From assembly GCA_027492205.1 (NCBI GenBank), contig JAOZFN010000006.1:7369-71368 (forward strand): a DNA stretch of 64,000 nucleotides, written 5' to 3'. The position numbers were made by a program, and so were the translations under genes. This document shows positions 1-64,000 of the stretch, one piece after another. A model generated the notes under the pieces. It was not told the DNA's origin and searched no databases. It worked only from the letters and a program-made list of their open reading frames with translations. The stretch comes from Thermoproteota archaeon. Its GTDB lineage: Archaea; Korarchaeota; Korarchaeia; Korarchaeales; Korarchaeaceae. Within the stretch, counting starts at the first letter, position 1; every line of letters begins with the position of its first letter.

Positions 1-959
1 CCCATCTTCGCCAGCTCGGCGCAGAGCCGCATGCCGGCGGCGGTCCTTCTCCCGCCCCATCCCCTCACCCCTATCACGTTGAGCCTGCTGAGGCGCCTGG
101 CCACCGACCGGGGATCTCCTCCGACGTTGTAGAGCCCGTCGGTGATCAGGACGTACCTCTTGTCTGGCCTCTTGATAAGGGCGCCCTGCTTCAGGGCCAC
201 CTCTAGGGCCCCCCTCATGTTGGTGTAGCCAAGCGGGGCCAAATCCATTATCTCCTCGATCACCCTCTCAATGGGGGTCTTGTCCCTCACCCCCTTTAAG
301 ACGAAGGGCTCCGTGTTGAACGCGACGATCGCGTACTCGTCCGCCCTCATGAGGTGAGCTGCGACGGCCGCGGAGAGCGCCGCGGCCGCGATCTTGCCCC
401 CCGTCATCGAGCCGCTTGCGTCCAATATTATGACGGCCCCGCGGCTCCGCTCCACCCTCCTCACCCCGACGACGTCCTCGTAGGTGAGTTCCTTCAGGCT
501 CTTTCCGCTGGAGATCAGCCTCTGTATGGTCTCCTCGACGTCGAAGTCCATGCCCGGCTCGTACCTCGTCAGAACGCGCATTGACCTGCCGGACGCGAGC
601 GAGGCGATCCTCACCCCGCTCCTCAGCGCGACCTTGCTGAGGAGGGACCTGAACCTCCTCCTGAGCTCGGGGTTGAGGTGCCACCTTATCTGTCGGTAAA
701 GCCTCATGCCGGCCGCCGGGTTCCTCTCCAAGGACCTGAGGAAGGTTCCCTCCAGCCCACCCTCTGAGATCGCCCTGGCGACGGCCACGCTGCTCAGGGC
801 TGCCAGAGAGATGAGCTCACCCAGAGAGCCCGACGACGCCGCCGAGGCGGCCCTGGCGTACAGGGACTCGTAGTCCAGCTCAATCTCTCGCCACTCGCCC
901 GGCCTGGGCTCAGGCTCGCTAGGGACTCCGGAGGTGCTCGGAGGCGGGCTGAGCGTCAT
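1..959 (-). CDS. von Willebrand factor A (VWA) domain protein, partial (runs off left edge)
   Basis: Minus-strand reading gives MTLSPPPSTSGVPSEPEPRPGEWREIELDYESLYARAA...GAVIILDASGSMTGGKIAAAAL...YVLITDGLYNVGGDP; DxSGS MIDAS motif. Not listed in ORF track because it is open at the window edge. Confidence 0.85.
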   Translation of the reverse strand, partial: MTLSPPPSTSGVPSEPEPRPGEWREIELDYESLYARAASAASSGSLGELISLAALSSVAVARAISEGGLEGTFLRSLERNPAAGMRLYRQIRWHLNPELRRRFRSLLSKVALRSGVRIASLASGRSMRVLTRYEPGMDFDVEETIQRLISSGKSLKELTYEDVVGVRRVERSRGAVIILDASGSMTGGKIAAAALSAAVAAHLMRADEYAIVAFNTEPFVLKGVRDKTPIERVIEEIMDLAPLGYTNMRGALEVALKQGALIKRPDKRYVLITDGLYNVGGDPRSVARRLSRLNVIGVRGWGGRRTAAGMRLCAELAKM

Positions 960-979
960 CGGGGCGTCGGTCCGCCCCT

Positions 980-1873
980 CTACTCCCGAAAATCCTCGGC
1001 CGCCCCCCGTAACGCCCTGAGAACTAGGTCCCTGATCACGGACTCGACGTCGTCGGTCACGCCGTCGCGGAGTTCAACCCTGGGGCTGAGGACCATGATC
1101 GCGGCGGTGATCCAGTCCCCCTCCGTCGGGTCCTCACAGATCTGCCTCACGACCGATGCGAGGTCTATGGCAGACCTGACGGAGGCGCCCCTCCTTATGG
1201 AGGGGTCGCTCCTGGTCTCCCGAACTATCCTGACGGCCGTGCTGACGATCCTCGAATCCTCGACTCCGCTCCTCAGCCTCACAATCTCCCGCTCCTCCTC
1301 CTCTGACTGGTACTCCAGCCTCACGAGGACGAACCTATCCCTGAGCGCCTCCGAGAGCCTGGTCACGCCGATGCTCTCCTCCGGGTTCTGGGTTGCCACT
1401 ATCAGAAAGCCCTCCCTCGCCCTGAACTCGCCCAGGTGTGGAACCGTGATTATGCCCTCATCCATCACCGGGAGGAGGGCGTTCTGAGCAGACTCCGGGA
1501 GCCTGTTCAGCTCGTTGATGAACAGGACTCCCCCGCTCAGCGCGGCCCTGGTCAGGGGGCCCTCGACGAAGGCCTCCCGCACGTACCCCCTGCTGAGGAC
1601 CATCGGGGGATCCCAGTATCCAATCAGCCTGGCCTCGGTTAGCCTCTCGTCTCCGTCTACCCTAATGAATTCCCTGCCCAGGTGCGAGGCCACCACCTTG
1701 GCCAGGAAGGTCTTCCCCACCCCCACAGGTCCCTCGAGGAGTATGTGCTTTCCGGCCCTGGCGGCGGCCAGTATCCTCCGCAGCTCTTCCCTCCGGCCGA
1801 CCACCTGATAGCGCTGCCTTATCTCCTCGACCTCTGCCACGAGCCCCTCCCTCGCTCCCAAGTCCAACCTCAC
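980..1873 (-). CDS. MoxR-family AAA+ ATPase
   Basis: Walker A GPVGVGKT, FINELNRLPESAQNALLPVMDEG, ATQNPEE; adjacent to VWA protein. Confidence 0.9.
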   Translation of the reverse strand: MRLDLGAREGLVAEVEEIRQRYQVVGRREELRRILAAARAGKHILLEGPVGVGKTFLAKVVASHLGREFIRVDGDERLTEARLIGYWDPPMVLSRGYVREAFVEGPLTRAALSGGVLFINELNRLPESAQNALLPVMDEGIITVPHLGEFRAREGFLIVATQNPEESIGVTRLSEALRDRFVLVRLEYQSEEEEREIVRLRSGVEDSRIVSTAVRIVRETRSDPSIRRGASVRSAIDLASVVRQICEDPTEGDWITAAIMVLSPRVELRDGVTDDVESVIRDLVLRALRGAAEDFRE

Positions 1874-1925
1874 CCGCGCCGCCGCGCGCCCTCAGTTCCC
1901 TACTGCAGGGGCGGGTTAATTACGG

Positions 1926-2609
1926 TTACTCGGGCGCCCCCTCCGCTATCTTAACGCCTGAGCTGGTCCCTATCCTGTTTGCGCCAGCCTCTATCATGGC
2001 AACGGCCTGCTCATAGGTCCTTATTCCACCGGCGGCCTTAACCCCGAGCCTATCGCCCACCAGGTTCCTCAGGAGCCTCACGTCCTCGACCGTTGCGCCT
2101 CTCGGCCCAAAACCGGTGGACGTCTTGACGAAGTCCGCGCCAGCCTCCTCCACCAAGGCGCATGCCGCCTCGATCTCCTCTCGGTTCAGCAGCCCCGTCT
2201 CCAGTATGACCTTCACGACCCCCCCGGGTACCACCTCCCTGAAGGCCCTGACGACCCCCCTCACGTCCTCGAGGACGATGTCGTCCAGGCCGCTCCTCAG
2301 GGCGCCCACGTTGATCACCATGTCCACCTCCGAGGCGCCCTGCCTGCCCACCAGCTCGGCCTCACGCGCCTTGACCTCGGGCAGGTTGGCGCCGAGCGGG
2401 AAGCCCACGACGGAGCAGACCTTCAGGCTTGAACCCCTCGCCAGCCTCGCGGCCAGGGGAACGTAGTACGGGTTCACCACCACCGAGTGGAACCCATACT
2501 TCAGACCCTCTTCCACGAGCCCGGCCACGTCGGACTCGGTGGCCTGAGGCTTGAGGAGCGTGTGGTCGATCATCTTGACGAGCTCACTCCTCCTTATCAT
2601 TGAGATCAC
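1926..2609 (-). CDS. deoC: deoxyribose-phosphate aldolase
   Basis: IDHTLLKPQAT, EVDMVINVGALRSG, DFVKTSTGF, GVKAAGGIRTYEQA, IGTSSG. Confidence 0.95.
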   Translation of the reverse strand: MISMIRRSELVKMIDHTLLKPQATESDVAGLVEEGLKYGFHSVVVNPYYVPLAARLARGSSLKVCSVVGFPLGANLPEVKAREAELVGRQGASEVDMVINVGALRSGLDDIVLEDVRGVVRAFREVVPGGVVKVILETGLLNREEIEAACALVEEAGADFVKTSTGFGPRGATVEDVRLLRNLVGDRLGVKAAGGIRTYEQAVAMIEAGANRIGTSSGVKIAEGAPE

Positions 2610-3186
2610 CCCTCCCGAGCCTGACGTTAAACCAGTAGTCGATGAACCTCCTGACCACGTCGAAGGTCTCGTCCGCGGACAGCCTGGTGGTGTCGAGAAC
2701 TAGGTTGAATGGGCTCAGGTCCTCCCCGAGCCTGAACCCGTAGAGGGAGAGGTAGAGCTTCTTGGTCTCTGCGTCCTTCCTGAGAATGGCCACCTTGGCC
2801 TCCTCAACGCTCGTCCCATCCCTCTTGGCCACCCTCTCGGCCCTGACTCCGAGGTCAGCCTTGAGGAAGATCGCTACCTTGTCGTCGGCCTCGAGCAGGT
2901 AGGCCATGGTCCACGAGTCCAGCACCACGTCCCCCCTCTCCATCGCGAGCCTGATGAGTTCCTCGTCCACCCTCCTGTCGAAGCTCGGGTCCTGCTTCCT
3001 GAGCTCCATTGCGCGCTTACCACCCTCCCTCTCCCACCATCCAGGGTCGCTGAGAGCCTCTTCACCGCCAATGAGCTTTTTGAGGACGTTTCCGCCGGAG
3101 ACGTAGTCCAGCCCGTAGTGGGCGGCGAGCCTCCTTGCCAGGGTGCTCTTACCAGTTCCGGTGAAGCCTGTGAGGCATATCTTCAA
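2584..3186 (-). CDS. cytidylate kinase-like P-loop kinase
   Basis: KICLTGFTGTGKSTLARRLAAHYGLDYVSGG...; ORF opens at 3258 but a TTG at 3186 immediately precedes the conserved start. Confidence 0.75.
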   Translation of the reverse strand: MKICLTGFTGTGKSTLARRLAAHYGLDYVSGGNVLKKLIGGEEALSDPGWWEREGGKRAMELRKQDPSFDRRVDEELIRLAMERGDVVLDSWTMAYLLEADDKVAIFLKADLGVRAERVAKRDGTSVEEAKVAILRKDAETKKLYLSLYGFRLGEDLSPFNLVLDTTRLSADETFDVVRRFIDYWFNVRLGRGDLNDKEE

Positions 3187-3203
3187 GGCTCGGGCACCCG
3201 GAG

Positions 3204-4214
3204 CTAGGAACGATCCCTCAGTATTAAGCGCAACTCCTCGGGCCCTAAGAGCTTCCACTCGACCTCGTCAGGCCTCCACCTCGGCTTGATCGCGCTATCC
3301 TCCACTCCGAGGGGACCGAACTGGGCGTAGGCCAGAAGGGCCGTCCAGGCGATCATGGCCCCGTTATCCCTGAGGTACTCTGGCGGGGGCACCAGCATCC
3401 TGGCGCCCCTGGCCTCGCACATGGTCCTGATCTTCTCCTGGAGCCTGGGCGAGGCGGCTACCCCCCCCACAATCAGGACCTCGTCCCGACCCGTTGCCGC
3501 GAGGGCCCTCTCGGTCACCTCTGCTAGCATGGAGAAGGCGACCTCCACGAAGCTCCAGGCCACGTCGTCCCTGTCAGCTCCCTCCCTGAGCCTCCTCTCG
3601 ACCTCCGTGACGATGCCGCTGAACGAGAGGTCCATGCCCTTCACGGTGTAAGGCAGGTCGACCCAGCCTCCCTCCACGCGATCCAGGTGGGGGCCTGCCG
3701 GAAAGGGGAAGCCCAGAAGTCGGCCCACCTTCTCCTGAGCGTTGCCCAGGCCTATGTCTAGGGTCTCACCGATGATCCTGAATCCCTTCTCGCGGTGAAC
3801 CATGATCTGCGTGTTTCCGCCCGAGACGTAGACCACCAGGGGATCTCTAGCCCCTGTAACCAGCCTCCCGATCTCTATGTGGGCTATCGGGTGGTTCACC
3901 CCAACTAGGGGGACGCCCAGGCGGAGCGCAAGCGTCCTGGCTGCCACGGCGCCCACCTGGAGCGGCTGGCCCAGGCCGGGCCCCTGGGCGAAGCCGACGA
4001 GGTCAACGTCACCCAGCGAGATGTCAGCCCCCCTCAGGGCGGTCTCGATGACGGACCTGGCATTCCTCGCGTGGTGCTCCGCAGCCTCACCCGGCTTGAG
4101 CCCGCCTTCGGGGGACTTGAGGACGGACCTGGCGTTGGCCAGTATCTCACCCTCTGAGGTCGCCAGGCCCACGCCGAAGGTGTGGGCGGTGGACTCAATC
4201 CCCAGGGCGATCAA
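3204..4214 (-). CDS. kae1: tRNA N6-threonylcarbamoyladenosine synthesis protein Kae1 (no fused Bud32)
   Basis: ALGIESTAHTFGVG, NHPIAHIEIGR, LVVYVSGGNTQI, LDIGLGNAQEKVGR, VGGVAASPRL. Confidence 0.96.
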   Translation of the reverse strand: MIALGIESTAHTFGVGLATSEGEILANARSVLKSPEGGLKPGEAAEHHARNARSVIETALRGADISLGDVDLVGFAQGPGLGQPLQVGAVAARTLALRLGVPLVGVNHPIAHIEIGRLVTGARDPLVVYVSGGNTQIMVHREKGFRIIGETLDIGLGNAQEKVGRLLGFPFPAGPHLDRVEGGWVDLPYTVKGMDLSFSGIVTEVERRLREGADRDDVAWSFVEVAFSMLAEVTERALAATGRDEVLIVGGVAASPRLQEKIRTMCEARGARMLVPPPEYLRDNGAMIAWTALLAYAQFGPLGVEDSAIKPRWRPDEVEWKLLGPEELRLILRDRS

Positions 4215-4873
4215 GCGCCCCCAACCACCTCCTGGAACTTCTTCAGGATCTCCTCGAAGGGGACGGGCCCCTGCCTCACGAGCTCCGGCCTGCCGGAGGT
4301 GAGGTCCACGACCGTGGAGGCCGGCCTCCTGGGGAGGGGGCCGGCGTCTATTATAAGGTCGGCATCGGGGAGGGCCATCATAGCCTCTTCCGGCGTGTAG
4401 GCGGGGGGCCTTCCGCTGATGTTGGCGCTGGTGGCGGTTATGGCCCTCCCGAACCTCTGAACCAGCTCGATGGCTATGGGGTTGTTTGGGATCCTCATGC
4501 CTATCGCCCTGGGGTTCACCTCATCCGGGACCTTCTCGGTCTTCGGCAGAATGAACGTGACGGCCCCGGGCAGGAACTCCCTCATGAAGCTCTCGAGCCT
4601 CTCATCAAAGACCGCGTAGCGGGCCATCATCTCGAAGTCGCCTACCGCGATCGTGAGCGGGTTGCTCCTCGGCCTCACCTTGACCCTGTAGACCTTCAGC
4701 ACGGCCTCCCTGTTCTCCGCGTCGGCTGCCAACCCGTAGGTGGTGTCTGTAGGGTAGATAACGAGGCCGCCCCTCTCCAAGACCTCTACCGCGATCCTGA
4801 ATCCCTCCTCGCTGCACCCAGATCTCGCTATGATCCTGCGCAACTGCGCCCTCCCGGCTTTCGAGCACTCCAT
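4211..4873 (-). CDS. sua5: Sua5/YrdC threonylcarbamoyl-AMP synthase
   Basis: GGLVIYPTDTTYGLAADA, KVRPRSNPLTIAV, PGAVTFIL, ATSANISGRPP. Confidence 0.93.
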   Translation of the reverse strand: MECSKAGRAQLRRIIARSGCSEEGFRIAVEVLERGGLVIYPTDTTYGLAADAENREAVLKVYRVKVRPRSNPLTIAVGDFEMMARYAVFDERLESFMREFLPGAVTFILPKTEKVPDEVNPRAIGMRIPNNPIAIELVQRFGRAITATSANISGRPPAYTPEEAMMALPDADLIIDAGPLPRRPASTVVDLTSGRPELVRQGPVPFEEILKKFQEVVGGA

Positions 4874-4910
4874 GTTAAATTAATCATCGCCGCAACTCGG
4901 AAGCCGAAAG

Positions 4911-5816
4911 ATGGGGTTCGACCTCCCGCCAGAGTACGTAGAGTTGGGCAGGTTCGTGGGCTCTCTCCTCGACAGGGTCGTTCGAGAGATCAGGCCAGGG
5001 GTCAAGCTCCTGGAGGTCGCAGAGTCGATTGAGTCGGAGATAAGGGAGGCGGGCTACGAGCCTGCCTTTCCCGTCAACCTCTCAATCAACGAGGTTGCGG
5101 CGCACTACACCCCGCCGCCAGAGGACGATGCCGTCGTCCCCGAGGGCGCCCTCCTGAAGGTCGACGTGGGCGCCCGACTCGGCGGCCTCATCGTAGACGC
5201 CGCCAGGACGGTCGACCTCAGCGGGAGCTACGGCTCGCTTGTGGAGGCGGCGCGTGCTGCCCTCGAGGCCGCGGGCAGGACGATGGCCCCGGGAGTCCCG
5301 GTAAAGGCGGTCAGCAGGGCCATCTACGATGAGATCAGGTCAAGGGGACTTCAGCCGATCGTAAACCTCGCCGGGCACAAGATATCCGAGTACAAGCTGC
5401 ACGCTGGCGTCGACGTTCCGAACGTCCCCCAGAGGCTCAGCCTCTACAAGTTCAGGGTGGGCGACGTATTCGCCGTGGAGCCGTTCGTGACTACCCCCGA
5501 GGGCTCGGGCTTCGTGTTGGAGGCGCACCCTGGGCACATATTCTCGTATGCCAAGAACGTCCGAACCTCGGACGTCGCCGAGAGGAGGGTCATGGCCGCC
5601 GCCAGAGACACTTTCAAGAGGCTGCCGTTCTGCGAGAGGTGGCTTATTCCGATCACGGGCATGAGGGTGGAGTACGCCATCAGGAGGCTCGTGAAGAAGA
5701 GGGGGCTGCGGGAGTACCCGCCGCTCGTCGAGTCTAGAGGGGGGCCGGTGGCCCAGTGGGAGGACACGTACGTGGTCACGGAGTCCGGGGCGCTGCCCCT
5801 CACGAGGGGGGGATAG
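4911..5816 (+). CDS. map: type II methionine aminopeptidase
   Basis: LLKVDVGARLGGLIVDAARTVDLSG, NLAGHKISEYKLHAGVDVPN, FAVEPFVTTPEGSGF. Confidence 0.95.
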   Translation: MGFDLPPEYVELGRFVGSLLDRVVREIRPGVKLLEVAESIESEIREAGYEPAFPVNLSINEVAAHYTPPPEDDAVVPEGALLKVDVGARLGGLIVDAARTVDLSGSYGSLVEAARAALEAAGRTMAPGVPVKAVSRAIYDEIRSRGLQPIVNLAGHKISEYKLHAGVDVPNVPQRLSLYKFRVGDVFAVEPFVTTPEGSGFVLEAHPGHIFSYAKNVRTSDVAERRVMAAARDTFKRLPFCERWLIPITGMRVEYAIRRLVKKRGLREYPPLVESRGGPVAQWEDTYVVTESGALPLTRGG

Positions 5817-5818
5817 CA

Positions 5819-6238
5819 ATGCCCCGACGGGGGTCCCAGGCCGAGAGAGACCTGGTCAGGCTCTTCTGGAGGCAAGGGATCGGCGCGGTCAGGGTGGCCG
5901 GGAGCGGCTCGACGGGCCTCCCCTCCGCCGACGTAGTGGCGGGTGGGCCCGGAGGCCTCGCCGTGATAGAGGTGAAGACCACCTCGTCGGACAGGGCCTA
6001 CGTGCCCATAGGCGAGATAGAGTCCCTCGAGAAGCTGTCTCGAGCCCTCGGAGCATCTGCCTGGGTCGTCGTGAAGTTCAAGAAGCTTAAGAGAGGGGTT
6101 TTCTTCGCCCTCCCGCTGGAGGAACTCGAGGTGTCGGGGGCGGGAGCACAGGTGACCCTGGAGTTGGCGGAGAGGAAGGGAATAAGAGCAGAACTCTTGG
6201 CCCAGAAGCTGTCAGGCAGAATATCCGAGCTTGAGTGA
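5819..6238 (+). CDS. hjc: archaeal Holliday junction resolvase Hjc
   Basis: ERDLVRLFWRQGIGAVRVAGSGSTGLPSADVVAG...GLAVIEVKTTSS; internal ATG at 5819 is the better start than 5756. Confidence 0.92.
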   Translation: MPRRGSQAERDLVRLFWRQGIGAVRVAGSGSTGLPSADVVAGGPGGLAVIEVKTTSSDRAYVPIGEIESLEKLSRALGASAWVVVKFKKLKRGVFFALPLEELEVSGAGAQVTLELAERKGIRAELLAQKLSGRISELE

Positions 6239-6247
6239 CCTTGGCGG

Positions 6248-7348
6248 TCAGGGCTTGTACCACTCGAGCTTGTAGCTCAGAATCGAATCCCCTGCGACCA
6301 CAGATACGACCAGGGACTTCCTCACGCTTGTGGCGATCCTGCCAGCCCTTATCAGCTCTACGGGAGTTATTTTGGACTCCGCTCGTCCCACGAGGCACAG
6401 GTAGGGGGCGTGATCTATTCCGGGCCCCCTCTCATACACCATGAAGTCAGATCCGTACTTGGAGGCCGGCTTGGCGACGTAACCCAGGTCCCTCCACCTC
6501 TTGAACACCAGATACCTGGCCTCCGCGTCCCTTCTAACCTCTGACAGGATTCTCCTCAGGTCGTCGGCCGACAGGCTCCCGTTAGGAGACTCTACGTCGA
6601 GAACCCCCGCCTCGACGAGGTAGAGCGCCTCGAACAGGGACATCTGAAGCGGAAGTCGGTAGGGGGTTTTCGGCCTCGGCTTCTCGACCCCTATGTGGTG
6701 CCCCCAGAATCCGCCCGCGTAGAGGGCGTCGGCCTTCTCGGGGTCCCAGACTATCACCCTGTCGTGGGTGAGCCTGCCGGTCACCCTCAGGCCCTCTGGG
6801 ATCCGGGGGGGGCCTATCGGCTGCGGGAGGAAGCCGGTGGCCTCGTAGTACGTGACGTTCATCTCGTCGTCTACGACGGCCATCACGAGGCTCTTCCTCA
6901 GCCTCCCAGCGTACTTGACGTAGTCTAGAAGCTCGGAGTGGGTGATCGGCTCGTCCTCTGAAAGGGGGAGAACCAGGGACTTGGCAACGGATCTCCCTAT
7001 TCGCCCACCGCGCGGGTAGAGGCGCAGGAAAGGTGTGGCCGGCTCGACCCGGAGCACCCTCCCGTGCTTCCTGAGGTCGCTGTAGACGAGGAACCTCAGG
7101 AAGTCCTCGGGGTTGGACCTCGCGATGAGCTCGATAAGCTCCGGGGTCTCGACCGATTTCCCGCGATCCACGACCTTCAGCACTCCCTGACGGGCCAGCT
7201 CGGCTGCCTCTATCAGGGTCAGCCGGAGGGCGCCCTCCTCGAGCGAGCCGTACCCCTTCTCCGCCAGCTCCGCCAGCTCAGAGAGCTCTCCGGTGACGAC
7301 CACCCGCTCGTCCCCGAGCGATCCCTGCAGGGTTCCCAAGGGGATCAC
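6248..7348 (-). CDS. endA: tRNA-splicing endonuclease, tandem two-repeat form
   Basis: C-terminal repeat YGSDFMVYERGPGIDHAPYLCLVGRAESKITPVELIRAGRIATSVRKSLVVSVV (Y/H/K triad); N-terminal repeat is similar in shape but lacks the triad. Confidence 0.88.
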   Translation of the reverse strand: MIPLGTLQGSLGDERVVVTGELSELAELAEKGYGSLEEGALRLTLIEAAELARQGVLKVVDRGKSVETPELIELIARSNPEDFLRFLVYSDLRKHGRVLRVEPATPFLRLYPRGGRIGRSVAKSLVLPLSEDEPITHSELLDYVKYAGRLRKSLVMAVVDDEMNVTYYEATGFLPQPIGPPRIPEGLRVTGRLTHDRVIVWDPEKADALYAGGFWGHHIGVEKPRPKTPYRLPLQMSLFEALYLVEAGVLDVESPNGSLSADDLRRILSEVRRDAEARYLVFKRWRDLGYVAKPASKYGSDFMVYERGPGIDHAPYLCLVGRAESKITPVELIRAGRIATSVRKSLVVSVVAGDSILSYKLEWYKP

Positions 7349-8262
7349 CTCCCCGAGAGAACCAGCGAGAGGACCCTCTCCACCGCGTCTAGGTTGAGGT
7401 CGGGCTCCCTTCCCTCCCTGACGTGCTGAACGAAGTACGCCAGCTCCTCGGCTAATGGCTCAGACCACCTGGTTCGGAGGATTGAGGACCTGTCTGACCT
7501 GTCCAGAATCACAGTCTGCCTCAGATAATCCAGCTCGGCGCTCCCCCTCGACCCGGAAACGCGGACCGCGCGGTAGCTTATGGGAGTGAGCCAGTTCGCC
7601 TCTATGACCCCAACCACGCCGCTGGGATACTCCATGATGTACAGCGCCACATCTTCAGCCTCGTTCCCAAGTACGGAGCGCCGGAAGGCCCAAACACTCT
7701 CTGGATCCTCGTTTAGCAGGTCGAGTTGAACGTAGGCCTCGTGCACGCCCAGGTCCAGCGAGACCCCGATCTGCCACTTCACCTGCCTCTTGGGGGACCT
7801 TCCTATCCTCTTCCCGGAGACCACGTACAGGTCCCCAAGCTCCCCCCCTTGGACGAGCTTCTTGAGGAGCCTGTAGCCCGGATTGAACAGCTCTATGAAG
7901 CCGGGTACCACCAGTGCCCCGGCCTTGGAGGCTGCGGATCGGAGGGCCTCGAGCTCGCTCAGCGAGGTGGCCACGGGCTTCTCCACGAGAGCGTGCGCCC
8001 CGGCCTCCAACACCTCGGTGGCCGCCTCCACAAGCTTCTGGGGGGTGACCACAACGCTCACCGCGTCCAAGTCGGCGCGCTCCACCATCTCCCTGGCGGA
8101 CCCATACGCCTCTATCCCGTATCCCTCCGCGACGGATCTCGCGAGCTGCAGGTCGATGTCGGAGACCGCGACGAGTTCAACCCCCGCAAGGGTCCGGTAT
8201 ACGCGGGCGTGGGCTCGGCCAAACCAGCCGCATCCAACAACGCCCACCCTCACCTTCCGCAT
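7345..8262 (-). CDS. Gfo/Idh/MocA family oxidoreductase
   Basis: MRKVRVGVVGCGWFGRAHARVYRTL...; ALVEKPVATSLSEL; start moved to internal ATG 8262. Confidence 0.88.
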   Translation of the reverse strand: MRKVRVGVVGCGWFGRAHARVYRTLAGVELVAVSDIDLQLARSVAEGYGIEAYGSAREMVERADLDAVSVVVTPQKLVEAATEVLEAGAHALVEKPVATSLSELEALRSAASKAGALVVPGFIELFNPGYRLLKKLVQGGELGDLYVVSGKRIGRSPKRQVKWQIGVSLDLGVHEAYVQLDLLNEDPESVWAFRRSVLGNEAEDVALYIMEYPSGVVGVIEANWLTPISYRAVRVSGSRGSAELDYLRQTVILDRSDRSSILRTRWSEPLAEELAYFVQHVREGREPDLNLDAVERVLSLVLSGR

Positions 8263-8314
8263 CTCGGCGAGCGTCCCCTCAGGCAATATAAAGTGGCGGA
8301 GCCGACTGGGTCCG

Positions 8315-9163
8315 ATGCGAATCGCGCGAAGGGTAGCGGGTTTCCTCAGGCTGCTTCGCCCCAAGAACGCAGTCATGGCCGCGATAGGTCCGATCGTGGG
8401 GTGGACGACCGTCCGGGCGGACATTTCGCGCGACCTGCTCCTGGCGGCGATAGTCCCCCCTCTCGTGCTCATGGCCGGCAATGCGGTGAACGACTACTTT
8501 GACGTGGAGATTGACAGGATCAACAAGCCGTGGAGGCCGATACCCAGCGGAGTCGTCAGCAGGGCAGAGGCGATACTGACCTACGCCTCCCTCTCGCTCA
8601 TGGCTACCGCAATCGCGTTCCTGCAGGGGCTCGCCCTGGGCCTAATGGCGGCGGCCTTCTCGGCGGCGTACCTCCTGTACGCCGCCAGGGTAAAGGCCAC
8701 GGGCCTACCTGGAAACCTCCTGGTCAGTCTGGGCGTGGCGTGCACCCTGATCTACGGAGCGCTGGCCGCCGGCGACCTGCCGGTGAAAGTCATCCTCTTC
8801 TCTCTGATCGCGTTCACCTCAAACACGGCGAGAGAGCTTGTTAAGGGGGTGGAAGACTTACCCGGAGACAGCGCGCTGGGTCTCAAGACGTTTCCCATAG
8901 CGGCCGGGGTAGAGGCAACGCGGCGCGTGATAATAGGCCTAACCCTGACCACGATTGCCCTGACGGCCGCACCCATAGCGATGGGCATCACCGGCAAGAT
9001 CTACGCCGTGGGATCCACTCTGGCGGGCGCGCTCCTCCTCGAGGCCGCCAGGAGATCAGCCGGAATCGCGCCAGAGAGTGCGGGGGCGGTGAGCGGAATC
9101 CTCAAGTCCGCCATGATGGTCGGTCTGCTCTCCATGCTCCTGGACAACCTGGTCGTGCTGTGA
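8315..9163 (+). CDS. UbiA-family prenyltransferase, probable digeranylgeranylglyceryl phosphate synthase
   Basis: MRIARRVAGFLRLLRPKNAVMAAIGPIVG; NAVNDYFDVEIDRINKPWRPIPSG; NTARELVKGVEDLPGD. Confidence 0.92.
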   Translation: MRIARRVAGFLRLLRPKNAVMAAIGPIVGWTTVRADISRDLLLAAIVPPLVLMAGNAVNDYFDVEIDRINKPWRPIPSGVVSRAEAILTYASLSLMATAIAFLQGLALGLMAAAFSAAYLLYAARVKATGLPGNLLVSLGVACTLIYGALAAGDLPVKVILFSLIAFTSNTARELVKGVEDLPGDSALGLKTFPIAAGVEATRRVIIGLTLTTIALTAAPIAMGITGKIYAVGSTLAGALLLEAARRSAGIAPESAGAVSGILKSAMMVGLLSMLLDNLVVL

Positions 9164-9180
9164 GCGATCCCCAGCCAGGG

Positions 9181-9984
9181 TCAGATCAAGTCCAGCAGGG
9201 TCTTCCTGACGATCACCCCAGCCAGGGAGAGGTCTCTCTCCACGACCGGGACGGCCGGAATACCGTGCCCTGAGAGAACCTCGGCGGCCCGCCCCGCGCG
9301 ATCGGTCGGGCTCAGTGTTGGGGGGCTCTCCATCATCACGTCTTCGATGAGAATCCTTCTCACGGCCGCATCCATCCTCTTGGGGTCGATCTTCTCCCTG
9401 ACCTCCATGAACGCCTTCGCTAGCATGAAGTCGGTCACGAGTCCGACGACGGTCCCCTGGTCAACCACGGGGAGAACCCTGGCCCCCGTCTCCAGCATCT
9501 TCGATCTTGCGTGCACTATGCGGTCGATCGGGAGGGTCCTGGGGTAATTGACGGTCATGAGCTCGCTCACAGGTGGATCGGACCTGTCTGAGAGGAGTCC
9601 CATGAGGTCGGTCTCCGTGAGGGTCCCGAGGAGATTCCCGTCTCCGTCCACCACGGGGAGGAAGCTTATGTCTCGGTCCTTGAAGAGCGAGATGGCTCTG
9701 CCGAGGGTGTCCCTTGGGCTCACCGTTATCGCGGGCTCCGTCATGAGCGAGCTCACGTATACCCTCCGGGAGACGACTCTCTGGAGCCTGGCAGACCCCA
9801 GTCCCTCCATGAGATCCCAGGCGGCTATTACGCCCACCACCCTCGACCCGGAGAGGACGGGCAGGTGGGTGATGCCCCTCCTCTCCATTATCTCCAGGGC
9901 CACCCCGATCTGCTCGTCCTTGCTCACGGAGATGGGGTCTCGATTCATGAAGTCCTCGACGGGCTTACTCCGCAGGCGACCCAA
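9181..9984 (-). CDS. four-CBS-domain protein
   Basis: Four CBS motifs readable (VEDFMNRDPISV, VSSLMTEPAITV, VSELMTVNYPRTL, IEDVMMESPPTL). Confidence 0.9.
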   Translation of the reverse strand: MGRLRSKPVEDFMNRDPISVSKDEQIGVALEIMERRGITHLPVLSGSRVVGVIAAWDLMEGLGSARLQRVVSRRVYVSSLMTEPAITVSPRDTLGRAISLFKDRDISFLPVVDGDGNLLGTLTETDLMGLLSDRSDPPVSELMTVNYPRTLPIDRIVHARSKMLETGARVLPVVDQGTVVGLVTDFMLAKAFMEVREKIDPKRMDAAVRRILIEDVMMESPPTLSPTDRAGRAAEVLSGHGIPAVPVVERDLSLAGVIVRKTLLDLI

Positions 9985-10804
9985 TGACGATCCCCCTGAT
10001 GATGTCGGTCTTCGTGATAATACCCACGAGGGTCTCCCCGTCTGGAGAGACCGGGAGCCCGCTTATCCTCCAATCCAGCATAACTCTGGCAGCCTTGGAG
10101 GCGTCCGCGTCCGGCCTAACAGTCACAACCGGGTTGCTCATCAGCTCCCCAACTGATCCGAGCTTCACCTCTCGGCTGGATCTCCCCACTCCGGTGTCGA
10201 TGACGATGAACTTCCCAGTCCTCTCGGGGGCGACGAACGCTATGTCCGTCTCGGTGAGTATTCCCCTGATCCGCCCGTCTGGACCGATCACGACCAGCCT
10301 GCTTATCCCCCTCTCCTTCATGAGCATGGCGGCCTTCTTCACGCTGTCCGTCTCTCGGACGGTGACGACGTCCCTCGTCATGAGATCCTGCACCTTGAAT
10401 CTGCCCTTCAGCTCCCTGGCGAAGTACCTGAGCAGGTCGGTCTTCGTTATGATCCCAACGACGCGGTCCCCCTCGACGACGGGCAGGCCGCTTATCCCCT
10501 TCTCCAGCATCAGCCTTGCCGCCTCCACTATTGACGAGTGGGGAGATATGGTCACGAGGTCCCTGGTCATGTACCTGCTGACGCTGGCGTTCTCCGGGCT
10601 CCTCCACCTCCAGGGAGGACCCCTCTTGGCCCACGCCTTGGCGAGGTCGTCAACGGTCACTATCCCCACGGGCCTCTCGCCGTCGACTACGAGGACCCTC
10701 TTGACCTTCCTCCCCAGCATTACGTTCTTCACGGCTCCCAGGGTGTCTTGTGGGGTGACGGCGGCCACCTCGGTGGTCATGTAGTCACCGACCTTAGCCA
10801 CCAA
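9965..10804 (-). CDS. four-CBS-domain protein
   Basis: Four CBS motifs (VGDYMTTEVAAV, VSRYMTRDLVTI, VQDLMTRDVVTV, VGELMSNPVVTV). Confidence 0.92.
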   Translation of the reverse strand: MVAKVGDYMTTEVAAVTPQDTLGAVKNVMLGRKVKRVLVVDGERPVGIVTVDDLAKAWAKRGPPWRWRSPENASVSRYMTRDLVTISPHSSIVEAARLMLEKGISGLPVVEGDRVVGIITKTDLLRYFARELKGRFKVQDLMTRDVVTVRETDSVKKAAMLMKERGISRLVVIGPDGRIRGILTETDIAFVAPERTGKFIVIDTGVGRSSREVKLGSVGELMSNPVVTVRPDADASKAARVMLDWRISGLPVSPDGETLVGIITKTDIIRGIVIGSPAE

Positions 10805-10821
10805 CTCGACTCACCCCTCAA

Positions 10822-11316
10822 TCAGACGGGGAATGTGCCTCTCCAAGAATTAGCGAGCCTCAGTCTCTCCCTCAGGATGAACACGACGTGGGGGGCCACT
10901 CTAACGACGTCCCTGGCCGAGATGACCCCAGCAACTTTACCCGCCTTGTTCACCACTATGAGCCGCCTGACGTTCTTCTCGGACATGATCCGGGCCGCCT
11001 CGATCAGATCCTCGTTCTCGTTGATGAGTATCGGGTTCTTCGTCATTATCTCCCTGACCTTCACATCTTCGGGCCTCCTACCGTCCTCCTTGGCCACGAA
11101 GCGGGTGATTATGTCCCGCTCCGTGAGGATGCCCACGAGCTTGTCACCCTCCATGACCACGACGGATCCGATGTCGTGCTCCTTCATGAGCCTGGCGGCC
11201 TCAGCCACGCTGTCGTCCGGCGCGACCGCGATGACCTTCGGCGTCATGACCTCGCTAACCTTGAGTCCCTCCTCGGAAGCGTCTTCCTCGGGGGGCGGTA
11301 CCAGCGCCCACCTCAA
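10822..11316 (-). CDS. two-CBS-domain protein
   Basis: VSEVMTPKVIAVAPDDSVAEAARLM; VREIMTKNPILINENEDLIEAARIM. Confidence 0.9.
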   Translation of the reverse strand: MRWALVPPPEEDASEEGLKVSEVMTPKVIAVAPDDSVAEAARLMKEHDIGSVVVMEGDKLVGILTERDIITRFVAKEDGRRPEDVKVREIMTKNPILINENEDLIEAARIMSEKNVRRLIVVNKAGKVAGVISARDVVRVAPHVVFILRERLRLANSWRGTFPV

Positions 11317-11332
11317 CTCTCAAACCCCCACA

Positions 11333-13225
11333 TCAACTGATCGGGGCCGCGATCCGGACCCCGCCAGAGGGCAGTAGCCTCTGGAGATCCTCCACCTCGA
11401 TCTCTGCGGGCACTCCCCTCTTCCTTGCGGCATCCCTGAGGCTCTCGATTAAAACTGTTGTGGCCCTCTCCTTTGGGAGATCGCCGGGCGCGATCTCGTA
11501 TCCAACCACCAGGTTTCCTCCGGCGCCAGGAGGCCTTGAGATTAGCTTGTATTCCCCCTTTCTCTCCATTAGACCTATCTCAAGCCTGAGCTCACCTCTC
11601 AAGTATCCTCTCTTCCCCACTATGTAGAAGGAACCCTTTGGCAGGAACATGCCCGGAGGCGCGTGGATGGAGACCTGCTCGCCGCGGACGTAGAACACGT
11701 CGGCCTGCGACAGCCCCTCTCTCCAGGCTCGCGAGTATGAGGCCGCGTAGCAGGCCGCCTCCCTCAGCGTGACCTCGTCAACCTCGGCTCCTCCAGTCTT
11801 CACTATCACGACCGCGCCTCCAGGCATATCCACGTGGAAGAACAGATCTGAAGGATCCATGTAGCGCCTCACGAGTTCCCTGTTGGTCGACGCGTCTAAC
11901 CCGGCCACCACAAGCATCCCACCAGACGAGAGGAACCACCTGAACCTCTCGTACCAAGCCCTCCTCTTCCGCCTCCTGACTTGGACCTCATACTCCGGTT
12001 CCGGTCGGGTGAGCCGACTCTCGAGGTCCTTCAAGATCTCCTCAATCCTGGCGGCCTTCTGCTCCAGCTTCTTTGCCTTTGCGTACATTCTGGAGGCATT
12101 CTCCGCCGCGGACAACCTGAGGTCAAGCTCTGCCTCGCCTGCGGATAGCCTGAGGATGACTACGCCCCTCCCCCTGTCCAGCCTGATCCCCTCGGCGAAC
12201 CGACCCTTCCTGGCCTCCTGGAGTACGGACTCGACCTCCGCCAGTTTGGTGAAGATTTCATCCGCCATCGCCCTCAGTTGGGCCGCCTCCTCCTCGTACT
12301 CGGTCTTCAGCTCCATCTGCTTCCTCAGGCCCTCTGGGGGGGTGGCGGGCCCCCGCTCCTTCGCGACCTCCTCGACTATCCTCGATGTGAGGTACGCGTC
12401 GAGCGCGGCATTCAGCCAGCCACCGACCCTCTCAGCCTCGTATCTCTCCGCCAGAACTCGGAGCGGGAAGGCGGAGAAGTCTACGTAGACTTCTCCCTCC
12501 TTGTACAGGGTGGGCTCCGCGGGCCCGCTCAACCTGGCCATCAAGTCCGTGGAGGCCCGGGCGATTCGCTCCCAGAGGTCCTCTTGTTCGCCCAACTTTG
12601 ATCTCAGGTCGGCGCCGGCCGCGAATGCCACTTCCTCAGCGTAGGGGGGGCCGATCCCGATCCTGAAGGTCAGGAACCTCCACAGCTCTGAGTCGCGGTG
12701 CGCCGCCATCTCACTCATCAGGGCGCCCACGTCAACCCCACTAGGGTTCACCGAGTCGCTCGGGGGATACTCGTACCTGACCCCCCTCTTGAGTTCCCTG
12801 GCCCTGACCTTTAGGGGCCTGGCCAGCTGAACTATGACCCCCTCCTCGTCGGTGAGCACCAGGTTGCCCCTGCCAAACAGCTCGACATGCACCCAGCCGG
12901 AGTAGTCTCCCTCGTACCGCAGGCTGGCAACCCTCTCCAGCTTCAGCTGCTCTACCTCCACTATCCTGGCGCCCTTCAGCCTCTTACGGAGCCCCATCGC
13001 GAGGGGGGTGGGGGTCTTGGGCTTGACCCAGTCGTACCCGCTCAGGTACAGGGCGCCGCCGAGCCACGTTATGAGTTCGCCCCTCCTGGCCCCTCCACCG
13101 AGCTTGAATGAGAACAGGGAGTCCGCCATCTGGTAGACCTTCTCCACCCTCAGCGGGAGGAGCTCCTCGAGTTCTCGCAGTACGAATCTGAGCTCTATTC
13201 CGGCCATCTTGAGTCTGGCCGACAT
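11333..13225 (-). CDS. NFACT/RqcH (Rqc2/NEMF-like) family protein
   Basis: ELRFVLRELEELLPLRVEKVYQ; ... YERFRWFLSSGGMLVVAGLDASTNRELVRRYMDPSDLFFHVDMPGGAVVIVK. Confidence 0.92.
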   Translation of the reverse strand: MSARLKMAGIELRFVLRELEELLPLRVEKVYQMADSLFSFKLGGGARRGELITWLGGALYLSGYDWVKPKTPTPLAMGLRKRLKGARIVEVEQLKLERVASLRYEGDYSGWVHVELFGRGNLVLTDEEGVIVQLARPLKVRARELKRGVRYEYPPSDSVNPSGVDVGALMSEMAAHRDSELWRFLTFRIGIGPPYAEEVAFAAGADLRSKLGEQEDLWERIARASTDLMARLSGPAEPTLYKEGEVYVDFSAFPLRVLAERYEAERVGGWLNAALDAYLTSRIVEEVAKERGPATPPEGLRKQMELKTEYEEEAAQLRAMADEIFTKLAEVESVLQEARKGRFAEGIRLDRGRGVVILRLSAGEAELDLRLSAAENASRMYAKAKKLEQKAARIEEILKDLESRLTRPEPEYEVQVRRRKRRAWYERFRWFLSSGGMLVVAGLDASTNRELVRRYMDPSDLFFHVDMPGGAVVIVKTGGAEVDEVTLREAACYAASYSRAWREGLSQADVFYVRGEQVSIHAPPGMFLPKGSFYIVGKRGYLRGELRLEIGLMERKGEYKLISRPPGAGGNLVVGYEIAPGDLPKERATTVLIESLRDAARKRGVPAEIEVEDLQRLLPSGGVRIAAPIS

Positions 13226-13290
13226 CTTCGCGCGGGCGCCCCGGGTCTACGTCTTTAAAGCGGAGGCGGATCGCGGACGTCCCGATAGGC

Positions 13291-14142
13291 ATGACGCTCA
13301 AGGACTCCCTGTTCTGGCTCAAGCTCTCACTGGCGTCCCTCACGGGCATCATCGCCGGCTTGATAGGCCTATCAGCTACTGAGGGTCTTACGCTCTTCTT
13401 CTTCACGGATGTCTCGGCAGGAACGGCCTTCTTGACCTGGAAGAAGGGGGCCATCTCCGAGGTGGGGATCTACAAGGCGTACAGGGAGTTCTTCATGACG
13501 TCATTCCTCGCGTACTTCCTCTTATGGACCCTGACGCTCAACCTCACAGCGGGCGGCGTGGCCCTGTACCTGGCCGCTCCCACCGCAGGGGTCCAGGAAC
13601 TCAGGCCGATCATCCCATCCGAGAACTTCCCGTACAACGTGCTCTGGATGTTGAACATCACCGACGAGACCTACACGGCGCTCATCGGATCCTGCGCCCC
13701 CCGGTCGGATATGGCTAGGCTGCGGAACCTGACGGCCTCTCTGGGAGGGGGGGGACTAACCCTGAGGACGACGGTCACAGTGCCGCAAGGCAGTTCAGTT
13801 GGTTTAGGCTGGGTGAACGTTACCTACCAGAACGAGACCGTTGCGTTGGACGTGATAGGCCTCGGCAGGCTCACCCTGGGAGTTGGAGAGGAGGTCCCCG
13901 CGGACTTAGGTGGATACCCCCTTGTAGTGGAGTCCCTGAGCGTCGGACTTGGAAGGGTGAACGTCACAATAACCGTTGGGCCGATCCCAGCCGAGACAGC
14001 CAACTTCTCCGCTGAAAAGCTCGGAGCCCTGATCTCCCGCGTCTTAGTGGAGGAAAACAGGTACTGCGTGTTCGAACCCGAGACCAGAACCTTCAAGAGG
14101 ACGCTCAGGATCGGAGACGCGTACGTGGTGGTCAGGGGTTAG
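13291..14142 (+). CDS. membrane protein: N-terminal multi-TM domain resembling EMC6/Rab5IP, fused to about 190-aa ectodomain
   Basis: KLSLASLTGIIAGLIGLSATEGLTLFFF ... FFMTSFLAYFLLWTLTLNL; downstream N-x-S/T-rich soluble part. Family assignment is tentative. Confidence 0.6.
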   Translation: MTLKDSLFWLKLSLASLTGIIAGLIGLSATEGLTLFFFTDVSAGTAFLTWKKGAISEVGIYKAYREFFMTSFLAYFLLWTLTLNLTAGGVALYLAAPTAGVQELRPIIPSENFPYNVLWMLNITDETYTALIGSCAPRSDMARLRNLTASLGGGGLTLRTTVTVPQGSSVGLGWVNVTYQNETVALDVIGLGRLTLGVGEEVPADLGGYPLVVESLSVGLGRVNVTITVGPIPAETANFSAEKLGALISRVLVEENRYCVFEPETRTFKRTLRIGDAYVVVRG

Positions 14143-14191
14143 CCGAGATCAGTTAAATCGCCGATCCCCCCTCGCAGCTCAGGGTGGCCCC

Positions 14192-14620
14192 ATGGGAAAC
14201 TTCAGGTTCCTGGAGCACGGCGCAGACGTGGCCTTCGAGGCCAGGGGAGAGAGCCTTGAAGAGCTGTTCAGGCAGGCCGCCAAGGCCATGTACGCGTCCA
14301 TGCTCAACCTGGAGAGGGTCTCCCCCAGGGAGTTCAGGACGGTGCGAGTCGATGCTCCGGACCTGGTGATACTCCTGCACGACTGGCTGTCAGAGCTGCT
14401 CTTCATAACGGACACGGAAGGGCTTGTCTTCTCCGATTTCGACGTCAAGATATCTCATGACCGCGACGGGGAGTACCTACTCGAGGCTACCGCGCATGGG
14501 GAGCCGGTGGACCCGGAGAGACACGAGGCAGTGACCGAGATCAAGGCGGTCACCTACCACGGCATGGAGGTGTACGAGGAAGGCGGAGAGTGGGTGGCCC
14601 GCGTGATCTTGGATGTCTGA
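14192..14620 (+). CDS. archease (RtcB activator family)
   Basis: FRFLEHGADVAFEARGESLEELFRQAAKAMYASML; LLHDWLSELLFITDTEGLVFSDF; EIKAVTYHGMEV. Confidence 0.93.
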   Translation: MGNFRFLEHGADVAFEARGESLEELFRQAAKAMYASMLNLERVSPREFRTVRVDAPDLVILLHDWLSELLFITDTEGLVFSDFDVKISHDRDGEYLLEATAHGEPVDPERHEAVTEIKAVTYHGMEVYEEGGEWVARVILDV

Positions 14621-14708
14621 GGGGCCATTCCAAAGTTTATTAACCGGGGCGGGGGTCGCGCCGAGAGTTGTACGGGGTTGGGCCCGTATCAAATGAGGGG
14701 TGCTACAG

Positions 14709-15830
14709 ATGCCTAGGAGGCACGGTTCACTGGCTTTCCGGCCTAGGAAGCGCGCAGCCACTCAGAAGGCCGTCTTCCGCTCCTACCCAGAGATTGAATC
14801 GAGCGGGGTCGTCCTAGCCGGCTTTCCCGGCTACAAAGCTGGCATGACCCACGTCATAATGGTTGAGGATCGACCGGGCAGGCCCACCACCGGTCAGGAG
14901 ATCGCCGTCCCCTCGACGGTCGTTGAGACCCCTCCCGTAAGGGTGATAGGGGTAAGGCCCTACGTGGGAACGCCCTACGGCCTGAAGCCCCTCACCACCT
15001 ACCTGAAGTTCGAGATAACCGGAGAGATTCGGAGGTCGATGACCCTCGGCAAGAGGGAGGGGGTCCTGACCAACGAGGACACCGCCGCCAGGAGAATAGA
15101 GGAGGGCAGGGAGTCGGTCAGGGAGGTCAGGTTGATCGTCGCCACCCAACCGAAGCTCGCCGCCCCGCCGAAGAAGAAGCCAGAAGTCCTCGAGATACCG
15201 CTGAAGGGGTCCACGGTACAGGAGCGGCTGGACAGGGCCATGGAGATGGTCGGCACGGTGGTCAGAATCTCCGACGTCTTCAAGGTGGGTCAGCTGATCG
15301 ACGTCACGGCGGTCACCAAGGGACACGGGTGGCAGGGGGTCGTCCGGAGGTTCGGCGTAGAACTCCTGCGGCACAAGGCCGGCAAGGGCAGGTGGAGGGT
15401 GGGCAGCCTCGGCTCCAGACACCCGCCCTACGTGACGTGGAGGGTGCCTCGCGCCGGCCAGACGGGCTACCACAAGAGGACCGAGTACAACAAGCGCGTC
15501 CTGCTGATGGGGCTGGCGAAGTACTCCGAGGAGGGTGAGCTCGTAGAGGAGGCGTTTCCGGACCTCAACCCACCCAGCGGCGGCTTCAGGGGTTACGGCA
15601 GGGTTAGGAGCGACTACGTTCTGCTCTCGGGGTCCGTGCCGGGGCCCGCCAAGAGGTTCGTCATGATGAGGCACCCGATAAGACCCTACACGAGGGACCT
15701 CCGAGAGCCCCGAATAATCTACGTCTCCGGCGTCGGCTATCTAGAGCAGATACTTAAGGCCAGGGCCGAGGAAGAGCAGGAGAGGGAGCAGGAGGCTCAG
15801 GCCGTGGCTGGGGGAGGTGAAGGCGAGTGA
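14709..15830 (+). CDS. rpl3: ribosomal protein uL3
   Basis: MPRRHGSLAFRPRKRA; VTKGHGWQGVVRRFGVELLRHKAGKGRWRVGSLG. Confidence 0.97.
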   Translation: MPRRHGSLAFRPRKRAATQKAVFRSYPEIESSGVVLAGFPGYKAGMTHVIMVEDRPGRPTTGQEIAVPSTVVETPPVRVIGVRPYVGTPYGLKPLTTYLKFEITGEIRRSMTLGKREGVLTNEDTAARRIEEGRESVREVRLIVATQPKLAAPPKKKPEVLEIPLKGSTVQERLDRAMEMVGTVVRISDVFKVGQLIDVTAVTKGHGWQGVVRRFGVELLRHKAGKGRWRVGSLGSRHPPYVTWRVPRAGQTGYHKRTEYNKRVLLMGLAKYSEEGELVEEAFPDLNPPSGGFRGYGRVRSDYVLLSGSVPGPAKRFVMMRHPIRPYTRDLREPRIIYVSGVGYLEQILKARAEEEQEREQEAQAVAGGGEGE

Positions 15831-16630
15831 GCGACATTAAGAGGCCCATACTCGACCTGGAGGCCCAGGTCGTTGACGAGCTGGAGCTCCCTGAGGTCTT
15901 CCTGACTCCGGTGAGGCCCGACGTGATCAGAAGGGCCTACCTATCCAGCCTCACGGCCAGGATACAGCCGCAGGGCAGGGACCCGCTCGCGGGGCTCAGG
16001 ACATCGGCCGAGTCGTGGGGCGCAGGTCACGGCGTTGCCAGGGTACCCAGGGTCAAGGGCAGGGGCTACCCAGCCGCATCGAGGGGGGCGAGGGCCGATC
16101 AGGCCGTTGGAGGCGTGAGGATACAGGCCCCGAGGGCCGACAAGGTGGTGTGGGAGAGAATCAACAGGAAGGAGCGGAGGCTGGCCATAAGGTCGGCCAT
16201 CGCGGCGACCGCCTCGCTCGAGTTGGTGTCCGCTCGGCACAGGCTGGGCGAACTCAAGGAAGTCCCAGTGGTAGTGGTAGACGATCTGGCCTCAATCCAG
16301 AAGACTAAGGACTTCCATGAGTTCTTGCTGAGGCTAGGTCTCCAAGGGGAGCTCGAGAGGCTCAAGAGGAGGTTCAGGAAGATAAGGGCTGGGAGGGGCA
16401 AGATGAGGGGCAGGGTCAGGCAGAGGGCCAAGGGACCGCTGGTGGTGTACCACGAGGACGAGGGCATATCGAGGGCGGCCAGGAACGTGCCCGGGGTCGA
16501 CGCCGTCAGCGTGAGGAACGTGGGGGTCATTCACCTTGCTCCGGGAGGGGTCCCGGGCAGGCTGACCATATGGACCGTCGGCGCCATCGAGGCCCTCAGG
16601 GAGGAGCAGGTGCCGCTCCTGAGGAGGTGA
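15827..16630 (+). CDS. rpl4: ribosomal protein uL4
   Basis: AGHGVARVPRVKGRGYPAASRGARADQAVGG; gene order. Confidence 0.96.
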   Translation: MSDIKRPILDLEAQVVDELELPEVFLTPVRPDVIRRAYLSSLTARIQPQGRDPLAGLRTSAESWGAGHGVARVPRVKGRGYPAASRGARADQAVGGVRIQAPRADKVVWERINRKERRLAIRSAIAATASLELVSARHRLGELKEVPVVVVDDLASIQKTKDFHEFLLRLGLQGELERLKRRFRKIRAGRGKMRGRVRQRAKGPLVVYHEDEGISRAARNVPGVDAVSVRNVGVIHLAPGGVPGRLTIWTVGAIEALREEQVPLLRR

Positions 16631-16637
16631 TTGAGAG

Positions 16638-16904
16638 GTGGAGTTCGACCCCTTCAAGGTGCTCATAAGGCCCGTGGCAACGGAGAAGGCCGTTCAGCTC
16701 CTCGACACCCAGAACAAGCTCGTCTTCATAGTCGACAGGAGGGCCAACAGGCTGATGATCAAGAGGGCCGTCGAGGAGGCCTTCGACGTGAAGGTGGCAA
16801 AGGTCAACGTCCTGATAACAGCCAAGGGAGAGAAGAAGGCCTACGTCAGGCTCGCCCCCGAGTACAGCGCCAGAGACGTGGCCTCTCAGCTCGGAATACT
16901 GTGA
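16638..16904 (+). CDS. rpl23: ribosomal protein uL23
   Basis: [68 protein letters not shown] start. Confidence 0.95.
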
Positions 16905-16915
16905 GGTGGTGATCG

Positions 16916-17647
16916 ATGGGTAAGAGGATCCTGGTCCAGAGGAAGGGGAGGGGCGGTATACAGTTCAGGTCTCGCGCTCACCTGAAGATAGGCCCAGCCA
17001 GGTACCCCCAGGTGGGGCTGAAGGAGAAGGTGAAGGGGAGGATCGTTGAGTTCCTCCACGAGCCCGCCAGGTGGACCCCTCTCGCCAGAGTCGTCTTGGA
17101 GACCGGCGAGGAGATAACCTACATCCCACCCGAGGGGGCCTACGTCGGCCAAGAGATCGAGATAGGCCCGAGGGCCGAACCCGTCACCGGCAACGTTCTC
17201 CCCCTGGCGGACATACCGGACGGAACGCTGGTCTGCAACGTTGAGATCAGGCCCGGGGACGGCGGGAAGATAGCCAGGAGGAGCGGGACCTACGCGCTGG
17301 TGTTCTCTCACGACGGAGACCGCGTGATCCTGAGGCTCCCCTCTGGGAAAGATAAGATAGTCTCCGCCAAGGCCAGGGCCACCATAGGCGTGGTCGCCGG
17401 CGGCGGGAGGACGGAGAAGCCCCTCCTGAAGGCGGGCAACGCGTACTATCGCGAGAGGGTTCACCCCAAGCGCTGGCCAAAGGTCAGGGGCGTCGCCATG
17501 AACGCGGCCAGCCACCCGCACGGCGGAGGATCGCACAAGAGACCTGGAAAGCCCACCACGGTACCGAGAACGGCTCCTCCAGGCCAGAAGGTCGGGCACA
17601 TAGCCGCCAGGAAGACCGGAAGGGCCAAGAAGCGCGCCAAGCTGTAG
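16916..17647 (+). CDS. rpl2: ribosomal protein uL2
   Basis: MGKRILVQRKGRGG; RGVAMNAASHPHGGGSHKRPGKPTTVPRTAPPGQKVG. Confidence 0.97.
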   Translation: MGKRILVQRKGRGGIQFRSRAHLKIGPARYPQVGLKEKVKGRIVEFLHEPARWTPLARVVLETGEEITYIPPEGAYVGQEIEIGPRAEPVTGNVLPLADIPDGTLVCNVEIRPGDGGKIARRSGTYALVFSHDGDRVILRLPSGKDKIVSAKARATIGVVAGGGRTEKPLLKAGNAYYRERVHPKRWPKVRGVAMNAASHPHGGGSHKRPGKPTTVPRTAPPGQKVGHIAARKTGRAKKRAKL

Positions 17648-17657
17648 AGAACCAAAC

Positions 17658-17665
17658 CTTATATG
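17658..17665 (+). promoter_or_regulatory. candidate TATA box (CTTATATG) for rps19
   Basis: Centred about 27 nt before ATG 17689, consistent with a leaderless transcript. Confidence 0.5.
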
Positions 17666-17688
17666 AGGCAGCGTGATGGGGTTTGAGG

Positions 17689-18084
17689 ATGCCCAAGGAA
17701 TTCACTTACAGGGGGTACACGCTGGAGCAGCTCACCCAGATGACGTTCGATGAGCTGGCGGGGGTCATGCCGGCGAGGATAAGGAGAACCCTCAGGAGGG
17801 GGCTGTCGCCCGAGAACAAGAAGCTGCTGGAGAAGATCAGGAAGTACAAGGTCGCGGGCGTGAACAAAGTGATAAGGACCCACAGGAGGGACATGCCCGT
17901 CCTCCCTGAGATGGTGGGCACGAAGATCGCCGTTCACAACGGGAAGGAGTTTGTGGAGGTCCAGATCACCCCAGAGATGATAGGGCACTACCTCGGCGAG
18001 TTCGCCATGACCAACAGGGTAGTCCAGCACGGCCAGCCTGGCAAGGGAGCCACCAGGTCCAGCAAGTACGTGCCCCTCAAGTGA
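17689..18084 (+). CDS. rps19: ribosomal protein uS19
   Basis: [59 protein letters not shown]. Confidence 0.97.
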
Positions 18085-18180
18085 GGGCTTCAGCCCCTCG
18101 TCACCACCGGCCCGGCCATCCGGGGGCGGGCCCTCACCTACTTCACACACTTTTTATCCGGGGTAAGCAGTATTTGATGG

Positions 18181-18272
18181 GCCGGGGTAGCCTAGCCCGG
18201 ACCAAGGCGCCGGCCTTGAGAGCCGGTGGCCCCTCGGGGGCCGCGTGGGTTCAAATCCCACCCCCGGCGCCA
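18181..18272 (+). tRNA. tRNA-Ser (anticodon TGA), CCA encoded
   Basis: GCCGGGG/CCCCGGC acceptor, anticodon loop CTTGAGA, long variable arm, GTGGGTTCAAATCCCAC T-arm, GCCA 3' end. Confidence 0.95.
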
Positions 18273-18344
18273 CCCCTCCTTCAGCGACCGCGAAGGTCGA
18301 TGGATGGCGACGGGAGCGGCAAGGAGTGAAAAAGGAGCGATTGA

Positions 18345-18372
18345 CGTGATGCTGGCTCACGCCAGCATCACG
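18345..18372 (-). terminator. perfect 12-bp hairpin at the 3' end of rps10, followed on the minus strand by a T5 tract (18329-18333)
   Basis: CGTGATGCTGGC-TCAC-GCCAGCATCACG read directly; rps10 stop codon lies in the 4-nt loop. Function as terminator or stabiliser is inferred. Confidence 0.6.
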
Positions 18373-18671
18373 ATGCTGATCTTGACGTCTTCGGGTATGG
18401 AGATACCCATTATCCTCCGGATGAACCTCTCGTCCGGGTTGAGGACGTCTATGATCCTCTTGTGTATCCTCAGTTCAAACCTGTCGTACCTGTTCGTGCC
18501 CTCCCCCGACGGGTTCCGGAGCGTCGTGACCCTCAGCCTCTTAGTGGGCAGGGGGATGGGGCCCCGAATTCTGACGCCCATCTTCTCGGCGACCTCGCGA
18601 AACTCCCTCGCGGTGGACTCCAAGCTGCTCACGTTGGTGCTGACCAGCTCTATCCTCAACCTCTCCACCAT
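18357..18671 (-). CDS. rps10: ribosomal protein uS10
   Basis: RIELVSTNVSSLESTAREFREVAEKMGVRIRGPIPLPTKRLRVTTLRNPSGEGTNRYDRFELRIHKRIID. Confidence 0.97.
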   Translation of the reverse strand: MVERLRIELVSTNVSSLESTAREFREVAEKMGVRIRGPIPLPTKRLRVTTLRNPSGEGTNRYDRFELRIHKRIIDVLNPDERFIRRIMGISIPEDVKISIVMLA

Positions 18672-18743
18672 ACTCTATCCCGTCCCTCGCAGGCCCTACT
18701 CATTACTCGCCGCAAATAAAAGGGTGGGGGGAGGATCGACCCC

Positions 18744-20009
18744 TCACTTCTTCCTCTCGAGGGGCTTGACGTCGAGCACTATGCCGGCGGCGACCGTGAT
18801 GCCCATGTCCCTGACGGCGAACCTGCCCAGCTGCGGGAACTCCTGGTACTTCTCGAGGACGAAGGGCTTGATGGGCCTCATCTTGACTATGGCGGCGTCT
18901 CCCTTCTTGATGAAGGACGGGTTCTCCTCGATGACCTGGCCGGTCCTGGGGTCGAGCTTCTTCACGAGTTCGGTGATCCTGGCGGACACGTGGCCGGTGT
19001 GGGCGTGGACCACGGGGGTGTAGCCGGCGGCTATGGCGGTGGGGTGCTGGAGCACCACTATCTGGGCGGTGAACTCCTCCACCACGGTGGGCGGGTTGTT
19101 CGGGTGGCCGATGACGTCGCCCCTCTTTATCTCCTTCCTCTCGACGCCCTTGAGGTTGATGCCTATGTTATCGCCGGGCTCGGCCTTGGGCAGCTTCTCG
19201 TGGTGCATCTCGATGCTCTTGACCTCAGCGGTCTTGTGCAGCGGCTCGATGATCACGGTGTCGCCGGGCTTGATGACACCCGTCTCGACCCTGCCGACGA
19301 CCACAGTGCCGACTCCGGTGATGGAGAAGACGTCCTGCACGGGGATCCTCAGCGGCTTGTCGACGGGCTTCGGCGGGGCCTTGAAGGTGTCCATCACCTC
19401 GAACAGGGTCGGGCCGTCGTACCACGGCATCTTGTCACTCTTCCGATAGACGTTGTCGCCCTCAAGACCGCTGCAGGGGACGAACTGGATCTCATCGGGG
19501 TTGTAGCCGACCTTCCTCAGGAGCTCAGAGACCTGCTCCTTCAGCTCCTCGAACCTCTCCTTGCTGTAGTTGACGGTCGGGTCGTCCATCTTGGAGATGG
19601 CGACGGCCAGCTGGTTCACGCCGAGGGTCTTGATCAGGAAGACGTGCTCGATGGTCTGGGCCTGGACTCCCTCTCCCCTCTTGGCAGAGACCACGAGGAC
19701 CGCGGCGTCGGCCTGGCTGGCGCCGGTGATCATGTTCTTGACGAAGTCCCTGTGGCCCGGGGCGTCGATGATGGTGATCAGCTTGTGGGGGGTCTCGAGC
19801 TTGGTGTGGAACAGGTCGATGGTCATTCCGCGCTCTCTCTCCTCCTTGAGCCTGTCCACGACCCAGGCGAACTTGGCGTCGTGAGCCAGCTCCTCGGGCG
19901 GGAGTTCCTTGATTATACCGGCGTCCCAGTACAGCCTGCCTATCAGGGTGGACTTGCCGTGGTCGACGTGTCCCACGAACACGACGTTCACGTGCTCCTT
20001 CTCGGGCAT
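18744..20009 (-). CDS. tuf: translation elongation factor EF-1A
   Basis: [54 protein letters not shown]. Confidence 0.98.
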
Positions 20010-20072
20010 CTCTCATCACCCTCTACACACGAATGCCGCACTCACGCGGGTCCTTGGGTTTTTTACGTTCGA

Positions 20073-20082
20073 GTTTTAAAAC
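20073..20082. promoter_or_regulatory. palindromic TATA box GTTTTAAAAC between divergent EF-1A and a membrane-protein gene
   Basis: About 29 nt before ATG 20106 (plus) and about 65 nt before the EF-1A start (minus). Confidence 0.55.
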
Positions 20083-20105
20083 TTATTTGAGCGAGGCTGG
20101 AGCCG

Positions 20106-20633
20106 ATGTCAACGCCAAAGGCTAGGAGCGCGCCCTTATCGGGTCCAAGGCTTGAGGAGTCTGCTCTACAGAAGCTGGGTCTGGCGACGGCCTGGGCATG
20201 TCTAGGTCCGGCGGGTTCCATGCTCATCGGGGCACTGGCATGCGGACGTATGGGATGCCCCCTCATACCAGGATACGGCCCCCTGAACCTGGCGGCGCTG
20301 ATGGTCGCGATTCTCCTCTTCTTTTACGCCGATAGGGCCGTGAAAGCGATAAGGAAGGGAGATCCCAGGCCCTTCAGCAGAGTCCTGATAATCGGGGGGC
20401 TGGAGATACCTCTGCTCGGGCTCGCGTCGGCCCTGGCTGCGAGGACCGGCGAGACTCTGCTGACCACGCTCGCCTTCTCGGCGCTGGCCTATAGCATACT
20501 GGCCTCCGGCTGGAAGCACCTAACGCTCCTCTCCGAGGGGTCTCTAGAGCCAGAGCAGGAGAGGAGGGGGGAGGCCAGGGAGATCAGGGGCAAGGAGAGA
20601 GGCAAGGCGAAGAAGGCCAAGGGGAGGAGCTGA
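20106..20633 (+). CDS. small polytopic membrane protein with basic C-terminal tail
   Basis: Several hydrophobic segments, then ERRGEAREIRGKERGKAKKAKGRS. Confidence 0.6.
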   Translation: MSTPKARSAPLSGPRLEESALQKLGLATAWACLGPAGSMLIGALACGRMGCPLIPGYGPLNLAALMVAILLFFYADRAVKAIRKGDPRPFSRVLIIGGLEIPLLGLASALAARTGETLLTTLAFSALAYSILASGWKHLTLLSEGSLEPEQERRGEAREIRGKERGKAKKAKGRS

Positions 20634-20639
20634 TGAGCC

Positions 20640-21677
20640 TCAGGGGGGCCTGAAGATCCTACCCGATTTGACTCCCAGCGACGCATCCGTTAGGTCCATG
20701 GACCTCTCCGCAGACAGATCGGTGGCGATGGCCCTTATCGCGTCGATGTTCTCTGGGATCACAATCGCCTCCTGATGTATCGCCTGGAACAGGTAGAGCC
20801 ACCGCCCGTTCACGCTCACCGAGTCGGCCCAGACGACGTTCTCGTAGATGTCAGCCCTGGGCCTGCCGAGTTCCCGTCCAATGTCCAGGACGTCCGCGGT
20901 TGACCTGAATCCGGAGGCCGCCGACACGAGCACGATCCTCCTCTCCGAAGAGAGCATCCCGAGGACCTCCTCCCTGCTGGTCTCCCGGCCCAGCTTGACC
21001 GCCAAGCTGTGCACGTGGCTGTGCGTCGTTGGAGCCTTGACGGCCATGGTGATCACGTTGAGCCCCGGGATCACGGTCTGCAGGTCGGGTCCGTGGTGAG
21101 AAGGGATCCTCGGCGGGTCCGGAACCAGGGCGTCGATGGGGCCCTTCTTGACCTCCTTTGGATCGGCCGCCCTCCTAACGAGCGTCACTATGGCCCTCTC
21201 CACACCGAACTCCCTGTCGAGCGCGTTGAGGAGCCTGGCCAAGCCCGTGGTGTTGCAGGAGACCACCCTCACGAACCGTCTCCCCCTGGCCGCATCGTAG
21301 TTGACCTGGGCGACGAAGCTTACCTCAGCCACATCCGGCGGCTCGCCCCCCTGGAAGACGGCCTTGACACCAGTGGACTCGTACGTGTCCCGCATATCCC
21401 GGCCCTTGCCCCCGGGGGTCGTGTCCACGACGACGTCCACCTCACGCAGGAGATCGTCGAGCGTTCCATGAATCGGCAGCCCCCTCTCTCGCCACGCCCG
21501 TAGGCCGACCTCCGAGGGCGCGAAGAACCTTACCCCCCTCAGGCTGACCGCGATCTCCGCCCTGTAGTCTGGCGTGGGCTTGACCACCCCGACCAGCTTC
21601 ATGTCCGACTGGGACCTGACGGCATCCGCGACCCTCGAGCCTATAGTCCCGTAGCCCACCACGCCCACCCTTATCAT
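20640..21677 (-). CDS. gap: archaeal-type (type II) glyceraldehyde-3-phosphate dehydrogenase
   Basis: VGVVGYGTIGSRVADAV; VVSCNTTGLARLLNALD; VPDPPRIPSHHGPDLQTV. Confidence 0.96.
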   Translation of the reverse strand: MIRVGVVGYGTIGSRVADAVRSQSDMKLVGVVKPTPDYRAEIAVSLRGVRFFAPSEVGLRAWRERGLPIHGTLDDLLREVDVVVDTTPGGKGRDMRDTYESTGVKAVFQGGEPPDVAEVSFVAQVNYDAARGRRFVRVVSCNTTGLARLLNALDREFGVERAIVTLVRRAADPKEVKKGPIDALVPDPPRIPSHHGPDLQTVIPGLNVITMAVKAPTTHSHVHSLAVKLGRETSREEVLGMLSSERRIVLVSAASGFRSTADVLDIGRELGRPRADIYENVVWADSVSVNGRWLYLFQAIHQEAIVIPENIDAIRAIATDLSAERSMDLTDASLGVKSGRIFRPP

Positions 21678-21684
21678 ATGGACC

Positions 21685-22938
21685 TCACCTCCTCAGTAGC
21701 ACGTCGACTGCCGGCAGGGGTAGGCCCGAGAGGGCGTAGAGAATGGCGCCCCCCGCCGTGTATATCCTGCCCTCCTCCAGGCCGACCATCTTGGCGGCCA
21801 CGCTGAGGTGACCTCCGCAGAACACCACCTCCTTCTTTGCCCTCGAGCAGGATCTGACGAAGTCCAGGGTACCCTTCCTAAATCTGGGATCCTCGAACAT
21901 GCCGAACGGCCCGTTCGCCACCACTATGTCTGAGTCGGCCACTGCGTCGGCGTAGATTCCGGTTGTGCCCGGTCCCACGTCCACGATGACCTTGCCCTCT
22001 GGCACGTTGTAGACGGGGGCGTGAGAGATCTCGTCCGTGTCCGGATCCCAGACGACGAAGTCCACTGGGTAGAGTATCTTCCCCTGGAACTCGGTCATTA
22101 GCCTCTTGGCCGCGGGCAAGAGGATCTCCCTCCTCTTGTACGTTGCGGCGGTGCTCGGTATCTTGTTGCCGGCCGCCTCGGCCATCAAGACGCCCAGCAG
22201 ACCACCCGTGATTACTAGGTCGACCAGCCCGCCCCTGAGAGACGCGTCAAGCACCCTTATCTTGTCCTCGAGCTTCGCCCCCCCAAGGGCGAAGACCCTC
22301 CTTCCTTGGACCTTGTGAATCTCCGCCAGCTCTCTGAGCATCGTTACGAGGAGCCTGCCCGCGGCCGAGGGGAGCAAGAGTGGGAAAGCGACCAGAGAGG
22401 GCTGGGAGCGGTGCGCCGCCTGGAATGCGTCGTCAACGTATGCGTCGAAGAGCGGGGCCAGCCTTCTGGCCATGTGCGTCCTCACGAGCTTCTCAGGTTC
22501 GTCCTCGAGGTTCTCCTCCGAGTGGAACCTGAGGTTCTCCAGCATGAGCAGCTCCCCCGGCCTGAGGCCTCGGATCTTCTCCCTCGCGGCGCTTCCAACG
22601 ACGGAGTCGGTCCACTGCACATCCGTCTCGAGGATCTGACTCAGAATCTTGGCGTGGGCCTCCGTGCTAATGAAGTCGGGGCTCCCCGGCCTCCCCTGGT
22701 GGGTGCCGACGACGACCGCGGCTCCGTTATCGAGCAGCTCGCGGAGGGTTTCGGCAGCCTGCTCGATCTTCGTGGCGTCCATGATCACGGGCTCCGGGCC
22801 GTCCCCCTTCTCCACCGGGACGTTCATGTCCACCCTGACAAAGACCTTCTTCCCCTCCACGTTCAGGTCCTCGATCTTGGGGAGGGCCTCGACCTTCGCC
22901 CCCCACGTGAGGTTGATCCTGGTGGCAGTGAGCCTCAA
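21685..22938 (-). CDS. pgk: phosphoglycerate kinase
   Basis: KKVFVRVDMNVPVEKG; VVVGTHQGRPGSPDF; ALGGAKLEDKI; VANGPFGMFEDPRF. Confidence 0.96.
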   Translation of the reverse strand: MRLTATRINLTWGAKVEALPKIEDLNVEGKKVFVRVDMNVPVEKGDGPEPVIMDATKIEQAAETLRELLDNGAAVVVGTHQGRPGSPDFISTEAHAKILSQILETDVQWTDSVVGSAAREKIRGLRPGELLMLENLRFHSEENLEDEPEKLVRTHMARRLAPLFDAYVDDAFQAAHRSQPSLVAFPLLLPSAAGRLLVTMLRELAEIHKVQGRRVFALGGAKLEDKIRVLDASLRGGLVDLVITGGLLGVLMAEAAGNKIPSTAATYKRREILLPAAKRLMTEFQGKILYPVDFVVWDPDTDEISHAPVYNVPEGKVIVDVGPGTTGIYADAVADSDIVVANGPFGMFEDPRFRKGTLDFVRSCSRAKKEVVFCGGHLSVAAKMVGLEEGRIYTAGGAILYALSGLPLPAVDVLLRR

Positions 22939-23753
22939 GGCTCCACCACCGCCCCCTCGAGAGCGTCCTTACAGGCGCAGGACCTCTCTTGGGGTATTCT
23001 CTCCACGGCGATCCTGAGCATGGACTTCACGTCCTCTATCCTGCGGGCGAAGACCTCCTTGACCTCGTCGTGGGTGAGCTTGGCCGGGCCGGATACTCCG
23101 GCGGCGTAGTTGGTCACCACGGTCACCGTGGCGTAGCAGGCGGCCACCTCCCTCGCCAGAATGGCCTCGGGGCACCCGGTCATCCCAACGACCGTGCCGC
23201 CCAGCATCCTGAAGGCCCGTATCTCGGCGGGCGTCTCGAACCTATTGCCCTCGGCGCAAACGTACACGCCCCCATCGACCGGATCAAGCCCCAGCTCCCT
23301 TCCGGCCTCCAGGAGGGCGCCCCTCAGCTCCGGGCAGTAGGTGTGCGGAGTCATCGACACGTGGACGACGCCGCCGACGACCCTGTCTCCGATGCGGATT
23401 CTGGTCTTCCCGTCGTAGAAGGTCGTCGGCCGATTCTTGGTGAAGTCGATGAGGTCGTCGGGTATAAGTATCGTGCCCGGGCCATGAGCGGGGTCGAGGG
23501 AGCCCACGGCGTTGGTGGCGAGTATCCTGACGACCCCCAGGGTGCGGAGGGCGAGTATGTTCGCCCTATAGTTGACCATGAAGGGGGGCACCTCGTGCCT
23601 CTCACCATGCCTCGGTATGAACGCGACCTCACTCCCCCCCATCTTGCCGACCGCGACCTTCACCTGACCGAAGGGCGTGTCGACTATCAGCCTCTCAGGA
23701 TCCTCTAGAAGCTCGTAAAACCCGCTGCCGCCTATAATGCCAACTTTGGGCAT
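22935..23753 (-). CDS. S-methyl-5'-thioadenosine phosphorylase
   Basis: VGIIGGSGFYELLEDPE; FIPRHGERHEVPPFMVNYRANI; MTGCPEAILAREVAACYATVTVVTNYAAG. Confidence 0.95.
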   Translation of the reverse strand: MPKVGIIGGSGFYELLEDPERLIVDTPFGQVKVAVGKMGGSEVAFIPRHGERHEVPPFMVNYRANILALRTLGVVRILATNAVGSLDPAHGPGTILIPDDLIDFTKNRPTTFYDGKTRIRIGDRVVGGVVHVSMTPHTYCPELRGALLEAGRELGLDPVDGGVYVCAEGNRFETPAEIRAFRMLGGTVVGMTGCPEAILAREVAACYATVTVVTNYAAGVSGPAKLTHDEVKEVFARRIEDVKSMLRIAVERIPQERSCACKDALEGAVVEP

Positions 23754-23829
23754 TTTGGACGCTCACCCTGCTCCCTATCTAGCTGGCAATATTTTAAATA
23801 GCGGAACGGGTCGCGATTCGACGGATCAG

Positions 23830-23850
23830 GGGACCGCAGCCGAAGGTCCC
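23830..23850 (+). promoter_or_regulatory. leader hairpin GGGACC-N9-GGTCCC upstream of the thermosome gene
   Basis: Perfect 6-bp inverted repeat in a long leader (TATA-like ATTTTAAATA at 23791-23800; SD GGGAGGTGA near 23867). Confidence 0.45.
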
Positions 23851-23880
23851 GATTCAATTGGAACCTGGGAGGTGAACGGA

Positions 23881-25530
23881 TTGGCTCTTGCGACCATAGG
23901 GGGAAGACCCGTCCTCATACTGAAGGAGGGTACCACCCGGACCAGAGGAGAAGAGGCGAGGAGGATCAATATAATGGCGGCTCGGGCCATCTCTGACGCC
24001 ATCAAGACCACCCTCGGCCCCAAGGGAATGGACAAGATGATAGTGGACTCGCTGGGCGACATCACCATCAGCAACGACGGCGCCACGATCTTGGAGGAGA
24101 TGGAGGTCGCGCACCCGGCCGCCAAGATCATGGTCAACCTCGCCAAGGCTCAGGACAAGGAGGTGGGGGACGGCACCACTACCGCGGTCGTCCTAGCTGG
24201 GGAGCTATTGGCCGAGGCGGAGAACCTCCTCAACAAGGATATCCACCCGACAATCATCATAGACGGCTATGAGAGAGCCCTGAGGTTCGTCGAGGGCGAA
24301 CTGGACAAGATCGCCATAGAGGTGGATCCCGACGACTTGGAACTTCTCAAGAAGGTTGCCGAGACCTCTATGAGCAGCAAGCTGGTTAGGGGCGCGAGGA
24401 AGAAGCTGGCCGAAGTCGTTGTCGAGGCCGTCAAGGCCGTTGAGGAGGTGCAGGGCGGAAAGAGGGTCGTGGACGTGGACAACGTGAAGATCATGAAGAA
24501 GAAGGGAGAGAGCCTTGACGAGACCCAGTTCATCAGGGGGGTCGTGCTCGACAAGGAGGTCGTCCACAGGGACATGCCGAAGCTTATCAGGGACGCCAAG
24601 ATTGCCCTCCTGAACCTGTCCCTCGAGGTCAAGAAGCCCGAGATCGACGTTGAGATCCAGATATCCAGCCCAGAGGAGCTGAGGGCCTTCATAGACCAGG
24701 AGACTCAGATCCTCAGGGAGAAGGTGGAGAAGATCGCCGCTACCGGTGCCAACGTGGTCTTCTGCCAGAAGGGCATCGACGAGGTGGCCCAGCACTTCCT
24801 CGCCCAGAAGGGCATAATGGCCGTCCGCAGGGTCAGCGAGAAGGACATGAAGAGGCTCGAGAGAGCCACCGGCGGGAAGATAGTCAACAACCTTGAGGAC
24901 CTCACCGAGGACGAGCTGGGCTACGCGGGACTCGTGGAGGAGAGGAAGATCGGCGAGGATCGCATGGTGTTCGTTGAGGACTGCAAGAACCCCAAGGCCG
25001 TGACCGTCCTCCTGAGGGCCGGCGCGGACACCATCCTCGACGAGGCCGAGAGGGGCCTGAAGGATGCCCTCTACGTGGTTAGGAACGTCGTCGAGGACGG
25101 CAAGGTCTGCTACGGCGGCGGCGCGGTGCAGATCGACCTGGCCAGGAAGCTAAGAGACTACGCCGAGACCGTCGGGGGCAAGGAGCAGCTGGCCATGGAG
25201 GCCTACGCCGCCGCGCTGGAGTCCATCCCGAGGATACTGGCAGAGAACGCTGGCATGGACTCCATAGACGTCCTCGTCAGGCTCAGGCAAGCCCACGCCG
25301 AGGGCAAGGTGTCCTACGGCGTCGACCCCGTCAGGGGAGAGATCGCCGACATGGCCGAGCTGGGCGTCTACGACACCTACAGGGGAGTGAAGAACTCCAT
25401 CTCCTCCGCCACGGAGACAGCGATCCTGATAATCAAGACTGACGACATAATAGCCGCCAAGCCGTACGAGAAGGAAGAGAAGAAGGAGGAGAAGGAGGAG
25501 GAGAAGGAGGAGAGCAAGTTCGAGTTCTGA
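23881..25530 (+). CDS. thermosome subunit (group II chaperonin)
   Basis: [68 protein letters not shown] start after strong SD proposed instead of 23737. Confidence 0.96.
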
Positions 25531-25546
25531 GCTCTCCTCTCTCAAA

Positions 25547-25555
25547 CTCTTTTTC
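25547..25555 (+). terminator. T-rich termination tract after thermosome
   Basis: CTCTTTTTC between convergent genes. Confidence 0.5.
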
Positions 25556-25561
25556 TACCCA

Positions 25562-26956
25562 TCACCCCTTGTCGGAGAGGTTCCTGTCTCCACCCCGGCG
25601 GAGCGCGCCGGACACCAGCAGGGCAAGCGCCGGCGCGAAGAACGAGTAGAGGTAGGGGTGCACGGGGCCTGACTCAATCCAGACGAGGCTGGCGCTGAGG
25701 AGTATTGGGTAGAGCACCTTCGCAGCGGAGTCTCCCGAGCGAGCCAGCTTGAGCACGCCGCCCGCTATGGCGCCGAGCACTAGGGGAACCGCCGCGACTC
25801 CGACGACGCCGAAGTCTATCCAGATGGGCCCCACCATGGAGGTCGTGTAGGCGACCGGCAGGCCCACGACGGCCTCGCCCGTCAGCGCGCCCACGAGAGG
25901 CCTCGGAATTCCAAGCATGGTCAGCAGAGGGTTAATGAACAGGAGAATTCCGTAGGTCATCCCCCAGGGCGGGTAGGTCTTCAGGATCAGCGTCAGGGAA
26001 TACAGGGTGAAGCCGGCTCTGCTAACGAGGACGTAGTAGGCGTCACCAGTGAGGCCGGCCCTCGCCATGAGTATTACCTTCTGAAAGGTGAACATCAGGA
26101 GGCCGGGGACCGCCAGGTACGCGAGGACCTGCCTGACCTTGACTAGTCCACCCAGCCACATGGCAACGATCAGCGTTCCGAGGGCAACCACCACGTCCAG
26201 CCTGAACCCCGACGGGAACGTGAGGGCGAGGGAAATTCCCATTAGGCCGGCGCAGGCAATAAGGGCGTCCTCCCTTCGAATTGATCCCTTCTGGCCAGCC
26301 GCGGAGGACAACCAAGCAACGAGGGCAGACAGGCCAAGGAGGTACGCGTCGTAGCTGATCATCCAGAATGCGTCGTGCCTTCTCAGCTCTGGGTATAGGA
26401 GGGGAATGGCGCCCAGCCGCAGGTAGTTGACCAAGAGCCCCACGCCACCGGCGATGAGCAGGGGCAGGGAGAAGTGAAGGAGACCCTCGCCCCTCAGCCG
26501 TATGACCGCGCGGCCGGGAACCCTGGAGATCGCAGCCCTAGCGCCCAGCGAGTACGCCGCCACGGCTAAGGTCCACAGCGCGATGCCTGCAACCCACAGC
26601 GTGAGGTCCACTATCGGCAGGGGGCTCACAAGCGCCAGCGCCAGGTAGAGCGCGTAGGCCAGTGGGACGGCCAGCACGGGAGAGGCCGCCCCGTATCTCC
26701 CAGAAGCCACCGCAAGTGTTCTGAGAACGAGGCTCGAGGCCGACGCCTCGACGAGGCGATCGGCGAGTTTGTTGACGAAGGAAAAGGCCCTGCGAAGCGT
26801 GCCCGGAATCCGTGAGATTCTGAGACCTTCGTGGACCTCACAGGCGTGGGCTGTGGGCGCCACGGACGCCAGAATCTCCTCGAGGAACCTGCCGACCGCC
26901 ATCTCAAGCTTGATGAGGATCCTAATGGCTCTCCAGGTTAGGCTCATCGAACCCAC
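25562..26956 (-). CDS. polytopic membrane protein, oligosaccharide repeat-unit polymerase (Wzy-like) candidate
   Basis: Many hydrophobic segments; LRLGAIPLLYPELRRHDAFWMISYDAYLLGLS, FRLDVVVALGTLIVAMW, SRAGFTLYSLTLILKTYPPWGMTYG resemble archaeal O-unit polymerase-like proteins. Confidence 0.5.
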   Translation of the reverse strand: MGSMSLTWRAIRILIKLEMAVGRFLEEILASVAPTAHACEVHEGLRISRIPGTLRRAFSFVNKLADRLVEASASSLVLRTLAVASGRYGAASPVLAVPLAYALYLALALVSPLPIVDLTLWVAGIALWTLAVAAYSLGARAAISRVPGRAVIRLRGEGLLHFSLPLLIAGGVGLLVNYLRLGAIPLLYPELRRHDAFWMISYDAYLLGLSALVAWLSSAAGQKGSIRREDALIACAGLMGISLALTFPSGFRLDVVVALGTLIVAMWLGGLVKVRQVLAYLAVPGLLMFTFQKVILMARAGLTGDAYYVLVSRAGFTLYSLTLILKTYPPWGMTYGILLFINPLLTMLGIPRPLVGALTGEAVVGLPVAYTTSMVGPIWIDFGVVGVAAVPLVLGAIAGGVLKLARSGDSAAKVLYPILLSASLVWIESGPVHPYLYSFFAPALALLVSGALRRGGDRNLSDKG

Positions 26957-26959
26957 CCC

Positions 26960-27865
26960 CTATCCCTTGAACTCGACCATGAACTTGGCGTAGCGGACCC
27001 CTTCCACGGAGGAGACGGCCCCGTATATGGCGGACTTCTCTCCCGGGCTTGGTGGTCTGTCGAAGACCACCTTGACCCGGATGTCATACGCCAGCATCTT
27101 GCGCGCGTCTGCAGGCAGCCATGCCCTCAGGATGGAGTCGAGCTTGGTGAGGTCCTCCCAGTTCATGTTCTCCACGACCAAGTAGAAGGGGGTCACCGTC
27201 GAGCCTACGAAGAGGAAGAGGCCGGAGCACTCCTCATTGACCTCACTCTGTAGCCAGTATATCGGAACCTCGTTCCCCCTTATGGCCTCAGAGAGGCCCC
27301 CACCGTGCAGCTTGAAGGACACGAACAGCTCGTATCCCACGCCGCCACTCGACACGGCGCCGGCGACCTCCCCCACCCTGGAGATCAGGTCATCCAATCC
27401 GTCGGTCCACAGTGGGTCCAGGCTCACCAGCAGCCTGTCTACGTTCCTGTCTACCTTGAGAGCGAGTCTGAGGGGGTCGACCTCCTGCGGAAGCGGGTCC
27501 CTCACCTTCTGGTCGGAGGAGTAGACCAGGAACACGTCTCCCCCCGCGCTGAAGTATATGGTCGCCCTGGCTGAGTCCAGGACGAATCCCGTGGAGTTTA
27601 TCAGCGTTCCATTGACGTGGACGCCGAGTATTCCGCCTCTCAGCGAGTATCCCCTGGACCGGTAGAAGTTGGCTATGTACGCGGCCGACTGGCCGCTCCT
27701 CACGTCTCCCCGGTAGTATAAGTGAGCGTTCACCTTCATGTAGGCGACTCCCACCGCGGCGGTCACGACGAGAATGTCCAGCGCGACCCCCAGGAGTCTC
27801 AACGCCCTATCCGACTCCACGGCCACCTCACCCCTCGCGCCTAACCCTGATCCCCTCAGCCCCAA
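26960..27865 (-). CDS. bitopic membrane protein with ectodomain (paralog B)
   Basis: Single N-terminal TM VALDILVVTAAVGVAYMKV followed by about 250 aa soluble domain. Confidence 0.6.
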   Translation of the reverse strand: MGLRGSGLGARGEVAVESDRALRLLGVALDILVVTAAVGVAYMKVNAHLYYRGDVRSGQSAAYIANFYRSRGYSLRGGILGVHVNGTLINSTGFVLDSARATIYFSAGGDVFLVYSSDQKVRDPLPQEVDPLRLALKVDRNVDRLLVSLDPLWTDGLDDLISRVGEVAGAVSSGGVGYELFVSFKLHGGGLSEAIRGNEVPIYWLQSEVNEECSGLFLFVGSTVTPFYLVVENMNWEDLTKLDSILRAWLPADARKMLAYDIRVKVVFDRPPSPGEKSAIYGAVSSVEGVRYAKFMVEFKG

Positions 27866-28655
27866 TCTCCCGCAGAGAACCTCCGACGGCGTCTGCGTCC
27901 ACCCTCACGGGATCTGTGAGTACGGTAAGCTGGATTGGTCCCGAGATTAATCCCTTCACGGCGACCCCCTCTCTCTCGAGTATCTCAATGATCCTTCTGA
28001 GCAGGGTGGAGGAGTCTTCGGCTGGCACGAATCTCATCTTGACGAGGATCTCATTCCCAGCCGTCTCGACTTCTATGACCCCCCCCTGCCCGGCAGCCAC
28101 GTCCTGAATCAGGCTGGCCGGGATCGTCACGTTGGACTCCTCCATCCATACCCCGACCGTAGCCGACACGAGGCAGGCTTCAACGCCCTCGAAGCGCTCG
28201 AGGATCGTGCAGAGCGACTCTAGGGAGTCCGGTCCTATGGTTTCACTCGGGACTATGGCGTCGATCCTGACCACACCGCTGGGCTGCTCTATTCTCATGA
28301 GTATTCTGCTGGGAACTCCGTTGACGTAGGGCCTGTCGAACTCGTCCGACAGCACTAAGACCCCCCTCTGGGGGTCGAAGAGGACCAGCCTCTTGCTGTC
28401 CGCGTACACGACTCTCCCAATCGCTTTGAATGATCCTCCCGCGTACCAGGCCCCCTCGACCTCGAGTTCCACGGCGTACCCGCGAGATGCCGAGCTGTGA
28501 TAAGTGGCGGCTATGCCCACCATGTTGGCGCCCCGGATGTCGAAGTACCTGTCCCTGGGGGTGACGGCCGCGTAGGCCACCCCGACGGCGACGGACAGAA
28601 CCACCATGTCCAGGGCCAGCCCGAGCGCTCGCCTCTTCGCCCCACCCTCAACCAA
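27828..28655 (-). CDS. bitopic membrane protein with ectodomain (paralog A)
   Basis: TM LALDMVVLSVAVGVAYAAV, near-identical in pattern to the downstream gene. Confidence 0.6.
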   Translation of the reverse strand: MVEGGAKRRALGLALDMVVLSVAVGVAYAAVTPRDRYFDIRGANMVGIAATYHSSASRGYAVELEVEGAWYAGGSFKAIGRVVYADSKRLVLFDPQRGVLVLSDEFDRPYVNGVPSRILMRIEQPSGVVRIDAIVPSETIGPDSLESLCTILERFEGVEACLVSATVGVWMEESNVTIPASLIQDVAAGQGGVIEVETAGNEILVKMRFVPAEDSSTLLRRIIEILEREGVAVKGLISGPIQLTVLTDPVRVDADAVGGSLREIGAEGIRVRREG

Positions 28656-28742
28656 CGCCTCAACCCTCCATTCAGTCGAGCCTTCGCCAGCGGTATGCTT
28701 ATTTAACCGAGGGTAGGCTGGGACCGGGGAGGTCGTGGATCA

Positions 28743-29150
28743 GTGCCGCACTACTACCACGGACCCGTGGCCACCCGCGGAAGAACCCCGACGGGAGGGA
28801 AGATCCGGAAGACTCGCAAGAAGAGGAAGAGGGAGATGGGCAGGTTCCCGGCTCTCACGAGGATAGGAGAGAGGAGACTGAAGCTCATCAGGGCGATGGG
28901 AGGGAACTACAAGCTGAGGCTGCTGAGCGACAGCTACGCTAACGTCGTTGTGCCGGGAGAGGGTGCGAAGAGGGTCAGGATCTTGGACGTGGTGGACAAC
29001 CCGGCGAGCAAGGCCTTCAAGAGGTTCAAGATCATAACTCGCGGGGCGATCATCAGGACCGAGCTGGGCCTGGCCAGAGTGACCTCCAGCCCGGGGCAGC
29101 ACGGCGTGATAAACGCCGTCCTGATGGAGGAGGAGCAGTCTGCCTCGTGA
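28743..29150 (+). CDS. rps8e: ribosomal protein eS8 (GTG start)
   Basis: [94 protein letters not shown]. Confidence 0.96.
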
Positions 29151-29466
29151 GCGGAGATCACCCCCGCCACCTCTCGACAGGGCCCGCCTGAGGCCCATCG
29201 GGGTCGTCGAGAGGGTCACGAACTCGCGAAACTTCCTTGTTAGGTATGGAGGACCCGTGGAGTATGATCCCAAGGATCTTAAAGTCGTAGACGAGGAACT
29301 CCGGGTGGTCGGCGTGGTTCGAGACGTGATCGGCCCGGTTTCCGCGCCGTTCTTCCTGGTCAAAGTGACGATTCCCATCGATGAGGCCAAGGGCTACGTG
29401 GGCAGGAGGCTCTACCTCTTGGAGCCGCCGAGCATTTTGGCAAGGAAATTAAGGAACAGCGGATAG
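29140..29466 (+). CDS. gar1: Gar1-like H/ACA RNP protein (5' end uncertain)
   Basis: [61 protein letters not shown]; frame is open upstream of the listed GTG 29257; candidate CTG at 29140 after GGAGGAGGAG. Confidence 0.75.
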
Positions 29467-29482
29467 GTCACTCTAGGTGAGG

Positions 29483-29659
29483 ATGCCAGCTAAGTCGGAG
29501 CGGGCGGCGAGCGCGGCGAGGTATGAGCAGAGTGCGCTGAAACTGATAGAGAGGCTCTTGAGCCTTCCGTGCACCAAGTGCCCAAATCTAGGAAGGTGTT
29601 ACGACTCAGCTGCGTTGGAGTGTGGGGAGCTAACTACTTACCTCCTACGAGATCCCTGA
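29483..29659 (+). CDS. small Cys-rich protein, possible Fe-S/Zn domain
   Basis: CTKCPNLGRCYDSAALECGELTTYLL (Cx2Cx5Cx7C); SD AGGTGAGG precedes ATG. Confidence 0.55.
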   Translation: MPAKSERAASAARYEQSALKLIERLLSLPCTKCPNLGRCYDSAALECGELTTYLLRDP

Positions 29660-30821
29660 CGACCTCCTCGATCTCGCCGATGGAGGCATCCGTCTTGATC
29701 GACTTTTTCTCGCAGTGAACCAGGCTCGCTCTGAATCCGCGGGATCTCAGTGCTTTCACCGCGGCCCGGGGGCTTGGCGAGGGCAGCTTCCTCCTACTCG
29801 CCAAGAGATCTAGGTCGTAGTAGAGTGGAGGCATCCCGAGTTCCTGCGAGAGGGACTCAACTATCTCTCTAGCCTCCTCTGAGAACCAGACGCTCTCATT
29901 CAGCTTTTTGAGGGTCGGTTTCACTACCCCCTCGTCGAGAATGTTCCCGACCCAAAGGGGCCCCAGCTTTTCGAGCCTCGATCCGCAGTGGGGACAGGAC
30001 TCCTCCTTCGGCGGGTACCTGCCCTGCTGGATCATCCTCCAGCCGCAGCGGGGGCAATAAGACACCCACCCGAGCATCTCCCTCAGGGACTCCGAGGCCT
30101 TCGTGGCCCCCCTCTCCACCCTGAAGTAAACCCTGGCGTAGTGCCGCGTCGCATGCGCCAGAACGGGCCTCACCGCGAGGTCATAGACGGCGGCAACCCT
30201 AGCCGCGTACGCCGCCAAGATCCTGAGGCCCGCCTCCTTGTGAAATTCCACCTTCCTCCCGTGGGCGAAGTAGACCCGGAAAAGCTTGTCGGGATACACC
30301 CCGTACAGCACAGGCGTGTCGGTCGCGGTCACGGCCAGGATACCGCCGATCCTGACCGCCCCCACGGCCGCCCAGAGGAAGAGTGAAGGCGTTCCGAAGG
30401 GGTCCACGTCTAGGTAGTCTACTCCCCCGCTCTCCTTGAGGGAGAGTGAGGCGAGGTTCGCGTCCATCAGCCACGCATCTACTGAGCCCTCAAGCCCATT
30501 TCTCCTTATCCCGAGCCTTATGGCGTGGTACGCCAGGGGGTTCCTGTCGTTCGCAATCACCGCCGCGCCGGCCTCTGCGGCGAGCCTCAGCGCCCTCACG
30601 CCTGATGCGGCCATTATGTCGGCGGCGACGACCTCTTCACCCAGCAGGGAAGCGACGGCAACCGCGATATCCCTGTTGGACCTCATGTCGGGGTTGTAAA
30701 AGACGCGGGCCTTGGTGTAAGCTAGCCCCAGCCTCTCCAGCTCCTCAAGCTCTGAGGCGTAGAACCTCACAGCGCCCTCCTCGTACTCCGCAAGCGAAAC
30801 CGTTATTCTGCCTCGATCCAC
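29634..30821 (-). CDS. trm1: tRNA (guanine-26) dimethyltransferase Trm1
   Basis: VFYNPDMRSNRDIAVAV; YLDVDPFGTPSLFLWAAV; AVTATDTPVLYGVYP; zinc pairs CPRC/CPHC. Confidence 0.95.
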   Translation of the reverse strand: MDRGRITVSLAEYEEGAVRFYASELEELERLGLAYTKARVFYNPDMRSNRDIAVAVASLLGEEVVAADIMAASGVRALRLAAEAGAAVIANDRNPLAYHAIRLGIRRNGLEGSVDAWLMDANLASLSLKESGGVDYLDVDPFGTPSLFLWAAVGAVRIGGILAVTATDTPVLYGVYPDKLFRVYFAHGRKVEFHKEAGLRILAAYAARVAAVYDLAVRPVLAHATRHYARVYFRVERGATKASESLREMLGWVSYCPRCGWRMIQQGRYPPKEESCPHCGSRLEKLGPLWVGNILDEGVVKPTLKKLNESVWFSEEAREIVESLSQELGMPPLYYDLDLLASRRKLPSPSPRAAVKALRSRGFRASLVHCEKKSIKTDASIGEIEEVVRDLVGGK

Positions 30822-30838
30822 CAGCCCGCGGGGGCTCG

Positions 30839-31375
30839 TTGGCAGTAAAAAACTTCATTTTGAGGGGCAGACCCGGCTCTGGAAAATCTACTGCCGCCCA
30901 GATCGCGAGGCAAAGGCTGTCAGAGGCCGGACTCAGGGTAGCTGGCATCGTGACCCCCGAGGTTAGGTTGGGCCGCTCGAGGGTGGGCTTTGAGGTGGTG
31001 GACCTTGCGACAGGGAGGAGGGCGACGTTTGCCCACGTTGACATCCCCTCGGAGACAAGGGTCTCCAAGTACGGCATCTCCATCGAGCTCTTCGAGCAGG
31101 TCGCCGTCCCTGCCCTGGAGGCCGCCCTCAAGGCTGACGTGGCGCTCGTCGACGAGATAGGAAAGATGGAGCTGTTCAGCGATCTCTTCAAGTCGCTGGT
31201 GGTGAGGTTACTGGACTCAGACGTCCCGGTAATAGGGACGGCTCCGTTCTACGACCTCCCATTCCTTCGGGATGTGTTGAGGAGAGGAGACGTGAGGGTG
31301 ATTTGGGTTAGGCGCGGAGAGGCTGAGCGGGTGGCGGAGACGCTGACCGGCGAGGTTATGAGGCTTGTGAGGTAG
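30839..31375 (+). CDS. THEP1-type nucleoside triphosphatase (TTG start)
   Basis: NFILRGRPGSGKSTAAQIA; VAGIVTPEVRLGRSRVGFEVVDLATG; ALVDEIGKMELFS. Confidence 0.9.
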   Translation: MAVKNFILRGRPGSGKSTAAQIARQRLSEAGLRVAGIVTPEVRLGRSRVGFEVVDLATGRRATFAHVDIPSETRVSKYGISIELFEQVAVPALEAALKADVALVDEIGKMELFSDLFKSLVVRLLDSDVPVIGTAPFYDLPFLRDVLRRGDVRVIWVRRGEAERVAETLTGEVMRLVR

Positions 31376-31401
31376 CCTACATCCCGACCGCAGGGCCCGG
31401 T

Positions 31402-32094
31402 TCACTTCTTGGCCACTATCATGGCGTGCTTCGGATCAAAGGGCGCGAGGTCCACCCTCTCCAATACCTTCAACCCCCCGCGCGTTAGCCTGTCCTCCAC
31501 CAGCCTGTAGACTTTCTTGGGCGGCAGCGTCACGTCTATGCTGCTAGCTTTCACGGCGATCACCGCGTAGCCACCCCTTCTCAAGTAGACCTCCGCGTTC
31601 TTGAGCAGGATCTCAGCCTGATCCGGTTGGGCGACATCGACGTACAGGACGTCCACCATCTCGACGACGTGAGCGTATTCCTCCGGCCTCCTGGCCGAGG
31701 CCAGGATCGGGACGATGTTCCGTCTCGCGTCGGCCACAGGGAGGAGTTCTCTGAGCACCCTCTGGGAGATCTCGACGCCGTATATGACGCCCTTCCCCCC
31801 GATTATGTCGCTGAAGTGAGAGGCAGTCGTCCCAGACGCTATTCCCAAGTAGAGTATTCGGCTCCCTGGCCTAATGGGGAAGTTCTTCAGGCCGTTGAGT
31901 ATGGCCGCGGCGGGCTTCGACCTCCTGGGAGGCCAGATCCGATATTCCTTCCCGTTCACGACTACGCTGACTTCGTCATAGCTCCTGAACCCCGGGACTA
32001 GGTTCAGCGTGGCCAGATTCCTCCGCCGGCCGTCTTGGATCCAAAAGACGCCCTTAAAGCTCTTGTGCGGGGAGGCCCTTGGACCCCTGCTCAT
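31402..32094 (-). CDS. flpA: fibrillarin-like rRNA/tRNA 2'-O-methyltransferase
   Basis: ILYLGIASGTTASHFSDIIG; GVIYGVEISQRVLREL; VDVLYVDVAQPDQAEIL. Confidence 0.96.
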   Translation of the reverse strand: MSRGPRASPHKSFKGVFWIQDGRRRNLATLNLVPGFRSYDEVSVVVNGKEYRIWPPRRSKPAAAILNGLKNFPIRPGSRILYLGIASGTTASHFSDIIGGKGVIYGVEISQRVLRELLPVADARRNIVPILASARRPEEYAHVVEMVDVLYVDVAQPDQAEILLKNAEVYLRRGGYAVIAVKASSIDVTLPPKKVYRLVEDRLTRGGLKVLERVDLAPFDPKHAMIVAKK

Positions 32095-33239
32095 CTCTTA
32101 CCACCCCTCAGCTCCGCCAGCCGGCGATCGATCTCGGCCCGCAGCTGGTCTCCCACAAACTTACCCCTTCCGAACGCGTCTACCCTTGCGGCTATGGCTA
32201 TCTTGGAGGCTAACAGCCTGGCAATCTTCCCTCTGAACTTCTTAGGAGCGGTCCTGACTTCTTTGGCCTGGAACAGGACGCCGTGCTTCGGTGGCTTCGT
32301 GCCCCTGGTGAGGTGAAGGAAGATGGCCTTTTGGGCCCCCAGGATTTGGATTGAGCTTGCTGGGAGGGACGCCAGCCTTTTCAATCCACCGGCGATCGCT
32401 ATCAGCCTGGCGGCCACTAGAGGGGACACCACGGCGGAGAGGTTTGGCGCCACCTGGCGCATGAGGTCCTCTATGTACCCCTCGACCTGCTCCCTCGTCT
32501 CGTAGAGCTTCACCCACCTTTTAGCCACCGTCGCTATTGCGTTAAGGTCCTCGGCAGGTAGATCTGCACCGATTGAGTTCTTCGCCGCTTCCTCTACCCT
32601 CTCGGCGAGGGCCTTGTCCACGCCGATCCTCCTGAGCGCCTCCTTGGTGATCCTCTCCCGGGCCGTCAGCTCGGCCGCGATCAGCGCGTAGGTGTAGTGA
32701 TCCTCAACCAGCGAGTCGAGTTCTGGGAAGTATATCGAGTACCATTCCCTGATGGCGGGTATGAGCACGTTTAGGGACTTGTTTAGATGATCCACGTAGT
32801 CTATGGCCCTGATAATCAGGTTGTCCCTCTGGGACAGATCGTCCTTGATTCGCCTTCTGCTGATCTCGATTCCAACCTGAGTGACGTAGTCGTTGTACTC
32901 CCTCCTATCGCCCTGGAAACCCATCTCCTTAGCGATCTGGAGAGCCCTCTCTCGAACGGCCCTAGCGACCGGGGAGTTGAGGTCAACGATCACGCGCCCC
33001 GAGTAGCCCAACGAGGATGCGAGTTCGCGGGATGGAACCACGACCTCTTCTACCTCGCCCCCCATGCTTTCTATGGCCGCCTGGACCTCCTCAACCTGGG
33101 GAAATGACCTCCCCAAGCTAAGGAGGTAGAGCGACTCACCCGCATCTTCGGGGGAGGAGAACACCGAGTAGAAGAGCGCGTTTCCATCTCCGTCAAGGAG
33201 GAGAATTCCAAACGGGTGGGCGACGACGTGAACCCTCAA
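32091..33239 (-). CDS. nop5: Nop5/Nop56/58 C/D RNP core protein
   Basis: IRAIDYVDHLNKSLNVLIPAIREWYSIYFPELDSLVEDHYTYA; NLSAVVSPLVAARLIAIAGGLKRLASLPASSIQILGAQKAIFLHL. Confidence 0.97.
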   Translation of the reverse strand: MRVHVVAHPFGILLLDGDGNALFYSVFSSPEDAGESLYLLSLGRSFPQVEEVQAAIESMGGEVEEVVVPSRELASSLGYSGRVIVDLNSPVARAVRERALQIAKEMGFQGDRREYNDYVTQVGIEISRRRIKDDLSQRDNLIIRAIDYVDHLNKSLNVLIPAIREWYSIYFPELDSLVEDHYTYALIAAELTARERITKEALRRIGVDKALAERVEEAAKNSIGADLPAEDLNAIATVAKRWVKLYETREQVEGYIEDLMRQVAPNLSAVVSPLVAARLIAIAGGLKRLASLPASSIQILGAQKAIFLHLTRGTKPPKHGVLFQAKEVRTAPKKFRGKIARLLASKIAIAARVDAFGRGKFVGDQLRAEIDRRLAELRGGKR

Positions 33240-33263
33240 GAGAACCGCCCGGCCCTGGCGAAT

Positions 33264-33431
33264 TCAGAAGGGATTCTGACCGGGCTTTCTCCCTAGGATG
33301 TACCTCTTCCTATAGAGGGACTTTATCCTGACCCTGGGCACAGGGGATCTCCTCGGCCTGGCCTCCACCTTCGGAGTCAGCGATCGAACCTTACCAGCCT
33401 TGTTGAGCGCACCGTGAGTTCCTCTGGGCAT
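33264..33431 (-). CDS. rps30e: ribosomal protein eS30 (absent from ORF track)
   Basis: Minus reading gives MPRGTHGALNKAGKVRSLTPKVEARPRRSPVPRVRIKSLYRKRYILGRKPGQNPF*. Confidence 0.93.
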   Translation of the reverse strand: MPRGTHGALNKAGKVRSLTPKVEARPRRSPVPRVRIKSLYRKRYILGRKPGQNPF

Positions 33432-33469
33432 TCACATCCCTCCCGATGAGTTCTCTGGATCATCATATT

Positions 33470-35521
33470 TTAATGTGTCGCGCCCTCCTCATCCAACAGG
33501 CTCCTCCTGTACTCCCAGACTATGCTAAGGATATCTCCTCCGTCTTCTCCCTCTCCAGCCTCGCTTTCCTCCTTAACTGGCTCGGGAGGCCTCCTTCTCG
33601 CGGCGACCCGCAGCAGGAACTCCTCGCGAACGTGCGGGATAGCGCCCTTCCAGCGAATCTCCACCGAGTTGGTGCTGGTCACAAAGATTCCCTCCTCCTC
33701 CAACATGGAGAGCACCTCGGGCGGGGGAGGTGAGCAGGAGTGGACGATGGCCCATACTCCTGCGTCTTTGAGAAGCCTCACTGACCTCGGTCCGGCGGTG
33801 GAGGCGTCTCCGACTAGAACGACGTCTCCTTCCGAGAGAACTCCCCTCACGATCGCCTCCTCCAGTGTAGACCTCGAGAGATTCTCCACGGCCTTTATAG
33901 GTACCCAGCCTGGCCCCAGGTCGCTTCTCGCCACGTCCCTCCTGAGAGATCTGAGCTCGGCCCTCAGCGAATCTATCATCGCGTCCCTCCTCCCAACGTC
34001 CGCCTCTAGCTCGCGAATTCTCTCCCTGAGCTGAGACACCAGTCTGTCCCTCTCTAGCTCTCTCTTCCTCTGATGTCTTATCTTATCTAGTTCCTCCATG
34101 AGCTTTGTGATCTCTCTCTCCAACTCCCTGACCTTCCTCCTGTAGTACTCCAGCTCCTCCTCGAGAGACCTGATCTTCTCGGTCTTGGACCTAAGTATCC
34201 TCCTTAGCTCTATGATCTCCCTCTGTTTGGCCTTGAGCGTCTCAACCTGCTCTTCTCGACCGTCTTTCCCTTCACTCCTTATCCTGGAGCCCTCTATCGC
34301 CTCCACTATAGAGGCCCCCCTCGTCAGGAGTTCATACAACCTGGTCCTGTCAACGAGTCCAAGGCCGCCGTCCATCTCTCTAAGGTGCCCCTCCGCCTTC
34401 TCAAAGAGGGTTCTCATCCTTTGATAGACCTTGATCAGCGGGGCGAGGGCATCCCTTTCGTGGGAAGATCCCACCGAGATTCCTTGCCTCTCCTCGAACT
34501 CTCTTACGATCTTGATCTTGTCCTCTATCTTCATGTGCTCGTTCAACGCGACCAACCTTGCCCCAAAGGCCTGGGCGATCTTAACGACGTTCTTCGGTGG
34601 CGGAGACACGTCGGTCGTTATGAGGACCGGCCTACCGTACTGCGCCAGAGTCTCGATAACCTCTGATCTGGAGGCCCTCCTCAGAGTTTCAAGGCCCAGT
34701 ATGCGACCGTAGAGATCCATCACGGCGATCCCGATGGACATTCCCGGATCTATCCCGACCATTATGGGTCTAGGCCTTCTGCTGAGTTCGGTCCTCGTGA
34801 ACTCTATCCTCTTCCTCCAGGAGGGCTCTATGTGAACCTTGACGGGCCCCCACTCGTGCTCCCTCACGACGGAGAGGATGCTCTCCTTGGGCGCGTAGAC
34901 GATGAACTCGGCCCTCTTCAGCCCTCCAGGCCCCCTCTCCACGTAGAGGTCGTAGTCTATTCCCACCCTGTCGAACTCGGCGGACACGCGATTTGCCTCG
35001 CTGAGGATGGCCGCCTCGATGAACCTCTTCCACCTGGCGCTCCCTGATCCGCCCTGCCTCACGCTCCTGTTCTTCGATATCACGACCCTGTACTCAGGGT
35101 TGAAGGCCACCACCTCGGAGCCGTATCCCAACGCGGCCAGCTCCGCGATGAGTTTGGCGCTCTCAAGAGAGCCAGGCTTCCCATCGTACTCCAGCCCGGC
35201 GTCGCGCGCGAGCTTTCGCAGGGGAACTCCCTCCCCGGGAGGACCGGTCACTTGGATGATCTTGACATCCTCAGGGATCGAAGCCACGAGCCTCTTGAGA
35301 GATCTGGAGTCCTTTGCCAGTTCGAATATGTTGTCGACCGCGAGGTATCCCCTCGACATCTGTCTGACTATTCGAAGGATCTCGGCCAGCGTGATCCCGT
35401 CGAAGAGCTCGGGCTCCCCACTGTCACTCAGTAGGCAAGCGGAGTACTTGGGTGCTGCCTTTCCCCTGGGGGAACCAGCCTTGATGTCAACCCCCAGGAC
35501 GGGAGTCCGCAGGTATCTCAA
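33470..35521 (-). CDS. DUF460-family protein (RNase H-like fold domain plus long coiled coil)
   Basis: VMVGIDPGMSIGIAVMDLYGRILGLETLRRASRSEVIETL; central K/E/R coiled-coil. Confidence 0.85.
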   Translation of the reverse strand: MRYLRTPVLGVDIKAGSPRGKAAPKYSACLLSDSGEPELFDGITLAEILRIVRQMSRGYLAVDNIFELAKDSRSLKRLVASIPEDVKIIQVTGPPGEGVPLRKLARDAGLEYDGKPGSLESAKLIAELAALGYGSEVVAFNPEYRVVISKNRSVRQGGSGSARWKRFIEAAILSEANRVSAEFDRVGIDYDLYVERGPGGLKRAEFIVYAPKESILSVVREHEWGPVKVHIEPSWRKRIEFTRTELSRRPRPIMVGIDPGMSIGIAVMDLYGRILGLETLRRASRSEVIETLAQYGRPVLITTDVSPPPKNVVKIAQAFGARLVALNEHMKIEDKIKIVREFEERQGISVGSSHERDALAPLIKVYQRMRTLFEKAEGHLREMDGGLGLVDRTRLYELLTRGASIVEAIEGSRIRSEGKDGREEQVETLKAKQREIIELRRILRSKTEKIRSLEEELEYYRRKVRELEREITKLMEELDKIRHQRKRELERDRLVSQLRERIRELEADVGRRDAMIDSLRAELRSLRRDVARSDLGPGWVPIKAVENLSRSTLEEAIVRGVLSEGDVVLVGDASTAGPRSVRLLKDAGVWAIVHSCSPPPPEVLSMLEEEGIFVTSTNSVEIRWKGAIPHVREEFLLRVAARRRPPEPVKEESEAGEGEDGGDILSIVWEYRRSLLDEEGATH

Positions 35522-35591
35522 CAGGGGGCGACCCTACCTAGGCGGCCGGCGCCCGGCGTTTTAAAGGTTCGGCGGTGGGAGGAGTAGCGAC

Positions 35592-36887
35592 ATGAAGCAC
35601 GTTCGCGCGGCGCCGATCTTCCTCGTGCTACTGACAACGCTGGCGTCAGCCGGTGCCGCGCAGCAGGTTGGAGTCTCTTTTCAGACAACGATCTCAAGCC
35701 CCTGCTACATAGGGCTACCCTGCAGGGTCAGGGTAAATCTCACAGCGACCCCTCCCGGGGTGGCCATCACAGGCCTGAGGTTATCACTTCCGTGGGGTCT
35801 GGTGAACCTCCTACCCGTTGAGATCTCGCCAAACGTCTTGGAGACGACCTTCACCCCCCCGTTGGAGGCCGAGCCCGGAATCTACTACGCCCTGCCCCAG
35901 CTGGTGGGGAGGGAAGAGGGTAGCGGGAGACTCGTGATAATCAGCGGGTCGCCCACGATGCTCAGGCTCAGCGAGCCCGACCTGGTTGGGAGGCTGACGC
36001 TCCACGTGGATGAGGTCACGTTACCGCCAGGGGGGTCGACGAGGGTTAACGTGACGTACCTGGTTCTCAACTTGCCGCCGGAGGTCTTTCCAAGGCTCGA
36101 CATACTAGTCAACGAGACGGAGGCCTACTCCTCTCCTCTGGCCGAATCTTCTGGCAGCGTGGTTACATCGGTAGTCGCTCCCGAGAACGCGAGATATCTC
36201 CTGATAACTGCCAAGCTTCGTGTGGGACTCTATGTCTTCGAAAACTCGACCCTCATATCTGTCGAGCGAGAGAAACCAGCCGTCAATATCGAGAAGGCGA
36301 TAGTACTCATTGAGGCAGCCAATCAATCCCTAATGCAGGCCCAGCTCCTCTTGGGGAGGGCCGCCTCGCAGGGGGTCCCGGTGTTCGAGGCGGGCGCGGC
36401 AGACCTCCTGGCCTCCGCGGATTACCTCCTGTTCGAGGCCCGCCGCGCGGCGTATCAGGGAAACGGCAGCGCGGCCAGACTCGCGATCCTGGCGTTCAAC
36501 CTAACTCAAGAGGCCTTAGGGAGAATATCGGAGGCGTACCTATCCTCTGCGGAATCTAGGGTGGTCGACCTCAACCTGACCCTCAGGCGGCTGAGGGACT
36601 TAGGGGCGCCTGAGCAACCCCTAGACCTTGCTGAGGAGAGGCTGAGGGAGGCGATCAACCTGACCCAGGAGATGAGGCGGACAGAACCGACCAACTTACC
36701 AGATCTCTATGAGAGGCTCGATGCCGTCCTGCTAGAGGCTTCTTCAGCGCTCGAAGAGGCGGAAAAGTCCAGAGAAGGTCGTGTCTCTCGGCTAATCGCC
36801 ATGACGGTTACCCTCACCGCCCTGATGCCGATACTCTACAGCTACGTGGCGCACAAGGCTTGGAGGCGCTTGCTGCGCCTAGGCTGA
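35592..36887 (+). CDS. secreted/anchored coiled-coil surface protein
   Basis: N-terminal signal, N-x-S/T sites, long helical part, C-terminal TM then short basic tail HKAWRRLLRLG. Confidence 0.6.
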   Translation: MKHVRAAPIFLVLLTTLASAGAAQQVGVSFQTTISSPCYIGLPCRVRVNLTATPPGVAITGLRLSLPWGLVNLLPVEISPNVLETTFTPPLEAEPGIYYALPQLVGREEGSGRLVIISGSPTMLRLSEPDLVGRLTLHVDEVTLPPGGSTRVNVTYLVLNLPPEVFPRLDILVNETEAYSSPLAESSGSVVTSVVAPENARYLLITAKLRVGLYVFENSTLISVEREKPAVNIEKAIVLIEAANQSLMQAQLLLGRAASQGVPVFEAGAADLLASADYLLFEARRAAYQGNGSAARLAILAFNLTQEALGRISEAYLSSAESRVVDLNLTLRRLRDLGAPEQPLDLAEERLREAINLTQEMRRTEPTNLPDLYERLDAVLLEASSALEEAEKSREGRVSRLIAMTVTLTALMPILYSYVAHKAWRRLLRLG

Positions 36888-36900
36888 CCAAGTTGGAGCG

Positions 36901-37140
36901 CTATTCCTCTACAGTGATGAAGAGGACGTTATTTCCCCTTATGAACAGCGTTCCGACGTTCCTCTTGACCTCCTTGCTGTGGGGGTCCCTCTCCTTGGCG
37001 GAGTCGAGCACCAGGTTCATCATGTCGTCAAAGCTGCGGAGTCTACCCGCGATCTCTATTCCGTTCTTCAGGCGAACGACGATCTCGCCGCCATAAGCAG
37101 CCTTGAGGTAGGATAGGGGAGACTGCTGCCCCTTCTGCAT
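36901..37140 (-). CDS. Lsm/Sm-like archaeal protein
   Basis: GGEIVVRLKNGIEIAGRLRSFDDMMNLVLDSAKE; VGTLFIRGNNVLFI. Confidence 0.93.
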   Translation of the reverse strand: MQKGQQSPLSYLKAAYGGEIVVRLKNGIEIAGRLRSFDDMMNLVLDSAKERDPHSKEVKRNVGTLFIRGNNVLFITVEE

Positions 37141-37219
37141 TCCATATCACCGCTTCCTCTCACTTCTCCGGTGGGAAAGAAGGTAGCGCCCCGCGAATAA
37201 ATAGGTTCCTACCCCCAGC

Positions 37220-37879
37220 TCACCTGGAGCTGAGGGCGATCCTCTCGACCTCTTCCTTCCTCCTGATGGCGTGGCTCCTGGTCCTGTCGTACTCGGCGGC
37301 CGCTATTATCTCCTCCGCGAGCGCCTCGGCCAGCGACGTGGGGCTTCTGAACGCCCTTATCGCCGCCCCCTGGGCTATGTTCCTCAGGGCGAGGTCCACC
37401 ATCCTCGTCGGCGACGTGTCGACCGCGTGGAAGTAGGTCACTCCACCGTACATGATCCTGGTTACCTCCTCCCTTATGGCGGCGTTTTCTATGGCCCTCA
37501 GGAGGACCTTCACGGGGTTCTCCCCAGTCCTCAGCTCGATTATCTCGAACGCGTACTTGACGGTCCTGAGCGCCTTGAGCTTCTTACCCTGGTTCTTGCT
37601 GTTCACGTGATCCTTCTTGACGCCGGCGTTCTTAGCTTGCATCATCAACCTGTTGACCAGCCTCTCTACTATCATCACTTCGAGCTTGCCGAACGGCTTA
37701 TGCTCGTGCCTCCCGCCAGAGTGCGGCAGGTAGACTGGCTTGACGGAGATGACGCCCCTGAGAGCCGGGTTCTCGACCTCGACGTCGTCGAGGGGCCACC
37801 TGCCGAACAGCTTTATCTGGGGACCTTCCTTGACCTCTTTGACTTCCTCGACCCTGTCTTCCTCGCCCATGCAATTCAC
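37220..37879 (-). CDS. rps7: ribosomal protein uS7
   Basis: [63 protein letters not shown]. Confidence 0.97.
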
Positions 37880-38322
37880 CTCGTTGGCTTCTCCTTCTTA
37901 CCCGTTAAAATCGCCTGGAGGGAGACGTTGTTGACCTTGATGACCTTGTACCTGACTCCCGGTATGTCTCCGTAGCTCCTCCCCCTGGAGCCCCCGATCC
38001 CCTCAATGATCACCTCATCGTGCTCGTCAATCACGTTCAGGGCGCCGTCGCCTGGCGCGAAGGCGGTCACGACTATGCCGTTCTTCGCCAGCTGGACCCT
38101 GACAGCCTTCCTGAGCCCAGAGTGAGGCTGCCTGGCCTCCAGGCCGACCTTCTCTATCACGATTCCCCTGGCCATTGGGGCGCCCTCGAGAGGGTCGAAC
38201 CGCTCCTTGAGCCTGAGGACCCTCCTCCTGTACTTCCAGTCGTGCCACCTCTTCTCCTTGTACTTCTCTCTGAGGGTCCTAGCAGCGTACAGCCCGACCG
38301 GAGATTTCTTTCCCATCATCAA
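37876..38322 (-). CDS. rps12: ribosomal protein uS12
   Basis: [66 protein letters not shown]. Confidence 0.97.
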
Positions 38323-38371
38323 CTCCCCTCTTGAGCCCGCTTATTCTCACTCCTCGGCCAGGGAGTCTCGC

Positions 38372-38836
38372 TCAGGCTATTTTAACGTTATCTATCCCCA
38401 TCCAACGCCTCGCCAGTATCCTCGCGCGCTTTATTCTCCTTCCCCCAGATCCAATGGCCACGCTCTTGTCCTCTTCCGGCACCTTGACTATAGCCACCTT
38501 CGCCCTCCCCCTCTTCACTATCCTGACCGAGCTGACGCGCGCCGGGCTCAGGAGGTTCTTGATGAACCTCACCGGATCGTCGCTGTACTCCACGACCTCA
38601 ATGTCCTTCTTCAGATCTCTCCAGAGCATTCTTCTCATTGCCTTCAGCTTCGATCCGTCTCTGCCCACGGCTACCCCCAGGTTTCCCGCGGACACCACGA
38701 AGATGAGCCTGTTTGCCTCCGGGTCCTCCACCACGTCGATGGCCGGCACCCCGAGCATTGTCTGAAAGAGCTGGAGGTACCTCACCTGCTGCTCGGTGAG
38801 CACTACCTTGCCCGGGGCCGGACCCCTCCCGCTCAA
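38372..38836 (-). CDS. nusA: NusA-like KH-domain protein
   Basis: LIFVVSAGNLGVAVGRDGSKLKAMRRML; IVKVPEEDKSVAIGSGGRRIKRARIL; operon position. Confidence 0.93.
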   Translation of the reverse strand: MSGRGPAPGKVVLTEQQVRYLQLFQTMLGVPAIDVVEDPEANRLIFVVSAGNLGVAVGRDGSKLKAMRRMLWRDLKKDIEVVEYSDDPVRFIKNLLSPARVSSVRIVKRGRAKVAIVKVPEEDKSVAIGSGGRRIKRARILARRWMGIDNVKIA

Positions 38837-39141
38837 GTTGAGACCACCTCAAGGATGGAGGACTCGCCCTCTTCCATTATGGCAGCGGCCGAGACGAAGA
38901 ACGGCTTCCTCATCGCCCTTCCCAGGCTGAGGCTCCCACCTTCGTGGAAGATCACAGGAACGCCCGCCATCTGGGCGAGGTACTCTATCTCCTTCCTTAT
39001 GCTCTCGGGCGCGTTCTTCGCCAGCACCACGAGCTTCGGCTTTTCCGTTCCCGTCTTCAGCAGCCTGACGACTTTCCTGGCCCCTATCAAAACCCTACCA
39101 GTAGAGTACGCCAGCCAGATCTCCTTATCGAGGTCCGGCAC
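38833..39141 (-). CDS. rpl30e: ribosomal protein eL30
   Basis: IWLAYSTGRVLIGARKVVRLLKTGTEKPKLVVLAKNAPESIRKEIEYLAQMAGVPV. Confidence 0.95.
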   Translation of the reverse strand: MPDLDKEIWLAYSTGRVLIGARKVVRLLKTGTEKPKLVVLAKNAPESIRKEIEYLAQMAGVPVIFHEGGSLSLGRAMRKPFFVSAAAIMEEGESSILEVVST

Positions 39142-39143
39142 GA

Positions 39144-42100
39144 TCAGATCACCTCCTTGAGCAGCTCTTCAGTCTTGCGCCAGTCCCACCTGACCTCGAC
39201 CCTACCCGTCCCGACGGGTGGGGTCTGGCCCATAATTAAGGCGTCGAGCGGTCCCTTAATGGGGTTGTCCTCGCCCCTCCTGGCCGTGTTGAGGACGACA
39301 TGGTAGACCCACTCGTACGCCATCTTGCTCAGGGGCGTCTTCATCTCGGAGAAGAACCCAGAGGGAACTCCGGAGGCCTGCAGGCTCAGGGGAGTGGGCT
39401 TGCCGGTGTGGGTCATCGCGTCGGCGACCAGCGACACGTACCTCCTGTCCACCTCCAGACCCTGCTCGCTCAGTATCCTGGAGAGTTCGTTGAGTATGCA
39501 CGCCCTGGCCGCCTCCACGCCCAGGACCTCATATATCTCCTTGCAGTCGTTGGTTATCGTCCTGGTCGGGTCGACGAAGTCCAGCTTCACGACTTCCTTA
39601 AGGTTAGACCCCCTGGTCTTTATGACGAACTCTCCCTCCTCCGTGGCCTCCACCCAGACTCTATCAATGCCCCCAATGCCCCTTATCCTCTTCTCCATAA
39701 TCCTCTGCGTCCACTGCCTGAGTGTCAAGTAGGGCTTCTCCCTCCCGGCTGCCTCTACCATGGATATGCTGATGACATCACCCTCAAGTTCGACGGACCC
39801 CTTGATCCCCTTGACGGCCTTCTTGAGGAAGTTGACGAGCTCCTCGTCGTCGACCCCGCTGTCGCGCATCTTCTCGCGGTCGAGCACGAGTTCGAGGCGG
39901 AACGCCAGGTTGTCTATCCTGTACTCCCTGAGGAGGTCCTTGACCCTGATCTCCCTCAGCCTCTTGGCCACCTCCTCGGCCTTCTCCTTGCTCTTGGCGT
40001 ATTCGGGCTTGAGGTATACGGTCATGGTGGGCGTGCTGGTGCTCACGTAAAACACCAGCTCCTTGAACCTCTCCACGCCGTGCGTGACGTCCATGGCGAG
40101 CACTCCCGGGGCGTGGAAGGTCCTAAGAACCATCTGGGTCGCCGGCTCCGCTATGCTCTGGGCGCTGATTACTCCAATGGGGGTCAAGACCTCAACCTTA
40201 GCCTCCTCCAGCCTCCTCTTTACCTCTCTCACGACCTCCCTCGCCTCCTTCTCGCTGGCGTTGGCCTCGTACAGCAGGTCGGCTAGGTGTGAGGGTAGCT
40301 CCGCCTTCTTGACGATCTCCTCCAGCTTCTTCTTTGAGGCCCCCCTCTTCTTCCCCGGCTTCACGATCTCACCGACAACCCTCTTCAGGTTCACGGGCTC
40401 GCCCTTGAACAGCTTGACGGGATCCATCCCGTCTCCGCCGAAGGCGAACTGGATTATCCTGCCCAGGCTGTCCCTCACCGTCTCGTCGTACTCCACGTAT
40501 ATGTCCTTCAGCGAGTTGGCGACCCTCCTGTAGAAGTACCCGCTGTCCTCCGTCCTCCGACCCTTGTCCACCAGGGACTCCCTGCTGGTCATGGCGTGGA
40601 ACACGAACTCCGCCGGGTTGAGGCCGACCATGTAGCCGTTCTTGACGAAGCCCCTGGCTTCGAGCCTAAGGTCGCCCCTCTTGAAGTAGGAGAGGGCCCT
40701 CTCCCTGAACCCCTTCTTTGGCCTCCCGCTGGTGAGCACGAAGCCGACCCTGCTCTTGACGGTCTGCTGGCCGACGAGCCCCATGACCTGGGCCAGGTTC
40801 GCTATGGATCCCCTTGCACCGGTCTTGGCCATTATCATGGCGTGGCTCTCTGGCTTGACGTACTTCGCTATAACCTCGGTGGCCTGGGTCCTGAGGGCGT
40901 CGAGGGATCTGACTATGTCGAACTCAAGCATCTGCTCCTCCAGCGTGGCTCTGAGGAGTTCCTCCTTGGTCATGTACCTCTTGGCGCCCCTGGTCTTCTC
41001 GAACTCGGCTACCTTCCTGTCAACCTCCTCCGCAGCCTTCTTGAATAGCTTCTCAAGCTCCTCCCTGGCCTCGGGAGGAAGGATGAGTTCATTGAGCGTG
41101 ACCGTCACTCCGTAGAGCAGTATGCTCTTGGCGGCGAGCCTCAAGAGCTTGTTGAGGAATTCGGCCGCCCTCTCCTCCCCGTAGTCCCTGATGAGGATGT
41201 CTATGATCGTCTGCCTGCCCTTCACTAGTGTGCCCACGGATCCCTCGTCCAACACGCCCGCGAGGAGCTTTCCGTTGATCACGAGCACGTAGCCCTCGAT
41301 CGGGCTCTCGGGAGACTGGCACAGCTCCTTCTCCTTGCAGAGCTTTGCAGTCGTCTCATACTCAAGGTCTGGAGGTAGGAGCGTGGAGATCAGCTGCTTC
41401 CCGGTCCAAAGCTCGACCGGAGACTGTATCGCGGGCTCTGGGAGTTCCGTTATCCCGACGGTCGCCAGTAGCCTGGATGCCCCCTCCCTGTTGAACACGG
41501 TCCCCTTCTTCGTCAGGAGGTAGAGGGCGGTGATCATGTCCTGCCTGGCGCCGACTATGCTGCCACCAGTCCTAGGGGACAGCATGTTCTTCACGACGCT
41601 CATCAGCTCTCTGGCCTCGATTCTGGCCTCCATCAGCTGTGGGGCGTGAAGGTTCATCTCGTCTCCGTCGAAGTCCGCGTTGTAGGGCAGGCATGTCCCA
41701 GGGTTTAGCCTGAACGTGGAGCCGGGGAGCACCCTCACCCTGTGGCCCATGATGGAGAGCTTGTGCAGGGATGGCTGCCGGTTGAATATCACGTAGTCGC
41801 CGTCCATCAGATGCCTCTCCACCACGTCTCCCGGCTGAAGGCTCTCTGCTATCTCCTCCAGGAGCCCCCTGGCCTTGACGACCTTCAGGCTTATGGGCAT
41901 GCCTCCGCCCTTCCTGACGTAGTTCGCCCCCGGATACTGGTCTGGGCCCCTCATCACCAGCTCCTTGAGCCACTCTATGTTGCCCTCGTTCACGTACTCT
42001 GGTATGGTGAGCGTCATCGCAATCTCGACCGGCACGCCGACTTCGTCGATCCCGATCATGGGGTCTGGCGAGATGACGGTCCGGCTGGAGAAATCGACCC

Positions 42101-43100
42101 TCTTACCCACGAGGTTCTTCCTGAACCTCCCCTCCTTGCCCTCTAGCCTCTGGAACAGCGACTTGAGGGGTCTCCTGGTGCCCCTCTGCATCGCGACGGG
42201 CAGGCCGGCCATGGCGTTCCTGTAGAACACGGCTACCCAGTACTGCAGGAGATCCCACTCGCTCTCAACGACGCTGTTGGGGGCTCCCGAGTTTATCGAG
42301 TCCCTCAGCTTCTTGTTGGCCTTGAGGATCTCCACCAGCATGTGGGTCAGGTCGTCCTCGGACCTCTCACCGGTTTGAAGGAATATGGACGGCCGTACGC
42401 TGGGGGGTGGAACTAGGATAACGGTCAGAACGGCCCACTCTGGCCTAGCCCTCTCGGGGTTGAACCCCAGGACCATCGCGTCCTCATCAGGTATCCTCTC
42501 CAACCAGTCCCTTATCTCGTTGGGCCTGAGCCTCCTCGGGGCCGGGTCCTTGACGATGAACTTCAGCACCTCCTCTAGGTCGACGCTCTCGACCCTCGCC
42601 CCGCAGTGCGGGCAGACATCGTGGTTCCTCAGGTACTTCTTCACCGCCGCCCTGACGGTCCTCGTGAGGCTGTCGTTGATCTTCTCCTCGGGGTGCTCCT
42701 CCCAGTACCTCTTGGCCTCTTCGATGAACTTCTGCCTCTCCTCCTCAGGGAGCAGCAGCTTCCCGCACTTGGAGCAGGTGGCGTTCAGGATGTCCTTGAT
42801 CTTCTTGACGTACCCCACGTGGATTACCGGCCTGGCCAGCTCTATCCTGCCGAAGTGCCCGGGGCACTGATTCTGGAAGTTCCCGCAGGTAGGGCACCTC
42901 TGCCTCGGGTTCATGGTGCCCAGCCTTGGGTCAAGTACACCTCCCGGGACGGGGAGCCCTCCCTCGTCGTAGGCGGTAGGCTCCCTTATCTCGATGAACC
43001 CGATCTTCCTTATCTCGCTCGGCGAGAGGAGCCCGAAGAGCACCTTATCCAGCCTGTGGGGCAGGGCCTCCTGATCCGAGACCGGGCTGGTGAAGCTCAC
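39144..43100 (-). CDS. rpoA: DNA-directed RNA polymerase subunit Rpo1, unsplit (A'+A'' fused)
   Basis: 1318-aa continuous ORF with RQPSLHKLSIMGHRV, YNADFDGDEMNLHAP and TPIGVISAQSIAEPATQMVLRTFHAPG. Confidence 0.97.
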   Translation of the reverse strand: MSFTSPVSDQEALPHRLDKVLFGLLSPSEIRKIGFIEIREPTAYDEGGLPVPGGVLDPRLGTMNPRQRCPTCGNFQNQCPGHFGRIELARPVIHVGYVKKIKDILNATCSKCGKLLLPEEERQKFIEEAKRYWEEHPEEKINDSLTRTVRAAVKKYLRNHDVCPHCGARVESVDLEEVLKFIVKDPAPRRLRPNEIRDWLERIPDEDAMVLGFNPERARPEWAVLTVILVPPPSVRPSIFLQTGERSEDDLTHMLVEILKANKKLRDSINSGAPNSVVESEWDLLQYWVAVFYRNAMAGLPVAMQRGTRRPLKSLFQRLEGKEGRFRKNLVGKRVDFSSRTVISPDPMIGIDEVGVPVEIAMTLTIPEYVNEGNIEWLKELVMRGPDQYPGANYVRKGGGMPISLKVVKARGLLEEIAESLQPGDVVERHLMDGDYVIFNRQPSLHKLSIMGHRVRVLPGSTFRLNPGTCLPYNADFDGDEMNLHAPQLMEARIEARELMSVVKNMLSPRTGGSIVGARQDMITALYLLTKKGTVFNREGASRLLATVGITELPEPAIQSPVELWTGKQLISTLLPPDLEYETTAKLCKEKELCQSPESPIEGYVLVINGKLLAGVLDEGSVGTLVKGRQTIIDILIRDYGEERAAEFLNKLLRLAAKSILLYGVTVTLNELILPPEAREELEKLFKKAAEEVDRKVAEFEKTRGAKRYMTKEELLRATLEEQMLEFDIVRSLDALRTQATEVIAKYVKPESHAMIMAKTGARGSIANLAQVMGLVGQQTVKSRVGFVLTSGRPKKGFRERALSYFKRGDLRLEARGFVKNGYMVGLNPAEFVFHAMTSRESLVDKGRRTEDSGYFYRRVANSLKDIYVEYDETVRDSLGRIIQFAFGGDGMDPVKLFKGEPVNLKRVVGEIVKPGKKRGASKKKLEEIVKKAELPSHLADLLYEANASEKEAREVVREVKRRLEEAKVEVLTPIGVISAQSIAEPATQMVLRTFHAPGVLAMDVTHGVERFKELVFYVSTSTPTMTVYLKPEYAKSKEKAEEVAKRLREIRVKDLLREYRIDNLAFRLELVLDREKMRDSGVDDEELVNFLKKAVKGIKGSVELEGDVISISMVEAAGREKPYLTLRQWTQRIMEKRIRGIGGIDRVWVEATEEGEFVIKTRGSNLKEVVKLDFVDPTRTITNDCKEIYEVLGVEAARACILNELSRILSEQGLEVDRRYVSLVADAMTHTGKPTPLSLQASGVPSGFFSEMKTPLSKMAYEWVYHVVLNTARRGEDNPIKGPLDALIMGQTPPVGTGRVEVRWDWRKTEELLKEVI

Positions 43101-43112
43101 TCAGGCCACCCC

Positions 43113-46100
43113 CTATACCTCCTCCTCCACATCCAGGCGCACGTCTACGAGGCCGGACGTGAGCTCCTGGATCAGCAGCCTCGTGGCGTGAGCCGTTATC
43201 AGAGGCCTGACTTCAACGGCGTCTTGGCACCTGGGGCAGAAGAACTGGCTGGTTATGGCGTTGTAGAACGCCAGAGACCCGCACCTCTTGCAGACGTAGA
43301 CTATCGTCTTGTCAGAGTGCTCGACGTACCTGTCCCTCAGCATAGCCGCGGCGCCGTGGGAGATGAGGACCTCCCCCTCCATCTCGCCCAGTCTGAGCCC
43401 CCCTCCCCTGGCGCGTCCCTCGACCGGCTGCCTCGTGAGTATCTGGACCTGACCCCTCGACCGGGCGTGTATCTTGTCCCTCACCATGTGCTTGAGCCTC
43501 TGGTAGAAGCTCACCCCTATGAACACGGGGGCCCTCAGCATCTTGCCGGTTCTCCCGTCGTACATGATCTCCTCGCCGGTGTACTCGAACCCAAGCCTCT
43601 TCAGCGCCTCCATTAGGTCCCCGACCGGCTCCTTCGCGAACGGCGTTCCGTCTATGAACCTCCCCTCAAGCGCCCCGATCTTGCCCGCCAGGATCTCGAT
43701 CAGCTGGCCGATTGTCATCCTGGACGGTATGGCGTGCGGGTCCAGGACTATGTCCGGGCTTATCCCGTCAGCGGTGAACGGCATGTCCTCCTGCCTGTAG
43801 ACCATTCCGATGACTCCCTTCTGCCCGTGCCTGGTGGCGAACTTGTCTCCCAGCTCTGGTATCCTGGTCTCCCTCACCCTCACCCTCACCATCTTCTCGC
43901 CGCTCTCGGCGGTGGCTAGTATCACGTCGGTCACCACGCCCCTCTCCCATGCCCTCATGTCTATGGAGGTGTCCCTCCTCTCGAAGGTCATGGCGAGCCC
44001 GGCAGCCCCGCCAGCGAGTTCGGGAGAGAACCTGGGCGGGCTGGTTCTGCCGATGAGCACGTCCCCACCCTCGACGTCTGTCTCGGGCTCGACTATCCCG
44101 TCGGCCGCGAGCTTCCGGTAGGCCTCCTCAGCCCTCCTGCCCGTGACCCCCTTGACCTCGTAGGGGTTCTCGAACTTGTCGCCCTCGACTATGGCCTGCC
44201 TCCTGGCCACGGCCTCGTAGGTCCGCAGGAATATGGCTCTGCCCGCGCCCCTGTCTATCGCCCCCTTGTTCATGACGAGCGCGTCGTCCATGTTGTAACC
44301 GTCCATCGGCAGCAGGGCCACCACGAGGTTCTGCCCCGAGGGCCTGAGGTCGTACCCCGTGATCTCACCCGTCCTGGTCCTGACTATAGGCCTCTGCGGG
44401 TAGTAGAACAGGTAGGAGGAGCTGTCCATCCTGAGCCTCCAGTTCGTCGCGTAATAGCCGAGGCCCTGCTTGACCATGTTCCCGCCTATGATGTCCCTCG
44501 GGATCGCGTTGTGCTCCGCGTAGGGGATCTGACCGGCGGCCACCCCCATCATCATGTAGGGGGCGAAGTCCAGGTGGGTGTGCTCGTCCGTGATCTTGTC
44601 GAGGTCGAAGGCCACGAGGGCGTCCTCCTCCTCGTCTGGGTCCAAGAGTTCCACGATGCCCCTCCTCACGAGGTCGCTGAAGGTGACCTTACCCTCCTCA
44701 ATCTCCGGCAGGAGCTTGATGGCCTCCTCGATCTTGTCCACGGGGATCAGCGGGCGCCTCATCCTGCCTGGGTCCGCGTTGATTATGACGACTCGCTCCT
44801 CTTCACGGTAGGCCACGTTGATCTCAGGGCTGATCTCTAGCCTGCGACGCTTGATCTCCTCGGCCACACTCTCAGGATCGTCCGTGAGCCCCACCAGGGC
44901 TCCATTCACGTAGACCTGGGCTAGGGAGCCGACCTCCTCCGGAGTGGCCTCCTCTATCGGCTTCACGCCCAGCTCGGGGAGCATCTCGATGATCGGGGTC
45001 GGGTCTATCCCGAAGGTGACGTCCGCGAAGGTCGCCAGGCTCCTGACCAGCCCCACGTTGGTGCCCTCGGGGGTCTCGAGAGGGCATAGCCTGCCCACGG
45101 ACGTCCCGTGGATCTGCCTCGCCTCGTGGAGCGGAAGTCCCGGCGGCAGCGGCGAGTTGACCCTCCTGAGGTGCTGTAGGGCGGCGATGTAGTTTGTCCT
45201 GTCCAGGTTCTGGCTTATCCCCAGCTCGCCAGTCGGCCACGTACCGGTAGCCAGGGCCCTCAGTATCCTGGGGGTTATCTTGCTCTGCGTGGTCACGATC
45301 CTCCTAACGTCCAGGTCATATACCCCGTGGGTGAGCTGCTCGTTGGCCTTCTCCTCCAGCTCCCTCACCAGGCGGTAGAAGGCGTACCTGAAGGCCTCCT
45401 GCATCAGCTCCCCAACGAGCCTCAGCCTCTTGTTGGAGAAGTGGTCCTTGTCGTCGGGTTCCACCTGGCCCTTGACGACCCTCAGCAGCCTCTCTATCAT
45501 CTTCGCGATGAAGTAGGCTTTCTTGATGTTGTCGGATTCGCTCTGACCCAGGTGTGGAAGGAGGGCCCTCCGGAGGTAATCTCTGGCCGCGTTGATCCTC
45601 TCCTGCTTCGGCGCGCTCTGTATGAGCCTCCTCCCGATGTAATCTAGGGCCTCGTCCTGCGTTATGAACCCACCCTCTTGGTCCTTCTTCCTCACCTCGT
45701 CGAGGCTGTACAGGAACTCGTTCGCTATCTCTGGGTCCGTTGAGATCGCCTGGAGTATCTGCGAGTCGTCCTCCAGGCCGAGCGCCTTGAGGATTATCGC
45801 GACGGGCGCGCCTCTCACGGCCCCGAACGACGCCTTTATGGTGCCGTCCCTCGGGTAGTACTCGAGGAACAGGCGGCTCCTCATTCCGGCCCTGGCGGAG
45901 ATTATGTAGGCGGCGTGTGAGTACGGCTTGCTCCCGGCGGTGGTCTCCTCGACGATAACCTTGTTCCTGGCAAGGTCGTCCCTGATGACGACCACCCTCT
46001 CGCTCCCGTTGATGATGAAGTAGCCGCCGGGGTCTGCGGGGTCCTCCCCCTTGGCTATCAGCTCCTCGTCGGTCAGGCCGTGGAGGACGCACTTCTTGGA

Positions 46101-46544
46101 CCTGACCATGATGGGAATGTAGCCGATCTTGACCCGTTCGGTCTTTAGCTCCATCCCGTGCCCGATAACCTTGATCTCCAGGTACACGGGGCCCCAGTAG
46201 GTGATCTTCCTCAGCCTGCACTCCATGGGAGTCATCGAGGACCTGGCGCCGTCGAACTCCTCAAACTCGGGCGGGCCAACCTCTATCTTGCCGAGCCTCA
46301 GCTTGTAGTTCTCGATCAGCTCTATCTCCCTGAATGAATCTACGACCTCCTGGAGTCCCCGCTCGAGGAAGGTGTTGAACGACTCGATCTGGGCCTCGAC
46401 CAGGCTGTGCTCCCTGAAGAAGGCCTTCACGATCGGGTAGAAGTCGACCTTCCTGGTCTCTAGGACCTGAGAGGGACCGGCCACACGGTCAGTACCCTTC
46501 CTATTTCGACTCTTATTCCCCAAACGCCAAACCCCCCGACACAC
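43113..46544 (-). CDS. rpoB: DNA-directed RNA polymerase subunit Rpo2, unsplit
   Basis: LCPLETPEGTNVGLVRSLA; GYNMDDALVMNKGAI; GDKFATRHGQKGVIGMVY. True start may be GTG 46484. Confidence 0.97.
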   Translation of the reverse strand: MCRGVWRLGNKSRNRKGTDRVAGPSQVLETRKVDFYPIVKAFFREHSLVEAQIESFNTFLERGLQEVVDSFREIELIENYKLRLGKIEVGPPEFEEFDGARSSMTPMECRLRKITYWGPVYLEIKVIGHGMELKTERVKIGYIPIMVRSKKCVLHGLTDEELIAKGEDPADPGGYFIINGSERVVVIRDDLARNKVIVEETTAGSKPYSHAAYIISARAGMRSRLFLEYYPRDGTIKASFGAVRGAPVAIILKALGLEDDSQILQAISTDPEIANEFLYSLDEVRKKDQEGGFITQDEALDYIGRRLIQSAPKQERINAARDYLRRALLPHLGQSESDNIKKAYFIAKMIERLLRVVKGQVEPDDKDHFSNKRLRLVGELMQEAFRYAFYRLVRELEEKANEQLTHGVYDLDVRRIVTTQSKITPRILRALATGTWPTGELGISQNLDRTNYIAALQHLRRVNSPLPPGLPLHEARQIHGTSVGRLCPLETPEGTNVGLVRSLATFADVTFGIDPTPIIEMLPELGVKPIEEATPEEVGSLAQVYVNGALVGLTDDPESVAEEIKRRRLEISPEINVAYREEERVVIINADPGRMRRPLIPVDKIEEAIKLLPEIEEGKVTFSDLVRRGIVELLDPDEEEDALVAFDLDKITDEHTHLDFAPYMMMGVAAGQIPYAEHNAIPRDIIGGNMVKQGLGYYATNWRLRMDSSSYLFYYPQRPIVRTRTGEITGYDLRPSGQNLVVALLPMDGYNMDDALVMNKGAIDRGAGRAIFLRTYEAVARRQAIVEGDKFENPYEVKGVTGRRAEEAYRKLAADGIVEPETDVEGGDVLIGRTSPPRFSPELAGGAAGLAMTFERRDTSIDMRAWERGVVTDVILATAESGEKMVRVRVRETRIPELGDKFATRHGQKGVIGMVYRQEDMPFTADGISPDIVLDPHAIPSRMTIGQLIEILAGKIGALEGRFIDGTPFAKEPVGDLMEALKRLGFEYTGEEIMYDGRTGKMLRAPVFIGVSFYQRLKHMVRDKIHARSRGQVQILTRQPVEGRARGGGLRLGEMEGEVLISHGAAAMLRDRYVEHSDKTIVYVCKRCGSLAFYNAITSQFFCPRCQDAVEVRPLITAHATRLLIQELTSGLVDVRLDVEEEV

Positions 46545-46566
46545 ACATGGGAGGACGGATCAAGCG

Positions 46567-46923
46567 CTAACCTCCCCTCACCACCACACGGTAGGCGGGG
46601 ACCTTCTCACCAGGTCGCGTGATCTTGATCACGTCCCCAGGCTTGGCCCCCAGCTGCCTGACCACGGGATCCGTGGTCAGAATCTTCGGAAACAGCTTTA
46701 GAGGGCCATACTTCCGAATGAGCTCCTCCCTCTCATCCGGGGGGACGATCTCGTGCCTGGGAACGAGGACATGACTCATCAGGTCAAACCCGCCGGGTTC
46801 GACTGCTGCGGCTTCGGGGGCCCTCCGCGGTTTTATCTTTTTCGACTCTACCCTCTTTTTCGCGGCTGCCCTCCTCCTTGAAGAGGCCCGGCCTGAAGAA
46901 GATCTCTTTGAGCGCGCTGGCAA
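46567..46923 (-). CDS. rpoH: RNA polymerase subunit Rpo5 (RpoH) with basic N-terminal extension
   Basis: HVLVPRHEIVPPDEREELIRKYGPLKLFPKILTTDPVVRQLGAKPGDVIKITRPGEKVPAYRVVV. Confidence 0.93.
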   Translation of the reverse strand: MPARSKRSSSGRASSRRRAAAKKRVESKKIKPRRAPEAAAVEPGGFDLMSHVLVPRHEIVPPDEREELIRKYGPLKLFPKILTTDPVVRQLGAKPGDVIKITRPGEKVPAYRVVVRGG

Positions 46924-47005
46924 TCTGAATGCCCCCTCTCCTAACGGGCAGGTGCCCCTGGCCTCGATTTAAAAGGTTTGACCGGCCCCACGGGGGAGAT
47001 CAGAG

Positions 47006-47584
47006 ATGCCCGAGGTGGTCGAGATCCGATGGCACGGTCGAGGTGGCCAGGGGGTGGTTTTGGCCTCCAGACTGCTGGCAAAGGCGGCCTTCTACGAGGG
47101 TAGGTGGAGCCAGGCCTTCCCATTCTTCGGCGCCGAGCGCAGGGGGGCCCCGGTGATGGCATTCACGAGGATCTCGTCAAGGCCGATCAGGCTGCGCAGT
47201 CAGATCTACCACCCCGACGTGCTCGTCCTCGTAGACCCCATGTTCTTGGACAGTTCAGACGTGTTTGAAGGCCTTAAGGCAGGAGCAACCGTCGTCGCGA
47301 ACACCCCGAGGGACCCCGAAGAACTCAGCGTGCCGGAGGAGGTCGGGAGGGTGGCTACGGTGGATGCCACCGGCCTCGCCCTCCGATTGGGCCTGAAGGT
47401 GGCCGGACTTCCCGTGCCAAACACAGCCATGGTCGGGGCCGTCGCTAAGGCCACGGGGCTGGCGGAAATCGGGTCCGTCGAGTCGGCCATCAGGGACACC
47501 CTCTCCGGAAAGGGGGTGGAGGTGAACCTCTCGGCAGCCAGGGAGGGCTTCGACACGGTCAAAGTGTGGGAGCCGGGTAGGTAG
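47006..47584 (+). CDS. porG: 2-oxoacid:ferredoxin oxidoreductase gamma subunit
   Basis: EIRWHGRGGQGVVLASRLLAKAAFYEGRWSQAFPFFGAERRGAPVMAFTRIS. Confidence 0.92.
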   Translation: MPEVVEIRWHGRGGQGVVLASRLLAKAAFYEGRWSQAFPFFGAERRGAPVMAFTRISSRPIRLRSQIYHPDVLVLVDPMFLDSSDVFEGLKAGATVVANTPRDPEELSVPEEVGRVATVDATGLALRLGLKVAGLPVPNTAMVGAVAKATGLAEIGSVESAIRDTLSGKGVEVNLSAAREGFDTVKVWEPGR

Positions 47585-47592
47585 GAGCGGCG

Positions 47593-47832
47593 TCACACCT
47601 CGCCGATATACTTGTCGAAGAACTTGGCGTAGGCGTCCACTCGCTCGTCGGTGCTTGAGATCTCGACCGTGTCGGTAAGCTGGCAGTTGAAGCACCTTAT
47701 GAGAGCGAAGCCCCCCTTCCTGTCCAGCTCCACCACGACGGAGTTGTGCTGGCAGCGTGGGCACCTGAAGAATACGGACCTCCTGGCTGGTCTCCTCACC
47801 CGCGTCATGGTCCTCCTCTTTCTCCTACCCAA
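47593..47832 (-). CDS. Elf1-like zinc-ribbon transcription elongation factor
   Basis: MGRRKRRTMTRVRRPARRSVFFRCPRCQHNSVVVELDRKGGFALIRCFNCQLTDTVEISSTDERVDAYAKFFDKYI. Confidence 0.8.
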   Translation of the reverse strand: MGRRKRRTMTRVRRPARRSVFFRCPRCQHNSVVVELDRKGGFALIRCFNCQLTDTVEISSTDERVDAYAKFFDKYIGEV

Positions 47833-47939
47833 CGGGGTTCACCTGCCTCGGTCCTTCGAGACCCATGAGGTCCCCGACCCGACCGGAAAGTGAGCCGCCC
47901 CTCGTTATTAACGTCTCCGCCGGTGGGACACGGGAAGGG

Positions 47940-50900
47940 ATGGACCTGGAGGGGTACTTCGCGGAACTCGAGGCGAAGGTGGAGGAGCTCTACAGGGTGG
48001 CCAAGAGGGCCAGGGCGAAGGGACTGGACCCCTCCACTGAGGTAGAGGTGGCCAGGGGCGACACCCTCGGTCAGAGGCTTGTCGCCCTGTTTGACAGGCC
48101 TGACCTCGCCGACGCCGTCGAGAGGTACCTGAGGCAAGGGTACGGGAAGGTCGAGACGGCCTTCAAGGTCGCCGGCGACATGCTCGAGGCCGGCGGCGCG
48201 GACGAGGAGGAGCTGGCGGAGCTGGCCGTTAGGGTCGGGATGGCCATCATGACCGACGCCACCGTCTCGGCCCCCATTGAGGGCATAAGTTCGGTGAGGA
48301 TCAAGGTGAACCCGCGCGACGGTACGCGGTACCTTGCTGTGTACTACAACGGCCCGATAAGGACGGCGGGCGGCACTGAAGGAGCGCTGAGTGTCGTTTT
48401 GGCGGACTTCGTCAGGCAGAAACTCGGCCTTGGCAGGTACAGGCCGACGGATGCGGAGGTCGAGAGGTACGTAGAAGAGATCGAGCTCTACCGCAGGGCT
48501 GTTCACCTCCAGTACAACTCTACCCCCGACGAGGTCAGGTACGTCGCGAGGCACCTGGTGGTGGAGGTCACGGGCCCGCCAACGGAGGAGGTGGAGGTCT
48601 CCACAAACAGGGACCTGCCCACGGTGGAGACGAACAGAGTGCGGGGAGGGGCTGCGCTCGTCCTTAACGACTGCCTGCTGCAGAAGAGGAAGAAGCTCGC
48701 CAAGACGATACCTAAGCTCAGGGAGGTAGTGGACTTCGACCCGAGCGGATGGGAGTGGGTTAAGGGATCGAGCGGCGCGGAGGACTCCGAGAGGAAGGGG
48801 GAGTCGGCCGGAGGCTGCCCCTACGTCCCGCCGTCCTACAAGTACCTGAGGGACTCGGTCGTCGGCAGGCCCGTCCTGGCACACCCGTCGGCGGTGGGCG
48901 GCTTCAGGCTCCGGTACGGGCACGCTAGGAACACAGGGCTGGCGTCGGTGGGGGTACACCCGGCCACCATGGTGATCCTGGAGAACTTCCTCGCGGTTGG
49001 GACGCAGGTCCGGATCGAGAGACCCGGAAAGAGCGCGATAGTGATGCCTGTGGACTCAATCGAGGGCCCGGTCGTGAGGCTCAAGGACGGCTCTGTGGTG
49101 AGGTTGGAAGATCCAGAGACGGCCAGGGCCCTGCTCCCAGATGTCGACAGGATCCTGTTCTTGGGAGACGTTCTCATTGGCTTCGGAGAGTTTCTAGAGA
49201 ACAACCACGTCCTGTTGCCCTCGGCGTGGGTGGAAGAGTGGTGGCACGAACTGCTGATAACAGAGGCAGAGAGGAGGAATTACCAGCTGCCCGACCCGCT
49301 CAGGGAAGACCCCTTCTCCCACGTCGACTTTGACACCGCCGTAGAGCTAAGCCTCTCGCTGGGAATTCCGCTCCACCCGAGGTGGACCTACTTCTGGCAC
49401 GACCTGACCGTCGACAGCCTGTCCGAGCTCGTCGAGGCCCTCAAAACCTCGACCTTCGACGGGCGCGCGCTTAGGATCCCCCTCACCGATTCGCTCAGGG
49501 AGGCCCTCGAGACCCTCTGCGTCCCGCACAGGGTGGAGGGCGGGACGATAGTGGTCGAGGGAGACGACGCCAAGGCCCTTCAGACGACCCTCCTGTCCAA
49601 CGATGTGGACCTCTCCGCCTACGGCCCCCACGAGGTCATGCGCGCTGTGAACGACCTAGCCCCCTACGAGGTGATGCCAAAGGCCCCCCACTTCGTTGGC
49701 ATGAGGCTGGGTAGGCCGGAGAAGGCCAAGCCCAGGAAGATGAAACCCCCAGTCAACGTGCTCTTTCCCATAGGAAGGCAGAAAGGGATGTCCAGGTCCC
49801 TCAAGAAAGCCCTCCAGAGCGGCCTCGCGGCCGTGGAGGTTGCCCTGAGGAGGTGCCCCAGATGCGGCGCGGAGACGGTGCACTACGCCTGCCCGTCCTG
49901 CGGGGTCAGGACGGAGCCCCAACTCTTCTGCCCCCGCTGCGGCAGGAGGCTCCGAGAGGGGCAGAGGTGCCCCGACCACCCCAGAGAGGACCCGGTGAAC
50001 TACCGCTCAACCGAGCTCAACGTGAGGGCGATCACCTCCGAGGCCGTCGATCACTTGGGAGGTGGGTACCCGCTCGACGGGGTCAAGTGCGTTCAAGGGC
50101 TCACTAGCAAGTCGAAGAGCCCTGAACCCCTCGAGAAGGGAATTTTGAGGGCGTATCGCGACCTGTATGTCTTCAAGGACGGGACGATAAGATTTGACGT
50201 CACAAACGCCTCTCTCACGCACTTCACTCCCGCGGAGGCCGGGGTCTCTCCAGAGAGGCTCAGGGAGTTGGGTTACGAGGAGGACATCCACGGGAGGCCG
50301 CTGGTCTCGGACGACCAGCTCTTGGAGCTGCGGGTACAGGACGTCATCATCCCGAGGAAGGCCGCCGAGTACCTGTACCAGGTCTCGAAGTTCATAGACG
50401 AGCTCCTGACGAAGTTCTACGGCGTCGAGCCGTTCTACAACCTGCAAAGCCCGGAGGATCTCGTGGGGCACATCCTGTTCACGATCTCACCCCACACCTT
50501 CGTGGCGAACGCCGTGAGGGTAGTCGGATTCACCGATGCGGACGTAATCCTCGCCCACCCCTACCTCCACGCCGCCAAGAGGAGGAATGTCGACGGCGAC
50601 GAGGACTCGCTCATCCTCGGCTTAGACTGCCTGCTCAACTTCTCCAAGTCCTACCTCCCGTCCAAGCCCGGAGGGAGGGAGGATGCCCCCCTCATACTGG
50701 TCACGAGGATCGACCTCGAGTACATCGACGACGAGTGCTACAACATCGAGGTGGTCTGGAGATATCCGAGAGAGTTCTTCGAGGCGACTCTCGAGTACAG
50801 GCACCCACAGGAGCTGGAGGGTTCGATTATACAGACCGTGGGGACCGTGTACGCCTCGGGGGACAGGTACCCGAGCATAGGATTCACACACCCCACGTCG

Positions 50901-51494
50901 CACTGCTGGCGTGGGCCGCTGATGACGGCGTACAGAACCCTCAACTCAATGTTGGAGAAGCTGGAGAGGCACATCGCCCTCGAGGAGAAGATCTCCGCCG
51001 TCGACCCTGAAGACGCGATAACCCGTGCGATGTCGGCGCACTTCCTCAGGGACATCGCGGGGAACCTAAGAAAGTATGCGAGCCAGAAGTTCAGGTGCCT
51101 CAAGTGCAACAGGAAGTTCAGGAGGCCTCCGCTCTCCGGCAGGTGCCCCTACTGCGGAGGCAACATAACCCTCACGATCCACCCGAGGTCCACGGTGAAG
51201 TACCTTGAGCCCACGAAGAAGATCTTGGAGGCCTACAACCTGAGGGGATACCTACTGCAGAGGGTGGAGCTGTTGGAGGATGAAGCCAATAGCCTCTTCG
51301 ACCTGACCTCCAGCCTGGCTCAGGGCGAGGGGTCCAGGGCTAGAAGCCTGACCGAGTTCAGCTTCGCCGCCTCGGATGGAGGGGAGACCGCATCGAGCTC
51401 CGAGTCATCTCCCGGAGGGTGGAGTGGTGGGAGGGAGGCGAGCCGGGCCAGGCGTGAGGGCGAGGGGTCAGCGGATCTGTCGGCTTTTCTGTAA
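47940..51494 (+). CDS. polC: DNA polymerase D large subunit (DP2), no intein
   Basis: GPIRTAGGTEGALSVVLADFVRQKLGL; NECR-type zinc clusters; AAKRRNVDGDEDSLILGLDCLLNFSKSYLPSKPGGREDAPLIL. Confidence 0.97.
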   Translation: MDLEGYFAELEAKVEELYRVAKRARAKGLDPSTEVEVARGDTLGQRLVALFDRPDLADAVERYLRQGYGKVETAFKVAGDMLEAGGADEEELAELAVRVGMAIMTDATVSAPIEGISSVRIKVNPRDGTRYLAVYYNGPIRTAGGTEGALSVVLADFVRQKLGLGRYRPTDAEVERYVEEIELYRRAVHLQYNSTPDEVRYVARHLVVEVTGPPTEEVEVSTNRDLPTVETNRVRGGAALVLNDCLLQKRKKLAKTIPKLREVVDFDPSGWEWVKGSSGAEDSERKGESAGGCPYVPPSYKYLRDSVVGRPVLAHPSAVGGFRLRYGHARNTGLASVGVHPATMVILENFLAVGTQVRIERPGKSAIVMPVDSIEGPVVRLKDGSVVRLEDPETARALLPDVDRILFLGDVLIGFGEFLENNHVLLPSAWVEEWWHELLITEAERRNYQLPDPLREDPFSHVDFDTAVELSLSLGIPLHPRWTYFWHDLTVDSLSELVEALKTSTFDGRALRIPLTDSLREALETLCVPHRVEGGTIVVEGDDAKALQTTLLSNDVDLSAYGPHEVMRAVNDLAPYEVMPKAPHFVGMRLGRPEKAKPRKMKPPVNVLFPIGRQKGMSRSLKKALQSGLAAVEVALRRCPRCGAETVHYACPSCGVRTEPQLFCPRCGRRLREGQRCPDHPREDPVNYRSTELNVRAITSEAVDHLGGGYPLDGVKCVQGLTSKSKSPEPLEKGILRAYRDLYVFKDGTIRFDVTNASLTHFTPAEAGVSPERLRELGYEEDIHGRPLVSDDQLLELRVQDVIIPRKAAEYLYQVSKFIDELLTKFYGVEPFYNLQSPEDLVGHILFTISPHTFVANAVRVVGFTDADVILAHPYLHAAKRRNVDGDEDSLILGLDCLLNFSKSYLPSKPGGREDAPLILVTRIDLEYIDDECYNIEVVWRYPREFFEATLEYRHPQELEGSIIQTVGTVYASGDRYPSIGFTHPTSHCWRGPLMTAYRTLNSMLEKLERHIALEEKISAVDPEDAITRAMSAHFLRDIAGNLRKYASQKFRCLKCNRKFRRPPLSGRCPYCGGNITLTIHPRSTVKYLEPTKKILEAYNLRGYLLQRVELLEDEANSLFDLTSSLAQGEGSRARSLTEFSFAASDGGETASSSESSPGGWSGGREASRARREGEGSADLSAFL

Positions 51495-51512
51495 GATGGG
51501 AACGGGAGGGAG

Positions 51513-51839
51513 TTGGAGGTGCGGATCAGGCCGATAAGCCTGTTGAGGGAGGGTGAGCCCGCCGCGGTCGTGGGGGTGATTCTGCAGAGGGTCGAAAACT
51601 ATCTGGTGCTCGACGACGGGACGGGCAGGGCGAGGGTCTACGCGGATCTGGCCGAGGCGTTTTCGCCCGGGGACGTGGTGCTGGCGGTTGGCGTAGTCGC
51701 CGCGGTGGGCCGCTTTGCGGAGATCCAGTCCGAGGCCGTCACGAAGGTGACCGGACTGGATCTGGACCTCCTGAAGGAAACCCTAAAATTGGTGGCGGAG
51801 GTTGAGGGACGAGACGCGATTTCGGGTCGTAGTGGATGA
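51513..51839 (+). CDS. small OB-fold candidate protein
   Basis: VVGVILQRVENYLVLDDGTGRARVYADLAEAFSPGDVVLAVGVVAAVGRFAEIQSEAVTKV; lies between DP2 and PCNA. Confidence 0.65.
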   Translation: MEVRIRPISLLREGEPAAVVGVILQRVENYLVLDDGTGRARVYADLAEAFSPGDVVLAVGVVAAVGRFAEIQSEAVTKVTGLDLDLLKETLKLVAEVEGRDAISGRSG

Positions 51840-52627
51840 GCGGGAGTTGGATGGATATGGGCGTTGAAGGGGGAGAGGTCGTTCTCGTGTTTGAGGAGGG
51901 GAAGGTCATCCGCAAGATAGTGGAGGCGGTGGAGGCGCTCATCGAGGAGGCGACCTTCAAGGTCAGTCCGGAGGAGGGATTTGTCCTCCAGGCTCTAGAT
52001 CCGGCAAAGATAGCCATGGTCCAAGTCTTCCTCCCGAAGCCCTTCTTCTCCGAGATTCAGGTTGTGGGAGACTCCTTCTTCGGTGTTAACTTCACCGAGC
52101 TCGCCAAGGTGATGAAGAGAGTCAAGTCCGACGATCGGGTGGAGTTCCATCTCACCAGGGACTCCCTCACAGTAGTCCTCAGGGACGGCTTCAAGAGGAC
52201 CCATCGGCTGGCGCTCCTGCCCCCGGAAGAGTTTCAGGTCCGCAGCCTGAAGGTCAACTTCACGGCTGGCATCAGGATGGACAGCAGGAAGATGCCCGAG
52301 ATCATAAAGGAACTCAAGGGGATATCGTCCGAGGTGGAGATAACCATCGACGGGGAGAGGACCGAGTTTGCGGCCCGGAGCGAGAGGCAGGAGTCAAGGA
52401 TAACCATCGAGAAGACCGACCCCATCGTGCTGGACATCTGGGCCCAGGAGCCGGCCAGGGCCGTCTACGGGCTCGGGTACCTGGAGAAGATGGTGAAGCC
52501 AGCGGACATCTCGGCGGAGGTCTCGCTGGAGATCGCGACGGACAAGCCGATGATGATGAAGTACTCCATTGGCGGGTTCGCCGACGCGAGGGTAGTCTAC
52601 TACTTGGCCAACGTGGCGGGGATGTGA
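51836..52627 (+). CDS. pcn: PCNA sliding clamp
   Basis: EEATFKVSPEEGFVLQALDPAKIAMVQVFLPKPFF; DISAEVSLEIATDKPMMMKYSIGGFADARVVYYLAN. Confidence 0.95.
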   Translation: MSGSWMDMGVEGGEVVLVFEEGKVIRKIVEAVEALIEEATFKVSPEEGFVLQALDPAKIAMVQVFLPKPFFSEIQVVGDSFFGVNFTELAKVMKRVKSDDRVEFHLTRDSLTVVLRDGFKRTHRLALLPPEEFQVRSLKVNFTAGIRMDSRKMPEIIKELKGISSEVEITIDGERTEFAARSERQESRITIEKTDPIVLDIWAQEPARAVYGLGYLEKMVKPADISAEVSLEIATDKPMMMKYSIGGFADARVVYYLANVAGM

Positions 52628-52637
52628 CGGGCCCCTC

Positions 52638-53603
52638 ATGGAGGAGCTCGATCCGGCGCTGGCCTCTCGATACCCCTTCACATCGCTGGGGGAGCGCCTG
52701 ATAGAGTCGGAGGGCCTCACTGAGGAGGATCTCGCCTATGATCCCCTGCTGGAGCAGAGCAGGCGGCACGCAAGGGGTCGCCTGCTCTCGGCAGTGAGTG
52801 GTGGGCTGTACCTGGACGACCTCTACCTCCCCCCTCTGGACGCCGTAGCAACCTACCTCATCGTCAGACTGGTGAGTTCCTGGATCGGAGACCCCTTCCT
52901 CAACCGGCTTGTCGCGGAGCACGAATCCAAGAGGTTTCACAGGCTTGCGAGGGATGAGCCCATCCACATACTTGCCTGGCTAGGTGGGGAGCTGGGGGCA
53001 GCGATCAGACCCGATGGAGAGAGGGCGTGGATTGACATTTCCAGCTACCTTCGCGCCGCGGCCGGTTTGGGCGGACCTAAGTGGAGACTCGCCAATCGGG
53101 ATGTCCGAAGTGGTCAGGTACTGGTGGGGAGGAGGGAACTTGCCAGGCTCCTGCAGGAACTTCTCAGGGCTCACCTCTTGGAGCCGACTCCTTGCCCCTC
53201 CCTGTCCCCGCCCCTGAGGGCTATAGGAACCGAGGTGATTAGACGCCTTGAGGAGAGGAAGGCATCCATTCAGTCCTCGGGGCCTTCTCGGCAGACCCTG
53301 CCTCCCTGCATAGAGAAGCTTGTCGAGAAGGCGGAGAGGGGGGAGAACATGAGCCACCAGGAGAGATTCACCCTGGCGGCATACCTCCTCAAGGTGGGCT
53401 GGTCCGTCGATCGAGTGGTTGACCTCTTCAGGAGCGCCCCCGACTTCAAGGAGAGGGTGGCGAGATACCAGGTAAGCCACATCGCCAAGAGGGGATACAA
53501 CCCGCCCAACTGCGAGACCCTCAGGAGCTGGGGAATCTGCGTCGAGGACTGCGGGGTCAAGTCTCCACTGTCGTATGGGAGGCGCGGGAGGAGGAGGCGT
53601 TGA
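52638..53603 (+). CDS. priL: DNA primase large subunit PriL
   Basis: LPPCIEKLVEKAERGENMSHQERFTLAAYLLKVGWSVDRVVDLFRSAPDFKERVARYQVSHI; Fe-S cysteines. Confidence 0.93.
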   Translation: MEELDPALASRYPFTSLGERLIESEGLTEEDLAYDPLLEQSRRHARGRLLSAVSGGLYLDDLYLPPLDAVATYLIVRLVSSWIGDPFLNRLVAEHESKRFHRLARDEPIHILAWLGGELGAAIRPDGERAWIDISSYLRAAAGLGGPKWRLANRDVRSGQVLVGRRELARLLQELLRAHLLEPTPCPSLSPPLRAIGTEVIRRLEERKASIQSSGPSRQTLPPCIEKLVEKAERGENMSHQERFTLAAYLLKVGWSVDRVVDLFRSAPDFKERVARYQVSHIAKRGYNPPNCETLRSWGICVEDCGVKSPLSYGRRGRRRR

Positions 53604-54790
53604 ACCCGCTTCGCGCCGCATTCAGAGAGTACTACGCCCTCCGATCTCGCTCGATCTTCGTCCCGCGGATCGACCTTCGCGAGATCATGGTGGTCACCTT
53701 CGACGGAACGGTGATCAGGCATGTCTCCGTCAAGAACCTGGAGTCGCTGAGGGCCATGCTCGCGAGGGAGGCTCCAAGGCACGCTTACTACTCCGTGGGA
53801 CTGTACGAGAGACCGGCGGCCAAGTTCATGGCGGAGAAAGGCCTCAAGGGGGCCGAGGTGCTGTTTGACATAGACGCGGATCACTTGGGCGTGGACGAGT
53901 GCGACTACGGACTCGCCTGGCGGTGCAAGTCGTGTGGGGAGTCCGGAGATGGGGTACCACCCGACGCCTGTCCGAAGTGCGGATCACGGGACCTGGAGAG
54001 GCTGGACTGGCTCTCGGAGGGTTGCTTGGAGGCCGCCAAAAGGGAGGCGATCCGGCTCCTGGAAATCCTCGAGTCGGACCTCGGGGTCTCTGGGGATGAG
54101 CTGATGGTCTACTACACAGGACACAGGGGGTACCATGTGAGGATCCTCTCGGAGCGCTTTCTCGGGCTCGGCAAGGAGGAGAGGAGAGAGCTCGCCTCCC
54201 ACGTGTCCGGCCTGTCGTTCGACCCGGAGGAGGTCTTCTACGTTAAGGGATCGGTTCTCACCACGCCCAGAGTCGACGAGGGGGGTTGGAGGGGTAGGAT
54301 AGCCAAGGAGATGCTTCAACTGCTCGAGGAGTCGGGCGGCGGAAAAACGGCGCTACCGAGCAGCGTGGCTAAGAGGAGGGGGGAGTTGGTAAGGGCGCTC
54401 AAGGAGGGGGTTCCCCTAATCAACCCCACCCGAGCGCTCGTCAGAGACCTGAGGAGGATGGCGGAGGAGATAGTTCAGGCACGCCGAGTGAGGATAGACG
54501 AGATGGTTACGCCTGACACGAGCAGACTCACGAGGATACCCAACAGCCTGCACGGCAAGACGGGTCTGAGGGCCATGGCCCTCTCTCCTGACGAGCTGAG
54601 GGACTTCCAACCCCTGGGGGATGCGGTGGGGCTATCTAACGATCAAATAAGGGTTTTCACCACGGCACCCGTGCCGAGGTTCAGGGTTAAGGGCGAGTAT
54701 TTCGGACCCTATGAACCGGGCGTGGGGGTAGACCTGCCGATGTTCGCGGCCGCCCTGATCCTCCTGAAGGGCAGGGGTGTCATACCTTGA
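53600..54790 (+). CDS. priS: DNA primase small subunit PriS
   Basis: VLFDIDADHL; GHRGYHVRI; zinc motif CKSC...CPKC; LRRMAEEIVQARRVRIDEMVTPDTSRLTRIPNSLHGKTGL. Confidence 0.94.
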   Translation: MNPLRAAFREYYALRSRSIFVPRIDLREIMVVTFDGTVIRHVSVKNLESLRAMLAREAPRHAYYSVGLYERPAAKFMAEKGLKGAEVLFDIDADHLGVDECDYGLAWRCKSCGESGDGVPPDACPKCGSRDLERLDWLSEGCLEAAKREAIRLLEILESDLGVSGDELMVYYTGHRGYHVRILSERFLGLGKEERRELASHVSGLSFDPEEVFYVKGSVLTTPRVDEGGWRGRIAKEMLQLLEESGGGKTALPSSVAKRRGELVRALKEGVPLINPTRALVRDLRRMAEEIVQARRVRIDEMVTPDTSRLTRIPNSLHGKTGLRAMALSPDELRDFQPLGDAVGLSNDQIRVFTTAPVPRFRVKGEYFGPYEPGVGVDLPMFAAALILLKGRGVIP

Positions 54791-55317
54791 GCTCTTCAAA
54801 CCCCTACCGAGAGCTGGTCGACGCTCTGGTCAGGGAGCTGACCTCGGATCAGCTAGAGGAGCTCCCTGAGGGCTTGTTCCAGCGGGTAGACGAGTGGATC
54901 CGATCACTCAGGAATTCGGCCACTGGAGAAGAGGCCAGGAGTGTCGTAGAGACTCTCGCCGGGGTTTGCCAAGAGCTGATGACTACGCTCGAGAGGATAC
55001 GCAGGGCCAAATCTGGGATGGCTGGCAAGCTAGGGTCCCAACCCGGCGACTCGCCGACAAGTACTGAGGGCGGGTCAACGGTCGGGGGCGAGTCAGCCCA
55101 GGTGGTTGAACCCCTCAAGCCGCCGAAACTCCCGCGCGGGAAGGTTTTAGTAACGTTTAAAACACCCTTGAGGGAGTTCGTGGCGTCGGACCTGAGGGTT
55201 TACGGGCCCTTCCGGGAGGGCGATGTCTGCCTCCTCCCGGTCGGGGATGCCGCAGCCCTGGAGGCTAGGGGAGTCTTGGAGGTGTTGATTGGGAATGAAG
55301 GTGCCGAACAAGATTAG
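54787..55317 (+). CDS. GINS-complex subunit-like protein (TTG start)
   Basis: Helical A domain plus VLVTFKTPLREFVASDLRVYGPFREGDVCLLPVGDAAALEARGVLEVL (B-domain like). Confidence 0.78.
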   Translation: MSSSNPYRELVDALVRELTSDQLEELPEGLFQRVDEWIRSLRNSATGEEARSVVETLAGVCQELMTTLERIRRAKSGMAGKLGSQPGDSPTSTEGGSTVGGESAQVVEPLKPPKLPRGKVLVTFKTPLREFVASDLRVYGPFREGDVCLLPVGDAAALEARGVLEVLIGNEGAEQD

Positions 55318-55573
55318 GACCTACTGCCCCAAGTGCGGGACCCACACAGAGCACAAGGTCTCCCTTTACAAGGCGGGCAGGCAGAGGACCCTCTCGTGGG
55401 GAGCTAGGCAGCTCGAGAGGAAGAGGAGCGGTTACGGCGGAGAGCCGAGGGGAATGCTGAAGAGGAAGGCCAAGATCAACAAGAAGGCGGTGTTAGTCCT
55501 GACATGCTCTCGGTGCGGCAGGAAGCAGCTGAGGAGTCTGGGCAGGCTCAGCAGGGTCGAGATAGTCAGGTGA
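55295..55573 (+). CDS. rpl44e: ribosomal protein eL42 (L44e)
   Basis: [49 protein letters not shown]. Confidence 0.95.
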
Positions 55574-55574
55574 G

Positions 55575-55799
55575 GTGGTGTTAGTGGGCAGGAGCCGGAA
55601 GAAGGCCCCAATCCCCCTACCGCGATCGTACTTCGTCAGGGTTAAGTGTCCCAAATGTGGAAATGAGCAGACGATTTTCTCTCACGCATCTCGCGTGGTC
55701 CGCTGTCTGGTGTGCGACGAGGTACTCGCGGAACCCACCGGGGGCAAGGCAAGGATACACGCCCCCATCATGGCCGTTTACGGAAAGCTCGCGGAGTGA
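55575..55799 (+). CDS. rps27e: ribosomal protein eS27
   Basis: [49 protein letters not shown]. Confidence 0.95.
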
Positions 55800-56618
55800 A
55801 TGAGGATGCCCCGGGACTTTCCCCGCCGAAACGAGCTGGTCGTCGCAACGATCAAGAGGGTCGAGGAGCACGGGGTCATCGCCGAACTAGAGGAGTACGA
55901 CGGCCTGGAGGCGTACATACCCAGAGGTCACGTGGCCTCCGGGAGGGTCAAGGACATACGCGACTTCGTTAAAGAGGGAGATCGCGTGGTCGGCAGGGTA
56001 ATACGGGCGGACAGGGCGAGGCAACAGGTTGACCTCTCCCTCCGATACGTCAGCAGGGATCAGGCGGAACGAAAGCTGAGGGAGTGGAAGGAGAGGTCTA
56101 GGGCCCTCTCGCTGATCCGAGTGGCCGCAATGAGAGCGGGCGTCCAGGATCCGGAGGAGACCGCTAAGAGAATGCTAGCTCAGATTGAGGATGTCTACGA
56201 ATCGGCCCTCGAGGCCTTGGAAGACGCGCTGTGGCATCCGGAGGTATTGGACAAGCTCGGAGTTCCGAGCGACATTGCTAGGCAGCTAGTTCCCCTTATC
56301 AGGGAGCAGCTTAAACCACCCCTCTATATAAAGGAGGTTACTCTCAAGCTGATTTCTCCGTCCCCAAGCGGCGTGGATGTCATCAGAGATGCGCTTCTGA
56401 AGGGGACGTCCGTGCGGTCGGAGAAGGTGTCGATCGAGGCCTTCACGGCAGGGGCTCCGAGATATGTTGTCAGGGTGAGTAGCAGGGACCCCTCTCTAGT
56501 TAGGCGAATGGCCACCACGGCAACGAAGCGGATTCTGGAGGAAGTTAGATCCTCCGGCGGCAAGGCCGAGGTGGTGGCAGAGCGCGAAATCACAAAGCGC
56601 GCGGCAGAAGCACAGTGA
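55800..56618 (+). CDS. translation initiation factor aIF2 alpha
   Basis: NELVVATIKRVEEHGVIAELEEYDGLEAYIPRGHVASGRVKDIRDFVKEGDRVVGRVIRAD. Confidence 0.95.
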   Translation: MRMPRDFPRRNELVVATIKRVEEHGVIAELEEYDGLEAYIPRGHVASGRVKDIRDFVKEGDRVVGRVIRADRARQQVDLSLRYVSRDQAERKLREWKERSRALSLIRVAAMRAGVQDPEETAKRMLAQIEDVYESALEALEDALWHPEVLDKLGVPSDIARQLVPLIREQLKPPLYIKEVTLKLISPSPSGVDVIRDALLKGTSVRSEKVSIEAFTAGAPRYVVRVSSRDPSLVRRMATTATKRILEEVRSSGGKAEVVAEREITKRAAEAQ

Positions 56619-56632
56619 TGCGGTGATGGCCT

Positions 56633-56761
56633 TTGCGGAGGGCACTTATAAGGAGGTGTAACGCCTGTTACATATACACTCTCAAAGAGAAGTGCCCCAT
56701 GTGCGGTTCGCCAACCTCCCCTCCCGGCCCTCCTCCATATGAGAGATTGAGAGGGAGATGA
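56633..56761 (+). CDS. nop10: H/ACA RNP protein Nop10 (TTG start; absent from ORF track)
   Basis: LRRALIRRCNACYIYTLKEKCPMCGSPTSPPGPPPYERLRGR*; directly follows aIF2 alpha as in many archaea. Confidence 0.9.
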   Translation: MRRALIRRCNACYIYTLKEKCPMCGSPTSPPGPPPYERLRGR

Positions 56762-56823
56762 GCTGCCCCAAAGTCAATCCTCATGAGTTGCCTGAAGGCC
56801 CCTTCAGAAGCTTCTTATGGAAG

Positions 56824-56899
56824 TGGAGCCCCGGGCGGGATTCGAACCCGCGACCTGCGGATTACAAGTCCGCCGCTCTGCCAGCTGAGCTACCGGGGC
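56824..56899 (-). tRNA. tRNA-Thr (anticodon TGT), CCA encoded
   Basis: Minus: GCCCCGGTAGCTCAGCTGGCAGAGCGGCGGACTTGTAATCCGCAGGTCGCGGGTTCGAATCCCGCCCGGGGCTCCA. Confidence 0.95.
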
Positions 56900-57128
56900 C
56901 CAACAGGCAGATTCATCCACCTTTGGGCGACGAGAATTATAAGCTTCATCCCAGACAAGTGCACGCGACAAAACCGGGGGGCTCATGTAGACTTCATTTA
57001 GTTAGTTGATTGCCTAATAATCGGTCGACATATCCCTACACAGATCTGACTGAAGAACAGCCCTATTCGTCATCCCGGCCGTCGATGAGACTGCCGTCGT
57101 CTCCGCCCTACGATCCCCCTCTGAAACC

Positions 57129-57148
57129 GTTGTGCAATGATTTGCAAC
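57129..57148. promoter_or_regulatory. dyad GTTG(T)GCAA-TGAT-TTGCAAC immediately upstream of a TATA-like GTTTAAG
   Basis: Read directly; arms identical apart from one inserted T. Confidence 0.4.
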
Positions 57149-57197
57149 GTTTAAGTGAGAAATCCATTAATAGTCTTCTGACGAGGGTGAAGCCAGC

Positions 57198-57229
57198 CCC
57201 CCGCTCGACCGCTAGGGGTCACGCGGGGG
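57198..57229 (+). promoter_or_regulatory. leader hairpin abutting the Shine-Dalgarno of the S-layer-like gene
   Basis: CCCCCGC/GCGGGGG (7 bp) plus inner GACC/GGTC (4 bp); SD GGAGGTGA at 57228-57235. Confidence 0.55.
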
Positions 57230-57241
57230 AGGTGAAGAAGT

Positions 57242-59917
57242 ATGAACTGGAGAAAGGCAGCCTTCGCTGCCCTGCTGGCCGTTCTAGTGGGAGTCTCTGT
57301 GCTCCCGCTGACGGCTTCGCCTCTGATAAGGGAGTTCCCGAAGCCATTCGTGCAGGATGGCACCATAGACTACGATGGAGACGGAGTGCCTGACATAGCC
57401 ATTATAATCGGAGGGCAGAAGCCGGGTCTCGCAGCCGCAGCCGAAGACGTCAGGGGAGCGACCCTGATAGGAACTAAGATAGGTTCCCACCTCTACTACA
57501 CGAAGGCGCCGAACACCAAGGGTACTGACTACTGGATCGAGGAACTCACCGCCGACGTGTGGCACTACACCTACAAGAGGTGGAGCTGGGGCGGCTCCAA
57601 CGCAGACGAGGGGCTGTGGTTCCGCTTTGGCGACGGAGTCACCTACCCACCGTTCAGCAACACCTACCCCAACCAGTTTGCTTATCCGCTTGATACCGAC
57701 ACGTTCGCACCCGACTACCTGCTGGTGGCCACCGAGTACGTGAACGAGACCATTGAGGAGGTTCCTATCTGTCCTGGCTGCCCCAACTTTGGAGTCAACA
57801 AGTGCGAGGCCCCCGTGCTCGTGTACAGCGTTGGATACGCCCTCACCGGTGATGACAAGAAGACTCTCGGCGACAACGTCCTCTTCGCTGACCTCATGGA
57901 GAATGGCGGAGCTACGTGGATAATCACCGGTTACGACCCTGCCGACTATCCTGGCTATGCTGGCCCGCTTGGCGGCGCTGTCTATGTCTACTACAACGAT
58001 GGGTTCAACTCTACTGCGGGTTCGGGGAGCACTATAGGGGCTGAGGACATCTTCAGCGGCAAGACACAGAACTACACGCTTAACAAACCGGGCTTCGCCA
58101 TGCTGTTCAGCACAACTCCCGTGGGCACCGCCATCCTCGAGGAGGGCAAGGAGTACTACGTCCCCTTCCTGGGGTACTGGATAGAGGTGGACGATATAAC
58201 CCCGGAGAACGCTTCATTCATAGTCAGGGAATCTGAGGGCGGGCCAATCAAAACCATGCTCAATCTTGAGTACAGCACAGACTCGGAAGGCAATGTGAAC
58301 AAGCTATTCATATATCTAAATGACCTCGCGGAGAACAGGCTCGAGGGAGCAGGCTACAACATGGTATTCTTCCTCTACATATACAGGATCGACACCGACG
58401 ACGACTACATGGAGGTCATGCTTAGCAGCCCGTGGATCGACAAGCACATCTTCGAGAGGATCGACCTCGACGACGACGGCGTGGTCGACATCACAGACCT
58501 CGAGTACTCATGGCCAGCCGACGCGCCGGTAAGCGCCTTTGACTGGTGGATTGAGGAAGGTTACTTCGTTGGCTACGTCATCATAAACGGCTCCGACATG
58601 GGTCCGTTCTCAGTGAAGATGGATCCGTGGGACAAGCTGCCTTACGATCACATCTATGGCATCGTGAGCTACACCTACCCAGGCGACGACAGCATCTACT
58701 GGTATGTGATACCCGAGAACGGCACTTGGCACCTAGGCGAGAAGAAGACCTACGGCAGCAATGAGTTCATCTTCGATAACAAGGAGGTCTTCGAGGCCTA
58801 TGACGATGGAACCGCCGATTGCGGATCCCCCGACTGCTTGGCGAGGTCCGACTTCGGCGTCTTCCTCTACGATGAGGGCAACGTTGACATAGAGACCGAG
58901 GTCTGCAAGTGGACTGACGCCCTGACCTACCTCATGGTGAACGAGGCCTACGAGATCAATCAGACCCTTGACGACTTCACATACGGCGTCGATTCAGCGG
59001 TGGCCCTCTACGAGCTCCACGAGATATTCCCCATCAACGTGACTGGCGTCTTCGCGGGTGTCTACGATAGGTTCGAGAACATCACCGGCAACTGGACTGG
59101 CACCACCCTCCTCGACGAGTACTATAGAGATATAACGCCCGCCAGCGAGAAGAACCAGATCTTCGAGCTCGAGGATGTCTTCAGCTTCGTTAAGGCGCCT
59201 CTCGTCTGGCTCGACTATCAGTTCCTTGACGAGAACTACCAGTTGGCCGACAAGGCTGAGGAGGCAGGCCTCCCGAACAAGAACCTGATACTTGTAGGTG
59301 GTCCGGTGGTTAACAGAGTCGTTGACTATTTGAACGACAGCGGCTTGCTGTGGATAGTCTACGTCGGTGATAGACTCTACGACACTAGATTCACACTTGT
59401 GACGAGTAAAAATCAGATAAAGAATGGCTCGTTTGGAGACATAGTTGTAGGGGGACAGATCCAGGAGGATGGTTACTTAGACCTTTCCAAGGTAAGTATA
59501 ATGGTAGGTGCACCCACCGCGTCCTTCATTGGCGGCTTAGGAGTCATCCAGTATGCCAAGGATGATCCATGGGGTGAGGAGATGGGATACAAGGAGAATT
59601 ACATTCTCGTCGTAGCTGGTAACAATAGGTATGGTACCTACGCGGCGGCCGTGACTCTAGCCGACCCAACTAAGATAGTCAGGGTGCCGACAGATATCCC
59701 CATGACTTACTACCTCGCAGGGAATGACACTGAGTACAAGGTAGAGCCTAACCAGATCGTAGCTCCAGAGCATCCCCCCGCCGTAATAGTAGTTGCTCTG
59801 CTGCCTGGATACAAGATGGCGATGGGGTACTCTCCGCCTACAAGATACAACATCGTTGAAATCACTTGGCCGACGCCGGTCACTTTCGAGCCTGTTTTCA
59901 CTCCGGCCGGAGGGTGA
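57242..59917 (+). CDS. S-layer-like secreted protein
   Basis: Signal peptide, FPKPFVQDGTIDYDGDGVPDIAIIIGG N-terminal motif like archaeal S-layer proteins, acidic, many N-x-S/T, strong SD, no C-terminal TM. Confidence 0.8.
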   Translation: MNWRKAAFAALLAVLVGVSVLPLTASPLIREFPKPFVQDGTIDYDGDGVPDIAIIIGGQKPGLAAAAEDVRGATLIGTKIGSHLYYTKAPNTKGTDYWIEELTADVWHYTYKRWSWGGSNADEGLWFRFGDGVTYPPFSNTYPNQFAYPLDTDTFAPDYLLVATEYVNETIEEVPICPGCPNFGVNKCEAPVLVYSVGYALTGDDKKTLGDNVLFADLMENGGATWIITGYDPADYPGYAGPLGGAVYVYYNDGFNSTAGSGSTIGAEDIFSGKTQNYTLNKPGFAMLFSTTPVGTAILEEGKEYYVPFLGYWIEVDDITPENASFIVRESEGGPIKTMLNLEYSTDSEGNVNKLFIYLNDLAENRLEGAGYNMVFFLYIYRIDTDDDYMEVMLSSPWIDKHIFERIDLDDDGVVDITDLEYSWPADAPVSAFDWWIEEGYFVGYVIINGSDMGPFSVKMDPWDKLPYDHIYGIVSYTYPGDDSIYWYVIPENGTWHLGEKKTYGSNEFIFDNKEVFEAYDDGTADCGSPDCLARSDFGVFLYDEGNVDIETEVCKWTDALTYLMVNEAYEINQTLDDFTYGVDSAVALYELHEIFPINVTGVFAGVYDRFENITGNWTGTTLLDEYYRDITPASEKNQIFELEDVFSFVKAPLVWLDYQFLDENYQLADKAEEAGLPNKNLILVGGPVVNRVVDYLNDSGLLWIVYVGDRLYDTRFTLVTSKNQIKNGSFGDIVVGGQIQEDGYLDLSKVSIMVGAPTASFIGGLGVIQYAKDDPWGEEMGYKENYILVVAGNNRYGTYAAAVTLADPTKIVRVPTDIPMTYYLAGNDTEYKVEPNQIVAPEHPPAVIVVALLPGYKMAMGYSPPTRYNIVEITWPTPVTFEPVFTPAGG

Positions 59918-59937
59918 AAAACCCTTACCTCTACCCC

Positions 59938-59944
59938 TTTTTTT
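59938..59944 (+). terminator. T7 tract after S-layer-like gene
   Basis: CCCCTTTTTTTAG about 20 nt after the stop codon. Confidence 0.6.
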
Positions 59945-60076
59945 AGAAAATTATGCATTACCGTTTTCAGGGCTGCGAATGTCTTATATTCCAGTAGCTC
60001 TTTATTCTTTGACCTAGCTTTTCCCTTACTCTACTTTTAACTGTTCTTTATATTAGATGGATAATTTATTCCTCTT

Positions 60077-60123
60077 TGTTGCCGCATTAATCAAAAAATT
60101 ACACAATTTATACTGCGGCAACA
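60077..60123. repeat. perfect 10-bp inverted repeat TGTTGCCGCA ... TGCGGCAACA with inner AAATT-ACAC-AATTT dyad
   Basis: Read directly in an AT-rich intergenic region. Confidence 0.75.
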
Positions 60124-60128
60124 CGCTT

Positions 60129-60162
60129 TGACGTCGAAGGCTAGGGTCTACGTCAGTTTTTT
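60129..60162 (+). terminator. TGACGT...ACGTCA stem (15-nt loop) followed by T6
   Basis: Read directly; bacterial-like hairpin plus T-run shape, function uncertain. Confidence 0.35.
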
Positions 60163-60195
60163 AGTCGCGAACGAACTTCCCACCCCAGGTCAAAG

Positions 60196-62652
60196 ATGTG
60201 GGTTGCTTGCCGGCGGATGGCCGTCGGGCGGAAGTTAAGGTCACTCACCCTTGTCCTACTGCTTGTTGTAGGTTCCGTCCCCACCATTTACGCTCAGCAC
60301 GAAGCTTCGGACTCCGTGGAAGAGGCGCTTGAAAAATATCTCACATTTTTAACCGATAAAGTTCCTCTTTCATCCGATAATCCCGGATCTCCCATGGCTT
60401 TTTCGCCCAACGGAATAATTTATGTTGAATACTCCTTATACGGCTGGGAGCCTAACCTGATGGTCAATGCAATGGCTCTAGAGACCTTCAGTCTGTTACT
60501 CCTTTATGCAAAGCCCCTTGGCATGGAGGGCGAGAGTAAAAGGCTTACTAAAGCTGAGAACTTTGGATCGGCCATAGCGGATTTTCTTCTCGGGAGTTCT
60601 GGCAGCTTATGGTCGGGAAGCGAGGGCATAATCGTTGATATAGACGTATCTTCCCGCGTACTGAGAGCTATTTTATGGAGCGTTAGAGCTAGGGTAGTAT
60701 CAACTGACGATAATAGACTTATTTCGAGCATATCATCACTCATAGCCTATCAGAGGCAGGATGGTGGTTGGCCAATTAATCCGGTTAACCCATCTGCTCA
60801 GTCTTATACGGAATCCAACGCTCTAGTGACCGCTCGCACCCTTACTGTGCTGGTCGAGGCTCATTCCTTAGGCCTGGGTGAGAGGATACCTGACTTGTCT
60901 ACGTCTATTGAGAAAGCTATTTCCTACCTAGAGGGAGGCGCCATTAGGTCAGGCGCTGAGGTTTACTGGAATGAGGTGACCTATAGGGGATTCACCAGGG
61001 ATCGCCTGCAAGTCACGGCCGAAGTGTCCGACGCCTTGGCCAAAGCGGCCCTTCAGGGATTTGAGGTGGATCAATCCATCCTGGCTGGCTCGGCCAAGTA
61101 CCTCATGTCCTACATGTCTATGTACCAGCCTGACTGGGACCTCGCAGTCCCGATCCTCCACACTCTGCTGAGGATGAGCAGCCTAGGGGTGGTAGACACG
61201 GAGGAGGTGAAAGTGCATGCGAGGCAGTACGTGGACGTGATCCTCGAGAAGCAGGATGACGAGACCGGGCTATGGTCGCCCCCTGGGTCCTTGGGAGACA
61301 TATTGACTTCTCTAGCGTTTTCCAGCGAGATCGCCAGGTTCCTGCTGGACTGGTCTAAGGTGAGCACGATAGACCTCCGGGTTGCGGCCTCCGGGCTTGG
61401 CTACTTCCCAGAATACGACCCCCCGAGGCTTGTGGAAGGCGGGGAGCTCAGGATATCTCTGGGCGTTGAGAACGGTGCACCCAGGTCCAGGACTTTCATC
61501 GTCGAGGTCAGGCTGCCTCCGGATCTCGAGCTCGTGTCCAACACCTCTAACCCCTTCGTCGTCGGCGCATACGGAAACGGCTCGTTCTCCATCAAGGTCA
61601 GGGCAGCAGGCGCCGTCGAGGGAGTGACGAACACGAGAGTTACGTTCTTACTCGAAGATCAGGCGGGCTACGTGCTTTACACTAGGCACTTCACCTTCGC
61701 GCTGGCCCGAGACGGGATGATAGAGATTCTGTCCAAGACGGTAAACCCTGGGAACGTTTCCCTCGGGGGCGTAGTCACGGTCACGGTGACCATACGGAAT
61801 AGGGGCGACCTACCTATCCAGGGCTGCGTCATAAGAGAGATTCTGGGAGATGGGTTCGAACTCCTGCCTCAGGGGGCCAATTACAGCGAGGTAGCCCAGG
61901 CGGCCACGATCGGCTACCCCTACCTCGGGTTCATCGAACCCGACCAGACCCTCTCCTACACCTACGTTGTGAGGGCGGCGGACGCCCCGCCCGGCACAAT
62001 ACTCCTCTCCAGGACCTCAATCGAGTATTCTGACGCGCTTGGTAACCCGAGGAACGTGACCAGGGAATCCTACGTGACAGTGAGGAGACCGATGGTCTCA
62101 ATGGAGCTGAACGCCACTGAGCTGGCAATAGAGTGGGGGAAGACGAGGGCATTCACCGTCACGCTGACGAACGACGGAAACGCGGAGAGTAAAGAGGTTG
62201 TGGTAGTCGCCACGGGAAACCCCAAGGTCTCCATATCTGTGCTGACCGAGTCCTCCTCTAACGCAACGGTGACGGCCCCGTCCGAGAGGGAGAGGAGAAT
62301 AAAGCTGGGACCACTGGAGCCAGGGGGCTCGTTCACCTTCACGGTGATCGCCAGAGCTGGCTCATTCTATCTATCTCCCAAGCAGGGCGATATCATCTCC
62401 CTGAGCATGAGGTACTCGGACCCGGGCGGGCAGGTCTTCAAAGGGTTCTCGGACGGAGCCGTGGTCGAGGTCACGGTGCTGATGTCCGCTAAGTTCAAGG
62501 TCATCTTTGCAGCCGTCGCCCTGCTGGCGATCACGCTCTTGACGGTGAGGGTGATCAGCTGGAGGCGGGCCAGGGCGCGACATAGGAGGAGACGTTATCC
62601 GACAAGGAGGAGGCCAGCCAGGAGGTCTACCAGGAGGATTCGCAGGATATGA
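60196..62652 (+). CDS. large secreted protein: alpha-toroid (terpenoid-cyclase-like) N-terminal domain, beta-repeat stalk, C-terminal TM and Arg-rich tail
   Basis: SLIAYQRQDGGWPINPVNP (QW-like) helical repeats; NPGNVSLGGVVTVTVTIRNRGDLPIQG repeats; FAAVALLAITLLTVRVISWRRARARHRRRRYPTRRRPARRSTRRIRRI. Confidence 0.7.
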   Translation: MWVACRRMAVGRKLRSLTLVLLLVVGSVPTIYAQHEASDSVEEALEKYLTFLTDKVPLSSDNPGSPMAFSPNGIIYVEYSLYGWEPNLMVNAMALETFSLLLLYAKPLGMEGESKRLTKAENFGSAIADFLLGSSGSLWSGSEGIIVDIDVSSRVLRAILWSVRARVVSTDDNRLISSISSLIAYQRQDGGWPINPVNPSAQSYTESNALVTARTLTVLVEAHSLGLGERIPDLSTSIEKAISYLEGGAIRSGAEVYWNEVTYRGFTRDRLQVTAEVSDALAKAALQGFEVDQSILAGSAKYLMSYMSMYQPDWDLAVPILHTLLRMSSLGVVDTEEVKVHARQYVDVILEKQDDETGLWSPPGSLGDILTSLAFSSEIARFLLDWSKVSTIDLRVAASGLGYFPEYDPPRLVEGGELRISLGVENGAPRSRTFIVEVRLPPDLELVSNTSNPFVVGAYGNGSFSIKVRAAGAVEGVTNTRVTFLLEDQAGYVLYTRHFTFALARDGMIEILSKTVNPGNVSLGGVVTVTVTIRNRGDLPIQGCVIREILGDGFELLPQGANYSEVAQAATIGYPYLGFIEPDQTLSYTYVVRAADAPPGTILLSRTSIEYSDALGNPRNVTRESYVTVRRPMVSMELNATELAIEWGKTRAFTVTLTNDGNAESKEVVVVATGNPKVSISVLTESSSNATVTAPSERERRIKLGPLEPGGSFTFTVIARAGSFYLSPKQGDIISLSMRYSDPGGQVFKGFSDGAVVEVTVLMSAKFKVIFAAVALLAITLLTVRVISWRRARARHRRRRYPTRRRPARRSTRRIRRI

Positions 62653-63347
62653 GGAGGCGTCTCTTGCAATGGCCCACCGTCGACGTTCTGATTCGGGAGG
62701 TCGTCATGATGTCGAAGAGTCGTTCCAGGTTTGATGCCCGCGTGGGGGCTCTTCTCGCGGCGGTGATACTAGGGGCCGTCGGGGCAACGTACGCCTATTT
62801 GGCCTTCGTCTCCTCGAGGACGAGCGTTCCGTTCTCGATGGTCCTCATATTCGATCCGCAAATAGCGGCCAATCACGTGGAGCTCTACTCTAAGATATCC
62901 TACTCCCTCTCTGTCGTAGCCAACGTCATGACCGCCGGGGCCTTCGGTAACACCTCGCACCTGATCGTACTCGAGCTGAACAGGATGGCCGAAGCCCCAC
63001 GAACCAACTCGTCGTTTCTCGTCGTCAGAGGCCCTGAGGGCTGGCACCTGGAATCTGGCATCTACGTCATTAGAGAGAATTCAACCGTCGTCGTGGCCGG
63101 GAGAAGCGAAGAGGACTTGGCCATGGCGTTTGACAGGCTCCTCCTTTGTCTAACCGGAAAGTACGCGATAGATGTTGACCCCATTGGCCAGTACCTCGTG
63201 GTTGAGGTTCCCGGGAAGGGTCACAAGGTTGGCATACCGTGGTTGAGCGGGCGCCGGATCAACGAGGTACTCGGGGTCCCCGTCTTCGGCGGGACCGAGC
63301 AAGACGCCGCGCGCACCCTCCTGGACGGCCTGGTGGTCAACGGCTGA
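62649..63347 (+). CDS. bitopic membrane protein with ectodomain
   Basis: One N-terminal TM (VGALLAAVILGAVGATYAYLAFVS); overlaps previous stop by 4 nt. Confidence 0.6.
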   Translation: MRRRLLQWPTVDVLIREVVMMSKSRSRFDARVGALLAAVILGAVGATYAYLAFVSSRTSVPFSMVLIFDPQIAANHVELYSKISYSLSVVANVMTAGAFGNTSHLIVLELNRMAEAPRTNSSFLVVRGPEGWHLESGIYVIRENSTVVVAGRSEEDLAMAFDRLLLCLTGKYAIDVDPIGQYLVVEVPGKGHKVGIPWLSGRRINEVLGVPVFGGTEQDAARTLLDGLVVNG

Positions 63348-63425
63348 TGGCGGGCCCGGGGGGACTCGAACCCCCGACCTGCGGCTTAGAAGGCCGCCGC
63401 TCTATCCTTGCTGAGCTACGGGCCC
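63348..63425 (-). tRNA. tRNA-Arg (anticodon TCT), CCA encoded
   Basis: Minus: GGGCCCGTAGCTCAGCAAGGATAGAGCGGCGGCCTTCTAAGCCGCAGGTCGGGGGTTCGAGTCCCCCCGGGCCCGCCA. Confidence 0.95.
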
Positions 63426-63492
63426 TACGTCTCTGGCCGAAGTCTGGAAATTAATAGTTGACCAAGGCGCAGGGCCGGAGGGTGGCCTCCAT

Positions 63493-64000
63493 ATGGGAAA
63501 TCCTAGAGCTAGTGCGCTTGCGGCGCTAATCGTGTTGACGCTCTTCACGCCTGCACAGGCATTTAGTCCCGTTATGCCCGTCTGCGCGGCCACCAAGACG
63601 TACGACTGGTTGGACATAGAGCTAGCCAACAACAGCGAGATGATGGTTGGACCCTTCAGGATAGTTGCCCACGTCTCGGCTGGCGTCGTCAACATCTACA
63701 TGCTTGAGATCTGGAAGGAACAGGAAGTCTGTGGAATATTTCAAGCCTCAAACCAGCAGGAGGAGGTGAAGGGAGTTGTAAAGGCCTACTGCAGAGGGGG
63801 AGGTCCCGCGGTATTCGAGATCCACCTCTACGGTACGGAGTCCACGACGGCGGAAGGAGGAAAGGTGAAGTTTGATGTAAAGAACAGCGTCTACTCACCA
63901 GAGACGAGGCTCACACTTCACCCAGTCACCCCGACTCAGCTGGTCTTCAACCAGACCTCGACAGTCGTGGACTTGACGGTCACGGTGCTGAATGAGGGGA
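63493..64000 (+). CDS. secreted surface protein, partial (runs off right edge)
   Basis: MGNPRASALAALIVLTLFTPAQAFSPVMPVCAATKTYDWLDIELANNSEMMVGPFRIVAHV...; open to window end so absent from ORF track. Confidence 0.7.
   Translation, partial: MGNPRASALAALIVLTLFTPAQAFSPVMPVCAATKTYDWLDIELANNSEMMVGPFRIVAHVSAGVVNIYMLEIWKEQEVCGIFQASNQQEEVKGVVKAYCRGGGPAVFEIHLYGTESTTAEGGKVKFDVKNSVYSPETRLTLHPVTPTQLVFNQTSTVVDLTVTVLNEG

Follow-up and report, generated by a model that had tools for sequence, protein, structure and literature searches.

The three-gene cassette at 25562..28655 of the window, the 64,000-nucleotide stretch of Korarchaeota DNA analysed here, is in our best reading a diverged, partner-duplicated form of an archaeal glycan-assembly module predicted in 2015, with its polytopic protein Pol acting as the polymerase. 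We put the probability of this reading at roughly 0.6. In the original prediction, Makarova, Galperin and Koonin assigned PF01901 paralogs (arCOG03206) and arCOG03414, a secreted or membrane-anchored protein with a TrmB-like domain, to a glycan-assembly pathway. The gene set was described from euryarchaea and Korarchaeum, often near PMT glycosyltransferases, and HHpred pointed arCOG03206 to Wzy (PMC5898192). Beyond this prediction, we find that the bitopic gene is duplicated in three genera, with both copies apparently devoid of the TrmB sugar-contact motif, that B1, B2 and Pol have become far more divergent than the adjoining genes with the locus kept, and that the window's genus has lost the second Wzy paralog. 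The glycan pathway itself gains new support from the locus of another Korarchaeota genome, G024.

Organization of the cassette

The cassette and its surroundings comprise the following features.

27828..28655, minus strand: B1, first bitopic protein, 275 aa, TTG start
26960..27820, minus strand: B2, second bitopic protein, 286 aa from GTG 27820; the first-listed ORF start is TTG 27865
25562..26956, minus strand: Pol (W1), polytopic PF01901 Wzy-like protein, 464 aa; 461 aa from ATG 26947
28563..28619, minus strand: TM helix of B1, residues 13-31, by hydropathy; helix 3-31 in the AF2 model
28287..28547, minus strand: TrmB-like region of B1, about residues 37-123 (helix, then beta strands), from AF2 secondary structure and Foldseek; exact span estimated
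28656..28742, minus strand: divergent intergenic region of 87 bp upstream of B1, read by eye
23737..25530, plus strand: thermosome subunit gene, convergent with Pol; conserved cassette flank in most Korarchaeota loci read
28743..29150, plus strand: eS8-like ribosomal protein gene, named from sequence; the other conserved flank, in the same gene order

An earlier note, made from the sequence alone, had described three minus-strand genes in a tight run, and open reading frames are indeed present at these coordinates. The overlap that it reported between the first two genes exists with TTG 27865 as the start of B2 and vanishes with GTG 27826 or GTG 27820, the alternative starts preceded by GAGGTGG. 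Likewise, Pol may start at ATG 26947, with GGGGGTGG upstream of it, rather than at GTG 26956. The region upstream of B1 contains a putative TATA-like element, TTAAATAA (approximately 28706-28699), and a candidate GGAGGG motif (28669-28664).

Conservation of the trio in related genomes had been named as a check, and the order B1, B2, Pol recurs in five other Korarchaeota genomes (G001, G004, G005, G008 and G010). Compared with G001, dN/dS of the cassette genes is 0.23-0.34, a value derived from few substitutions, which indicates a probable continuing constraint on these genes within the window's genus.

Gene order and distribution

The survey covered 29 Korarchaeota genomes and 152 genomes in the phylum of G030 (methanogen-like). 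We denote the counterpart of Pol as W1 and the second PF01901 gene as W2. The usual Korarchaeota order is an MTAP-like gene, thermosome, one or two bitopic genes, W1, W2, eS8, SRP19 and GAR1, and most of the loci read show the succession thermosome, bitopic, Wzy-like, eS8. In the window and in G004 the block of bitopic genes and W1 is inverted. It is true that the cassette sits alone between housekeeping genes, as first noticed, with thermosome and eS8 as its flanks and no recognisable glycosyltransferase beside it; this position is an ancient fixed arrangement and not an oddity.

Two further observations concern the locus. Other Korarchaeota loci have SRP19 between eS8 and GAR1; at the window locus (29150-29257) this gene is missing, and a search of the entire window genome (96% complete) gave no SRP19 match. 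At L042:8140-10802 the thermosome gene leads directly into eS8 without a cassette; this thermosome locus is 58-64% identical to the others, and it is possibly an empty site.

The bitopic profile finds members in all 29 Korarchaeota genomes, usually with one copy per genome. Two copies occur in three genera, namely the window's genus, g4 and g5, while the two matches in G022 resemble fragments at contig ends. W1 directly adjoins the bitopic gene in every genome where this could be judged (28 out of 28); the remaining genome, G028, is outside the count because its contig ends just downstream of the bitopic gene. A profile made without B1 and B2 also finds bitopic proteins in 31 of the 152 methanogen-like genomes, and a PF01901-type gene adjoins the bitopic gene in 12 out of 12 methanogen loci scanned.

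Many Korarchaeota encode the two PF01901 paralogs W1 and W2 side by side. W2 is absent from the window genome and from G001, i.e., from the window's genus. The window genome carries a second PF01901 gene on another contig (G000:C4:110856-111362); examined as a candidate for the missing W2, it proved to be a different gene. It is convergent with a PAP2-type phosphatase-like gene and lies near AlaX-like and sugar ABC-ATPase genes.

The combination of a PF01901 gene (arCOG03206/COG1822) with an adjacent gene for a membrane-anchored or secreted TrmB-like protein is in good agreement with the 2015 operon (PMC5898192), and from description and context we infer that the bitopic proteins correspond to arCOG03414. 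While that operon typically contains a pair of PF01901 paralogs with a single TrmB-like gene, in the window a single PF01901 gene is accompanied by two diverged bitopic genes.

Glycan genes in the genomes

The bitopic gene and W1 of G024 precede genes for PMT_2, a D-glucuronyl C5-epimerase on the opposite strand, and STT3/AglB, which suggests a putative uronic-acid-containing surface glycan. All of these genes, the bitopic gene and W1 included, lie in one stretch, L153:5176-12504. The epimerase occurs in 19 of the 29 Korarchaeota genomes; it was not found in the window's genome and is thus ruled out as a required partner.

An AglB gene lies on the contig that contains the window, and the window genome encodes five family-2 glycosyltransferases. 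Across the Korarchaeota, AglB is present in 27 of 29 genomes and the S-layer domain PF05124 in 29 of 29; since universal genes co-occur trivially, these figures show only that substrate and acceptor are available. Within the window, the plus-strand gene at 57242-59917 encodes a large secreted protein matching PF05124 S_layer_C (E=1.1e-23), which is likely an S-layer protein and possibly a glycan acceptor. Another plus-strand gene, at 13291-14142, encodes a protein whose N-terminal part is similar to EMC6 (PF07019, E=1.8e-6); an ectodomain-like region comes after it.

The gene order could also be read as a sign of a membrane stress or protein-folding complex that is tied to the thermosome and has nothing to do with glycans, given that cassette and thermosome gene are immediate neighbours, the cassette often following on the same strand at a distance of about 10 bp. 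We regard this as very improbable. Methanogen copies are not next to the thermosome, the G024 pair lies among glycan genes instead, and a cytosolic chaperonin offers no reason for an extracellular domain of the sugar-binding type. A thermosome-linked function was therefore rejected on account of the methanogens and G024, where the linkage does not exist.

The bitopic proteins B1 and B2

According to hydropathy, B1 and B2 each have a single N-terminal TM segment and an ectodomain of approximately 250 residues. A weak second hydrophobic segment of B2 is internal (198-216), not C-terminal. The common N-terminal TM pattern seen at first reading is confirmed: the segments are LALDMVVLSVAVGVAYAAV in B1 and LLGVALDILVVTAAVGVAY in B2, with a Kyte-Doolittle score of 2.2. 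The similarity exceeds chance and extends well past the TM segment, as blastp (E=0.002 over 118 aa), a comparison of B1-family and B2-family profiles (E=8.6e-7 over 213 columns) and cross-HMM searches demonstrate. In the latter, an HMM built from B2 proteins only detects the window B1 (9e-7) and one built from B1 proteins only detects the window B2 (4e-6), with no shuffled control better than 0.1. On these matches, B1 and B2 are true paralogs.

An HMM of TrmB-positive single-copy bitopics, which is independent of B1 and B2, matches the window B1 with E=4e-7 and the window B2 with E=0.37, so that B2 is linked to the single-copy family only via B1 and synteny. In the tree of bitopic proteins, B1, B2, the single-copy and the methanogen proteins form four supported groups, and the simplest reading would be one duplication before g1, g4 and g5 separated. 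Conserved adjacency, tree and copy count together bear out the idea that the bitopic proteins are duplicated partners of Pol.

That idea had originally been framed by analogy with bacterial chain-length regulators. Taken literally, it would make B1 and B2 a Wzz-like polysaccharide co-polymerase pair working with a Wzy polymerase, and the tandem of a polytopic enzyme with membrane-anchored ectodomain proteins, in conserved adjacency, does resemble such a system. In Wzz co-polymerases, however, two TM helices flank the ectodomain, whereas B1 and B2 have one TM helix each and none at the C-terminus. Domain searches gave no Wzz family match for either protein, and the predicted fold is TrmB-like and ferredoxin-like, with no PCP structure among the best 50 Foldseek matches listed. 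We consider a Wzz identity highly unlikely, and TM count and predicted fold led us to reject it.

The AlphaFold model of B1 (pLDDT 79.5, pTM 0.71) consists of a TM helix, a helix plus beta domain and a ferredoxin-type alpha/beta part. Foldseek matches it to the sugar-binding domain of TrmB in 3qph and 2f5t (probability 1.00, E-values of 2.6e-3 and 1.6e-2, approximately 95 columns) and also returns a designed ferredoxin-ferredoxin protein. The TrmB effector domain, PF11495, is matched above cut-off by the single-copy bitopics of G024, G025, G026, G028 and G007, with E-values down to 1.5e-9; in the Pfam search neither B1 nor B2 of the window reaches it. PDB sequence profiles of the bitopics or of the TrmB-like region did not find TrmB, and the basis of the link is consequently Pfam, Foldseek and the HHpred result of the 2015 paper.

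In TrmB, Gly320 and Glu326 contact the sugar, and both positions are kept among TrmB relatives (PMC4158304). G111 and E117 are invariant in 11 single-copy bitopics and show the same spacing (Gly-x5-Glu); located at the corresponding end of the Pfam model, they would be the equivalents of these two residues. The likeness to the TrmB effector domain (PDB 2F5T, 3QPH) thus consists of a beta domain with Gly-x5-Glu in the single-copy Korarchaeota proteins and of the Foldseek match of B1. The setting is another one: TrmB regulates transcription in the cytosol and has a DNA-binding domain, whereas the bitopics carry the domain outside the membrane behind one TM helix. Unlike TrmB and the single-copy partner, B1 and B2 appear from the alignments to have lost the motif. 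In the methanogen bitopics, inspected by eye, the Glu is not kept. Sugar binding by B1 and B2 is doubtful, because PF11495 is not reached and the Gly/Glu pair is apparently lost.

The polytopic protein Pol

Pol matches PF01901, "putative O-antigen polymerase", over residues 97-440 with E=7.7e-27 and 94.9 bits (cut-off 24.2), and an NCBIfam model for oligosaccharide repeat unit polymerases below cut-off. At the family level, its initial description as a Wzy-like polytopic protein is therefore correct. In an alignment of ten Korarchaeota and five methanogen homologs, R192, R252, R313, T317, R352, T371, D381 and E428 are identical in 15 out of 15 sequences. Six of these are charged (R192, R252, R313, R352, D381 and E428), and Pol keeps every residue that is invariant across the 15 homologs. 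In bacterial GT-C1 polymerases, conserved arginines serve diphosphate binding and a conserved Asp/Glu acceptor activation (PMC10920833). Pol is alike in being polytopic, in its conserved Arg and Asp/Glu residues and in the position of several of them in a loop-rich region near the C-terminus, as in Wzy, GT-C1 and WaaL (PMC10920833), and by this analogy it looks catalytically intact. The AlphaFold model of Pol, made from a 9-row alignment, is too poor for fold comparison (pLDDT 53.8, pTM 0.50; best Foldseek E=0.35). The literature found under the arCOG, COG and Pfam identifiers of the family, namely the 2015 paper and a study of bacterial serotypes, describes no activity of an archaeal PF01901 protein. 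We know of no TrmB-like partner in the bacterial Wzy, GT-C1 or WaaL systems.

The polymerase role is the best reading of these data, and next to it comes a ligase or single-step GT-C-type transferase, comparable to WaaL or PMT-like enzymes. Pol would then move a finished glycan from one lipid to another or to protein, with the bitopic proteins presenting the acceptor. PF01901 has its name from distant similarity only, the fold and the Arg/acid pattern are common to Wzy, WaaL and SEDS enzymes, and the neighbouring W1 and W2 could be a polymerase and a ligase. We nevertheless judge this role unlikely: a dedicated protein-glycan transferase, AglB, is already present, and the published HHpred result for the family favours Wzy. 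Moreover, W2 is missing in the window genome, and therefore one PF01901 paralog must suffice there.

Divergence and origin of the block

Between the window and genus g3, the thermosome is 80% identical, Pol 19%, and B1 and B2 16-18% relative to the g3 bitopics. For comparison, g2 and g3 share 72% in the thermosome, 40% in W1 and approximately 47% in the bitopic protein. Since all three cassette proteins show low identity next to a conserved thermosome, B1, B2 and Pol have changed together. Either fast evolution or replacement in place may account for the joint change.

Replacement would mean that a distant version of B1, B2 and Pol was transferred in and took the place of the local Korarchaeota cassette. 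This concerns the origin only and is compatible with the polymerase reading. Pol is 16-23% identical both to other Korarchaeota W1 and to methanogen W1, two sets that are 22-28% identical to each other, and the thermosome has meanwhile retained the similarity to g3 given above. In midpoint-rooted trees, B1 plus B2 and Pol are each placed outside the other Korarchaeota plus methanogens, although long branches could mimic such a placement. The same chromosomal slot was kept, the window B1 is still matched by the Korarchaeota single-copy HMM, and no closer outside relative appeared among the genomes searched. We consider replacement a tentative option, less probable than its absence.

Proposed mode of action and significance

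Under the polymerase reading, Pol would most likely pass the growing chain from one lipid-linked oligosaccharide to another at the outer face of the membrane. Its conserved arginines would serve to bind the lipid diphosphate and an acidic residue, likewise conserved, to activate the acceptor. B1 and B2, each anchored by one helix with the ectodomain outside, would most likely associate with Pol as well as with the nascent glycan, and govern chain length, the choice of acceptor or the transfer to AglB and the S-layer. What the data show directly is homology, adjacency, presence throughout the phylum, conservation of residues and joint divergence; polymerase activity, the substrate, the complex and the role of the partners are what we infer from them.

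A more far-reaching proposal, which we regard as rather doubtful, is that bitopic protein and PF01901 protein form a dedicated archaeal polymerase complex with the TrmB-related extracellular domain as its glycan-sensing subunit. In the window's lineage, this subunit would have been duplicated to B1 and B2, would have lost the old contact residues and would have changed along with the polymerase, giving rise to a new machine with two partners that serves another surface glycan.

Korarchaeota are essentially uncultured, and to our knowledge no enzymes have been described for their surface glycans. Since the module occurs in every Korarchaeota genome searched and is shared with methanogens, it is a strong candidate for a core step of the envelope. 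It becomes testable through MMP1111 of M. maripaludis, a relative from a methanogen that has been named as a typical family member, and the duplicated variant offers a natural experiment to learn which regions of the partner are important.
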